This document shows positions 1 to 64,000 of a DNA stretch of 64,000 bases, in pieces. A model generated the notes under the pieces. It was not told where the DNA came from, made no database searches, and was given only the letters and a program-made list of their open reading frames with translations. The DNA is taken from positions 9,363,636 through 9,427,635 of the forward strand of contig CM021323.1 of assembly GCA_010645155.1 (NCBI GenBank). Direction: 5' to 3'. The stretch is from Tigriopus japonicus. Its lineage: Eukaryota > Arthropoda > Copepoda > Harpacticoida > Harpacticidae. Position 1 is the stretch's first letter, and each line of letters opens with the position of its first letter. Position numbers and translations under genes: made by a program.

Positions 1-3000
1 ATCATGGATTTTTTGAGCCACAAGCTCCAACGTTCGTTCGTAAATCTCGGCTGCCTGAGCCACCTCTCTTTCACTTTGGGGAGGATATCTGAATACTCGT
101 AAGAGATCCCCAGGTGTGGCACCAGGAGATGATCCTCGTGAAAACAAACGAGTGACCGTGTTATTGATGGCATTCCGAATGGTTTGGGTGGCTTCGTCCA
201 AGGCAAGGAGAACAAAATCATCTCCACGACCAGGTTGACCCACTTCATATGGGATATCACGAATACTGAAGTAAGCTCGGGCTGTGCGTCGTTCTCGCTC
301 ATTTTCAGCCACACACTCGTACATTCCCACATCTTCTTCGGTGACATTATAGACCACTAAACTGCCATCAGGAGAAAGCCTATGACGTTTGTCGTTGACC
401 ATTGAAAGACCATCTTTCACCCATGTTATTTTCGGCTCCGGAGATCCTGGATCAACAAGAGTTAGACTTATTAATAAACAGGTTCAGATTATTATTATTA
501 TCTTTTTCATTTCTTTCACCTTCGGCTTTACAAGGAAGTTGAACAGTGGCTCCTTTAGGGGCACTCATGTCGTGGGGCTGATTGATGATTGAAATGGGCG
601 TTGGAATCACTTGCACTATCAATTGAGCAGAGGCCTCAACCTTGCCCAAGCGATTTTCCACTCGACAAACATATTCGCCCTGATCATAGGTTCTAATATC
701 TTGAATTCTAAGATGCTGACCTGAAATTTGACGGTCGATCAGAAAATTTTATCGAGAATTAGCCAAGCTTTTACTCACCTCCATTGGAAACACTAATGCG
801 CCCTTCGTTGCTGACTAATCTTTTGTTTTTCCACCACGAAAAGTCTGGATATGGATGACCCTCTGCGATACAAGTAAACTCAACAATCGTCGTTTCCTGT
901 ACGGTAGCATCTCTCGGCTTTGAAGTGATCCTTGGAATAGCTTTATATAAAAAAAAAAGTGTAAATGTAACTTTTGGACGGACCAACTTATTTGTTCGAT
1001 TACTTACACTCGGGCAGTGCTAAATTAACTTTCACTCTAGCAGATGAGCTTGCTAGACCCAAGTAGTTAGTGGCCGAACACCGATAATGAGCGGCATCAT
1101 CCAATTGAGCGTTGGTAATGTACAACGTCCCATCATCCAAAATCTGTTAGCCAATATCCAAAAATAACCAAATCTCCATCAAATCCTGGGTTTACATATC
1201 AAATTTGCCTCACCTTGAATCGATCATGGGCATTGGAAAGCCTTCCTCCATCTTTGTACCATTCAAAAGTTGGTCTAGGAAAGCCTTCAGCAGCGCAACT
1301 TAAGCGAATTTCTCCCCCTTTTGTGACTTCGGTATAAACTGGCCTAAAGGCGAATAACAGTTTGTTCCCACAGCCTCTTAAGAACAGTTACGTATTTCAC
1401 TCCAACAACCTACCGATGTGTGATTGAGGGTTTGGATCTTTGTTGATAATATCGAACTCGAGCCGACCTCGAGGTAATTTCACCATGTTCAGACTTGGCC
1501 ACACACTCATAAAGTCCAACGTCACTGGGTCTCGCCGCAACAATCACAAGACTCACTCCACGTCCCAAGAGTCGGACTCGTGAATCGGCAACAGGATCCA
1601 AAAGCACCCCATCCTTTCGCCAAACGATTTCTGGCGAGGGTGATCCACTGGCTCGACATCGAAATCGAATGGTTCCTCCCGGGGTCACATCGGAATCGGT
1701 GGGTTCCTCTAAGAAAGTAGGTTCACCTGAAAATGGGACCAAACGAGACGACCTTGAGATTAGGAAAGTCTTTTTTCACTTTTCATATTCATGCATTCGC
1801 ACGTTGTTGTCTCCGCCAAGAAGGAAAATGTTCTTGCCCAAAAGTAACACTAATCACTAAAAGGAGTGCCAACGATTGAATTTGTTGCATGCTATTTGAC
1901 CAAGGTGGAACAAAGGGTGAAATGAAGAGCAGTTTGCCCCATCCCAAACTGGTAAGTCATTCTTCATACGAATCGTCAACAAATATCAAAATCCGGTTTT
2001 CTCTGATATTTTCGCTTGCAACATTGGGCTTAAGAATATGATGTGAAATTGTCTCACCGCACGTGAAATCAGTCACATCCAGTTTCTCCAAGTTGATCAT
2101 CTTATCGTGATCGAAACGAGGGTCTCTGCAATTGGCGGTGATTTGCAAATGAGCATTGCTTCTGATGAAAGTCGACAGCCAGGAAATTTCGCAATCGCAT
2201 ACGATGGGATTGTTATCCACTCTTCTAAAATATTTTGTGGGATTAATAACATCCTTCAGTAATTACTAAGTTCATTAAGTAATAAGGGATTAATTAGGTT
2301 GCACATTTTATGACTCACAATCGCTTCAGGGAATGTAAGCCTTCGAAGATTTTTGACGGCAAGTGATGAATTTTGTTACTATGAAGGAATCTAGAAATGA
2401 ACAAATATATGCAATTAAGCAACGAAAACCAAGAAAACAAATTTTATTCAATCAACTTACAAGCGTTGCAAAGACTCTAGACCAAAAAACTGGTTTGGTT
2501 CCAGGTGTTTGACATAGTTGTGATGCAAGTACCTAAAACACAAGTACATAAAAAGGGGCAAAACCTAACTTTTTACGAACAAGGCGAGTTGTTGAGGGTA
2601 TTTGGAGGCATAACGAGGGTGAAGTAAAATGCAAAATAAGCAATAAAGTTAAGATACGCATACTCATACGATGTTGGTATATTTGGTTAAAACGCAGCTT
2701 TTGTTTAAGAGAACAGTTATTCGAGATGTGCATTCCCGTACTCCCACTATGCCTCTTCAACAACTAACAAATATTGTTTATGGACGAGTATCTCGTTCCC
2801 TTAACTTACAGATGTTCCAATTTTGGAAGGTTTTGGAACGCTTTCTCGTCAATGTAGGTGATCTTGTTTTTGTACAAGTACCTGCAATTGGATTAACCTC
2901 TAAATCATCTCATTCTTACTAAAGGTACATCTTACATGAACTTACAAGTATTTCAGATTCTCAAGCCCGTCAAAGGCGCCTTTTCTCAACTTGTGAATGT

Positions 3001-6000
3001 GGTTGTTGTTCAATAGCAATGTGTCTAGTTGAACGAGATCCTTGAATGCACCCTGCGGAATCCTCTTGATTCTATTGAATCGTAGATCTCTACAAGAAAT
3101 TAAGTGGCCATCAATTCTCCCAAGGTTAATACAGTTTTGACTTTAGAATCAAATACGAAATAGCACGATTTCTACTTGTGTTTATTACATAAAATAAAGT
3201 TAGGATGTAAAAGCATTTTAGATTTCATCGGTCAAATGGACTTCCGCAATCGTGACGGGAATATCGACCCAAAATACACCGAAGCTTTGCACCATAATGG
3301 CCATAAATTGGGGATCGTCGAGCTCTTCAAATTCTTTTTTGGCCTCAAACCGAGCCTTAACCACGTTCTTGTCCAAGTTATTGGAGTGAGTTATTCCACA
3401 ATCATGAAATTCTCCAGACTCTTCGTCCAACGATTCCAAAATCTTGGCCGACTCTTGAAATTCTTCAGGGATCACCCAATGACCAGATTCTAGGTGTGAA
3501 AAAAGCTAGACAGTAATGTTCAATTTCAAACCCTATCAGTACTCGACAAAAACTTACGGGAAAAGTTGGGATTTTTCTGCATGACCACGAACCCTCTGAA
3601 CAATTCGGTCGCATTCTCATGCCCAATTTCAATCAAGAAATTACCGTCCGTCGTCTGAATAGCATTGATTTCGTAGGGTTGATCAGTCTTTTGGGGATCC
3701 TTAGAGTGTTTTGGCACAGTGACTTTGCAATTGGGAGCTCCGTTAGGAAAGCCTTGGATGCAGGCGAGGATATTGAGCGCAATCGAGGTCAAAATAAAAC
3801 CCTTCATTTTGTTAATTGAATACGACGGAGGTATGACCTATCACGATACTTGATTTTGGAATTTTGACCAACTTTGTTCACAAAACTCCTAAACTGAGAG
3901 CAATCTTGGGACTAGCATGAGCACCTTTGAGCATTCTGTTTCATAGCAAGAACGATCAAACCACCGAAATCATGCATCCTGATCTTGTAATGAAACGATA
4001 GATGATCGATCGGATGACATCAATTGGTGCTTAAAAACGGAAGGGCAGCTACAGATATTTTACAAAGAAGCTTTTTTTTAATTTTATACTTTGTTCAGAG
4101 TTAAGAAAATCCTAAAATTTCTCACCAAAATGCAATAAGCAACCTACAACAGCAAACCTTCTATCTATTTTGTAACACCGAAAGCAAAATGCATCGGGGG
4201 CCAACACGACAGTCGCAGCAGAAATAGGATTCTGACACCTTTAAGATTTAAAAAATGCGAAAATGGTCACGCTCGTCCCATGCAAGAAATTACCGACAGA
4301 TCTGAATTCGGAGCTTATGTCTTAGATTTGGTGATGGCTTGATTTTAACTTGTGATAATTTTTTCTCTTAACTTTAAGTCAACCATCCCAGATTCCAAAT
4401 CAATCAAGATTGGAGGACTGCTTTTGGTAGAACTCATTAGTAGTATATACTTGCACCCGATTTTCGCAGGTGCAATCATGCATAACCCCTAATTTCCGGC
4501 CCAGTGTGTAATTATGTGGCATGATTTTGGAAAAAAGCAGGGGGACAACAAATTTGAACAAAGAAAGGAAGTGACAGAACGCAAAAGCAATCATGCATAA
4601 CCCCTAATTTCCGGCCCGGATGTAATGGCCTGATTTTGGAAAAAAGCAGGTGGACAACAAATTTGAACAAAGAAAGGAAGACAAAAGTTTAAATTGCACA
4701 GCTTAAAATACGTACAATTAAAAAAATAATGACTCAAATACATTAATCATTTAAACTGTAATGAGATGACGTAATAATTTCCCAGGGATGACTCATGTGG
4801 AAAAAGAAGCAGGTGCGCAACAAACGTGAATGAACAAAGGAACCTCAAAGGAAGTGGCAGGCAACATTTTTAATTGCATTTAAACAAATAGACTAATTAA
4901 TCACTTAATATCTATTGAGATGAAGCAACAACTTCCCAAGCATGACCCACATGTATCATCATTTTGAAAAAGCAATTGTGCAACAAGCATGAATGAACAA
5001 AGAAACATCACTAGAAGTACTTTTGACATGCAACATTTTTTAATTGCATTTAAACAAATAGACTAATTAATAACTTAAAATTTATTGCGGACAATTAAAA
5101 TTGATTAACAAATCAAAAGTTTATAACCAAACTGCGGAAAGCGTGTTGGTTGCTAACGCAACCTGTTCATCGTAACGGAAGAAGCACCGACAAGGTGAAC
5201 AATATTCTTAACATGCACTCAGGATAAACATGCACAGGAAGTAAATCTTTGAAACAATGGTAATTTGTTGGTGATAGAAGAGCAACAAAAGTCTTTATAG
5301 TAGAAATAAACCACAAATAAAAAATGAAAAGGTATTTTTTGCAATGAACATTTCAAATTTTATTTCGTGTGATTAACAAATAAGTTTATCCTTGCTGGGA
5401 ATAATTCGGAAACACACTGTTTTTATGTCAACACAATCCATTCACAGCAACTTTGAATGTGTCAAAACGGCGTCATGTGTATTGAAATCAAAATAGTACA
5501 TGAAATTTCATTTATATTTTCGCAATTTGTATGTAAGCACTTCCAATGGCAGCTTCTTGAGCTGCCATTCCAATTTTCGCATCGTCCCCCAGACATATCT
5601 TCTTTTAAAACGAGTGACGTCACCTTTACAAGAACCTTGAAAATACAAGTGAACAATGTTACATCAACCATTCATCATTTGTAAACTTGAACTAATCTTA
5701 CCAAAATGTGATTGACACGGAGATGTTCCATGCGCAGACTTTGAACTTTTCTTGATGCGCTTTTGAGTTGGAGACAACATGATTTGACTAATAACAGAAG
5801 TATACTCTTATTCATGTGCACAGACTCTTGTCTTTTTATGATCTCTCCTTCACTCTGACACTGCAAAATGTTAAAATGTTTTATTTCCATTTACCTTTGA
5901 ATGGAAGAAGCGTGTTTGAACAATATTTCAATCCAATTCCCACAGTGGGCAATGAACTTCATGGATCATAATCAAGGTTAGCAGACACAGGAAGCCATGA

Positions 6001-9000
6001 ATATTTACTTGAAATGCTCTGAATTTGAGTTTTGATTGAAGATCATCAATCATTTCCAAAACATATTTAAACAGAGTGGATGTCAAGTACTAAAACTACC
6101 AAAGTTATAGATGAAACAAGTGATTAAATCGGAATTATGTTATGTGATAACCCTCAACTGTGAAAAATCAAGCAAACACCAAGTTTGCAGGTGTTTCCCT
6201 GTTTGAAAAGCACCTCCACTAATGAAGAAAACCCACCACTCTTCACAAATGCTTACCAATTCGTCTTTTTCCTCACTTTGACTACTTTGCACATGCCCTT
6301 TTCCATATGTGCACACCCGCTTTTGTTCAGCTAAGTTGAAAGTAGAGAGTTTGACAATAAGATTCTTTACCTAAAAGTTTAAAGATATTTCTATGTAAAA
6401 GAAGCCAGCTAAAGCCCACTACCATGTGAATGAGTAAGACGACAAAACCAAAGCCTTACTGTAGGTTGTTTATAGAGTACAGACCATGGCAAGTGGTAGC
6501 TGCAGTAGTGGTAAGCCAAGGCAGACGCAAAAGAAGGTTGAGGAGAGTAATTGAGAGCTGCACCACATAGATATTGGCGCAAGACATGTGGATACCCGCT
6601 CAAGGAAGGACACCTCTGTTGGGGACAGTCATGTACTTGCAACTGAGAATGAATCTCATGTACATACTTGTACGTATGTGTATTTACATGTGCGCAATAG
6701 CTTCATTTCTCTATTTCCATTACCGAGTTCTGGCACCGAAGCATGCACAAGTATGGAAGTCTCCCTCGCATTATGTGTGGACCAAGCCATCTCTTTAGCA
6801 ATTGTATACCTATATTGATAGAAGGAGTACTTTCAAGGTAGACATCTCTTACTAGGGAAACCGGGCAATGATCTCTGACAGGCCAAGATGGCAAAACAGA
6901 CGAGCACATATCCTACATTGCGCACAAAAGTAGACCTCCCATGTCAGATGGTAGCACTATATGATTCGGGGCAAGTGCGATAGGAGGTTAAGGAGAGTGG
7001 TTAAAAGTTGTTCACCATAGATGTAGATACAAAGCGTCTATTAATCAAATCAAAGAGCGCTTGTAATGGTAATGAATATAGCTAAATTTATCTTGTAGGG
7101 AGTTCAAAGCCTTGATAACTTCTTTCCTTTCAAATGGTCTAAAGGTGAATCCATCAACAATTTGCCCACGTTTTTCCCAATATTTCGATAGGTCCAATCA
7201 TACCAGGTTTTATTTTTGACTTGATAGATGTCAATTTGTTTTCAAAGAAGGATGCAAGCTCTTCAGATGTTTTTCTTGGAATCAGTCAGTACCTGATCTT
7301 CAACCATGATGCAGCTTGAGCCACTATTTGCTTGCTTTTTTTGGTGTGTGCCTTGTTGATGGTATTCCAAACATTTTTACTGTACATGCCTTCTTTGGCT
7401 TGCCTTCTTGTTTCTCTTCCAACTCAATTCACACAACAATTTCTCGATTTTCAAAGCATTTACAAAGAGCATCTTTCTCGATCCTAACGGCAGCATCACA
7501 TTCTCTTTTTGGAGAGTCTCTTTCTTGCAACACTGCTTTTGTATCCTCACTGAAAGCTCTTTTATAGGATGAGGGAATAGCAAAAGCGCACCCTGGTGGG
7601 TGCTTATCAAGCACCCGATTGACATTTTTTTCTATGAATTTACCCATAAAGTCCGTGTCAGTATCCCAACAAAGATAATGACACGGAATTCCCCAAAGAT
7701 CTGTTAAAAGTTGTCTTTTCTCATCTGTTTGTAGCATCTTTTCGCAATCCACTTCTTTGATTTTGATGCATCCAATTTCCTCCATGGAATTGTAGCCACA
7801 AGAAGACAATGGTGACTCACAGCGCTTTGGAGTTTATAAGTTTTCAAGCAAAGATTTGGACCGCAACATATGTGGTCTATGGTTGAATGACAAGTCTCAT
7901 CTTGATCTCGCCTTTCTTCAAATGTGTGCTGAACTCCTGTCTCCACAAGGTCACAGACCCGTCACTAGAGTCAATTACCCGCCACAGAGACATCAAATGA
8001 TGATTGTCACCTTCAATTCTCTTTACGTTCAAGTTCATGTCTACACCCATAATTATGAGCTTGCCTTCACTCACTGCTACTCTTTCCATTTGAGGAACTG
8101 GCTCAAATGCTTAGGCACATGTTGTTTTACAGACACCCCACTCCACCCACCCACGGTAGAACACTGCAAAGAGAACCTTTTTGTCCCTATTTTGTAATCC
8201 CTCTAACTGGATAAGCGGGAGATACTTGTCCATAAGGTTGTCTCTCAGTCTAAACCTACACTGCAATTAAAGCTTTTGAGTACTGTCACCCTCGCTTTGT
8301 TGGTTTTTGTTCTTGCGAAAAACATGCCAAAACCGGCGTTTTTGGCAAACACATTTCACGGATTTTGAATTTTATCCTGGAAAAAATTAAGATTTGAAAA
8401 AACGCCGGTTTTGGCATGTTTTTCGCAAGAACAAAAACCAACAAAGCGAGGGTGACAGTACTCAAAAGCTTTAATTGCAGTGTAGGTTTAGACTGAGAGA
8501 CAACCTTATGGACAAGTATCTCCCGCTTATCCAGTTAGAGGGATTACAAAATAGGGACAAAAAGGTTCTCTTTGCAGTGTTCTACCGTGGGTGGGTGGAG
8601 TGGGGTGTCTGTAAAACAACATGTGCCTAAGCATTTGAGCCAGTTCCTCAAATGGAAAGAGTAGCAGTGAGTGAAGGCAAGCTCATAATTATGGGTGTAG
8701 ACATGAACTTGAACGTAAAGAGAATTGAAGGTGACAATCATCATTTGATGTCTCTGTGGCGGGTAATTGACTCTAGTGACGGGTCTGTGACCTTGTGGAG
8801 ACAGGAGTTCAGCACACATTTGAAGAAAGGCGAGATCAAGATGAGACTTGTCATTCAACCATAGACCACATATGTTGCGGTCCAAATCTTTGCTTGAAAA
8901 CTTATAAACTCCAAAGCGCTGTGAGTCACCATTGTCTTCTTGTGGCTACAATTCCATGGAGGAAATTGGATGCATCAAAATCAAAGAAGTGGATTGCGAA

Positions 9001-12000
9001 AAGATGCTACAAACAGATGAGAAAAGACAACTTTTAACAGATCTTTGGGGAATTCCGTGTCATTATCTTTGTTGGGATACTGACACGGACTTTATGGGTA
9101 AATTCATAGAAAAAAATGTCAATCGGGTGCTTGATAAGCACCCACCAGGGTGCGCTTTTGCTATTCCCTCATCCTATAAAAGAGCTTTCAGTGAGGATAC
9201 AAAAGCAGTGTTGCAAGAAAGAGACTCTCCAAAAAGAGAATGTGATGCTGCCGTTAGGATCGAGAAAGATGCTCTTTGTAAATGCTTTGAAAATCGAGAA
9301 ATTGTTGTGTGAATTGAGTTGGAAGAGAAACAAGAAGGCAAGCCAAAGAAGGCATGTACAGTAAAAATGTTTGGAATACCATCAACAAGGCACACACCAA
9401 AAAAAGCAAGCAAATAGTGGCTCAAGCTGCATCATGGTTGAAGATCAGGTACTGACTGATTCCAAGAAAAACATCTGAAGAGCTTGCATCCTTCTTTGAA
9501 AACAAATTGACATCTATCAAGTCAAAAATAAAACCTGGTATGATTGGACCTATCGAAATATTGGGAAAAACGTGGGCAAATTGTTGATGGATTCACCTTT
9601 AGACCATTTGAAAGGAAAGAAGTTATCAAGGCTTTGAACTCCCTACAAGATAAATTTAGCTATATTCATTACCATTACAAGCGCTCTTTGATTTGATTAA
9701 TAGACGCTTTGTATCTACATCTATGGTGAACAACTTTTAACCACTCTCCTTAACCTCCTATCGCACTTGCCCCGAATCATATAGTGCTACCATCTGACAT
9801 GGGAGGTCTACTTTTGTGCGCAATGTAGGATATGTGCTCGTCTGTTTTGCCATCTTGGCCTGTCAGAGATCATTGCCCGGTTTCCCTAGTAAGAGATGTC
9901 TACCTTGAAAGTACTCCTTCTATCAATATAGGTATACAATTGCTAAAGAGATGGCTTGGTCCACACATAATGCGAGGGAGACTTCCATACTTGTGCATGC
10001 TTCGGTGCCAGAACTCGGTAATGGAAATAGAGAAATGAAGCTATTGCGCACATGTAAATACACATACGTACAAGTATGTACATGAGATTCATTCTCAGTT
10101 GCAAGTACATGACTGTCCCCAACAGAGGTGTCCTTCCTTGAGCGGGTATCCACATGTCTTGCGCCAATATCTATGTGGTGCAGCTCTCAATTACTCTCCT
10201 CAACCTTCTTTTGCGTCTGCCTTGGCTTACCACTACTGCAGCTACCACTTGCCATGGTCTGTACTCTATAAACAACCTACAGTAAGGCTTTGGTTTTGTC
10301 GTCTTACTCATTCACATGGTAGTGGGCTTTAGCTGGCTTCTTTTACATAGAAATATCTTTAAACTTTTAGGTAAAGAATCTTATTGTCAAACTCTCTACT
10401 TTCAACTTAGCTGAACAAAAGCGGGTGTGCACATATGGAAAAGGGCATGTGCAAAGTAGTCAAAGTGAGGAAAAAGACGAATTGGTAAGCATTTGTGAAG
10501 AGTGGTGGGTTTTCTTCATTAGTGGAGGTGCTTTTCAAACAGGGAAACACCTGCAAACTTGGTGTTTGCTTGATTTTTCACAGTTGAGGGTTATCACATA
10601 ACATAATTCCGATTTAATCACTTGTTTCATCTATAACTTTGGTAGTTTTAGTACTTGACATCCACTCTGTTTAAATATGTTTTGGAAATGATTGATGATC
10701 TTCAATCAAAACTCAAATTCAGAGCATTTCAAGTAAATATTCATGGCTTCCTGTGTCTGCTAACCTTGATTATGATCCATGAAGTTCATTGCCCACTGTG
10801 GGAATTGGATTGAAATATTGTTCAAACACGCTTCTTCCATTCAAAGGTAAATGGAAATAAAACATTTTAACATTTTGCAGTGTCAGAGTGAAGGAGAGAT
10901 CATAAAAAGACAAGAGTCTGTGCACATGAATAAGAGTATACTTCTGTTATTAGTCAAATCATGTTGTCTCCAACTCAAAAGCGCATCAAGAAAAGTTCAA
11001 AGTCTGCGCATGGAACATCTCCGTGTCAATCACATTTTGGTAAGATTAGTTCAAGTTTACAAATGATGAATGGTTGATGTAACATTGTTCACTTGTATTT
11101 TCAAGGTTCTTGTAAAGGTGACGTCACTCGTTTTAAAAGAAGATATGCCTGGGGGACGATGCGAAAATTGGAATGGCAGCTCAAGAAGCTGCCATTGGAA
11201 GTGCTTACATACAAATTGCGAAAATATAAATGAAATTTCATGTACTATTTTGATTTCAATACACATGACGCCGTTTTGACACATTCAAAGTTGCTGTGAA
11301 TGGATTGTGTTGACATAAAAACAGTGTGTTTCCGAATTATTCCCAGCAAGGATAAACTTATTTGTTAATCACACGAAATAAAATTTGAAATGTTCATTGC
11401 AAAAAATACCTTTTCATTTTTTATTTGTGGTTTATTTCTACTATAAAGACTTTTGTTGCTCTTCTATCACCAACAAATTACCATTGTTTCAAAGATTTAC
11501 TTCCTGTGCATGTTTATCCTGAGTGCATGTTAAGAATATTGTTCACCTTGTCGGTGCTTCTTCCGTTACGATGAACAGGTTGCGTTAGCAACCAACACGC
11601 TTTCCGCAGTTTGGTTATAAACTTTTGATTTGTTAATCAATTTTAATTGTCCGCAATAAATTTTAAGTTATTAATTAGTCTATTTGTTTAAATGCAATTA
11701 AAAAATGTTGCATGTCAAAAGTACTTCTAGTGATGTTTCTTTGTTCATTCATGCTTGTTGCACACTTGCTTTTTCAAAATGATGATACATGTGGGTCATG
11801 CTTGGGAAGTTGTTGCTTCATCTCAATAGATATTAAGTGATTAATTAGTCTATTTGTTTAAATGCAATTAAAAATGTTGCCTGCCACTTCCTTTGAGGTT
11901 CCTTTGTTCATTCACGTTTGTTGCGCACCTGCTTCTTTTTCCACATGAGTCATCCCTGGGAAATTATTACGTCATCTCATTACAGTTTAAATGATTAATG

Positions 12001-12942
12001 TATTTGAGTCATTATTTTTTTAATTGTACGTATTTTAAGCTGTGCAATTTAAACTTTTGTCTTCCTTTCTTTGTTCAAATTTGTTGTCCACCTGCTTTTT
12101 TCCAAAATCAGGCCATTACATCCGGGCCGGAAATTAGGGGTTATGCATGATTGCTTTTGCGTTCTGTCACTTCCTTTCTTTGTTCAAATTTGTTGTCCCC
12201 CTGCTTTTTTCCAAAATCATGCCACATAATTACACACTGGGCCGGAAATTAGGGGTTATGCATGATTGCACCTGCGAAAATCGGGTGCAAGTATATACTA
12301 CTCTCATTTCCTCAAAAGAAATCACAATTCATTGCAGTAAAATGTCCGCACTTTTTATGTACTGTCAACATGACCCAATCAACGATTTTCAAAAACTCAA
12401 ATCCCATTCAAATCGTTTCTAAAGGTTGAAAATCAAGGTGTTTTCTCAATTCATACCATGTAAAGGGAAACAAGAGTTGGATCTTTTTTAAAAAATATAT
12501 AGGTAATAATCGCTTTTTAAGTTGTAAAATATTTCGGCAAAAGAAATAGAGAATAAAGTTCATCACTCTGGGGAAAAATCTCCTTTTTCAAACACACCTA
12601 GTCCTTATACCTTAAGACAGCATTTGGAATTTATGGCATGTTATTGTAATTTCAATTTCAACTTCACCCTTTCAATTTGTCTCCTGCCTGCATAAATAAA
12701 ATCATCATGACTTACACGACTTGAGCATGGGTTGGGATGGGAGGGGGTTCTTGTATGCCTACCAACATACACCTCACGGTGAGTTCCAAGCAGATGCATC
12801 CCGTTGGACAAGTTGTAACATTGAGCAATGACACATGCTCTGGTCCAGAAGTTCCCGGGTGTTTATCAATATTTGTTTGAGGGCTAGTGTGAGCAAGGAC
12901 GATACCCATAATCACACAAATCACAGCCAACGGGTCTCTCAT
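1..12942 (-). CDS. PXDN: Peroxidasin, 5' half (LRR and Ig part), partial at window edge
   Basis: Peroxidasin is a secreted haem peroxidase that forms sulfilimine cross-links in collagen IV of basement membrane. Exons read on the minus strand: 12942-12716 (signal peptide and LRR N-cap), 3089-2946 (two LRRs), 2881-2810, 2532-2461 and 2390-2319 (one 24-residue LRR each), 2224-2058 (LRR C-cap, with CDCEISWL), 1726-1414 (Ig1), 1343-1214 and 1143-1008 (Ig2), 940-779, 720-520 (Ig3 and start of Ig4), and 446 to beyond position 1. All phases agree and give 714 codons up to the edge. The LRR exon opens [15 protein letters not shown] and the last exon has NNTVTRLF and [10 protein letters not shown], which are hallmark peroxidasin sequences leading into the peroxidase domain. 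The catalytic domain itself lies outside. The intron between 12716 and 3089 carries a nested gene and a large palindrome. A second possible first exon lies at 18091-17802. Confidence 0.93.
3181..3186 (-). promoter_or_regulatory. Poly(A) signal of the Reeler gene
   Basis: AATAAA on the minus strand, 32 bases after the stop codon at 3218. Its position supports the Reeler gene ending independently of the surrounding peroxidasin transcript. Confidence 0.6.
3218..3807 (-). CDS. Reeler-domain secreted protein, nested in peroxidasin intron
   Basis: Two exons: 3807-3558 (phase-1 donor C|GTAAGT) and 3489-3218, intron 68 bp, 173 aa. The protein starts with a signal peptide ([19 protein letters not shown]). 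A single Reeler domain follows: FPNGAPNC and VPKH near the N-terminus, FRGFVVMQ in the middle, then CGITHSNN and a C-terminal SFGVFWVDI strand. This is the pattern of arthropod defence-protein/noduler-type Reeler proteins, which are secreted and often immune-related. It is short, a single domain with no DOMON. A poly(A) signal lies at 3186-3181. The gene is complete and on the same strand as its host gene, so it needs its own promoter. The domain call is solid; the role in immunity is inference from the family. Confidence 0.85.
4433..4438 (+). repeat. Left 6-bp direct repeat (target-site duplication) of the palindrome
   Basis: CTCATT directly abutting the left tip; the identical CTCATT at 12303-12308 abuts the right tip. 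Confidence 0.7.
4472..5095 (+). repeat. Subterminal tandem repeats, left arm
   Basis: Four degenerate units of roughly 115-190 bp, starting near 4472, 4590, 4780 and 4940. Shared pieces are GCAATCATGCATAACCCC, a GGAAAAAGAAGCAGGTG-type block, ACAACAAATTTGAACAAAG-type blocks and TTTAATTGCATTTAAAC. The first two units are nearly identical; the outer pair and the inner pair each resemble one another most. Confidence 0.65.
7051..8196 (-). pseudogene. Decayed non-LTR retrotransposon fragment (left arm copy)
   Basis: Mirror copy of the LINE fragment at 8545-9690. The open frames here encode the same peptides with the same stops, so the decay predates the inverted duplication or has been kept equal by gene conversion. 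Confidence 0.62.
8344..8397. other. 54-bp unpaired centre of the palindrome
   Basis: Complementarity breaks at 8344/8397. The spacer is AT-rich (contains TTTCACGGATTTTG and TCCTGGAAAAAATTAAG) and is bordered by the inverted sequence ATGCCAAAACCGGCGTTTT. It would form the loop of a hairpin if the arms paired. Confidence 0.85.
8545..9690 (+). pseudogene. Decayed non-LTR retrotransposon fragment (right arm)
   Basis: Read over shifting frames, it carries endonuclease-like pieces ([10 protein letters not shown], then [12 protein letters not shown] like the GDFN block). A linker follows with [12 protein letters not shown] and [13 protein letters not shown], as in the post-endonuclease region of jockey/CR1-type LINEs. 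The beginning of the reverse transcriptase comes next ([34 protein letters not shown]). Several stops and frameshifts interrupt it and it ends before the catalytic reverse-transcriptase motifs. It is a dead fragment. An exact mirror copy lies in the left arm. Confidence 0.62.
11646..12269 (-). repeat. Subterminal tandem repeats, right arm
   Basis: Mirror image of the tandem units at 4472-5095, including the two CATGATTGC-containing units near 12145 and 12265. Confidence 0.65.
12303..12308 (+). repeat. Right 6-bp direct repeat (target-site duplication) of the palindrome
   Basis: CTCATT directly abutting the right tip of the palindrome and matching the copy at 4433-4438 in direct orientation. 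Confidence 0.7.
12309..12715. other. Peroxidasin intron, no feature seen
   Basis: Unique AT-rich intron sequence between the palindrome and the proximal first exon. Confidence 0.5.
12716..12942 (-). CDS. PXDN: Peroxidasin proximal first coding exon (signal peptide + LRRNT)
   Basis: The exon starts [20 protein letters not shown], a good signal peptide. It continues to an LRR N-cap with the spacing CPTGCIC...VRCM and ends PTHAQV plus two bases of the next codon at GT|GTAAGT (phase 2). The next exon at 3089 begins A-GAT-CTA, giving VVDLRFNRI across the junction, as in peroxidasins. It is 227 bp, 75 codons plus two bases. It is functionally equivalent to the distal exon at 18091-17802. Which is used, and where, cannot be decided from sequence. 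Confidence 0.8.
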
Positions 12943-15900
12943 GATGCCCGCTTGCTAACAAACAATCTGCAGTATAGAGACGGCTTCCAACAACACCAAC
13001 CGAATTACCACGAGGATCGTTTCTCACTCATTCTCATGGCTTTAGCAAGACGGAAGAAAGACCACCACCAGCAAAGAGTTCAATGCCTCAATTGAAGTCG
13101 GCAGATCTGCTCAATTTCAAATTGGAAATGAGTAGTATTCTCAATTGGGAGGTGAACAAGGCAAGCTGAGAAGAGCTAATGAACCGCGTTTCGGATCCCG
13201 CTTTCAAAGCGAAAGAACTTCGTTCTTCTTCTCCACTCACGTTTCTAGGCTCCTCGTAACGATCCGTGATCACACGTCAAGATGGCAATAGCAAGTGCAA
13301 CAACTTCACTCTCTGGACCCAAACACTTAGTACCTACCTCTTCATCGTGCACACATATTTTATAATCTTGAGGTCGTCCAACGAGAAAGGATTGAATTGG
13401 AGATGAGGAAAAAACTGACGGGCACGGCCTATTTTGCTTGGCCCACTCCCCCTCTTTTGGTTCGTTCCCACTGTCTTTTGGCTTTTGAGTGATGATAAAC
13501 CATGTTCGGACGGAGAAGTCTCTTTAAAGAGCGCATCTCAAGTAACTACATTCCCAGTGTACATAGTATGTACTACGTATTGTGGGTTGGATTCACCGAG
13601 ATGAGGAGGCTCCTTGCGAGTCTTCCTTGAACGGTGTCACTGTTGGGTGCATGACATCTATCTTGTTTCGAGTGCTCCGACCGATCAGGTCTCCTTGGAT
13701 TCGTACCACAGGGTGGTGGTGATGGTGGTTACACTTATGGCTTGGTTATACACTCACCACTATACATGGAGGACATGGAGGGAAATTTGAAGCCGCAGGG
13801 AAGGTTCCATATTAATTGAGACTTGTCAACAGACCTAAAGCGCTATGTTCCATTCCAAGATGGAATTTGATAGGGAACTCCTCGTTTGAGCTTACATCAA
13901 TTTTCCATTAAGGCTAAATATTTAAGTAACTTGGCCAAAAAATCCTATCATTGAACGGATGATATGAGGCAAGCGATTGAGTGTCATTGTTGGGTACCTG
14001 AAGAGCTAATTACTGTCCCCTCAACCCTTTTGTAGAACAAGATATATGTTTCTTCAAATTAGAGCTGGTTCAAGAATTGTCATATCTCAAGATCTTTTGA
14101 TAACCAAACCATATAGTTGAATACGAGCCAAAACACATTTCCATATTGCGTTGTCCAAGGGAGAGAAGGGAAAAAACTTTAACCAGTTTCATAATTGAGC
14201 TGCCAAACCTGAGCTCGAGCAAAGACACTTTTTATGCATATTTATTATCTCATGTCAGAATGGTCATATGGATCTCCTCCCTCAGTATGATATCACACAA
14301 TTTTCTAATCTCGACAACAAAAAACTCATTCAATTATCAGTTTAAATGGACGTTGAACTTTCCGTGTTTGCTTTCAATCGTTTAGGGAACACATCTTTAC
14401 AAAGTTTTCATTTGCAAAAAAATGGTGCTTTCAAAAACGCTTGTGGGCCATTCATAACAGCCACCACTCGCATTTCCTTTGATCCTTCTGGACAAAATTA
14501 ACGTCTGAGCCAGACGCAGAGGGACATTTCATAAACAATTTATCCAGTGTAGAAACGAACGTGGAAAAGAATTTGGGGCATTCATACTTCCAAGATTTGT
14601 GTCCCCAGCAACGAGATCACGACGTAGTGATACTCGAGACGTACGATAGTTTCTTTGAAAATAGTTTTGCAACAAAATTGATTTTGGAGTGTTTGGCGGT
14701 GTTGCTTTCTTCCAATACTACTATTTATCATTCTAGGTCAGAAAAGGAGATTTTGTGCAAAAAAAACGAGTTTCCTCTGATTTTCCCAAAATCCGAAGAA
14801 GTGTGTTTTTCTTTGTTTTTCTTGATTAAACTTTAGCCAAGAAGTAGTAAGTTTAGAAATAAAATCAGCAAGATGAAATCATTTTTGGCAAAATCCGAGC
14901 GAAATATTTTAAATACTTATTTCTCATTAAATTTGTAACAGACTTGTGAGTGTGTGTGAGTTATGGAAATATCATTGTTGATGATATATCGCAAGAAAAG
15001 GAAAAATGCTTTTTCGAAAAATGCATCTGTGATGAGTGGTCATCGCGTTTTATTTTGCACTTTGCAAAACTTTGCTTTGGTTGGATACTAATTTACTTAT
15101 TTTAGATAATTTTCAAGACTTTTTAGCAAGTAAATAAGTTTTGATTGATGAACATTCAGACGCTTAAAGTTTTCCTGCAAAAAGCTTAGACGTAATATTT
15201 AATGAAAATATTCCTTATGTTTCGATTTGTGCAAATCCGTGCCTATTTTTTGCAAATAAATTTGCATACTTCGTGTAGGCCTTGTGAAACATTGAAATCT
15301 GCAATAGGAATGGAAGGATGATGTAGCGAATTGACTAATCGCATTGGATTGGGCTGATTTTCAGGCCTCATCGAGATGAAACCCATCTGAAATGAAGACT
15401 AAGGAGCCATGATCAATTCATGGGAAGTCAACACTGAACAGATAACGTGGCCATAAATCTCGAGCGGAGTTTTGAAATCCAGTCTTGTGAATGTGACATT
15501 TGTCATTGAATGTGACAACACATGTTACCAATCTGGCTATACACTTAGGAGATACTCAGGTGGGTGGGATACCAGTATACTTGTATCCAAGGAGAACTGA
15601 TTTGATCTGGGTTCTAGGTCAAAACCATAACCAAAATGTACTTGATAGTTCATACGAGATCTCCTCGGAAAACAACTGGAAGCGTCAGATGAAAGGGTGT
15701 TTTGTAGAATGTAGGTAGGACCTGGGAATAGCTCAGCATGACATAGGTTGAAATGAATTTGTGGAAGAGTGTTGTATGAAAGATTGAGGTCAATCGGGTA
15801 TTGAGTGAATTTGAGCGTCACTTTGAATCAGTTTCGTTCAACAAGCAGAAACTTAACAACCACTTTTCACAACGCGAAAGTGATGGATGGGTTGCTGTTC

Positions 15901-17801
15901 TCGTCGGTGGTGGTGTTGGTAGGGCGTTTCATGATGCATTAATGTTCTCTCTTGTACCTTGAAACTTTTCTGCTTGAGAGTTTAAACCCTTTTGAGATAA
16001 GATTCAACAGATTGAAGTGAATAAGAGGGTTCACGACGAAATGTCTAATTTAAGTGACGACCTTCACGTGCGAATAAAAAAATGCACTCTGCTCTATAAA
16101 CGCATTAGTGAGAGGAAAGATCGGATACAAAATCAAGCAAACAACTGTGTTTTGAGCACTCCAATACGGCTTCTATAAAAATATGATTCTTTTAAATTAG
16201 TGGAAGATCCAAAAGGTCTAATTGCGACTTTCTAATCCAGACCTTGTGAAAAGCCAAATTCTATTGAATACAACCTAGTGTTAGCTCATGAGTTTTGTCT
16301 GCGTTAAGGCTCACTTTCAGCATGCTGCCAATATTGACTTCAAGTATATTTTAAGCCTATTATATTTAAAGGTTTTTACTAATAAGGTAATCTAGTATTA
16401 AAATTTTGTTATAAGAGGATATTTCTATCTATTGTACAAAAGCTAACATTCACATAGCGTCGTTTTAAAAGGGTGATTAAATTAAGTATTGAGTTGGAGA
16501 AGCAAGCATCCCAAACTTAAAGAAATGTGCCCTAATTGTGTTATCATTGTAGCTGATAAATAAGCTTTCAAATAAAATAATTTTAACTGCTTTTGCAAAA
16601 CGCTTTACACTATGATTTCAAACAAACTTTTGAAAATCTCAAAATTCAATATTGATTTTCAAATGTATAGATAGATTTAAAAAACGGTCGTTTTTCATTT
16701 TCGTTACATTCTTCAATATTTTTTGAAGTTTTGGGAAAAAGGGATTCCTGAATTCATCCAAATTTCGATAATATGGTAATAGGATAAATCCGTTCGAATT
16801 CATCCACATTAGTCGAATAAAAATGGTTGATTTCGATTTCATCATTACGTAAGACAAAACAAAAAAAAACCAGATATATCATTCAATTATTGCAAGGTCA
16901 TAAATTAGTGGACTGTTTTCAAATCAAATTCATTTTAGAAAAGATTGACGAATCTAAAGACTCAAAAAGAAAAATGATACTCGTATTTCAAAAATTCGTT
17001 TTTTCGTTCGAAAAACAACGAAACTTTTACAATATAGGCAATTTTGCCTTTAAAAGTTCCGAAAAACTATATTTCAAAATGCCTTTTAACAGAATCATGG
17101 TTTTTTAATCTACTCTTCATTGTAGTGATCTAGTTTAACAAGAAGAAAACCGATTTCGGTAGAAAGCTCAATCGCTTCACTTTTTCTCTTCATTTATTCG
17201 TTCATATGAAATTATTCCGGGATTCATTTCTATTCAATTTTTCATGCTTTGGACTACTTCATAGTTCATATTTTAAATTGATATTCTGTTGAAATGGATG
17301 TTTGCTCGATGTACCAGGTGTTTCAAAACAAATGGAATAGCTAACTTAACCATCCATGACACGGGATTGAAACCATAAATGAATCGCACCTTTATTGCAT
17401 ATGATTGGCCATGGACCTCTTGAGATATCTCTAGATGTCCATGGATCGGCCAAAGTCTTGTCTTAAAGTGAAGAAAAAATAAACAATTTCCCCATCAATT
17501 TTGAAGCGACGAAAAATTTCCCATGAAGGGTCATTTTTTAAAACTGAGCGTGAGCGGTCGTGACTCCGAATTTTCTCTTTATTCCGAAATTCGACGAAAA
17601 CCGAAAATAATGTGACAAAAAATGAGCTCTTTTATTTTAAGAACGTTTATCTGTCGCGTCTTTTTGAGGTTCGGACATTTTTTGTGGGATCAACAACCAT
17701 TTTTGAGTTTCCTGTTCAGGGCATGGTATGTTGTTTCGTTTTTTTTGAGTCACCCGCTAGGGTTGATTTCAGAACAAAGTTCATAAGTTAATCTTACTTA
17801 C
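12943..17801. other. Region between the two peroxidasin first exons
   Basis: No exon recognised. The first few hundred bases upstream of 12942 presumably hold the 5' UTR and promoter of the proximal transcript, but no clear TATA or initiator motif was identified. The remainder is AT-rich with short meaningless frames. A possible miniature mariner element lies at 17313-17755. Confidence 0.5.
17313..17755. mobile_element. Possible miniature mariner-like element
   Basis: The left end after a TA reads CCAGGTGTTTCAAAACAAATGG. The right end before a TA, on the reverse strand, reads GCGGGTGACTCAAAAAAAAC, an imperfect inverted match. The left end also resembles AGGTGTTTCAAAACCA near 29987. There is no coding capacity. 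The ends are imperfect, so the call is tentative. Confidence 0.3.
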
Positions 17802-18091
17802 AAAACAGTTGTGGTTGGAGGAGCTCTGGGGATTTCAACGAATTTCCGAAACATGCATCTCACGATCGATAGCTCGTAACACACACATCTCTTTGGACAG
17901 ATGTTTGGGTTAAAATCCCCAAATATAGGCGACACTCGGAGGTTGAAATTTTGAGTGGGAGAATTCACGGTCTCTTCTTTGAATTGATGGATCTTTCGTC
18001 GAATTGGTCGAACACTCTGGTTAACGCAGCAAAGACTCAAAAATAAAATGTAAAAGATCAAAGTGTGTCCAAGATGCACCTTTCCAACCAT
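17802..18091 (-). CDS. PXDN: Peroxidasin distal alternative first coding exon (signal sequence + LRRNT)
   Basis: ATG at 18091 begins MVGKVHLGHTLIFYILFLSL, a strong hydrophobic signal sequence. The N-cap follows as CPKRCVCYELSIVRCM, closer to the canonical peroxidasin CPxRCxC cap than the proximal exon. The exon ends ACT GTT TT|GTAAGT in phase 2, the same phase as the proximal exon, so splicing to 3089 gives VLDLRFNRI. The reading frame stays open upstream to 18481, but that part contains an Arg run from a TTC/CTT microsatellite (about 18371-18405) and is more likely 5' UTR. The alternative is a fragment of a separate peroxidasin-like gene, but no LRR or Ig exons lie between it and the proximal exon. 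Confidence 0.78.
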
Positions 18092-18370
18092 GGCCAAAGG
18101 TATGCGACTGTTTGGTATGCACAGACAGAAATAAACCACTCCACCACCTCTTGACAACCATGCCCTTTGTTGATTATTGGCAGACCATTCAGACAAGATG
18201 GACACTAATTTTTGTCGAGAAAATTCTTGAGGAAAGTGCGTGTGAAGTGGTGCCCGTCTCAAGAAGATGGCAAAGACGGGGCACCCAAATTTAACAACAT
18301 TCAAGTCATCAAAGGGCGCTTGTTCTCGTGTTCGTGAGGTCTGGAATCTTGGGGATGGTGGACGAAGGGC

Positions 18371-18405
18371 TCTTCTTCTACTTCTTCTTCTTCTTCTTCT
18401 TCTCA
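18371..18405. repeat. (TTC)n microsatellite
   Basis: Near-perfect run of CTT/TTC triplets upstream of the distal peroxidasin exon, probably in its 5' UTR or promoter region. Confidence 0.7.
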
Positions 18406-18481
18406 CCCTTTTGCCCGTTTCGTAGGTTCGATCAATTCTGGGACATCTTGCAGCAACCACCGCCACCACCACATCTACCAT

Positions 18482-20459
18482 GAGCGACGTCGACGACGAG
18501 AATAATGATAATAATAAAAAGCACCCGCTTGAAAAAGGAGCATCAAAGAATGGTGAACAGATTTAGATACGGATCGCATTATTACACCCGGGGTATGTCT
18601 TATTTGGCACTGAGATTGAATGAGACCTTGTCGGCAAATTTGATTTCGTTAGTGCTAAGCCTTTTTCGGATGTTCGTGAAAAAAAGACGAGAGACGCACA
18701 CAAATCTTTCCTAATACAGGGTAAGGCTTCTGAAGTTAGAATCTCTAGTTATATTTTTTAAGATTGTAGGTGCCAGGGTCGGAGGGTTGAGCCTCGCGCT
18801 CTCTCCTTTATGAGTTTACTCCAAATCCTCAAATTTCAAAACTATTTTTGGGTTGTAACAGTTGAACCCATGAGAAGGTTTTTGGAGTACAACGGTTCCA
18901 GGATAACTCGGGAAACATGGGATAACTCATCATAGGAAAGTTGGGTACAGCGGAAAACTGAGTACAATGGAAAACTGGGTACAGTGGAAAACCGGGTACA
19001 ACGGAAAACTGGGTACAGCGGAAAACTGTACAACAGACAACTGATTAAATCTTACGGCTAGATGAACATACTAAAATTGTCAATTTTAACTTTCAATGTT
19101 GAAATAGGCGTAGTAGAACTTTTCATCAACTTATCAAAACGTTTTTGGAAGCACTGAAACAAATTAGCAATTTTTCGAAGACTGATTTACGTATTGGTCA
19201 GGTGTTTTCGTCCTTTTTAAAGCTCGATTAACAAGAAGCTCTGCCACAGCGCTTACTTTTTCGAAATACTGTACTTTCATTGCTGATATTTCTGGAACAA
19301 GTTAAAATGGACCTGTTAGGTAAAAACCTTTAGAAAAATAGATGAAAGTTATATTATGCTTCTTTTTCAAGCATTCCAGGCAGATAAAATGTGTTTCATC
19401 TCGCTTTTAGATGTATTCAGTTTTCAATTTTCAATTTTCTGCGATATCCAGTTAACTTTTTGCACAAGGTGGGAAGTTCTATGAAAACATTTAATAAAAT
19501 TCGCATATGAGACATTTTTGATTGAAAACCCATATATTTTGGCCTTTCGGAGGATTTTTTCCCCGAATGATTGATAATTTGATAAAATATTTGTTTCGAC
19601 AATTTCTAACAAGGTTGGTGATTTGTTCCATAATTGATTAAAAAGACATTTTTTCTTAATTTTGAGGCAGATTTATTGCGTTGGAAAAATTTGGAAAAGC
19701 GCCATCTTTTGAATCGATCTCATTCAGTTTTAGAGGGTATGGCTTCACGCAATTTAGTCTTCCAAAATATGGAACTTCAAACATGGATTGATCAAATATG
19801 GTCTTAGACAAATTATAACGGTTACAGAAAACTCTTGGAATTTAGTCTAATCAACATTAAAAAATACTATACCGTAATCAAGGGTTGCAAAATTGAGAGT
19901 TGCAGGAAATACAATCATCAGCCCTTATATGAATGACTTTTTATGGAATAAATATTTTGGACTGTATTCTGTTCATGATCAAAAAGAAATTTATGCTAGT
20001 ATAAGTTCTCAAAAACGCGTGTTTTAAGTTATTTCTAATAAAGCATAACATTTTGGAGCATAGTCTAGTAACATAAGCTGCATTTTAAAACCGCTCGAAA
20101 CTCAGCCTTCGTGGCGATGCTTAAATAAATACAGTGAACCTCAACAAACTTCTTGGTGCCCTCATCATCATACTTATTATAATAAGTAAGATCGAATTTT
20201 AAATAGTTTGCGATCTGGCACTTCTTTTCGCGATTCCATTCCCCAAACTCCACTCTTCTACAACTGATCTGGTTGACGTCTACTATATTTTTAGCGCCCT
20301 TAACAACTTAATCTTTAACACAGGGGAGCATATCAATGTAAAATGTATTTTTTTAGTAAATCAAAATAAATTCAGATACACGACCCTCAAGTTAACACAT
20401 GTTAATGACAGGAAAGTGGGAGAAAAGAGGAAACTTTCAATTACGCTCCGTACATTTAT
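18482..20459. other. Intergenic, no gene seen
   Basis: AT-rich DNA between the peroxidasin 5' end and the mariner relic. It holds the minisatellite at 18940-19030; nothing else is recognisable. Confidence 0.5.
18940..19030. repeat. Minisatellite, period about 18 bp
   Basis: About five units of the type GGGTACAGCGGAAAACT with small changes (TACAATGG, TACAGTGG, TACAACGG). No coding meaning is evident. Confidence 0.75.
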
Positions 20460-21074
20460 TTTAGAGAATTTCATATTTACACATACATAGGTGGAAGACA
20501 CCACAAACATTTCTGATGTAGTTGCTCGTCATGTTGTGCCACTGCTCATTGAGCGGGCACTTAAGAGCCTCAACATTGCTGTGGCAGGTGCTGCAAGTCT
20601 TGGACCCAACTGGCCCCTGAATTACCCCACAGTGAAGGTCTTATCATCAGAAAAAAACGATGACCTTGCCAACAGCATCATGTTTGAGCGCATTAAGAAA
20701 GAAACTGGATTGGTCTAACCGCTTCTCCACTGGAACATTTCATAAAAGTGGCATCAAAGAAACCCTCCTCCAGCCTCCATAATCTTTCTGGACACTGCAG
20801 ACTTTCAGACACCGACGTCCATGGCCTTGTCTGTCATGGAAGAGTTTGGCTGCTCTTTGAAGGCCTCCACCACCATATCCGTGTCCAATTTTCTTGAGCA
20901 ACCACTTCGCAGAGTAGCCTCAGGGTCTTCTCCTACGTCTGGATGGTTTTTGCATGCTATAGAGTTTAGGGAGACTGTCGACTCAGAGGCAATGTTGACC
21001 TTAATCACGCCTTTGGTTGACATTCCGGCGCGAAGCAAAGTTGAAATGCTTTGGCGTTTTTGCTCTTGTGTCAT
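20460..21074 (-). pseudogene. Broken mariner/Tc1-superfamily transposase
   Basis: The N-terminus at 21074 reads MTQEQKRQSISTLLRAGMST, a known start for invertebrate IS630/Tc1/mariner-type transposases. A degenerate helix-turn-helix linker ends near 20808. Further along the minus strand VIVFSDDKTFTV preserves the catalytic-D block. A C-terminal piece, VEALKCPLNEQW followed by YIRNVC, then follows directly. The region between the catalytic block and the tail is largely missing, and stops occur. It is an internally deleted, dead copy. Confidence 0.7.
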
Positions 21075-21109
21075 TTTTAATCAATGTCATGAAAATTTAT
21101 AAACACCCC

Positions 21110-21189
21110 TTAACTCTTTCAGGACAATTGGGTGTTGTAACACCCAAACGCGTTACTTCTTTCCTGTTCTTTCGTCCTGAAAGAGTTAA
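21110..21189. mobile_element. 80-bp miniature TTAA element (piggyBac-like)
   Basis: TTAA, then CTCTTTCAGGAC, and at the other end the exact inverted copy GTCCTGAAAGAG followed by TTAA. An inner hairpin (TGGGTGTTGTAACACCCA) lies between. TTAA target duplication with ends rich in CTTTC is typical of piggyBac-class elements; assignment to that class is inference. Confidence 0.6.
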
Positions 21190-21387
21190 AAGCCAACGCT
21201 CAAACATTTCTTAAGGTCATAAAATTTCAAAATTGCGCAATCATAATCATTGCAATTTCCTAAAACGGTATATTTCGAATTTCTCTCATATTTAATCCAT
21301 CGTAATACTAAATGCAGACCAATTTAGACTTGAATTGTTATAACTTTTGGAATGTCTAACAAATATCACACGGGATTGCCTTAGGTT

Positions 21388-21393
21388 TTTATT
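21388..21393 (-). promoter_or_regulatory. Poly(A) signal of the BTB zinc-finger gene
   Basis: AATAAA on the minus strand about 85 bases beyond the stop at 21478. Confidence 0.5.
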
Positions 21394-21477
21394 AGTTAAA
21401 TTGTATTCTATTTAGCAACATTTCTATCATCACGTTTTCACTGGGTCAACCAATGTGAAAGGGCTAAAATCCCCAAA

Positions 21478-22860
21478 TCACTCTATAACGGTTGGGGTTA
21501 CTCCTTTTTTGATGAAGTCGTGCGCCTTTTTTAAATGAAATCTAAGTTGATCCAATCGCCCATATTTGATACGGCATATGTGGCACTTGAATACTTGTGT
21601 CTTTTGAGGCCCCTGACTTTGATTTTGATGGAACTTTCGATAATGTTTGCGAGCATTCCCAAGGATGGAAAAAGTAGAATCGCATAGAGCACAATATCCC
21701 CGCCCATCCGGTAAAGTCGTGACCACTCGATCTCGCTCTGCATCTGCAAGGAATAGTTAAAGATGAGGGATGATGGAAAAGGCGTTTGACATATGTAGAT
21801 GAGGACTACTGTAGACATTTATTTCTTAGGAAAATGTTAGCCTACCAAGCCATACAACTTGACAAATATCTGCGGTTGCGTGAAATCCATATTTTCAAAA
21901 GGTCTGATAATGTTTTTGTAACATATTTTGTTCGTATTTGATCAAATCGGGAAGCTGCCTTTGTTTCTGACCCGGGTATTTCTAGACGTGAAAGGTTCTT
22001 TTAAGGTGTGAGCAAAGAAATCGGGTGGAGATTCAGTCGTGAATTCTAGTTTGTACGGGTCATTTTTCTCTAACTTTCACGATCAATGATTTGTGATTCG
22101 TGATACTTGAACTCTCGCAGAACATCAACCAAAGTATAAGAATTGATGTATTGGTTTGACCGATTCAATGTCACAAACAACGCAAAGCGACTAGCTTCTC
22201 CATGGCGATTTTACCTTCAGCCAGATTAGGATCCCTCAAATTGTTGAACGCATCCATCGAACAATCACCCTCCATATCATCCAAATGCTCATCTCCATCC
22301 TCCAAACTGCATCCTTCATCTGTCCCCAAAAAATCCGAAGCATCAACGGGAGAAGTCTCTGATTCGGATTTAATTCTCGGTGTAACCGATTCATCCCATT
22401 TAGAATTTGCCTTTCGTGGTCTTTTCCTGGGTGAACCCGAGGATGAATGGGACTCATGACGACTCGTTTCTCCTGGATCATCTTTTTTGATAAGACCTTT
22501 GATTTGAAGGTCATTAGCCACGGCCAAGAATGCATCCAAGCCATCCTGATGGACATGAACCTCGCCCTGATAAACGAAATCTAGGATGGAGGACAGTTCC
22601 GAGTATCGCACGCCTCGTAGATAGATGAGTAAGTGGGCGGTGGGCGAGGAAAAGGCCAGTTGTTCCTTGAGCATACTTTTGAAAATGGCTGAACAAGCGG
22701 ACAAGATCACCTTATGGGCTTGGAGGGTTCGTCCGTGACTTTCATCGCAGGAAAGACTAACATCGAAAAAGTCGGCATCCTGGCGGAGCTCTCGGAATGC
22801 ACCACTCACACTTGATTCGTAGTCGTTCCACTTCAATCGGAAGTTCTCGGAGGAGCCCAT
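21478..22860 (-). CDS. BTB domain plus two C2H2 zinc fingers transcription factor (lola/ttk type)
   Basis: Two exons: 22860-22215 (ends GAA G|GTAAAA, phase 1) and 21743-21478, 303 aa. The N-terminus MGSSENFRLKWNDYESSVSG, then FFDVSLSCDE and LQAHKVILSACS, is the arthropod BTB/POZ 'ttk' type (about residues 5-120), used for dimerisation. A Ser/acidic linker with a basic patch (SPRKRPRKANSK, probable nuclear signal) follows. Two C2H2 fingers end the protein: C233/C236/H249/H254 and C269/C272/H285/H290. It is a nuclear DNA-binding regulator. In lola-type loci one BTB exon is spliced to several alternative finger exons. Only this finger exon was found here, so others outside the window cannot be excluded. 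The target is unknown. Confidence 0.88.
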
Positions 22861-23636
22861 GATGACTCGGTTAGGTGGATTGGGAGAAGAGGTTCAGAGT
22901 TCAGACGACAGACAGAACGAAAAATGTTTAGTGTTTTGATTTGTACACTTCGGATTGTTTACCTTAGGGTGCCGAAAAAAGCTGAAGTTTGTGGGATTGC
23001 TCTTTTTTCTATTACATCGATCAACTTTGAGCTACCTCGGTCTACAGCACTCCACCTCGGTCTACCTCGGTCTATAAATATTGCATATTTTGCATTCGTT
23101 CATCCTGATTTTATTAAGATAACCAATCACATTTGCCGAGATTGACGCGCAAGTTTAAATGCATCGGGTTTCTTTTTGAACCAAAACATTTCTAAACCTC
23201 TCCCTTTAAAAAGTTTTGAGGAAATTTGGGCATGCACAAAGGCTGCTCAAGTGACAATGGCAATTTTGACCTCGACACCCACACCGGAAGGTTAAAACCG
23301 ACACTGACACCGACACCGGTGTCGACACCGCTAGGGTCGACGCCGACACTGACACCAATAGTTTAAGAAGGAATTTGGAGTCTAAAAAATCATCCAAAGT
23401 TTTATCAATTACATAAACGGTTCCACTCTTTTTGATAACTCTTAAACCCCAAATGAAGAGTGAAAATGTGGTAAGTGATAACTAGAGTGAGTAGAAAAAT
23501 TTAATTAAATCGTAAATTTTCTTTAATTTTTTGCCCCTTTTTGGTCCAATTTTAATTAAATTTTTGGCCCTCTTCGTGGGCAATTTTTGGTCACGTCAAG
23601 TCATAATTGGCGCCAAAACAAACCTGCTAACACATC
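22861..23636. other. Intergenic with GACACC-rich stretch
   Basis: Upstream of the BTB gene. Positions 23268-23355 contain repeated CCGACACTGACACC-type units; a single related GTCGACACTGACACCGGC recurs at 25691. The rest is AT-rich without a gene. Confidence 0.5.
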
Positions 23637-24456
23637 CAGTCTGACCAATTTTAGCTCTTTATCTTCATACTTTGGAAATTTGGCTCCAAATTTGAGCATT
23701 TAACTCTTTTGGCTCTTATAGCTCCTTTTGAAAAATTTGGCCAATTTTTAGCTCTTTTTCTGAGAATTTTAGGGATTTTTGGCTCTTTTTACAATTTTCG
23801 AAGTTGCCAGATTTTCTACCTCAACAAAATGAGGCTTGTTTAAAAATGATCATTCTTCTTACAAATACGTAGGATTTTCATGACAATTGACTCCAAACTA
23901 TGGCTCTTCTTGCTGAAGCCAAAAAATAGTAACTTTTCGCTAGTCTTGGTATCCATTAACGTGTTGGTACAGACTAAAGCCTTGACTTAGCTTACTCTTT
24001 GATTCTAACTACTCTACTCTAACTGACAAAAAGTTCATTTGATGTGGTTGAAATTTAGCTTGTGAGCTTTGAATTACGAAAGAGAAAACAAGGGATTAAA
24101 TTAGATTTTTCTCTGGTCGGCCCCGAAATGAAAAATGGCTTTTGCCAATAACCGAGGCATAAAGGTCTTTCATTATCGTTGCTTTATCTGTAACATTCAA
24201 AAAGCCAACATCACTTCGCAGAACAACCTTTTTTCTTGGCTGTTTTTAAGACAGTGAGAAAAAAAACAATAAAAAAGCAATTTTTTCATGCCTTAAAGAC
24301 ACTGCCAATTACGTAAGGTCCAAAAATTTGATTATATTAGTGTTTAAGCCGTTTTAAATTTAGCTCCTTCCATAAAAATTAGCTCTTTTAGCTCGAAAAT
24401 TTACCCCTAAACTGAGGTATTTAGCTCTTTTTGATCTTGAACAGTTGGACACGCTG
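23637..24456. mobile_element. Non-autonomous hAT-like element, 820 bp
   Basis: Bounded by a perfect 8-bp direct repeat AACACATC (23629-23636 and 24457-24464). Inner ends are imperfect inverted repeats: CAGTCTGACCAA on the left and, on the reverse strand, CAGCGTGTCCAAC on the right. Eight-base duplications and CAG-type ends are hAT hallmarks. The interior is rich in TTAGCTCTTT-type words and has no transposase frame. Confidence 0.65.
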
Positions 24457-25733
24457 AACACATCTGTGTTCAGTACAAATTTCTTCTATGCCAGAAATAA
24501 AAGCCTTATTATTTAGCGAGAAATAACAAAATGTGCTGAGATGTAGCTAAATTACAAAGAATGATTACCAGAATGACTAAATGTAACTTTAAATTCAATA
24601 TTACCATTTTTGATACAGTTGGGAATAATATTTTTAATTTTTTTGGGCCTTTTTGGAGTTAATTAAATTGATTTTTTTTTTGTGAAAATCAGTAAATTTT
24701 CCAATATTTTTGTTATTTCCAGGAAGAATTGAATATTTTTTTAAATTATTTAGGCCAAAAATATTTCACAAAAAATGAGCAAAATGAATGAGTTAAAACA
24801 ATAGGGTTAATCCAAAATGGACCTAAGATTCTAAAATGTCTGCAAACAGGCAATTATATTGAAAATGTATCAAAAACTGCTAAAACATTCACAACCCGAA
24901 CAGCATCATATTCTCAAAAAGGGCAGCATTTTCAGGGGGAAATTGATGGCTAAATCTGTTTGGTGTCAAGTGTGCCTCCAAAAGCAACCCATTAAAGTTA
25001 TGCCAAAGAATGGCTTGGTCATGAATATTTATGGGTTTTGAAGAAAATTTGTTTTAAATATTTTGCCACTTTTCTATTATTATCAAATATTTTTCTGGAC
25101 CCTGCTTATGAAGTTATCACCTTGTGGAAACTAAAAGGCTCAAAATGGTTTCTCAGTGTTTTTGAGAAGGAGAAGTCATTTTTCAAATGACAAATGCTTC
25201 GGAGACCCATGGTGAGATTGAGTATCAAAGGTTTATACTCTTGATTAATGCATGATCAAAAATCTTGTTTAAGTGTCCCTAAAACATAATCAAACAGAAG
25301 TATTTTAACATTTCGTTTCACTTTATTGTTAAATATTCCATTGGACGACCTTATCTACAATATTATCATTTTAGGTAAATCTTTAAATATCATTAAACAA
25401 AATTATCAATTTGTGTTTTGATACTGTAAATAAACATGGTCAATTGAAATTTGTACTTCTAGACAGTCATTTTGAACCCCAGTTTAGACAAACCTAGACA
25501 TTCCTCACAAAAAATCAAATAAAACTTAGTGAAACTTAAATTGGAGAGAAGGGAAAATAGGTTTACATTTGACAATACCCTGCCTAGTGCCTGGGGATAC
25601 AATATATCTTTGTTTTGGAAGCCTTACATGTGATTACTCAAAATTGGCGTTGTTTGTGGAAATTTTCAAAAAACTCACGAAACCTTGAAATGTCGACACT
25701 GACACCGGCTTTATGCCCACCCCTAAATCAAAG

Positions 25734-26516
25734 CAGGGCCACCAGATACAAGTGAATTACATTTTACAATGTAATTACCAAAATCTGCGATTTTTGTCCA
25801 AAATTACATAAATGAGGAAAAAATTAAATAAATGTGCAAAAATTGCCTGTTTTGATGGATATGATATGGAAAATTGTTTGATTTCACGTCAAAGTCAGAT
25901 AAAGAAGCAAAAATATAGCGTTTTTAATTTTTAACAGGTATATTTAGTTATCCTCAGGCTCGCTGGGTTGTTATAAATGGTATTTTACATTGTAGTCACA
26001 AACAACGTGCATTTTTTGTCGAAAAATACAAAAATTGGGAAAATTTCGAAAGAATGTAGAAAATAGCCTCTTCCGTTGAGAGTGATCAAAAAGGATGTCA
26101 AAAATCAAAATAAGAATAGAAGCTGTTATATTTGCAACAATTGTGACAAAATATGGTCATTTTAACATCTTTTCCTACCCATGAAATAAAATTTAGATGA
26201 TGCAAGTACATAAAAGGGCAGTTTTTAGGCGATATAGTGAGAAAAGTATTTTTAATAATACCAAAAAAATCCAATTTTGTTACGTCATTTCTCAAAAAAA
26301 CACCAAAAATAATACGTTTCGGTAAAATATGTAAAACTTTGATTTTAAATTGTAACACACTGCTTTTATGCATACAATGAGAAAAGGCTGTAAAAACAAA
26401 CTTACCAAAAAACCAAAAAACTACCAAAAATCCGATTTCATTACATTATTTCCAATAAAAGCTACCAAAAAAATACATTTTTTGGCAATTTTTTTTACCA
26501 AAATTTGGTGGCCCTG
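25734..26516. mobile_element. Second hAT-like element, about 780 bp
   Basis: The left end is CAGGGCCACCAG; the right end is the inverted copy TTTGGTGGCCCTG (26504-26516). The interior is AT-rich without a transposase. The flanking 8-mers (AATCAAAG and CATATCGG) do not match, so the target duplication is lost or the right flank was altered by the adjoining foldback repeat. Confidence 0.5.
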
Positions 26517-27086
26517 CATATCGGGCGCTAGCGCTAAAACAGAGTCGTTGGCTGTGCTGAGTTGGTCGGCCCATTTTGACAAATTCAAGTCAAGTGTTTT
26601 CAAGAGTTTAGGTTTGTGGAAACGATTCATATTTCACGTTAAGATACCTTGGCCGCAGTTGGGTCAACAATAATGTTAAATCCTTTTCAGTACTTTTGAA
26701 AAAAAGCTCTTAAGCAAGCCTTATGCTACTGCAAAAATAGGACTTAACAATGATCCAAAAAATAATAATTTAATGATGCATGATTGTTAATTGATTCCAT
26801 GCAGTTTAATCAAGATTTAAAAATGTTTCCCACAAAGAGAAGAAAAATAGTTTTCATTGCTTTTTTCTTGGAAAGTTTGGTTTTATGTATTTTATTTTGT
26901 ACCTAATAAACTGAGCATATTATCAACCCGGTATAAGCAGAGGTATCTAAGTGTAAAATCTCTATCATTTCTAAGGACCCAGACTCATTGAAGACACACT
27001 AAAATTTGAATAACTTGAATTTGACAAAATGGGCCGAGCAACTCAGCACATCTAACGGCCTTGTCTTAGCACTAGCGGTACGATGC
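26517..27086. repeat. Foldback repeat, about 570 bp
   Basis: 26525-26590 pairs with 27013-27078. Both arms contain GTGCTGAGTTG, TCGGCCCATTTTG and CAAATTCAAG in inverted orientation, about 85% identical by eye, and weaker pairing continues inward. There is no coding capacity. Confidence 0.65.
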
Positions 27087-27109
27087 AAAAGGCTGGCTTG
27101 AGCAACATT

Positions 27110-27205
27110 TGCTCATGTCTAACTGTATTTGTACGGCGACCTCCCAGTCGTATGTATTGTGAGCTCCCACTCAGATGTTCATTAAAGAACCGTTATTTGG
27201 TATGC
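27110..27205 (+). repeat. Dispersed repeat, copy 1 (copy 2 near 63150)
   Basis: Shares with 63150-63230 the order CTGTATTT, GACCTC, AGTC, TATTGTGA and CTCCCA followed by GTTC/TTTG-CTAAA. Roughly three quarters identical. The parent element is unknown. Confidence 0.45.
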
Positions 27206-29405
27206 CTGATATGTGTTACACATGATTTTTTTTTTCTTGGGGGGGTCAGGAATAGTATTCATAGTTCTTCAATGTGAAAAAACTCAAAATTTTGACACTT
27301 TTCAAACCAAAAGTAAACTCTCCAAAGTTTGATGATTTAAACCGAATTCGCCCCAAAAAGCCCAATTAAAGGCGAAATGTGCAAGAATATAATATTCAAT
27401 GCTGTCTTAATTAGAGTCCCAAAAACTAATGGTAATTTATGACAAACGGAGACAATGAAGCTAAATTGAGTTTAAAATAACTTAAAAAGTATAATTGTAT
27501 ACAACTATATATTACACTTTATTTTCGTCGTCCAATGAATTACTTCCAATGGGCGCTCAAAGTAAGAATGTTTCTTTGATGATAAAGCGTTTTCAAGAAG
27601 TTCTTGAAAACAAAATCATAGGTGTACAAAGAGCTAATCACTTTCAAAAACACTTTGCATGAGTAGATCTAAACTGTTTTCTTCAATTGGTATTTGTATC
27701 ATTGAATCACAAACGTATTGTGTCACGAATAATTCTTAATTTGGGGTGGAAGTCCTACTGTGACAACCCTGTTTGAGTTTATGTTAAATTCTTTTACATT
27801 CTTGCCATCTTTAGTTATTAATTTCAAAGAAAGAGGGACATGCTCGAACATTTTGAAGTGATTCAGGCGAAGAAGTGAATTTGTCGCAAACAAAGAAAGC
27901 TGGCTTCAATCAGACTTCTCAATTCACTTTAAAGATTATTAACCCTTAGAGAACGTGGGTATCTCAAAACACTCAAGAAAAGTTCCATATTCCAATTTTC
28001 CACAAGAAAAAAAATACAGTCATGACTTGTCTTGGCTAGAAAATGATTTTTAAACAATTACTCGGTCTTTGGTTCTTTCCTCTTGGTAAGTGAGGTCATG
28101 CATGCGACTCTTTAGCCTTTTTGGCCTTTGAAAGCTCTCGTTTTGAAATGGTCGACTTCCGCACTCATGAGTGGACCATTATTCCACCATGACAGCCTTG
28201 ATAGTTCACTTTCAGCTACACAATATTATGGTCTTTAAACCTTGTTTTATATGATTGTTCGTCAGTTGGTGCTCTAAAATTACATTGACTTCTTTTGCCA
28301 TATGTCTGTTTACTGTGCGTGTACAGTAATATTATTTACAATACCAATCACAACGATTTAATGACAGGCAAAACAAATACATTCGTGGTACCTTCACCAT
28401 TTCAAAACAAGAGCGCCCTCTTTTAAAACTAAACTGATGACAAAGCCAGATTTCCAATTCAAACTCAAACTTCATTTGTTACTTTTGTAGCAAACACTTA
28501 GGATACTCAAAGTTGTCGAAAAACACTTCCTTCAGGTTTTCATAAAATTGCAATGTATTACTCTAGAGGTCCACATGGACATTTAAGAAACCATCTCGCA
28601 GCTCACTCTATGCCCTCTTTGGTCCAAATTTGATAGGTGCTTGATTGCTTCGAGAGTGTCATGGTAAGACCATGAGAAAGGCCCCGTTGCAATAAAACTA
28701 GAGGGAGAAGACCAAATGCAGCCGCACAGCTAATGGTCAAGCTAATTGAAGAATATTACACGTATGGTTGAAGACATTTACGTGTCGTTCTTGGTCATGT
28801 TCTCTTTTCATGTTCATGCTCAGCCAAAATGGAACTCAACTCAGCAAAGCTGAGGAGTTAATGGATTCGGTATTGATTTCCTCTGAAATGATTATATATT
28901 ATGTCTTTCAAGAGGTGGATTTTTTCTTGTACTTAGAGAGACAAACGGAGTGTTCATGAACACTGAGATGGAAAGCTCTTAGAATTTTCACGGCTCACAG
29001 TATAACAAAACATGAGTTTTTAATCCCAGAATGACAAGTGAATCTTTCTTTGGGAACCTCCTGCAGTTCCAGAAAGAAGCGTTCATTTGTTACAAAATTA
29101 GGATTTGGAGCGTAAATTCATGCCGCGTGAAAGATGATTTTGAAATCATCCGTCATCTTGGCTCCTATAAAGTTTTACTTCTCGTTTCCACATTCGTTTT
29201 CACACTCTTTCCTAATAAGATAAAAAATATCGTGTTCAAGCTCTTTCCCCGTTTGCCAGCCGTGCCTAAGCTGTTTTATCCCGAAAACGATTTTCTTTTA
29301 AGTTAAAAAAGAGTTTATATTTTTTCATAGCAAATTCTTGTTTGTAGTCTGGCGCATCCGTTGATGAAGCATTTAATAGTAATAGAATAGTCTAATAGTC
29401 TAAAG
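27206..29405. other. Intergenic, no gene seen
   Basis: AT-rich; only short random frames. Confidence 0.5.
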
Positions 29406-29656
29406 CAGGGGTCGGCAACCGATGGGTCGGGGCCCACACGTGGGCCCCGTGTGATTTTTAGTGGGCCCAAGAGCCATGGGAAAATTTCAAAATAGTGGGC
29501 TCGAGAGCCATCAATTGTTCTGAACCTGTGGGCCCAAAGCTTTGAAATTGTTCAATTGTTGTCCTTAGGGGCACATTCAATTCTGTTTTGTGGGCCCCTG
29601 AGCAAACAAGTCAAATTTGGTGGGCCATAACTCCAAAGTGATTGCCGACTCCCGGT
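29406..29656. mobile_element. Short hAT-like miniature element
   Basis: Begins CAGGGGTCGGCAACC; the other end, on the reverse strand, reads CGGGAGTCGGCAATC. The body has repeated GTGGGCC words. The flanking octamers (GTCTAAAG versus GTTTAAGA) match poorly. A related fragment sharing GTCAAATTTGGTGGGCC occurs near 63045. Confidence 0.5.
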
Positions 29657-29984
29657 TTAAGATAAATTGAGAAAAAATGTAATTTTTGCATTATATTTAC
29701 ATGTAAATGTTGTTATGAAAGTTTTGTCGTCAATTTGAACCAAAATATTTTGATTATGTAAGAATACATTTGAACGACTTAACATCCAATCTAACCTCGA
29801 CTAGTCTTTATATCCTTCGAAATGATATTTGGGATGCTATCGACCAAATTGGAAAATGTGGAGGGCTCAAAGTTTGTCCGCATTTTTTAGCTTGTCTTTC
29901 CTTTGCCTAAAATGTTGATGATCAGTCGAGGTTCCATGAGCTCTTGAGTCATGGCTGACAATAATATTTGTGTTATTTTGTGTG

Positions 29985-30350
29985 AAAGGTGTTTCAAAAC
30001 CACTCTCCTTTCTCAAAGACCAAATAAAGTTTGATTCCTGCGATTCACTATTTTTTCAGCAACTTAAAGCCAGGAAGAACCGTTTAAGAAGAAAACACCG
30101 GACATGAAATTGACAATTATTGTTCCACGGAGGACTATGGTTGTTCCAACAAGTGATTTCTCACTTATTTGTCTTTAAATTACATCCTGACTGATCCAAA
30201 AATATTTTTAAAAAGCTTGTTGGGGCACCCATGTACCCTAGCTGTAACTGCCAAATTGTACACGCATTGACATAATTTTAGGTTCAAAGTATGATTACGA
30301 CACAACTTTCGGATCAAGGTGTATTTGATTAACAGATTAGCAGATGAAAA
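29985..30350 (-). repeat. Dispersed repeat, copy A (inverted relative to 60810-61145)
   Basis: The reverse complement matches 60810-61145 along its length with about 75-80% identity by eye. Shared strings include AAAGTTGTGTCGTA, GCCCCAACAAG, AGGATGTAATTTAA, AAATAAGTGA and ATGTCCGG. One end (AGGTGTTTCAAAACCA) looks like a mariner-type terminus. Confidence 0.65.
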
Positions 30351-33300
30351 CAGATAAAAAGTTGACTCATTTATGAGTATTTCAGCCGGATTCAATTTTG
30401 CGTTTACATTTAGGGACAATAATTCGACTAAAGAAATGTCGAGTGGGTGAGGGTGTGATGTCTTCACATAATAAAGTACGCGTATACGTTTACGGCTTTA
30501 TTGTAACCATAATGTTTAAAATGAACAAGCGATGGAATAAAAGAGAAGCCACGGCTGAATTAAGATTAATTAATGGCAATGGGTTGACAATCCTTTGCTG
30601 GGACTTATCTTTGGGGGTATTCTCTTTCGATCAAAATCAGGTTCGGGATCCAATCAACATGAAAAGAGTTGGTGCCTATCGGGACCTCGTGGCATATGAA
30701 CAACAATTTATCAAACTCATAACTCAATTTTTCACCATGTTGAACATTGAAAAAAATTATGTGAACGCCTTGAACACAAAATTTCCAATTTCATCTCAAC
30801 ACTGTTTGTCCAAGGGAATCTAGAGGTCCCAAATTGGCGAAGATTCGTGGCGTCAGTGTTTGACTTCTTCTTTTAGGGAAGTTTAGTTTTCCATCTGCGG
30901 GTGGTGAGGACTAATGAACTCTTTCATGTGGTCATGTCAAAGAACGATGACGAAAAGAACCTCTTTCCATGATGAAACATTTTTAAGATGGCTTTTACGA
31001 TCGGGGAACATTCCAACCATATTAGTTGTTCCGACGCTCGTCGTGTGTGAAATGTTTCCTCACTCTATGCAGTTTTTGATCAATTCAACGGCAACGACAT
31101 TCCCAACCGGAATCAATTTGGGAAAAGGGTTGAGCGGTATGATCAAAATCTCGCCATGATTTTATTAAAAGATATTTTTTGAACATCCAGGTCCAAGGGA
31201 AAACAAACAATTTTCTGAGGAATATTTCATTTGTTCTCGTACTTTTTGAAGAAACGCCTCATTCATTAACAATCATTACATACTACTCCTCCTCCTCTTC
31301 ATCATCCTCATTGGTAGATCAAATTTCGTATAAATGTTATATTGCCGCAAGGGCGGCAAACTCGAACACATTACTAACCAAATATTTTATAAGAAATAAC
31401 ATTTTGTAAATGTATTCATTCATGACTTACAAGGAAACCATTCCCTTGTATCGGTTAAAAATCCGAGGATTGTCTTCAACAAAATGTATAAATTATAATA
31501 TGATAATATGATTTATTTGTTTCAAGGGAATGATATTCCATGTAGTTGTAGTAGAAAATCCGCAACCAACCAAAAAAAGTTTTGACAAGCTTATTTTTTG
31601 GCCTCTCACTTTAAGTATGAACTTTTTCGTGAACTACGTATTGGCATTTGAGCGACCCAGAGGGAATGTAACGATATTCTTAGTCTGATGGTATGTGCGC
31701 GCGGAGAAGATGAAAACTTAGCATGTCATAATCTCCTCCATGTCTTTTTTTCTGCAGCTGACTAGAATCTATATTCCTACTTAATAGACAACTGCAAACC
31801 AGAAGGATATTAATAAAAAAACAAAATTGTTGGATCCCGTTTGTTGGAAGGTAGTGATTTTGTTGCTTGGAAGAAATGCGGAAAAAGTCCGATATGTGAA
31901 ATTGCCGACCAACCAACAAGCCTTCAAACCCTTGACAGAAGTAGAGATGGAGACCGTAGGAAAAGAGATTTATATCTGGGACCAATCTAAAAGCGAGGTA
32001 GAACCAAAATGACCACCACAAGGTTTGCGTTGCAGTGTGCGAATTTTCATAATCCAGAAGGTTATCAAAACTTGCGCAAAATTTTTCAAGAGAGGAAACA
32101 TTTCTTCTTTGTGGGAAACTTGGTTATCTGTCAGACTCGCTAAACACGTCCACGCCTCTCCATTATTTAAACTTAGAAAACTAATCTTCATCATAAATTA
32201 ATTGCTGTAGAAATGAAGAGGCTTCATAAAAAATCGTTGTGTAAGCTTTAAAGAGTAGAAAATAGTACTTTTTGACTTTTTATTTGTTAAAATTGAAGAA
32301 ACTTGGTTAGAAAGGAACACGTTAGGATTTTTCCCTTTGAACCTTGACGTATAGTTAACCAAGAAATTAGTGTCAACTTTGTGCGTATGTATAGTGTTTA
32401 AAGTGTACTTGTTTCTCCTACGTTAAGAAATTCAGTATTTTGCAACAAATTTGCATTATTTATTCAAGAGAGCTTCGATGAATTGAGTTTCGATCAAATG
32501 ACGGAGACCCTACTATCCCTATTCTTACATGATTTGAAAAGACTGAAAGTGAAGAATTATTGGCTCGTAGAGTTTGTTGTGACTTCTAAAGAATACTTTT
32601 GAAACTTTTAGACAAAATAGTATGTAACTGGTAAGGGTTAGGCATGGCGTATTGTATACAGCGTCGGTTTGTCGTGCGGATTGACCGGGATTGATCCGCT
32701 TTTGGGTCAAAAACTTAGCGTTGAACCTTCATTAATTGGAAACAACTACATATAGTTGTAAATAATATATTTTGGCAAGGAGCGGGAATATTCCTTCAAG
32801 TGATGTACTGACTCCTTAGCAAACAAACAAACAACATTTAACTGGTTTCAAAATTTCCCATTATACTTCAACCTCCAGTTGAAGTATGAAAAGGCAAAGA
32901 AAGGACTTAAGTCAATGGAAGAAGTGCCTTTGAAGCGTACATACACCAAACACACGACCTGTCTATTAGCTTTGGGGAAGGTCGTCGTATTGAAATTTGA
33001 ATCCAAGTTAACTTTCTGCCTGAATAACTTGTGTCTCGTGAACCACCTCTCAATGCTCCAAAAAAGGTGTTAGCTTTGAGACATCAGGATCTCAAATTTA
33101 GTGGAGGGTCCTTTTCAATTTTGAAAGGCGTGTTTTACCACCAAAGAGTGCATATTATTGGAGGTTTAGTCGAAATTGACCCTCACTGTTGACAAATTCA
33201 TCCTCACGCGATCCCCATTGGATTTGAACGGAATGCTTTTTTGACCTTTGATCCTGTACAGATCAAACTTACCGTGTAGTGAACTCGCGGTACATTGTAA

Positions 33301-34359
33301 AACATTACTAAATTACGTCCTTGCTTTGAAATGTCAAAAATCTAGTTTTTCCAACTAATTCCACAAGGCAAGGTAAATGGTCTTAAGAGAGCATAAACAA
33401 TCATAAGGGTGAAAACGAGTCAGAAGCCGTATTTGTCTCCGAGCCATGAAATTCGTGTTCCACATCCAACCCTTTAAAGGCCGGAAGTGACGCATTGTAA
33501 ATAAAGAACTTGCCAACAAAGTTTTTGCCCGGTGCTAATTGCAAATGGTTTTTGCTAAAGTACTACCATTCCTTTACTCAAACGGATACGCATTTATTTG
33601 ATGCATATCTCGCAAGAATTTTTGCCATTACCACGGTTAACCACAACCAAATTGTTTTCACTCATTAAAAAATCCTTTCAGACATCTTTCAGACGTGCAA
33701 ACCATAAAGATGGCTTTGGAACCGAAAACCGAGGTTGGAAAAAGACAACATTGATCACGTCGAAGAGGGATAAATGAACGCTAATGAAAACAATAACAAT
33801 AAAAACCGATCGAACCCTCTATAAAATGGTTTTTCAATCTAATGTTACTTTTAACACTTGAGCCCTACTATGAGGGCGATGTAAATGTCATAACTGACAT
33901 GGCAGTTCCCACAAGCAATAAATTTAGCTGAAGAAACTTTTTCCCCTTGCCAATGTTCGTGGGGTCTTTTTGCCGTGCCATCGTGTGACAAAAACCCATA
34001 ATCTAATTTCCTTGGAAAAACGCGACTCTAGCTCCTAGTTTCTACCCCCAACACTTTGCTTTAACTACCGGCTCCTTTTCCAAATAGGACCATTTCGACC
34101 CAATTAGCGCAAGCTATAGCAAAAATCTGAGATTTACGAGCCACGGGCAACTATTGCAAAAAATCGACCTTTCAACTTATGAACAACTCTTCAATTGAAA
34201 TTTTGAAATCAGACCCCAATTTGCCATCAAATCAAAGCATTACAGATCTGGCATGAAGCCATGAGCTTTCTTTCCTTCGTTTGCGTTCCACTGACGATCC
34301 AAAGCGGAGGGGTTCGAGCTTGTTAAGAACATGTTTGCTTCTCAAATTGAGTCAAACTG
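30351..34359. other. Intergenic, no gene seen
   Basis: Upstream of the first channel gene. Several medium frames (for example 30398-30823 and 31827-32012) have no recognisable domain or splice context. Confidence 0.5.
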
Positions 34360-34496
34360 ATGATACCTTCTCGCCTTCTCATCTTGATCTTGTTGTCTTG
34401 CTATATCACCTTGTCAAATCGAGTGGAAAGTCAAGTTAGCTTGGCAATGAGAGTTTCACAAAAAACGGAAAAGTCGTTTCTACTTTTGAGGTGAAC

Positions 34497-36274
34497 ATGA
34501 TAGCTCAGGCCTTGATTCTTGGGATTGTCTTCTATCGACCAGTTATTGGTTTTCTTGAGTTGAAAGAGCCTTTGCATTTCGACACTCAAGTGTTGTGGCC
34601 CAAATTGCATCCAGAGGAGAGTTGCAGTGTGGAGTTGGATTGCTTTGAGGATGAATTCAGTGAGGAGGGTTTGATCCAAAGATCCCGACGATCCACTTTT
34701 GTGCCCTACAAAACGGGCAAATTTGTGGCCACTCAAGTGTCAGGGGTGCTGGACCATTTACTGTATTATTCGGGCTATGAGAAAGGAATGAGACCGGATG
34801 TAAGTAGACCGTTGAAAGTGCCTTTGGGGTCAAAAGCCATAACGCTTAATGTCTGAAGAGCCTTAATCTGTGGGCGATGAGTGGTGTAATATCCATTGCC
34901 ATCTTATTTTAGGTGGGAGGGCCTCCCCTGGTGGTCACCATCAATTTATCCATTCGTTCCATGGGTCCCGTGGACGAAAACGACATGGCCTTCTCACTGG
35001 ATTGCTACTTCAGGCAATCCTGGGTAGATAAACGCCTCCAGTACAACGCCACAGGGGTTAGTGAGTTGGCTCTTAATTGGCAATTCTTGGAGAAGATTTG
35101 GGTGCCGGACACTTTTTTCGTCAATGGCCGGAAGAGTTACCTCCATAAAATCACCGTACCCAACCGCTTCGTACGCATCTATCCCAATGGAAGGGTGTCC
35201 TATTCCCAACGACTCACAATTTGGGCCGAGTGTGCCATGCATCTGCACAAGTTCCCGCTTGACATTCAGATGTGCCCTCTCAATATTGGTAGTTTTGGCT
35301 ACGATGCCAATGACATTGTTTATAAATGGGCTGAGCCTCGATCCGTATCCATTGACAAGCTCGGCCTGGCTCAGTTCCATCTCATGAACTACAAGAGCTT
35401 CACCGAGATTAAGTTATCGTCTCGTCGCACCCGGATCGGTTTCCGTAATGACTCTACCGCTTGCTTGGAGTTCAATTTTGAGCGTCAGACTGGCTTCTTT
35501 CTCCTTCAGATCTACACTCCACTTATTTTGATTGTCTTCTGCTCGTGGGTGGCCTTTTGGCTCATTAAGACGGACAAAGGGGGCGAGGTTCCAGCGAGAA
35601 CCGTTCTTGGGGCCAATAGTGTGCTTTCCATTGTCAATATTGGCTTTGGTGGCAAAAGTCGTCCACCTGTGGGCTATGCTACAGCCCTGGACATCTTCAT
35701 TATCCTTTGCTTCGTTTCGGTGTTCGCCGCATTGTTGGAGTTTGCGTGCATCAACTTTTTGGATCTTTTCATCGCCAGAATCAAAAAGCGAGAAGAGGAG
35801 AAAGCCGCCCTTTTGGCCGCCACTCTGTTGGAACAAGAGACCAAAAAGCCGGAAGTTGTTTCCGAACTTCTTTTAGCTGCCATCCCCGTTGTAGATGCCA
35901 CGGTCACTGTTGAGTTTGTTGACAAGGAAGAGGAATTAAAGCCCAGTAATGAAGTTGATGCCATTGATCTGGATGGAATTGAAGTCGTCGATGGAGCCGC
36001 CGAGTTGGCTCAAGATGAAGAGTTTGAAGAAATTCTCGAAGAAGAAGTCGAGAAACTGTCATTTCCGGATAGGATGGCCTTAGCATTCCAGAGGTTTTGC
36101 GATCGCGCGGAGCAACAATTCGAGGCCCGATATGGCCCAATTACCGAAACTTACGTGTATAATAACACCACCGAAGTGATTTGGCGGATTGACGAGAGAG
36201 CGCGAATCTATTTTCCGAGCGTGTTTCTCGTTTTAAACTTGTTCTATTGGATTTCCTATTTGTATCTCATGTAA
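34497..36274 (+). CDS. Anionic Cys-loop receptor subunit 1 (GABA/glycine-receptor type)
   Basis: Two exons, 34497-34799 and 34913-36274, give 554 aa. It is a subunit of a pentameric ligand-gated chloride channel in the plasma membrane. From the N-terminus: a signal peptide (MIAQALILGIVFYRPVIG); RSRR at residues 62-65; a ligand-binding domain with MGPVDENDMAFSLDCYFRQ, WVPDTFF and the Cys-loop C208/C222; TM1 (LLQIYTPLILIVFCSWVAFW); PAR at 328-330 before TM2, the anion-selectivity motif; TM3; an acidic TM3-TM4 loop; and TM4 at the end. TM2 reads PARTVLGANSVLSIVNIGFG, unlike the usual LGVTTVLTMTT. An ATG at 34360 begins a second plausible signal peptide (MIPSRLLILILLSCYITLSN) that might be spliced on instead, so the exact start is uncertain. 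The closest relatives are probably the poorly studied insect CG8916/GRD-like group; the ligand is unknown. Confidence 0.9.
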
Positions 36275-39200
36275 CTACTTCAGATATTCCCTGTGGCTAC
36301 GTGCCAAAACGCGATCCCAAACCATAATATGCATGTTCCTTCAAGCTGGTCTTGGAAAGTTTTGGCCTCCTCAAAAGCCGGAATCGAGTTGTTACTTTCC
36401 AAACACGAACGAATTGGTCTCGCTCACTTGGAGCCTTTTCTTTTTCAGGCATTCCAAAGCTCAGAAACTCCCTTCTCAATGGAAGTTGATTCGACATTTT
36501 TTAATTGTTGAAAGGGTTCAAGGGCCTTGCCTCGCCTTATGTTTAGAAATACCTGATGACCCCCCATTTTCGCAGCTTGTCTATTTGCTCTCTCTCTCCC
36601 TCCCTCGATGGCATTATTAACTCATTTTTGCAACACCTTTCAAATTCTGCCAAGGCCGATTGTTGACTCTTTTCAATAACTTTTGCTCGAGTGTGATCTA
36701 AAAAGGGGGCATGTGTGTGCAATATTCATGATTGAACGTATCTCATAGTCAATTCGTTTTGCATATGTCTTCTGAATATTAGATGTCCCCACCGAGTTTC
36801 ACCTTCAGAGCCAAAGGGAACGGCTGCAATCGAACGGATTCGACGTTAATGTTGCATTGAAATGAGTCAAACGGTTAAGCTTACTATGTACTACAAAGCA
36901 GGCTGTTTATCTGACTTCCCAAGCCAATTACGTGTTCCTATTTTACTCCTCTCGCTTTCGCCCCTGGAAAGCTACCATAGCTATTGAGTAATGAACATGC
37001 AAAGCCTCAATTCATTTTGATTGTAAGCTCCCAATGGCAACATAACGAAAGACAAATGGTTAAGACGGACGAAAGTCAAAACATCGTGGGATTAGAAACG
37101 GGGAAAACCATGAGCAAGATGATTCTTGGAAAGCCGCTTCACCTTGAGAAAAGCGAGACCTTGGTGGGTGTTGAATGGCTGGAATAGCAACTTGAGATGT
37201 TCTGATACAATGCAGACAGATCTCTGTTTTGCATTGAGAGGTCTTTATGCCAACATTTGTTAACGGAAGAAAAATAAACGAACAGCGTTTTGTCCCAGTT
37301 CCTTTTAGGATGACAAGAAGTGCAAATATACCCGGGATTCTAAACTCCAAGTAAACAAACATGTTTCCAAATTGTTGAATACGAAAAATGTAATTTGAAG
37401 GTGAAGTTGGTCGGTCTTGGCCGAGAAAGCTTCAAATGAGCTTGTAGGAAATTAGTTGGCTCATTCTTGACATTCAATCCACATTAAAGAAGTTTTGAAA
37501 ATTCTCCAGCCCTCTCTGCTGAGGTTTCTGAAGTTCGGTGAAGGTGCTTCGGGCAAATACATTCATTCGCGATCTAGGCCAAACTTTTTGAACACATCTC
37601 CCCAGAAATCTGTCTCATTTCGGGTTCAACTCAAAAGGCTCACTTTTGAAATATAAACATGAGCCAAAGAAGAAGGAAAAAATGTCCCCCTGTCTAGTGA
37701 AACCGACACAAAACTACGGGAAGAAGATTGCTCTCAGTTTGACTGTCAAGTACGAAGACGAGGCCTGTTTCGCCAAAGCAATGATCGACGAAGTTATCCA
37801 CAAAACATCATTCACAAACTATCTGTGAAGGTTGTCTCTCTCACATCGTGAATGTCAATATCCTTGAACATGTTTTGTTATAAAGCAATTTAACGGGCGC
37901 GTCGAAGTAGATCTTCAGCATAAACATCGAGAAGCGAAAGCAAAAAAACTACATCAGAGCATTCGATGGATTCAAAACTATGGCCCGATATCAAGTACTT
38001 GTTAAGCAATATCTCAAGACATTGAACCAAGCAGATTTTGCTCAAAAGGCTCATTTGTGCTTTGTGATTGTCCGCCATATTTAATAACTTTTGACTCAAA
38101 CATCTTGATTTTCGACTCTTCCACATTGCTTTTATACCGTGTTAAAAGTATTGAACCCGAAAGGCACGATTCCTGAAAGAATCAAAACAATTCCAAGCCA
38201 GGATTACCTTCACTATGCAAAAGAAAAAAATGGACAAAGGGAACAAAAAGAGATTGGATTGGATTGAGCTATTTTCGGTAAATGACATAACTTTTCCGTA
38301 TTTTCCGCCATCAATGTTCAAGCTTAAACATATACCCCACAACCGCCAATCAAAGTGTGTGGCCAAACTAACTCTTTTTTACGACCTGAAAGATTCATTT
38401 GGTTGCGAGGCAGATTATAGATAGGAAAAGTGAGACCTACAACAGTGGGTAACAACTTCTCAGAAGGACTATTGTGTAAACAATACAACTTTTTCCGCGA
38501 CTATCAAACACCTGGAGTTAGAAATACTAAAAGGCAGAGATTGGCATTCAAATCTATGATTGCCCGACCCAGCACGGACTGTCTGTGACGTCATTCATCA
38601 TGCGGGAGGCCGAAGTTCATGATTAAAGGAACCTTTTCTTCTACGAAACACATCTACACTATTTCGCTCATTTGATAGGGCAGTTTGGTTATTGAAAATC
38701 CTCAAGTCTGCTGGAAATGTGTCTAAGGTATTTACCCGATATGCAAAAAGTGAATTTCAACTAGTGTGGAATTTAAACAGGAGCCGATTAATTCACATGA
38801 TCGGGTGATTGACAGCAAAATCTTAGTGATGTGGAATCTGGGCTTGCGCAAGTTTTTTTTACGGGAGGTTGCAAGGTAGGGTTACCGCTTGGAGAATGGG
38901 TGCTTTGCTCTTGCATATGAGCAAACACGAATGTAATTTTGAATTGCAACCCTGCTCAGAAGTCACTAAAGTCAGGGATGCCTTGCCCATTTGGTGATCC
39001 TGAAAGAAAAAACGGATTTATGAAGACTGGTAGACAGAGGGGAATATGATTTCACATAGGTAAATTGGCAACCCCAGCATCAAGTCAGATCACTACCAAA
39101 TCAACAAAGAAGAAGTACTCTGGTTTGTTATTGAACTTCCTTAGAATTAGCTGAATGTTCAACTGAATGCTATTGACCAATCACCAGCATGAATTATCGG

Positions 39201-42200
39201 CACCGTGTCTTAGCCTACGAGTGCCAGTCTCTGATATAGGGTCCCTACCTGGAGTCATTCAGATGACAAAAAAGCGAGTAAGTACGAAACCGTACGAAAG
39301 TTGGTTGATGATCAATAATTCAATGATTCAAGGATACTACTACAGTATTCATACAAGTTTCAAAGCACATTTGACAGAGGTTCTGGAGAAATTGTCTTTC
39401 CTTCAGGCTGCTTTTTGAGAATATTTTTTCATAGAAAAGATCAGTTGCAATGAGCTTGACAAAGCGGCATATCATTGATTTTGAACTAACTCGATGTGCA
39501 TGACGAGGAGTATTTTATTGGTTTATTTTTCCACATTTTGGTTGTTTCTTTTCGACAGAAACTACCTCAAGTGGGACGGGAAGTTGTAATTGTATTCGTG
39601 TTATTCTGCAACAGGACCATCAAAACATTTTACCAAGGTCTTTCGTATCTCATGGAAAAGTCCCATTAATTGAATGCACAAAAAGCTCCTTAAATCTTGG
39701 ACTTGTATTTTCTTCACTGAAGTTATCATCTAGATTCAATTCAACTTTGAGGTCAAAAGAAATCATGTTTCTCAATATATTATTCTTTGTTATCTCTCCA
39801 ATGATCAAAATTCCTGCAGATTCGGTTTATTAACAATCAGGGCAAATAACTGCAACTCTTGCATTTGTTCTCTACGAAATCTATTTCATAAAAAATTGTA
39901 AAGAAGTCCCTGATTAAGGAAAAGCGTAAACATTTGCACCAAGCATTATCGTTCTGAAGCATTTGTGACTAGACAAAATCGCCATTAGACATAGACGGTA
40001 AAGACAAAAAAGTCGACTCGTTGAAAATAGTGATCCAGTGTTTGATGTAGCTTTCGTGGGACGATTTTTTTGTGATAGCTACTAATCGTTCATTCCAATT
40101 GTCAATAAGGTACCAGGGGGTTTATGTTGTCAAACGAAGACCAGGCGCAAGACATCCATCATTGCCACTGAAGTGTGGCCGAGACACTGCGTTGGAAGAA
40201 AGTGATCTTCGGGCCATTTCATGCACTGATGGGATTCAAATTTGGTGGTTCAAGACATAAAAGACAGACAACACGAACATCGCAAGTATTCGCAAGGATT
40301 ACAGCCTTTTGTTGAGTGCCTCTTCGTAAGGAAATAAATTTCAAACAAATCGGATCCAAGACCAGGAGATAATTTAGATTTATAGATTTGACAGAGGTCA
40401 ATTTAGGTTTTTTTTGGCTTAGCTTTAAAAATTGGAACCGATTATATCGGGACTCTTCATATTAGTGCAAGGTAGTTATTGTAAAGATCTTGCAAAAGTA
40501 TGCATCAAGTGACGTTAAAATTCAAATATTCGACACACCAACAAGTTTTTCAATAAACTTCTACAATCAGAGTGGAATGGGCATAGTGGTAATAAGGAAC
40601 TTCATCGACGTCTACTTTATCAAAATGACATTACAAACTGGGCGGGACAAAAGGTAGGCCGTTAGCCACAAGCCAAATATGGTTGGCCGGAAACCTGAAG
40701 GCCAGTAGCTGGATGGAATAATTGACCCTTTTTTGCAATTCTCTTCTTTCTCCGTTTCGCTCTGTTTCTCTCACACTCGCCCTTTATGACCAGGAATGTG
40801 GTTATGCCCTATTTGCATGAGACATTACAATCTACAAGGCCAAGTTTGGCAACAACGCGTCATGCAGTGACGGCCAAGCAGTCCCTCTATATTCTCGAAA
40901 GCAAGTCCAAAAGTTTTATTTCCTAGTTTTTTCCTAGCTTTATTGGTTCTGATTGCCCCTAACCGGCCGCTTTGAAGCAAAGTCTGGCCAAAAGAAGGTA
41001 CGTCGTAGTCAGTCTCCGTTCGGCTCCAGAGTGCATGCATGCGGTGCGGTGGCGAGGGAGGATTTCAAGAGGCTCGAGAGCCACCAATACTTTCCGTGTT
41101 CCAGGAGTTGCTACATCGACCATGGAACAACGACGTCTCGTTTGGTGCGTCTTTCCACACTCAGCTCGCCAGAGGAGTAGTATGCTCGAGTTTGTCGAGT
41201 CCACGCAGGATTGCTGCTACTTCTGCGGAAGGTCGGTCGTTGAAGCTCGAGGAAGGTGAGAGAGGAATGATGATGATCCTTGCTCCACGCCAAGTTGGAA
41301 AGACTCCTCGAGCCCTGCAGTTATTATGATAATGCTTGTAAAATTGGTTCAAGTGGCACTAGGCCGGTGCATTTGGTAATGGATTTGGTGTCTCTTCAAC
41401 CTCAGCGTTGCTTCAGTGGAATGTTGGACCATCAAGAAACCTGGTCGTCGTTGACTGTGGGCAGTATTCTAGCTCAGGAAAGCCTTACAATCCGGTGAAA
41501 ACAAGAGAAGCTTCAAAGTAATTGCACTTCATGCCAGAGTGATCTTTTTAATGAGGAAGAGGTTGTCGCGAACAATTTCATCTGTCAACACTCACAATTA
41601 CCTACTCCATATCCTGGCGTTGGTTGGCTTTTCCAGTGGCACACAAGATTTGATTACGGAAAGACATTGATCTCAAAGCTCTTTTGCATGGCCCAGATAT
41701 GCCAAGAAGTTATTCGATGGCCAACAGTGACGTGCTATTGTCGTTTTTGACAACCGAAGTTCGTGTCAGTCAGGCCAATTTGAAGATAAACAATGCATTA
41801 ATACATATTGCTAATCCAGAAGGAAAAATAGGGGAGAACTCGAAGATAGAACAAGACAATAGAAAGATAGTCATGTTTTCCCGATACCTTTTGAGTGCCA
41901 ACCCAGATATGGAAACGACTTCGAGGCTGTCTAGAGCAACGACCATTTGTTTCCAGCTCTGAGAAGTGGGCCATCACTTGATTTGTAAAGTATGTGAGCA
42001 TAGGTAACATATTTTACCAATATCAACTACCGAGACCAACTTCTTCTCGTCGGCCAGGGCAAATCATCCCTGGATCTGAGTCAAAACTTTGCCCACGAAA
42101 ACAGGGAAGGTGGATTGGGCCCAACTTCATTATGGTACTCGACAAGGCTGCTTCCAAGACCTTCTTGTGCGTGTTGATGACCACAATTAATCTAAGGGTC

Positions 42201-44866
42201 TATCGTTAGGAGCAATTCTGTACCCACATCGTGGCCCTGTCAAACTAAGATACGCACATGCATCAAGTCAAGTCAGGTTCCTGCATATCTACGAGTGATG
42301 CTCACTGAGGCTAAAAAAGAGCCAAGGAATAGTACTCTTGTTAAGTTCCCTTCTGTATGCGTGGACTCGCTGATCTCTGACAGTTTCTCCTGGTACAAAA
42401 TTCTTCATCAAAGACTAGACCAGACTGCCTAACATTGTGGCATCCAAGGATGCAGGTGCCCATCTCAAGTTAGGAACAATGGCTTTGTGAACAAGTTCAT
42501 TTGTAGAAAACAATTGAATTTGGAATGAAGAGGCTGGTTCACACAGTACTTGCTTCTATGAAAGAGTGAGAGAAGACGAAGAAGAATAGCTCATAGTTTC
42601 ACGGATATTCACGTGTGTTGGAGAGAGTGGGATATTTGTTTTCCTCGAGCAAGAAGCTATACCAACCAGCCTCTAACTAGTCTAACTGCAGAGTGAGTGG
42701 TCCTTGTCGGGAATTGTTCCATATACCTTGGTGGCCAAAAGGTGGTCACGGTTTTTGGCCAAAGGGGACCAACCCCACTCCCTTGGGATTCTTCCAAATA
42801 CTTTGAGAGAATCCGTCAGCTTGGGTGCGAGCTTGCTGATCGTGTGGAGGTCCTTTAAAGCGACACAAAAGAGGCGGGAAATTGTTAAACAACCAAGAGA
42901 TTTGTTCAAACATCTCCCCAGGCAATTATTCAGCAGAGCCCTTGAGGGTCCTCAGACTAGCTCTCGCTGCTCGGACATTGCCTAGGTTGGGATCCACTCA
43001 TATTCTCTCCTTGTGGTCCAGAGGATTTATTTTCTGAAATAGACGCTGATAAGCCTCAATCTATTATACTCCCCTGTACTTGAGAAGGGCAGACTGCAAA
43101 CTAGATCGACCATACCGTGTGCTACTCACCATTCGGCCAAGGTCGCATAGCCATTGCAATAGCCTCTGTCTGTTTCGATGAATAATGATCTGGGAATACT
43201 TGGAACGGCCCAAAAGCGTGGAAGAAATCCGAAACAGCAGGTGTTCTCGCCACTCTCTCAGAGTCTTCTTCCTTGCCTAAAAGCCAAACAATTTGAAAGA
43301 CAAAGGAGATTGGAAAAAAGGGAAGGCGAAAAGAATAGAGGAAGAAAACCAGCGAGTGGTTCCTGTGGTTGGGATTCAAGGAACTAGACCCAACAAGACA
43401 ACACAAGGCCAAAGAGTGGGAGAAAATTGACAAATAATCACTCTCCAAGTTGCTGTCCCCAGATCAAAGTCATCAAAGACCCAGCCCACTACTCGTAGCA
43501 CCACAAACTTTATCTAAACCTGCGAGGGAGTGAATCAAGCAACTTTCTTGGCCTTGTCAGTTTGGTAATACAGATTTAGATCACGCCTTGACTGGAGGAA
43601 CAAGAAGCAGGGAAGCAAACAAACAAACAGCCATTTTTTAGCTCTGCTCATCAACATATCATCATCATGTTGTCCCGCAAGAGAGTGTCCTCCGAATGGC
43701 CAAAGTGACAAACTCTTGGCTCAAGGGCAAAATTACGTACTAACAAAAAAGGTGTGAACAATGACATGGAATATCGTCTCTAAGATGATAGCCTAGCATG
43801 CTTGATTGCTTTCAATTGAAAAAAAGAGTCGTAGCCTTGGTGCTCATACCAAACGTCGTCTGTCCCTCAGGGTTAGTTCATCAGAGGAGACCAACAAAGA
43901 CGACGAAGTGAACAAGGGAACAAACGGGAACTCGAGCTTCAACACGACAAGCAATCAAAGCTCACAAAAGGCAAGCCGATAATAGAGGATCATTTTTTCG
44001 AGGTTTGCCAACACTCTCGTGGTGGTGCGACGTCTATTCTATAGACCGTGACCCTCTCAAAGGGATACAAGTGAAGGGAGGAACATTAAGTAGAAGATAC
44101 AAATGCGATAGCTCAACAAGAGCACCTGAAAATACAAAACACGGAGACCAGTTCGTATTCGGCTTCTTGATCTCCACAACCAAATGGATACTGTAGCTCC
44201 AAGCGTGATAGTCAGCAGGTCCCCTCGAAAGCTCTGTTACCCTCATACTTTTCCTACAAAACTTCCGTCGTTGGAGGGAATGTTTCCAGGTGACTCTGAA
44301 AATGGCCAAAGGACTATCCGCTTTTTCTTTCTCAACAAATGCCAGCTCAAGAGCGTCAAATTGTGCATGCAATTGGACTAAGATGGCTTGTAGTTGTCGG
44401 CACCACGAGTTCAAGCTAGTTTTCCAGTAAATCCAGTGAGAGTTTGTGCGCTTCATTTGAGTGGATCCATGACAGAAGGGCAAAATAGACTCCTACCCCC
44501 AGAGCCTTCCTCGATTGCTCATTGCCTCAGGAACGCCAACAGACACGTCGACCTTCGATAAAGAGCTCGAAGATAGCGAGAAAAAGAAGAAGACGAAAAA
44601 GGGAGTTGTGTAGGTGGCCACACTACAACGAAAAAAGGGATCTTCGCGGCCACTAGAGACTAAGGGGAAATTGAAAAAGCCAATGGGCACAAATCAAGTG
44701 TTGATCAAAAAACTGTTTCAAAGCCCTTAGCTTTCGTTTTCCCTAAGTGGCTGATTTCAGGACCACCAATCGCATCTCTTCCCTCAAGGGAAACCAGAAT
44801 CCAGAAATCAAGCGATCCTAACGTGAAGCCTTCAAATATCTCTACGCACGGTGAAGAGGCCGAAGA
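36275..44866. other. Intergenic between the two channel genes, no gene seen
   Basis: Includes the presumed 3' UTR of the first channel gene (AATAAA near 37271). Somewhat more GC-rich from about 40.9 to 44.9 kb, but no coding similarity or convincing exon was found. That part may hold 5' UTR or promoter sequence of the second channel gene. Confidence 0.5.
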
Positions 44867-45079
44867 TTGAGCTCGGTTTTTATTTTTCGTGAGTATTTGT
44901 TCAGTCCACTTCCGAGGGCTCATCCAGTGAACGAAATCAGCCTGCCTGTCAACTTTGGGAAACTATTGATGATAGGAAACGGTGAACGCGATAGTATATT
45001 CTGGCCAACACGAGGAGGAGAGTTGACAATCGTCTTTGCGAGGCACATCTGTTGTCATGAAGTCGACTCATAAATCAAA

Positions 45080-46843
45080 ATGCTTCCAATTCTCATGTCA
45101 TATATGGCTCATTCCCATTTGTCCAAGAGTCTGTATCAAAAGAGCAACACAAGGTTTAGAAGAAGATGTCAATGGGCTCAGCAGTGTAAGATTCTATTGC
45201 AACTCTTGACCGTCATTGTGTTCCAAGTCATGTTTGACACCCGTCAAGTGCAATGGGGGGTGGCCGCGTGCAATGGGTACTTTACGGATTTCTGCGATAA
45301 TTTCGAAGCCATGGATGGCGAAGAGCAAACGTCCTATATCTCTTCATTCCACAATAGCTCTGCCTCACTTCCAAGTTCTGCGAAGAGAATGGATGGAGAA
45401 CCCATGGGGCTAATTCTGTCTTCCCTTAATCGAACTAAACGAGCTGCAGGTAGCCCTTCGTTTCAACCGTTTCGGAACGAACGGGAACTTTCAAAGCAAA
45501 TATCAAGCATACTCGATACCCTCTTCAATTCGGGTTACGACCATCAAATTCGACCTAGGGTAGGCACACAACCGTTGGAAGTGGAGGTCAATATAGCGAT
45601 CCGGAGTATGGGACCAGTGGATGAGCAGAAACAAATTTTCTCCATGGACTGCTATTTCAGACAATACTGGACGGACTTTCGACTTCGTTACAACAACACT
45701 CGTCTGAGAGAGTTGCCCATGAATTGGCAATTCCTCAACAAGATATGGCGCCCGGATACATTCTTTTTCAATGGGAAGCGATCTTATCTGCACAAAATGA
45801 CTGTTCCAAACCGGTTCATCCGAATTGCTCCCGATGGAAGGGTATCTTACTCACAGCGACTAACAATCAAGGCCAGGTGTCAAATGGACTTGCGGAAGTT
45901 TCCCTTGGACACACAAGAGTGCCCCCTCGAGATTGGGAGCTTTGGCCATGATTCCGATGAAATTATATACAAATGGAGTGCCAAACCGTTGTCCATGGAC
46001 AAACTGGGACTGGCTCAGTACAACCTTATCAATTGGACCTTTGGAGCATTCAGTGGAGAGGAAGACTCGAGGAACATCTCCAAAGTCTTCCTCAATTTCA
46101 AATTCGAACGTCAGCAAGGCTTCTACCTCTTACAGATCTATATTCCTCTAACCCTGATCGTGATGTGCTCTTGGGTGACCTTCTGGCTCAGAAAGACAGC
46201 TAAAGGAAGTGAGATTCCTGCCCGAACTAGCCTGGGTGCCTCAAGTGTGCTTTCAGTAGTGACGATCGGATTTGGAGGCAAAAGCAAACCTCAAGTGGGA
46301 TATGCCACTGCTTTGGACGTGTTTATTATCCTCTGCTTTCTTGAAGTCTTTGCTGCACTTGTCGAATTTGCTTTCTTAAACTTCTTGGACACTCTCGTTC
46401 GACGTCTGAAGCGGAAAGACAAGGACTGCAAATTGGTCATGCTCATGGCTCAACATGACGTCATGCATGGACGTATTCCCCAACTTCCCGAGCGCCAAGA
46501 GAGCACCATCATGGATACGGATGGTATTTGTACCGAGGAAGATATCCTCACCCCTCCTGATTCCACGACACCATGTCGAGATGACGTATTTAATTTCAAC
46601 GGCCGACCAAATGACCTCTTGCGAGCTTTGGACGAGGACCGAGATGCATGGACCCGTTTCCTGGATTGCATTATACGTTACTTGCAGTTCTTTAATTGTT
46701 GTCGATCCATCCGCAAGACTGAGATGTTTCAGAAGCCTCAGGTTGTGTTCAATCGGGTCGACAGTTGCTCTCGAAAATTGTTCCCTTTTACATTTCTCTT
46801 ACTTAATGTCCTATATTGGTACGGCTACATGTATTGGTTCTAA
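45080..46843 (+). CDS. Anionic Cys-loop receptor subunit 2, single coding exon
   Basis: 587 aa in one uninterrupted frame. It is closely related to the gene at 34497-36274, sharing CYFRQ-W, NWQFL-KIW-PDTFF, the block NG-(KR)SYLHK-TVPNRF, GRVSYSQRLTI and GFGGKS-P-VGYATALD. The hydrophobic stretch at residues 37-52 follows a basic region (RFRRRCQWAQQC) and may be a late signal peptide or anchor; an internal Met start is possible. RTKR lies at 118-121, the Cys-loop at C267/C281, TM1 at about 349-370, and PAR at 380-382. TM2 reads PARTSLGASSVLSVVTIGFG. The TM3-TM4 loop is about 120 residues, and the protein ends YWYGYMYWF in TM4. It probably forms a chloride channel, alone or with its paralogue; the ligand is unknown. 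Poly(A) signal at 47071. Confidence 0.92.
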   Translation: MLPILMSYMAHSHLSKSLYQKSNTRFRRRCQWAQQCKILLQLLTVIVFQVMFDTRQVQWGVAACNGYFTDFCDNFEAMDGEEQTSYISSFHNSSASLPSSAKRMDGEPMGLILSSLNRTKRAAGSPSFQPFRNERELSKQISSILDTLFNSGYDHQIRPRVGTQPLEVEVNIAIRSMGPVDEQKQIFSMDCYFRQYWTDFRLRYNNTRLRELPMNWQFLNKIWRPDTFFFNGKRSYLHKMTVPNRFIRIAPDGRVSYSQRLTIKARCQMDLRKFPLDTQECPLEIGSFGHDSDEIIYKWSAKPLSMDKLGLAQYNLINWTFGAFSGEEDSRNISKVFLNFKFERQQGFYLLQIYIPLTLIVMCSWVTFWLRKTAKGSEIPARTSLGASSVLSVVTIGFGGKSKPQVGYATALDVFIILCFLEVFAALVEFAFLNFLDTLVRRLKRKDKDCKLVMLMAQHDVMHGRIPQLPERQESTIMDTDGICTEEDILTPPDSTTPCRDDVFNFNGRPNDLLRALDEDRDAWTRFLDCIIRYLQFFNCCRSIRKTEMFQKPQVVFNRVDSCSRKLFPFTFLLLNVLYWYGYMYWF

Positions 46844-46984
46844 GATTAATTCACCCTATGCTTGTGTCCGCTACCTTGTCCTCCCGCCAAATCTCACACT
46901 TTAACCAACAAGATCCAAATCATCACCACCGAAAACATGACCGTGCATTGTAACTAAGGCCTTACCCCAGTATGGAAAACATCT

Positions 46985-46990
46985 TTTATT
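46985..46990 (-). promoter_or_regulatory. Candidate poly(A) signal of ARPC2
   Basis: AATAAA on the minus strand, 360 bases beyond the ARPC2 stop at 47352. No nearer canonical signal was seen. Confidence 0.4.
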
Positions 46991-47070
46991 GTTCTCATGT
47001 TCTTTGCGCGGCAAACGAGCCAAAATGATTCTTCTATGCTTAGTTATTGGATCAGAAAGCAAGAAGGGAA

Positions 47071-47076
47071 AATAAA
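47071..47076 (+). promoter_or_regulatory. Poly(A) signal of channel subunit 2
   Basis: AATAAA 228 bases after the stop codon at 46843. It lies beyond the minus-strand signal at 46990-46985, so the two convergent 3' UTRs would overlap. Confidence 0.5.
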
Positions 47077-47351
47077 TATATATAAAAATCAATCAAAGAA
47101 TTAGTCCCAACAACACGTTTTCAAGCTTCCAGACATCCATTGCCAAGCCGCCACATGAGAGAGACAAGCTCAAATGCACCAAGATGGGATAATAGTTGTG
47201 ATTGCTTATTTGTACGCCTGAAGAACTCATCCCGTAATTAACAAAATGATTATCAGATTAGTCCATCATTAGAAGCAGAGGGTTGCAATCAGAGCCAAAG
47301 GCGCACAACACTTTTTGGGGATCCGTGAACCTTCATTTGATCAGTAATTAA

Positions 47352-48293
47352 CTATGGCAGTAGAGACCGAATCGAGTCGCTATTAACCGGGACCACGTTT
47401 CTTGGGTTGGATTTGGGCTCAGGTTTGGCTCGATTAAGCACTTTGAGAAAAGCCGCAGTCTTGGCCCGCATCCGGGAATGAATGTACGCCTTGGAACACT
47501 TGATGTGATAGTGCAGGTAATTGCGGAACAGATGGATCAAATCAATCGTGTTGTCCCGAACCTCTTTCGACGTATGTCTTGGGAAAAGTACGAATGTAAT
47601 GTACCCAACACCCTCTCCAATGCGTGCATCCGTTTCAGCCAACCCACGGGGAGGATCACGACTAAAGAGCACTTGTGGAGCCGTTGCCGAAGCTCGCCGT
47701 CCCTCTTTAAACTCCTGTAGGAATACCTTGCCTAGGACGATATCATCATCATCTTTGAATATGGTTGAGAATACCACCGTCACGCGATCTGACTTGGCCT
47801 CCACAAACATGGTTTCATCATCACGATAGTGAATGATAGCCGTTTTATGCGCGGCTTCGTCCACTTTTTCTTCCTTGGCTTGCATTTCTTGGAACTCGAA
47901 GTATCTCTCGAACACAGCAGCGAAGCAATGTCGCTTCAGTAATCCAATTTTAGCCACCATGGCCTCCCAATCGTCCGGAATATTGGACAAATCTACTTCC
48001 AGAGTCACATCAAACCCTTCTGGCGAAGAGCTTACGAGGAGTGGCCCGTAAATCACCTGTAGTAACTCATCAGCACCATGACTTTGGAGATCCTTGAAGA
48101 ATTTGAGCGCGATGCTAACATGAATCTTGGTCTTGTCCGGATTGGTGCCCGGGTTAGAGAGTCGGTACTGAACTCCGTCAAAATCTGCCAGGGTCAACAT
48201 TAGACCCTCCGGCTTTTGACCGTCGAGGACATTTTTGATCTTCAGTTTTAACGTCTCTTCCACTATGCGGTTGTTCACTTCCAACAGAATCAT
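47352..48293 (-). CDS. ARPC2: Arp2/3 complex subunit 2 (p34-Arc)
   Basis: 313 aa, one exon, slightly longer than the usual 300. ARPC2 and ARPC4 form the structural core of the Arp2/3 complex, which nucleates branched actin filaments in the cytoplasm. Diagnostic family segments are present in order: [15 protein letters not shown] at the start, FADFDG-type strand ([15 protein letters not shown]), [94 protein letters not shown], and [19 protein letters not shown] before the C-terminus. The start Met matches the conserved N-terminus exactly. It faces channel subunit 2 tail to tail. Ubiquitous expression is expected from the family. Confidence 0.97.
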
Positions 48294-49484
48294 GATGAAC
48301 GAATCCGCAAGCGTGTCTTTAAAATCCTAGCTAAATCAAAAGATTTGCCCAACCTCCAAAGCCAACTAATTGTTAAGCCGACCAGATCGCAGTTTGCAGT
48401 CAAGCGAGTCTTCAGAGCTCAAATATATACAAACACACATCCGGCGTTATCACTCACGGTCGGCTTCTCATCTCTGCTTTTCCTGAGACTTGAATTTCTC
48501 AATTTTCACGACAGGAAACTCTGGATGATGGAGAAGGATGGGTGTCTCTGCTTCGTAATCAGTATTAGAATGTGATTGTGTGTTTTACTATCTCGTGTGT
48601 GTCACTCACACACTCCCTCACTCACAAAATGTATGGACGTGTGCGTATGTGTGTATGTAGGAGGCCGACTCACCACACGCAATCGGCACCTCCTACCTCG
48701 AATTGGAAAGAGATATCTTCCTCTTCTTATTCTACGGCAGCAGCTTGTCGATCGTTCTCTACCACCATCACCTCCTCCTCTTCCTCGTCGTCGTGGTAGA
48801 CGTTCTTCTGGGCGGTCAATGTGGACGGAGCTGGCGGTGTTGGTGGTATCTCTGGCGGCACAGCGGTTGTTCTTTAGGTTCCTTCCTCACTTCTTCTTGT
48901 TCGGCACGAGCTTTTAGGGATTTTCGGCAAGCACTTGCTTCATAATACTGCAGGGCGGTGTGCATGAGTTTAGAGCTGGCAGAATCGGCAGGAAAAAAAC
49001 CGGCGACTCATCAAAGAAGAGTGACCAAAGGGAAAAATAAAAACTAGTCGTTGAAATCATATTATGGAAAGGTTATTAGAGCATCAAGTTGTATTTATTG
49101 AATTAATAGATATATACTTTCATCAATAAATGGACGGTAAAGGTAACTGAATATGGCAGAGAGGAGAGGAGACGAGAGAGGACATCTTACAAATGTGTTA
49201 TTCTTGGAAGAGGCGACGAGTTTGAAATTTAAGAGCATTAATTAGGAGTTTTTAAATTGGAAGGACCTTATACAAGTGTTTCATTCTGTAAGGTCATTGT
49301 TCCTCCCCATGATCGTTCCCAGTTTCAAACCGTTTTTAGAACTGACAATTGACAATCAGGCTCCCTGAAAATATGGAAATTAAGTCAGGCTCTTCGAAGC
49401 TGTGCAGGGCTCCTTGCATGAATTGGGCCCTCAAAGAAAAAGGTGGACCGCCAAAATTTGAAATCTAAAATGAGAAGTCAATTG
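48294..49484. other. Upstream region of ARPC2, no gene seen
   Basis: Contains GT-rich simple sequence (about 48590-48660) and presumably the ARPC2 5' UTR and promoter. No gene was recognised. Confidence 0.5.
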
Positions 49485-49490
49485 TTTATT
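49485..49490 (-). promoter_or_regulatory. Poly(A) signal of the EcKinase-like gene
   Basis: AATAAA on the minus strand 45 bases after the stop codon at 49535. Confidence 0.6.
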
Positions 49491-49534
49491 TTCAAATGCG
49501 GAATAATATACGAAACGAAACGTAACAATGCAAA

Positions 49535-51250
49535 CTAAATAAGGCCCTTGCTCGCTGCTTCCTTGTAAAGATCCAAATACAGTCGCCGTCTCAATGCTCG
49601 TGCTTCTCTAGGATCGATTTTTACACCTTTTCTTGATCTTCTCATGGTGACTAAGCTCTCCAAATCCTTGTCTGAAGCAATGGTAGGCACTTTGCTTAGA
49701 GTCTTGGGACTTAGAGCTATCATTTGGGGTGGGCCATCTCTAGGTCTACTGTTGGAAGCAGGAATAGCCATAGCTCCTTCGTGGTCTTCTTCTTCGGCGA
49801 TGGTCATTTGAATCCCACCTTTGGCTTCGTCGTCATTCTTGTAGACTCTTTTGAGGTCGGGAAACTCTGGTTGGCCTCCAAGTTCAGGGTCATCCAACAT
49901 GAAATCAAAACAGCTATGCAAACTTTGAAAAGCTTCTTCCACGCCATTGTCTTTGGTGTCCTCTATCGAAACAGCCCTGGCCAAGGCTGCCTCATTGTTC
50001 ACTTCCAGATCTTGAATGTTCCCACAAAAGAAAAGACTCAAAGGGATGCTAGCTTTGATGTCCATGAGGTATTCGTCGTAACTTAAGCTAAATTGCTCCT
50101 CGGTAACATTGAGATTCTTTATGGTAGCACAGAAGCAGTTGTAGTATAGAGCAATTGTAGAATCCCAATGATCTCGGCGGAAATGTGGTGTGGTGCTGGA
50201 GAACAGCAGGAAGCAAAGGTCATTGGTGGCCATTCCAATGTGACACATCTGCCAATCAGCCATTATCAAAGATTTCGAGCCTTTGAAATAGAGATTGTTG
50301 TGCCATAGATCCCCATGGATTACGCAACGCATTTTGGTGGGATGACATTGACTGGTTTTATGGAACTCCTCTGGGTTCGACATTTTCAATTCGAACAATT
50401 TACTGAGCTTCTCCTGGCCAGGAATTGACTGCGTTGAATTATAAGAACAAGTGAATGATCTATATGATTAAGGACACGCTTTCTTTTTTATTATACTGAT
50501 ATTTATACCAACCTTGAAAAATTTGCTGCAAGTGACGTACATTTCTTGCAGATATGCCGTCATATCTGCTTGGAACCAAGTGTTTCCTGTTTCACCGTCC
50601 AACACTGGAAAGAGTTCCTCCAATTTGGTTTTCTCTGTTGTCTGATAGGCCACAGAAATGGCATGGAAGGTTGCCAAGTTTTGAACGATTTCTCGGACAT
50701 GTTTGGCTTCCAAAATCATGAGCGATTTGTCTATGCACTTGAAACCGTGTTCAATGAAGTCCTCAAATACCATGACTCCTGTCCCAGTTGCTTCATCGTA
50801 GTCACCGTAGAGGTATTTGGGAACACTGAAGTTGACATCGACAGTTCGATCGCCGTTCGATCTATTCTGAACATATTTCTTAAACAATGGAAGAAGTTTC
50901 TCATGAACGACCAACTCTTTGGTGAACAAATTGTGTCTAATGATCACATCTCTCAAATCCTCGTCACATGGAACGATTTCAACGACGAAATGATATGCTT
51001 CATCGGGTTGACTGGAACATCTAACTGTCACTTTACAGCTCTCGTGAAAGCCATCACAAGGATTCGCTCTTATTTGAAGGAGTGTGATGCCATTGTGAGT
51101 TCCATCCAAATTGTCGGGTATTGGAACTCCCACAACTTTGTACAAAAGGTCTGCGATCCAATCGGCTGTGACTTCAGACAATCGATTAGGAATGGGAAGA
51201 ATCCCCTTGTCCTTCGACGTGTCCATCATTGATGGCACCTTCCCCTTCAA
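49535..51250 (-). CDS. Ecdysteroid-kinase-like (CHK/EcKL) protein
   Basis: Two exons, 51250-50513 (ends TTC AAG|GTTGGT, phase 0) and 50428-49535, 543 aa. EcKLs are aminoglycoside-phosphotransferase-fold kinases proposed to phosphorylate ecdysteroids or detoxified steroids in the cytoplasm. Seen: the N-lobe with FTKELVVHEKLLPLF (helix C), the VMVFEDF hinge, the catalytic loop HGDLWHNN (H284-D286), and the metal-binding DWQ (D304). The normal beta-3 lysine is replaced by glutamate in FVVEIVP (E91), which might weaken ATP binding. The tail after the C-lobe, about 120-140 residues (acidic, then basic, ending RRLYLDLYKEAASKGLI), is longer than usual for the family, which is about 400-450 aa. Met1, Met8 or Met9 could be the start. 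The kelch gene ends 340 bases upstream on the same strand. Confidence 0.85.
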
Positions 51251-51588
51251 ATGTCAGCTGACGATTCCGTTTGTCCCACGGTTGAGGTCGAACTCTGCAG
51301 TCAAAGTGGGCCTAAAACTGCGGGGAGGGCGTTGGGCCCCAGTCTTTCCACTCTCCCAAGTTGTTGGGTCTTAAGGATGTAACGGGACGGTCACTCGCTT
51401 ATTTCTCAGCCTGTTGTCGTCGACCTTGAGTAAATACGCCTCGCGATGGAACAAACGCTATGAAAGGGAGAGAAAGTTAGCAGGCTTTCGTTTGCTGAAC
51501 TTGAACGTCATTCGCACCGAAAGAAGTATGACCTCGTCATGAACTCTCGCATCATTGGGGACCTCCACGAGTAAAACATCAAAAGCGA

Positions 51589-54500
51589 TCAAAAGTTGTT
51601 TGTAATACGCATAAAAAGACTAGAGCGCACGGGATGGACAGAAGCATGGCTGACATTCTCGTATATGAGGTCATCCTGTATTAGCACAGTTGCTATTGTA
51701 GTAAAGGGAGGATTTTCGGTGGGAAATGTAACCGTTTCCCATTCGAGGTTTGATCCAATTCGGTACGCGTAACTGGAGGCATGTTCTTTGTATCCTCCAG
51801 AAATGAGAAGATGAGACTTTGTATTCACCGTTGACGCTAAGAATATCGGTTCTGGTAGGTTTGGACCGCTGGACCACGTCCAGTCACTGAGCGATAACAC
51901 GGACAAGGTTCCGATGTCGTCGCCACCGGCCATAATGAAGACTGAGTCGAATTGAGTTTGAACGAGGCCACAACTTGGACCATCTAACCTAGGCGCTTGG
52001 AGCTCGGGACCAATGATCCATCTACCACCAACCCAATCATAGATATCAAGACGGGTAAGATGACTTTCGTCGTTGGTGTAACCACCGGCAACAATCGTAT
52101 GGGATGAATTGATCTGAACCATACAATGAAGAATTCTTTCCCTTGCCATTTGCGGACCTGTAGAAACCACGCGAAATGCAACTGAGTATCTCCTAATGAA
52201 GAATTTGGACTAACCTTCAACAAGAAGTCCTCGATCGACAATCAGACTTGTATTGAGAAGCACATTATCCAACTGTAATCCACCAGTGATCCAAATCCTT
52301 TCAGAATCAAGCTGAAGAGCTGCGAATTCTGTTCTATCTAGTTTGGCAATGGTTGTGCAATTGTCGAAATTGGAACTCAATTGTTGAAGAAAGCTAAATC
52401 CACCAGCCTCGAATGCAACCAAAGGAGAATTACCCAACTTCAAACTTGACCTGTTTATCGTAAACTCTTCCAATTCTTGAAGACAAGGAATCGGAAGTGG
52501 AGAGCATTGCAATTCCAACGCGACGGAATCCAGGACCAATAAGCCATTTTGCGAGATAACAAGTAAGTGCAATTCTTTATCTAAGAAGCAATGAAATTGA
52601 GAGACATTTAATGATAAGTATCAATAAGTTCATGGAAAAATTTATATACCCTCTATTGTCGAGGTTTCTATTTCCAGTGTCGTGGTTTCTATTTCAAGTG
52701 TCGTGGTTTCTATGGTGGCTTCATCAAAACAGGGACTATCTTTCCTCATCAATCCCACAATGTCCAAAGGAAAACTTGAGGTTGTCGGAGTTTCTTCGAT
52801 GAGATTGAAAATTTTCAAGGTACTGTCAAACTGGTAGAACATGCCATAAGCGTCGTCTTGAACCATAAGAAACAATTGTTCCAATCCAACTTTGACGAAC
52901 TTTGCGTCACGGACATTATTTCTTTGAACCCCGATGGAAGCCAGCTCAGTTGCAAGCAAGTCCGTGGCCGAGAATTGCCACACTTTCATTTGTGTTGATT
53001 GAGGCGTTGAAATGCAAATTACGAATTCCTGGTGTGAAGACGCCTCTTTGAAAGTGTCACAATCAAAAAATGGACTGGATTGAATCTCAGCGCCGGGAAA
53101 AGTGTCTCCTTGATTAGAGATCAACTTTGGTTGGGTATAGCTAATATTGAATTCATCGAAAGCCACGAAGGAATGGGATTCATTGATACGAACGAATTGC
53201 AAATTTTCTTTGTCGATTGGCAACTTGGGACCTGAAAACCAAACAATTAAACCATTTTGTAATTCATTTTGATAGATTGATAACTGAAAATATTTTCACC
53301 TCTGGAAACACCATTGGATGAGATAAAGGTGCCCTCTAATCCTGATGGGTCCATAGAACGTAGCAATAAAGCTGTTGTGGCGTTGAATGAAACTATTTCG
53401 CGGAGTGAACCAAAGAGCTGGGGCTGTGGACTTTGCATGGCGGGCATCCAATTCCCAATATCAAAATCAAATATCTTGCACTCAAATTGCTCGAAGGTAT
53501 TTGCATAGCAAGACCAAAGAGTTTCTTCCAAAACAAAACTCGCAATAGGCCGTATTTCATCAATATTTGGCCGTGGCAAAAGACAGATGGACTGGCGCAA
53601 GTCTGTTGGACTGAAAACTGCCACACCTTCTGGTACAGCCAAAAAAAAGTAGGGTTGCTCTAAGTTGATTTTAAAAAAAGAGGAATTAGTAAAGAATTTG
53701 GCATCTAAGGATCGAGAGTACTACGTAGCTACCTTGAGGTGACGTATTTGTGACCGGAAGAGCTTCCAATAGACTGTTGGGAATTAGCATCGTTACCATG
53801 GATCCTCTGGGATGGCGAAGTTTCTCATTTCTTTCATACCATGTCAGACTCTCCTTATTCAACTCAAAAATGCTGTTGGACTTCAGGGAACCAACGGCTA
53901 ATAATGTGTCTTGAAAAGGAACTATGGAGGCTCCAAACATACGAGCTTCAATTCCAGGACTCATGATCCATTTTCGATCTTGAACATGGAAGATTTCCAT
54001 CGGTAGGCTTCCTTCAAAAGAGTCTCCTTCTCCACCAATCACGACTATTAGCTTGCCAAAATGTGGGGTGTCAATCAAACCACACCCATGTAGTCTTCTC
54101 CCGAATGTAATTGGTTCTAATTCAGTCCAAACCGAAGAATTCATATTGAAGGCAAACACTTCTTTAGACAATTGGTTCTCTTCATTGGACCCTCCAATAA
54201 GGACCAAGTAAGTTGAATTAACTGCCACCAAGCAATGGCCTTTCATAGGTTTAGGCAATAACGGGCCGGGAAATGACTTCTTGCCAGACCTCGAGATAAT
54301 CTCAATAGAATCTAGTAAAGATTTTTCCGCAATATGGCCACCGCCACTAATCCAAAATGTTTCGTGGTCTATCAAGGTTCCGCTTGCAAATGATCTTGAG
54401 GTTGTCAATTGAGTTGCTTTGATCCACTGGTTTTGTTTTGGGTCAAGCTTGAAACAAAAGGAACTGAATGGCGATTTGGTCCCTCCACATACCCATGGCA

Positions 54501-57500
54501 CTCCCTTCAAAACTGCCCCCACCATGCCTGCAGTCTGGGTTGGAAAATTTGAGATGCTTCTGCCAATAAGGTGATTTGAATTGACATTAATTTCCAATGG
54601 GATCACTTCCACTATATCAGTCGTTGTCTCGTCAAATCCAGCCACTGTCAAAAGGTTCGTTGGAACTGGAAGAGGGAACAAGAATCTTACCCTTGACGTT
54701 GTACTATTTTTTCCTATTAGCCTACCTTCAATCTTGGCTGGCTTTATCCCATAAGCAAAAGTGTCAGGAATTAGCATCGCAACAACTGAATTCTTTTTTT
54801 GTACTAGAACTTCCTTTCTTGGTATCAATTCTAGAGTTTCTGGGTTTAATTCCAGGATGCTATCGGATGTAGGACCTCCAACAATCAGTAGAGTTGAGTT
54901 GAATGCCACAGAGGTAGACATTTGAATGTTTTGTTCAGTGATTCCTTCCGTTCTCCAAGTCATTGTTTTCAACGAAAGCATCTCTATAGGCATATGTACA
55001 GACAATCCATCGAACGAAATCCCGCCAATAACCACAATTTCCGATCCTCTTGAACTTTGAATTTTGCCACACGCATGGTAAGATCTAGCCAGGATTATAG
55101 GGTCCATTTCTTGACAAAGTCCTGTCTCTTTGTTGACAAGATGCACTCTGTTATTTGATTGATATGTTTGGTCCATTCCCCCAATCACCATGAAATGTGT
55201 GGAGTTCACATTGACCGCACAATGAGCCATGAGCTCAAACGGTAGATCTGGACCCCGTATAATTTTGTGCCCCTTGACAAGAATTTCGGTTGAATTCAAA
55301 ATCTTTTTTGAAGTGACCGATTGGCCTCCGGTGATCCAAAGCTCATCATTGACTTTATCAGTAAACGAGGCTGCTGTTGTCCTCAGATTTTCCAATTTGA
55401 GGGTTGATGTCTCCCACACATTGGTATATGAGTTCAAGAAGACGCAAAATCCTTTTCGATAAAACCCACCACATACCCAAGGCTTGCCCCCAACAAAACC
55501 TCCCATCGGAGTGGCATGACTGGGTTCAGGAAGGTCCGAGGGATCAGTAACCGTTTGGTTACTTAAGTTTGAATACGGCGAATTTGGACCCGATAGGTCA
55601 ATTATTTCTACGTCCGTGATATGGTCGTCATATTCATCGCAGCCCAAAGCTACCAATAGCTTCGTTCGAAGCTTTTCTATAGGCTCTGTTCGTGCACAAA
55701 AATTGAGATCAAATGATGGGTATGGGTAATTTATCATTGAATTGACTCTGGACTTACTTTCTTGTGGGATGATTCCACACCAGGTTCGAACAACGGGTTT
55801 CTTAATGGTGACCGGGTTTCTAACGTTGTTGCAAATCTCCTTGCTAACTTGGACGCAATCCTCTTTTGTATCTAATTTAGGCACTATCTTTGTCACAATC
55901 CTACACTCCTTTTGTGGTTCCATTTTACATTCTTCGTCTGGGACTTCTTGAATCACCTAAGGTATAAAATAACAATCAATGAAGAACTCCTATCCCCATG
56001 TAACCCTTACACGATAAATTTATGAGAACCGTTTCATTCTTCATTTCGCAAACATTGGGTATTGTCACGATTGGGCAAACTTCGGGTCCACAAATTTTCC
56101 TCGGAAAGTTATAGCACTCGGTCTCTGGTGGGCCAATTTCAAAGGCCTTTGCTTGACGACCACGACATTTCCTTTTCGGGATTCGAGCGCAATTGATTGG
56201 CGTTCCCTGATAATCATAATCGCACACTTCCTCCATTTCCATTCGGCACGATGTTCTCATAGTGGGATCCGTGAAGGTCTCACAAACTATGGATCAAAAA
56301 GAGATCTACTTGGAACACCCTGAAGGCTTTTTGGGCTTATTTAAACGGAGTTACCAGTTTCTTCCTCCATTGAGCATGTCGTGTGTCCTTTGAAATTGCA
56401 ATCCCTTGATTTCTTCTCTTGACAGATCTGCACAGATTTTTCTCTGGCTACGTTCTTGAAGGCGATGTAGCACACTTTTTTAAAGATGGTTTCGCACTCC
56501 TCGACCTAAGAACAAAGCTAACGCTGAGTTTGGTTCCCCTTGCATATAATTTGAATCCACTTTTACCTTCATGGGTTGGTAGATGGTACGATAGCTAGGA
56601 AAACATTCCTCTTCAATGACGTCCTCGCATTTGACAGACTCTTCAAAAGTGACCTCTTCTACCATCATGACCCTCTTCTTACATGTGTAACCTGGAGGTT
56701 TGGTCGGTTCAGGTTTGGCAGTGGTTATTTGATGATTGTCTGGGTTTGGTATCCCGTTAGGAAAAAACAACGAAGAAACCGATCGATTCAAGTTTTGCCC
56801 CAAGAAATCGTGGAGCGCCTAAAACACAAATGCAGTGTCCTCATCATGAGCATTAACATCCATCTTGATTCCATAGATAAGCCATAGATTGTGTTTCTTA
56901 TTGATTGACTTACGTTGCCAATGTTAGAGTGAGCACCAGGAATTGTGAAGTTCTCCTCCGAGTTTTGAAGAAAGGATCCTAACCCCTGTTGGAAAAAAAT
57001 CATGAACACTCATTCTTTATTTCAAGTGAATCGTGACAAGGCTTAGTAACCTGATTAATGACGCCTCCTAAAATCGGAGCAAGAGGGGCCAATGAGGCAT
57101 TTGTACCAAAACTCAAAAGGAGCGGGTTTTGTGCCTATAAAAAGTGAATTTGTCTGTTAACGTATTTTTTATCATAACTAAGTGACTTCACTTACGAAAA
57201 TCCCATCTTGCAGTTTTGAGTTTTGTCCAAGTCCAATATTGATTCCAGTAAGAGGGTCCTAAGTAAGGAAATGATATCTTTTCAGAAATTGATTTTAGAA
57301 TTTTTGTCTCCTTAACAAAACCACTAACCTGGAATAATGGGGAAACATTGCCGAACGTTGGATGAGCTTCTCCATGGTTGACTTGGGAAATCTTTGGCGC
57401 CCCTGTGACCTGGAAAACATTTGCACAAGTTGCTTGATCGTAGTGCTAAAATGCAGGCTGAATTAATAACAAAACAATCTAGGTTTACTGTCATTTTTCA

Positions 57501-58815
57501 AGACGTGAGTAAACTGGAAAGAAATAAATTTTTGTACTTGCGGTGGAAATGATTTAACTTACCAAATTATTGATATCCTCCAGGGTCAAATTTCCGTTCA
57601 ATCCAAATTTGGGAGCAATTTCATTGATCAGCAACTATGCCCAAGAGAGAGGATCGACTTTTCAAAAGGGGTTCTCAAAACTTGAGATATGCACGCAATA
57701 AGTTGACAAGCGATTTCTCACCGGAGCAATTAACTCAAATGGATTAGGAGAGCTTGGCTTGTTGGAACTTTGATGGAAAGGGACCTACAATACGAGTAGT
57801 GCGTACTGATACTTATAAACAAATTGTTGATTGAGTTACGCTCTAGTGTGTGATAAATTTGTCTCAAAATTTTGCAAAATGGTGTAGTCTCGTACCTTTT
57901 CGTATCGAAATGGATTTGGGTCATTTCTATGTGACTGGGTCACCGTCTTCTTTGAACTTGGTAAAGCATTGTTGGTACTAGATGGCAGAAACAAATTGGC
58001 CAACGACTAAAAATGCATTTTCACATCATATTTAGTCAAATCTCAATAAGAAAAAGGCCTCGATAAGGTTGTTCGAATCTCACCTGAAGACCTTCCAAAG
58101 CGTTATTTTGGTAGACAGTTGATGTTTCCGACTCGCTTGAGCCCTTACAAAGTAGTTTATCGTATTAAATGACCACTAGTTTGGCCATCAAAATATAGGT
58201 TTAGCGATATTTACCTTCCTAACACCTCCTGGAAGGTTAACAGGCATCAAAATGGAACTCCATTCGGCTAAAGTTGACGCAATCGAGGGCAACGAATTGA
58301 CAGATTGCTTAAAAAATAAAAATAAAAATCTTGTCATCTCGATTCATTCTTGTCAGATAAATGGTAGTTATATGAGCCAGGGATTCAGGGGTTCCTGTAT
58401 GAGCATACTTTTGAGGGAACCCTTGATGCTTTGGGTTTGGATTGACCATTTCCCAAAACTGATTGGAGGATATTCATTAAACTCAGGGAATCACTACCAA
58501 AGTCATCCTGGAGAAATAAATTTCGATTACTTGTCACCCTTGAGTACCTTGGTGATGATTGAGTTGTACATACCTTTCTGAGAGTTGGTCCTTTGCCATT
58601 CGCTTCCTTTCTGTTAGAGAACAAGGTGCTTTCATGATTTTGTGTATTTCTATATCTCAAGGGTCTCGACATTCTATGCCTAGATCCAAATCCCAAGGAG
58701 ATGGTCAAAAGGATCCATAACAGCTAGGCAAAGAAGATTTTTCATGATTATATAAAGCCTTTTGATACAACAGATTGCTTCTTACCACGTAAAAAGTATT
58801 TTCAAAGGGTCTCAT
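51589..58815 (-). CDS. Large secreted Cys-rich/kelch-propeller protein, 20 exons
   Basis: Coding exons: 58815-58786, 58723-58574, 58507-58409, 58307-58215, 58143-58084, 58006-57896, 57784-57722, 57634-57563, 57409-57329, 57258-57196, 57134-57051, 56985-56914, 56818-56567, 56505-56355, 56286-56005, 55946-53733, 53659-53300, 53231-52650, 52580-52215, 52157-51589; about 1917 aa. Exons 1-2 join to a signal peptide (MRPFENTFYV then LLWILLTISLGFG). Exons 3-12 are short, phase 0 and low in complexity. Exons 13-16 give a Cys-rich region with pairs such as VKCEDVIEEEC and RKICGPEVCPIVTIPNVC. From exon 16, kelch/galactose-oxidase-like blades repeat (WVCGG, LWITGGQ, THFMVIGGMD, EIVVIGGISFDG; then again WVCGG, FWISGGG, LVLIGGS, LIVVIGGEGD), with more divergent blades in exons 18-20. 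The protein is extracellular and its partner is unknown. The junction 56005/55946 is tentative, and an extra in-frame 69-bp intron may start at the GTAAGT near 55760. Confidence 0.82.
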
Positions 58816-59910
58816 TTTCCTCGATCACTGCAAAGAGAGGTGTTTTCAGACCCCCTCCCAAATCTCAACTGATAAATGAGCATTTCCTCACGAGAAGGTC
58901 AGTATGGCAAGTCGAAATGAAAGTAAGTGCTTTTTGGGGGGCATGCACGCGCTATGCATGCATGACCATGTCAAAATTTTCTCCACGCGACAAATACGAA
59001 TAGTTGGGCGCAATTTGATTCAATAGATTATTTCGCTTGCCGGGATCAATGCACTTTATGTTCGTCTATTGATGATTTAATAACCATGAATAATAGATCG
59101 ACACAAAAGACGTAAATGCTTAGTTTGTAGTCTTTTTGGGTCTAGAAATTCATGATTTTTTAATTAGCTAAAATTAAATTAGCAAAAGTGACTTTTTTGT
59201 CCCAAAAATATACAACCTCTGAGCTTTAATATTAGATAAAAATGTATATTCCCCCTTTATCAGCAATGTTTGATGAAAACAATACGAGAACAAACATGAT
59301 TCTCTGCCCGTGTAAATCTGTATGATTAAGAAGATTTTCAAATTTAAATAGTTCAGTTTCACATTGCCATATTCAAAATGAAATACGATTTTTCTCAAAA
59401 AGATATACATAAAAAACTAAGAACTTTTTTCTATCGATCTCAACAACCTCCCACATTTGTTTTTTCTTTACAACTTTGATTTTAAATTCCTGGCCAAAGG
59501 AAGCCAAAAGGTAAAAATAAATACATGTGCTCGGAGTTACGGCCATTAAAACATCCTTTTTCCATTGAGCACAACTTTCGAATTTCTTGTTTATAAAATT
59601 GGTCCATAAGGACACTTTGAAATGAAACCTATAAACTTATAGTCATAGCAATTTTAAAAGAATACTTTTGTTGACCTGCAATTTGTGTGTAATTTATGCA
59701 CATTTCGTTTTCATCTTTGGTCCACTTGTTGCGATTCCCTTATTTGTGTCTTGTTTGTAGCAATTTCTGTTAGTTTTAGGAGTGAAAACAATGAGTGTCC
59801 TTGACAGTTGAGGAAGGATTTATTCTGAACAAATCATGTTTGTGGGCTAATAGAATGTTTTGTGAAAGTGACAAGAGGTCAAAAATAAGTATGTAAAAAG
59901 TCTTTCACTG
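58816..59910. other. Upstream of the kelch gene, no gene seen
   Basis: Presumed promoter of the kelch gene followed by AT-rich DNA. No coding similarity was found. A palindromic GCATGCACGCGCTATGCATG lies near 58943. Confidence 0.5.
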
Positions 59911-60520
59911 TACAGGGTGCGTATGGTATTTGTTGATCGACTTTGGTGGTGTTTTTTGGAATATCTGTTAGAGCTATAGGTTTGAAATTAAGTCAGCTCA
60001 AAGATGAGTCATATGTGAGTGTGTGGACGAAAAATGGCATCAAAAGAAGAATTTACAGTTCCAATTTCATGGAAAAGACAAGAGGTCTTGTTAGAAATTC
60101 GCGCCGGAAAGTACAATACACAAAGTCTGGCTGTAGGACAGTTTTGGCGATTTCGTTGGACGGGACTTAATTTTGACCTCCTAACTCTTCGGATCTCAAT
60201 CCGTTGGATTTTTTCATATTGGGCGTGGTTAAAAGACATACCAACCGAACTCCATGCAACACCTCAGACGAATTGAAGCAAAAAACCGCCATGAATTTGC
60301 AAATTTGTCCAAGGACTTGGCAGCCAAGGCCTGCTCCCGATTCAGGCCCAGACTGGAAAGAGTTTTTCACGAGAAAGGCGGTTTCTTTGACTAAAATAAT
60401 AGTATTTTCAACGCTGAATCCAAACATGTGCTAATTTCTCGAATCGGACCAAGATTTTTGAAATGGCAGCCTTTTTCCTGCAGAACTCCTGAAATCAACA
60501 AATACCATACGCACCCTGTA
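59911..60520 (+). mobile_element. Internally deleted mariner-type element with perfect 25-bp TIRs
   Basis: Ends CAGGGTGCGTATGGTATTTG (25 bp with the adjoining TTGAT, 59913-59937) and its exact inverted copy (60494-60518), flanked by TA on both sides; 606 bp between the TAs. Inside, one frame begins near 60033 with a transposase-like N-terminal helix (SWKRQEVLLEIRAGKY). After a deletion, SDLNPLDFFILGVVKRHTNR follows, resembling the catalytic C-terminal block PNSPDLNPLDF...W of Tc1/mariner transposases. It cannot make an active transposase. Intact matching ends suggest fairly recent mobilisation in trans. Confidence 0.78.
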
Positions 60521-60809
60521 TCTGGGGAAACGGTAATCCCACGAATTTTAAAATCACCAACGATCCTGAATTTTTTGAGAATGTCAGTTGCCAGCAGTTC
60601 ATCATAACGGAAAGAAACACAAAGCGAAGTGAACTGGCAGGCGGTACTTTATTTGATTAATGAATTAGGACTGGAGTGAAAATGCAAATTTTCTTTGGAT
60701 CCGAGACAGACCATGAAAAGGATTGACCCTTACCAACCCATTGCAAGTGGAAGTTGGATTTGCCAACCGTAAAGGAGGCTTTGATAATTCGGAATCTTGC
60801 TTTTGCTTA

Positions 60810-61145
60810 TTTATTTCCTCTAATTACACCCTGACACGAAAGTTGTGTCGTAGTCATACTTTGAGACTAAAAATGACGGCAATGCGTGGACACTTTGGCG
60901 CAATCAAACCACCAGTGTGCCCCAACAAGTGCCTAGAATATTTTTAGATTAGTTAGGATGTAATTTAAGGGCAAATAAGTGACAAATTATTCCTGGAACA
61001 GCAATTGTCAACTTGATGTCCGGCGTTTTCTTTTTGCTCGGTTCCATCTGCCTTTAAACCGCTGTGAAAAAATAGTGAATGGCAGAAATCAAATTTTACT
61101 CGGTTTTGGAGAAAGAAGACTAGTTTTGGAACACCTCTAACCAAA
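60810..61145 (+). repeat. Dispersed repeat, copy B (inverted relative to 29985-30350)
   Basis: Matches the reverse complement of 29985-30350 over its whole length. See copy A for shared strings. Ends near GGAACACCTCTAACC, corresponding to the mariner-like end of copy A. Confidence 0.65.
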
Positions 61146-63034
61146 AATAACGGGAAAAATTACAGTCCGTCATCATTCAAGAGCTCATGGAATATAGCTG
61201 TTCTAGACAGAGGAAATTAAATATGTAAGAACAGATAGTTTCGTAAATCTGTTAAACATATTTTGTTTAACGATCCAGTGAAAAATAAATAGTTTTCCTA
61301 GAAAGTGGATAGTAAATGCAGTTCTGTTTTTATTCTCGTTCATTTCACAATTGCATACATACATACCTACATACACACATGGACGTTTGCCTAACAAGTG
61401 AGAGTTCTAACAAAACATCTCAGCACGATATCTTTATCTTGTGCTCCCATGTAAGATCTTGAATTTCCATCTTAAGAATAGAGAAGTCGTATTGAGGGGA
61501 AGCATTTCACACTAGCAAAACTTTTTGCTATTTTCATTCTCAAAACTTGAAACTAAAAGGGATACCTTATAATATAAAAAAATGATGCACGTACAACCAA
61601 TAACTAACATGTCCTTCATCCAATTGTTGGCTTTTTAAATGTAGTCGGTACTTTGCAAAATAAACCAGTGCCCAAAGATGAATTGAATGGAAGCCTAGAG
61701 CCAAAAAGTGAAATTTAAACATAGATTGATCGGATGCACAGTACTGTAGATCACAGATACACGCTTCAGTAATAAATCACCCATACATAAAGCGAGTGAC
61801 AATAACGGACCAAAGATTTAGAGCCCATGACCTAATCAAAGAGCCATTCCAAGAAAGGTAACTTACATTCCGAATGAGTGTATCAGAATCAGATTCCTTC
61901 AGCAAAAACTGAAGACAAGGCATATTTGATGAGGATATTGATATCATTGGCGGAGTTGAATGAAACAAAATGCGCTTGGAGCATTCCTCGGGTTATTCTT
62001 GCGAAACAACAGAAAAACCCCAAACAGGAACATCTTCTAATGGGTGAAGGACTCATTAATCTCGTGCATTTAAATACGACACCAGTACTTTCTCTTTCAA
62101 TCTGATTCATTTGGTGTGATTGCTAAGCTAAGTCCTATTGTAGATTTAAGACTGACACACTTTTTGAAGATAAGGTCCGACATTATTGCTCAAAACAAAC
62201 TTGTTCAAAAATTGCCATGCAAAATCTCGACTACATTACGAGTACTTTTTATACCGTTGTTAGCAATTGGAACCGATCATGACGGATTAGCTTTGCAAAT
62301 TGGAAGAGGATTTACATAGAGCCATCCATGTCCAGGGGATTAAAGATTGAAAGGCAAGACCAAACAAAAGAGAGTGCCCTAGCAAATCGTATTTTTCATT
62401 ATTGCACACTGATTTGAAAGTGAACACTTCCGGCTATACATGACTTTGTGGCTTTGTTTATGAATTGGTTGGATCAAGACACTCACATTATTAATGGAAT
62501 AACCCCATTATTTGAGGAGTTTGAGTTTCGAAATTTTTTTTGAGCATTATTATCAAATTATAGCTAATGATGTCATAATACTTGTTAAAATCTAACGAGT
62601 AGATTTAATGAAACGTCAAAAGATATTCCTCAAAATTCGGTAAATAACCTTGAAAAAAGTGAAAATAAAATATTGATGATAGAGTACAAATACGGGGGGC
62701 GTACCAAGAAGAATGCAAATTGCTTAAAAACTGGAGAAAAGTAAGATATATCTAAGCAATCATTAAACTCTATTTCTCGACATGATCATAGTTTCGAGAT
62801 TCAATCTATTCTCTTCAAGAGACAAAAAAGTACATGCTGGAATGATGTCTAGACAATTTCTGCACTGAATTAGTTAATTAAAAAGTGAATACTGAGTCCA
62901 CAACATTTCCCTATCGCTTTAATGCTGGGATTATTTTGGGCTCCAAAAAACAACAAAGAACTAGGTGTCTTTACATCCTCTTCTGTAAGTAAATCCGGAC
63001 CTGGAACTACCAACGTCTGTGTGGTGGGCTCTGA
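61146..63034. other. Intergenic, no gene seen
   Basis: AT-rich, short random frames; a CATA/CACA simple repeat near 61355-61380. Confidence 0.5.
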
Positions 63035-63235
63035 CAACATGTAGTCAAATTTGGTGGGCCTTGACCCAAAAATCTGTTTTTTGGTGTCCAGTGTGCATTA
63101 AGAAGTTCGAAAATGGATAAACCTTTTGGGTCAGGGTTCAATTTTAGGAGCTGTATTTATACAGTGACCTCGTAGTCTTATTTATTGTGACCTCCCAGTC
63201 AGCTGTTTGCTAAATGACCATATGCCACAGGAAAG
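63035..63235 (+). repeat. Fragments of dispersed repeats related to 29.5 kb and 27.1 kb
   Basis: 63045-63065 shares GTCAAATTTGGTGGGCC with the hAT-like miniature near 29610. 63150-63230 is copy 2 of the repeat at 27110-27205. Confidence 0.4.
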
Positions 63236-64000
63236 GGCACGCTTTGAAAGAAGGGTCAAAATGGAACTTGCCTTTTTGACTCCAGATCCCACACAGTCTC
63301 AAAATTGTCAACCCAGGATGCATATTTCTTGAAATTTTAAAACTTCATTCACTTTATTGACTTTCTGCATCCACATTTTTCTTAACTTTGTGTCAAAATT
63401 GACAAACTTAATTAAAATGGACCGCTTCGACCCCTTGGATACCATTCAATGTTTTTTTTTTACCATCTTTGATCCTCTTACTGGCCTTGAACAGGAGGGG
63501 GTCTTCCAATCCACCTTTTTGACGGCGGCAAATATGGTCAAAAAAGGGTTGTCAAGAATGGTTATAAAGCAACTTCAGTAGCCAAAATTCTAAAGTTTAC
63601 ATGATATATGTTTCTTCAAAATTGGTCATTTGGATCAAAAATTACAAGGTCGTTTGCATTCATATTGGTATACCACTCGTTAGTGATGGACCAAAATACA
63701 AAAGTCTTTAGAGCAAAAGGCCTCATTATCGAGACTGAAAGTTTTGGCCGAAAGAGGGCTTTACCGAAACCGAAAGCAGCTAACTACAAAATTGTTGAAT
63801 GCAAAATTTACCTTACAAGATTTAATTTGCTCATGTGTTTGATATTGGTTAGTCGCAAATTTTAAAATAAATCGGAAAACTTTAATTTCAGAGGTTTTTG
63901 GATCAAAAAGAGAAATCGATTTTGTTGTCAAACTTATTTTTGCAGTGCATGTCTGCTTTCGGTATCGTTAGGTTTTACCGAAACTGAAACCGAAAGCATA
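63236..64000. other. Repeat-like sequence at the right edge, no gene
   Basis: TTTACCGAAACCGAAAGCAG at 63760-63779 and an inverted-plus-direct set of similar words at 63951-63998 suggest the edge of another repeat that continues outside. Nothing coding was recognised. Confidence 0.4.

Follow-up and report, generated by a model that had tools for sequence, protein, structure and literature searches.

What is a near-perfect palindrome of 7,864 bp doing in a copepod chromosome, and how did it arise? The window, which is the whole 64-kb stretch of Tigriopus japonicus DNA analysed here, carries such a palindrome at 4439-12302. We consider it likely that it is an integrated, non-autonomous Polinton/Maverick derivative of palindromic form, born by snap-back synthesis and since moved as a palindrome.

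A palindrome inserted as a unit

Within the window the mirror axis i+j=16741 was backed by 7,692 20-mers, compared with 32 for the next axis, and the N content was zero. The arms differed at just two positions (4976/11765 and 5593/11148). Axis and arm alignment confirmed what the first-pass annotation had described: a near-perfect palindrome with two arm differences, a 54-bp centre and CTCATT in direct orientation (Table 1).

Table 1. Features of the palindromic element, in window coordinates.
Feature	Position	Strand	Remark
Left target-site duplication copy, CTCATT, 6 bp	4433..4438	.	Single CTCATT in paralogous empty site C41:235083-235255
Left arm, 3,905 bp	4439..8343	+	
Left tip AGTAGTATATACTTGC, opens with AGT twice	4439..4454	+	(AGT)2 is the published Maverick end motif (available text of PMC8097293)
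Subterminal repeats, start-to-start 109-170 bp	4465..5087	+	Part common to Polinton-bearing locus C105
Polinton-derived stretch, 95.9% identity to C105 region between TFIIB-like and PolB genes	5996..6186	+	193 aligned bp
Inner arm block	7080..8343	+	Present in many further family members, palindromic or not
Asymmetric centre, 54 bp	8344..8397	.	Read as unpaired fold-back loop
Right arm, 3,905 bp	8398..12302	-	2 mismatches vs left
Mirror of Polinton-derived stretch	10555..10745	-	Mirror coordinates
Right tip, exact inverse of left tip	12287..12302	-	
Right target-site duplication copy, CTCATT	12303..12308	.	Direct orientation, adjoins tip

When the two flanks were joined (90+90 bp), they matched 40 listed sites; 40 of the 114 candidates were scored, and every one of these matches ran through the join. 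The element therefore sits within a dispersed repeat and its flanks are not unique, contrary to what had been claimed. This strengthens the case for insertion, because the matched places are empty sites. With paralogous sites running across the join, and with CTCATT present once in the site that was aligned base by base, the palindrome was inserted as a unit, in agreement with the earlier proposal.

The palindromic form is mobile

A genome search recovered 83 tips of the window kind; the search fixed the (AGT)2 letters, and their constancy over these tips is not a measurement. Among 19 family elements with both flanks, the 6-bp duplication matched at 6/6 positions in 14 and at 5/6 in three, and two had none. 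Window-type palindromes with the same 54-bp centre were found at C9 (the window copy), C10, C15, C19 and C41, the last with one longer arm, and are flanked in that order by CTCATT, GATGAG, AGTAGG/GGTAGG (5/6), TATATA and AGTATT. The search for further copies that the first-pass annotation had called for was thus productive. Because the same palindrome recurs at four further sites, each with a target sequence of its own, the palindromic form is itself mobile, with unit insertions at five sites and five different target sequences.

A 23-nt centre pattern had 8 exact genome matches, in members that are palindromic now or apparently once were. Relative to the contig strand, the centre occurs in either orientation. 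We rejected flipping of the centre as isomerisation: the palindrome has no other orientation, and insertion direction accounts for both.

The inner 2,905 bp of the arm showed at most 10 substitutions among nine arms compared, with 7 inner differences in C10, 10 in C19a and 4 in C15. At arm position 1155 the left and right arms differ in the window copy, C10 and C15 alike, and from this common polymorphism it follows that both arms were inherited together. These observations bear on whether the palindrome could be an assembly or read-chimera artefact that mirrors one arm. Near-perfect palindromes are a known form of such artefacts, and ours was read from the assembly alone. However, a mirrored arm accounts neither for the direct 6-bp duplication and the 40 sites continuous across the join, nor for the same centre on other contigs with different flanks and different tips, nor for an arm difference that is an arm-differing site in two further copies. 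We regard an artefact as scarcely credible.

The outer kilobase behaved differently from the inner arm. Both arms were compared in four elements, and in three of these it differed by a single substitution from one arm to the other. From element to element it differed by 12-57 substitutions, and the arms of C15 were 18 substitutions and 3 gaps apart in this zone. Tips were likewise alike within most elements and different between elements: 17 of 21 pairs were identical (shuffle mean 1.34, maximum 7 in 20,000) and 4 were unlike. We had considered that half of the palindrome is regenerated in each cycle, which would make the two arms always closest relatives. This holds for the outer zone alone, in three of four elements, and the strong form was dropped because inner arms share polymorphisms across elements. 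Arm alleles were linked to the centre in mixed fashion, a hint, and no more, of exchange between arms.

Instead of replication of the mobile form, ordinary gene conversion in the chromosome could have maintained arm identity once the element was inserted. Large palindromes are well known to undergo conversion between their arms, yet here the inner differences persist while the outer kilobase is near-uniform within three of four elements, and the ends that both arms share are specific to each element. We judge this explanation unlikely as the main one; chromosomal gene conversion is possible as an additional process. Replication of the mobile form is the reading we retain, and the identity of tips within an element would likely arise from pairing of the ends (as a panhandle or hairpin) during replication.

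Coding relatives point to Polintons

According to the available text of PMC8097293, Mavericks end in (AGT)2...(ACT)2 and are flanked by 6-bp duplications. The window tips (AGTAGT.../...ACTACT) and the duplication length both fit, which bears out the Polinton/Maverick resemblance noted before. The group is defined by a protein-primed PolB and a retroviral-type integrase (PMC6431247, available text), and we found both among relatives of the window copy. Locus C105, which has family-type ends, codes for PolB twice (PF03175, 3.6e-18 for one copy), for a TBP-like and a TFIIB-like protein, and for an ATPase, a 222-aa P-loop protein with weak matches to Pox_A32 (E=0.0019) and AAA_22 (1.3e-4), neither of which reaches its Pfam cut-off. 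A near-identical copy on C12 has its PolB interrupted by N and encodes an integrase (rve 2.1e-16, Chromo 1.1e-5); in L039, an ORF bordering an N stretch had no Pfam match over 171 aa. The predicted coding relatives were thus recovered as far as PolB, integrase and an ATPase with a weak packaging-type match are concerned; a full-length Polinton with both tips was not among the copies read, the C12 copy being broken by N with its tips unseen.

C105 is itself a pol-bearing palindrome. Because its tips are unlike and a target duplication is absent, it may have arisen by recombination between two elements; at its turn there is a 3-nt microhomology only, next to an N. Scanning IMG/VR with a pol alignment yielded one relative from 38 matching stretches, and this relative had no large inverted duplication, only one 102-bp self-inverse match.

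The arms of the window copy are a mosaic of which only short pieces can be traced to a coding Polinton, among them window 4589-4698, 99.1% identical over 110 bp to C105 54351-54242. No PolB or integrase fragment was recognised in three arm ORFs compared with Pfam (no significant match, best E 0.16), and a homology search with one arm ORF (134 aa) gave no match. Longer family members (C3, C6, C41, C11 and C44) were at first considered to be full-length coding parents. Among four ORFs from C11 and C41 compared with Pfam there was no Polinton core gene, and one ORF resembled a reverse transcriptase (RVT_1 8.9e-7, with a bit score slightly short of the cut-off). These longer members are likely non-autonomous. 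Beside the C11 copy, a retroviral-integrase-like frame and a 944-aa RT-like frame were read from the letters by eye.

Could the family instead consist of foldback-type DNA transposons (Galileo/Foldback-like), moved by a cut-and-paste transposase and resembling Polintons through borrowed sequence? Galileo too has inverted repeats that are long, variable in length and repetitive inside, and it includes chimeric copies that lack duplications (available text of PMC3573991). Its duplications are 7 bp long there, as opposed to 6 bp here; the tips of our family are the published Maverick motif, a locus with such tips codes for PolB and its relative also for integrase, and no other transposase was recognised among the ORFs scanned, which cover part of the family. 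A foldback origin is therefore very improbable.

A pol-side palindrome and the origin of the form

A second kind of palindrome, at C25, is the clearest evidence on origin. It is a 5.0-kb palindrome of the pol-side end, with 2,466-bp arms free of mismatches and a 6/6 target duplication, TGTATA. Its arm was 99.3% identical to the left arm of C105 over 2,315 bp. With the right arm of C105 it shared 97.7% identity over 2,567 bp, in a match that begins 35 bp in from the tip. The 112-bp centre is in-line parental sequence, identical to C105 39152-39263 (pol), and the turn is bounded by a 6-nt inverted microhomology, CATGCA...TGCATG. As far as sequence comparison goes, C25 fits the prediction of snap-back (copy-back) synthesis.

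The suggestion that the window holds an integrated copy-back form thus finds its most direct counterpart at C25. For the window copy we infer a copy-back birth and claim no more, because its arms are mosaic and an in-line parent of its 54-bp centre was looked for in this lineage and not found.

Palindromes might also form in place, when an ordinary inserted Polinton is broken and gap repair through its terminal inverted repeats overwrites one half with a copy of the other. Terminal inverted repeats are present in the family and could guide this process, microhomology joints fit it as well as they fit copy-back, and the target duplication would survive. C25 could be such a product. But gap repair can account for a single locus; it does not explain why one centre, with inner arms almost identical, recurs at five sites with five different target sequences, and once a first palindrome had formed it must still have moved as such. 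As a general account we find it improbable, and prefer snap-back synthesis.

In the snap-back scheme, protein-primed synthesis would begin at one terminus and then stall. The 3' end of the nascent strand would pair with an inverted microhomology slightly upstream and be extended on its own strand as far as the terminus, so that a hairpin with a single origin results. Once replicated round the loop, this hairpin would become a linear palindrome carrying that origin at each end, and PolB and integrase of related Polintons would serve its replication and insertion. More speculatively, in a reading that we hold to be less likely than not, Polinton copy-back palindromes may have become a self-maintaining satellite lineage: with two identical protein-primed origins, they would exchange ends with other family members, re-copy them from end to end and be re-inserted repeatedly by the parent integrase, and hairpin transcripts of the pol arm (C25) would feed host small-RNA silencing of the parent.

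Implications

As far as is known, the way in which Polintons replicate in animals has been deduced from polymerase homology. Palindromes of this kind are the expected residue of protein-primed, strand-displacing synthesis with snap-back, and integrated ones whose centre and turn match a parent in line would be fossil replication intermediates, so that replication mode becomes testable from genome sequence alone. They also indicate that a virus-like transposon can give rise to defective, DI-like genomes that integrate and multiply as a family. As natural large palindromes they allow stability and arm conversion to be tracked, and they may give rise to hairpin RNA directed at the parent. Among the matches listed in a search of mostly non-subscription literature, no paper addressed palindromic or copy-back Polintons by title or abstract opening.

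Comparison with known systems

With Polintons/Mavericks the family shares the end motif and duplication length (PMC8097293, available text) and, in the relatives at C105 and C12, the two defining genes (PMC6431247, available text). The window copy differs in having no recognised core gene and in being a near-perfect palindrome, whereas intact vertebrate Mavericks have inverted repeats of 46-1,447 bp (PMC8097293, available text). Foldback/Galileo elements share the repeat architecture set out above and differ, besides the duplication length, in a P-superfamily transposase and no link to a protein-primed polymerase (PMC3573991, available text). No P-superfamily transposase surfaced among the ORFs scanned here (window arms, C11, C41, C105, C12 and L039).

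Copy-back defective interfering genomes of negative-strand RNA viruses arise when the polymerase turns onto the nascent strand. They have the same complementary ends and unpaired loop but are RNA, not DNA, and we know of no chromosomal mobile family formed by them.

The nearest parallel is found in adenoviruses, which produce symmetric (palindromic) defective genomes, including the symmetric recombinant SYREC of adenovirus 12. The first-pass annotation did not recognise the class as described; its closest counterpart has been described before. There too one end of a protein-primed linear genome is inversely duplicated, so that both ends are identical, and the arms sometimes contain foreign DNA. 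The adenovirus forms, however, are packaged virion DNAs, whereas those described here are chromosomal insertions with target duplications that have multiplied as a family.

Insertion of the palindrome as a unit

Axis, arm and tip comparisons confirmed the near-perfect palindrome bounded by CTCATT that the first-pass annotation had described. Its axis (i+j=16741) was backed by 7,692 20-mers, against 32 for the runner-up in the window, and CTCATT directly adjoined both tips in a sequence free of N. When the flanks were joined at one CTCATT (180 bp) and searched against the genome (194.85 Mb, 158 contigs), all 40 listed matches, scored among 114 candidates, ran across the join. The one place aligned, C41:235083-235255 on another contig, carried one CTCATT where the window carries the palindrome and its duplication. 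The palindrome therefore inserted as a unit, into a dispersed repeat, of which many other copies stand empty, rather than between the unique flanks previously supposed. The earlier argument for insertion gains from this result, and an assembly chimera would not produce joined-flank matches at empty sites. At least 40 places in the genome carry relatives of the repeat at the insertion site (window 4349-4438 and 12309-12398). Scans of five window reading frames identified two proteins of neurotransmitter-gated channels and one each of the EcKL family, the BTB type and the kelch type; the EcKL protein indicates an arthropod host.

Features of the window palindrome and coding content of its relative on contig C105
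Feature	Location	Size	Detail
Palindrome arms	window 4439-8343 and 8398-12302	3,905 bp each	two positions unlike
Palindrome centre	window 8344-8397		asymmetric
PolB	C105	1,257-aa frame	present twice; PF03175, 3.6e-18
TBP-like protein	C105		PF00352, 1.3e-10
TFIIB-like zinc-ribbon protein	C105		3.9e-5, below cut-off
281-aa protein	C105	281 aa	
P-loop ATPase	C105		

A family with Polinton ends and coding relatives

Published Maverick ends read 5'-(AGT)2//(ACT)2-3' and are accompanied by 6-bp duplications, as described in PMC8097293; the window palindrome shows both. Its 16-nt tip matched the genome 13 times (5 + 8; reversed control, none); relaxing the pattern raised this to 83 (44 + 39; control, 0). 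Among 19 elements with both flanks in the sequence read, the duplication was perfect in 14, with no two target sequences alike, matched at five of six positions in three, and was absent in two (C58 and C105). Both duplication-less elements have unlike tips, as expected for recombinants. Tips were also unlike at C8:11705080, where the flanks lay outside the sequence read. The element at C10:3850921-3854994 (stretch L018) is an exception to end identity, having a perfect duplication (CACAAT) but differing tips. Tips are modular, with ten variants of the middle segment and nine of the next in many combinations (31 distinct among the 83), as if recombination shuffles ends. The family includes miniatures, 196-256 bp long and flanked by perfect duplications of 6 bp, at C1:10894592, C4:6214657, C13:1564134 and C3:1482011; their interiors were mostly N as read, the C4 copy less so.

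The element at C105:36529-54401 has ends of the window kind and encodes a PolB. The TBP-like and TFIIB-like genes adjoin PolB (L038:2115-2876 and L038:2747-3496, both + strand; also L040:370-1751). We know of no such transcription-factor pair in Polintons, and a term search of PMC11071308, a paper treating these viruses, found neither TFIIB nor TBP. A second relative, on C12 (36000-54000; N-interrupted, tips outside view), is 94-99% identical to C105 across its long matches (73% in one match of 248 bp) and additionally encodes an integrase (rve 2.1e-16, Chromo 1.1e-5). ATPase fragments lie at two further places (C20, C96). The window arm matches the C105 TFIIB-like/PolB intergenic region (95.9% over 193 aligned bp) and the C105 subterminal repeats (99.1% over 110 bp); the palindrome has both Polinton-type ends and relatives that encode Polinton genes. 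No Polinton genes were recognised in the three arm ORFs scanned, and we read the element as non-autonomous: a Polinton polymerase would replicate the palindromes, with integrase supplied in trans. Long members hold a reverse-transcriptase-like fragment (L022:7678-8064, RVT_1 at 8.9e-7, just below cut-off; L027:20-406) at an equal relative place, as if retroelement debris travelled inside a Polinton derivative.

Movement in palindromic form

A 23-nt centre pattern, which as an exact pattern misses diverged centres such as the one adjoining the C3 member's inner block, had eight matches (C1, C9 (the window element), C10, C12, C15, C19, C41 and C58), all in members palindromic now or apparently once so. 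The elements on C9, C10, C15, C19 and C41 have the whole 54-bp centre in common, and nine of their arms differ by at most 10 substitutions over the inner 2,905 bp; their target sequences are CTCATT, GATGAG, AGTAGG/GGTAGG, TATATA and AGTATT, respectively. Had each insertion been palindromised separately in place, the same turn point would have been needed every time. The palindrome transposes in palindromic form. The C41 element (C41:237015-248648; L022, L023) is lopsided, its left arm long and its right arm short about the common centre, yet it has a perfect duplication and tips identical over 86 bp.

Ten arms from six elements were compared, with both arms for four. The inner 2,905 bp are identical among the right arms of the window, C15 and C41 elements and the left arm of C10, while arms within an element differ by 1 (window), 7 (C10), 4 (C15) and 10 (C19a) substitutions. 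Arm position 1155 is unlike between arms in the window, C10 and C15 elements, and a run of variants is common to the right arms of C10 and C19a. Since inner variants are shared across elements and arms are unlike within them, both arms pass through transposition. The outer 1 kb reverses this pattern, with one difference within each of the window, C10 and C19a elements and 12-57 substitutions and 3-11 gaps between elements; the C15 arms differ by 18 substitutions and three gaps, 200-400 bp from the tip. Among convergent neighbours <20 kb apart drawn from the 83 tips, 17 of 21 pairs were identical over 25 nt (expectation 1.34; maximum 7 in 20,000 shuffles), and in the C1 element, as in one on C12, a stretch present in the window arm is missing from both arms alike. 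Together these observations indicate that ends are repeatedly replaced and re-copied to the other side. In a linear replicon primed by protein, copying would most naturally proceed by pairing between both ends of its displaced strand (a panhandle), a pairing known from adenovirus; chromosomal conversion may also contribute.

Probable origin by copy-back

The element at C25:505580-510623 (duplication TGTATA) has 2,466-bp arms with zero mismatches, each equivalent to the pol-side Polinton end at C105 (99.3% over 2,315 bp of its left arm, from 269 bp inside the tip; 97.7% over 2,567 bp of its right arm, from 35 bp inside). The 112-bp centre is the in-line pol continuation, identical to C105 39152-39263, and C12 carries it in line as well (97.3% over 528 bp). 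The turn falls at an inverted microhomology: CATGCA precedes the centre, and its reverse complement, TGCATG, follows in the parent; at least six matching bases at a random joint have a chance of ~0.0013 under a simple one-event model. Judged from its sequence, this structure is the one expected from snap-back synthesis, in which a nascent strand would pair its 3' end with itself 112 nt upstream and, presumably through a hairpin intermediate, copy back to the terminus where it started.

At C105, that pol-side end stands in an inverted duplication with another turn point (3-nt microhomology adjoining an N), a centre of ~1.8 kb and arms 97.6-97.8% identical across two long blocks. Because its tips are unlike and it has no target-site duplication, the C105 element is possibly a recombinant. 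The window lineage has a third, distinct centre; as its parent was not found, we infer copy-back there; the copy-back form first proposed for the window palindrome is most directly supported at the C25 turn point.

Comparison with known systems

Chimeric copies similar to the duplication-less, unlike-tip C58 and C105 are known in Galileo, as described in PMC3573991. Among the matches listed in a literature search of titles and abstract starts, no report of a palindromic or copy-back Polinton was found. Protein-primed polymerases start on terminal reiterations, CATCAT in adenovirus; the doubled AGT with which the tips begin is similar and, by analogy, fits protein-primed replication. The palindromic, copy-back principle itself is not new: adenovirus defective genomes already show it, and the Polinton palindromes are therefore a variant on a known principle.
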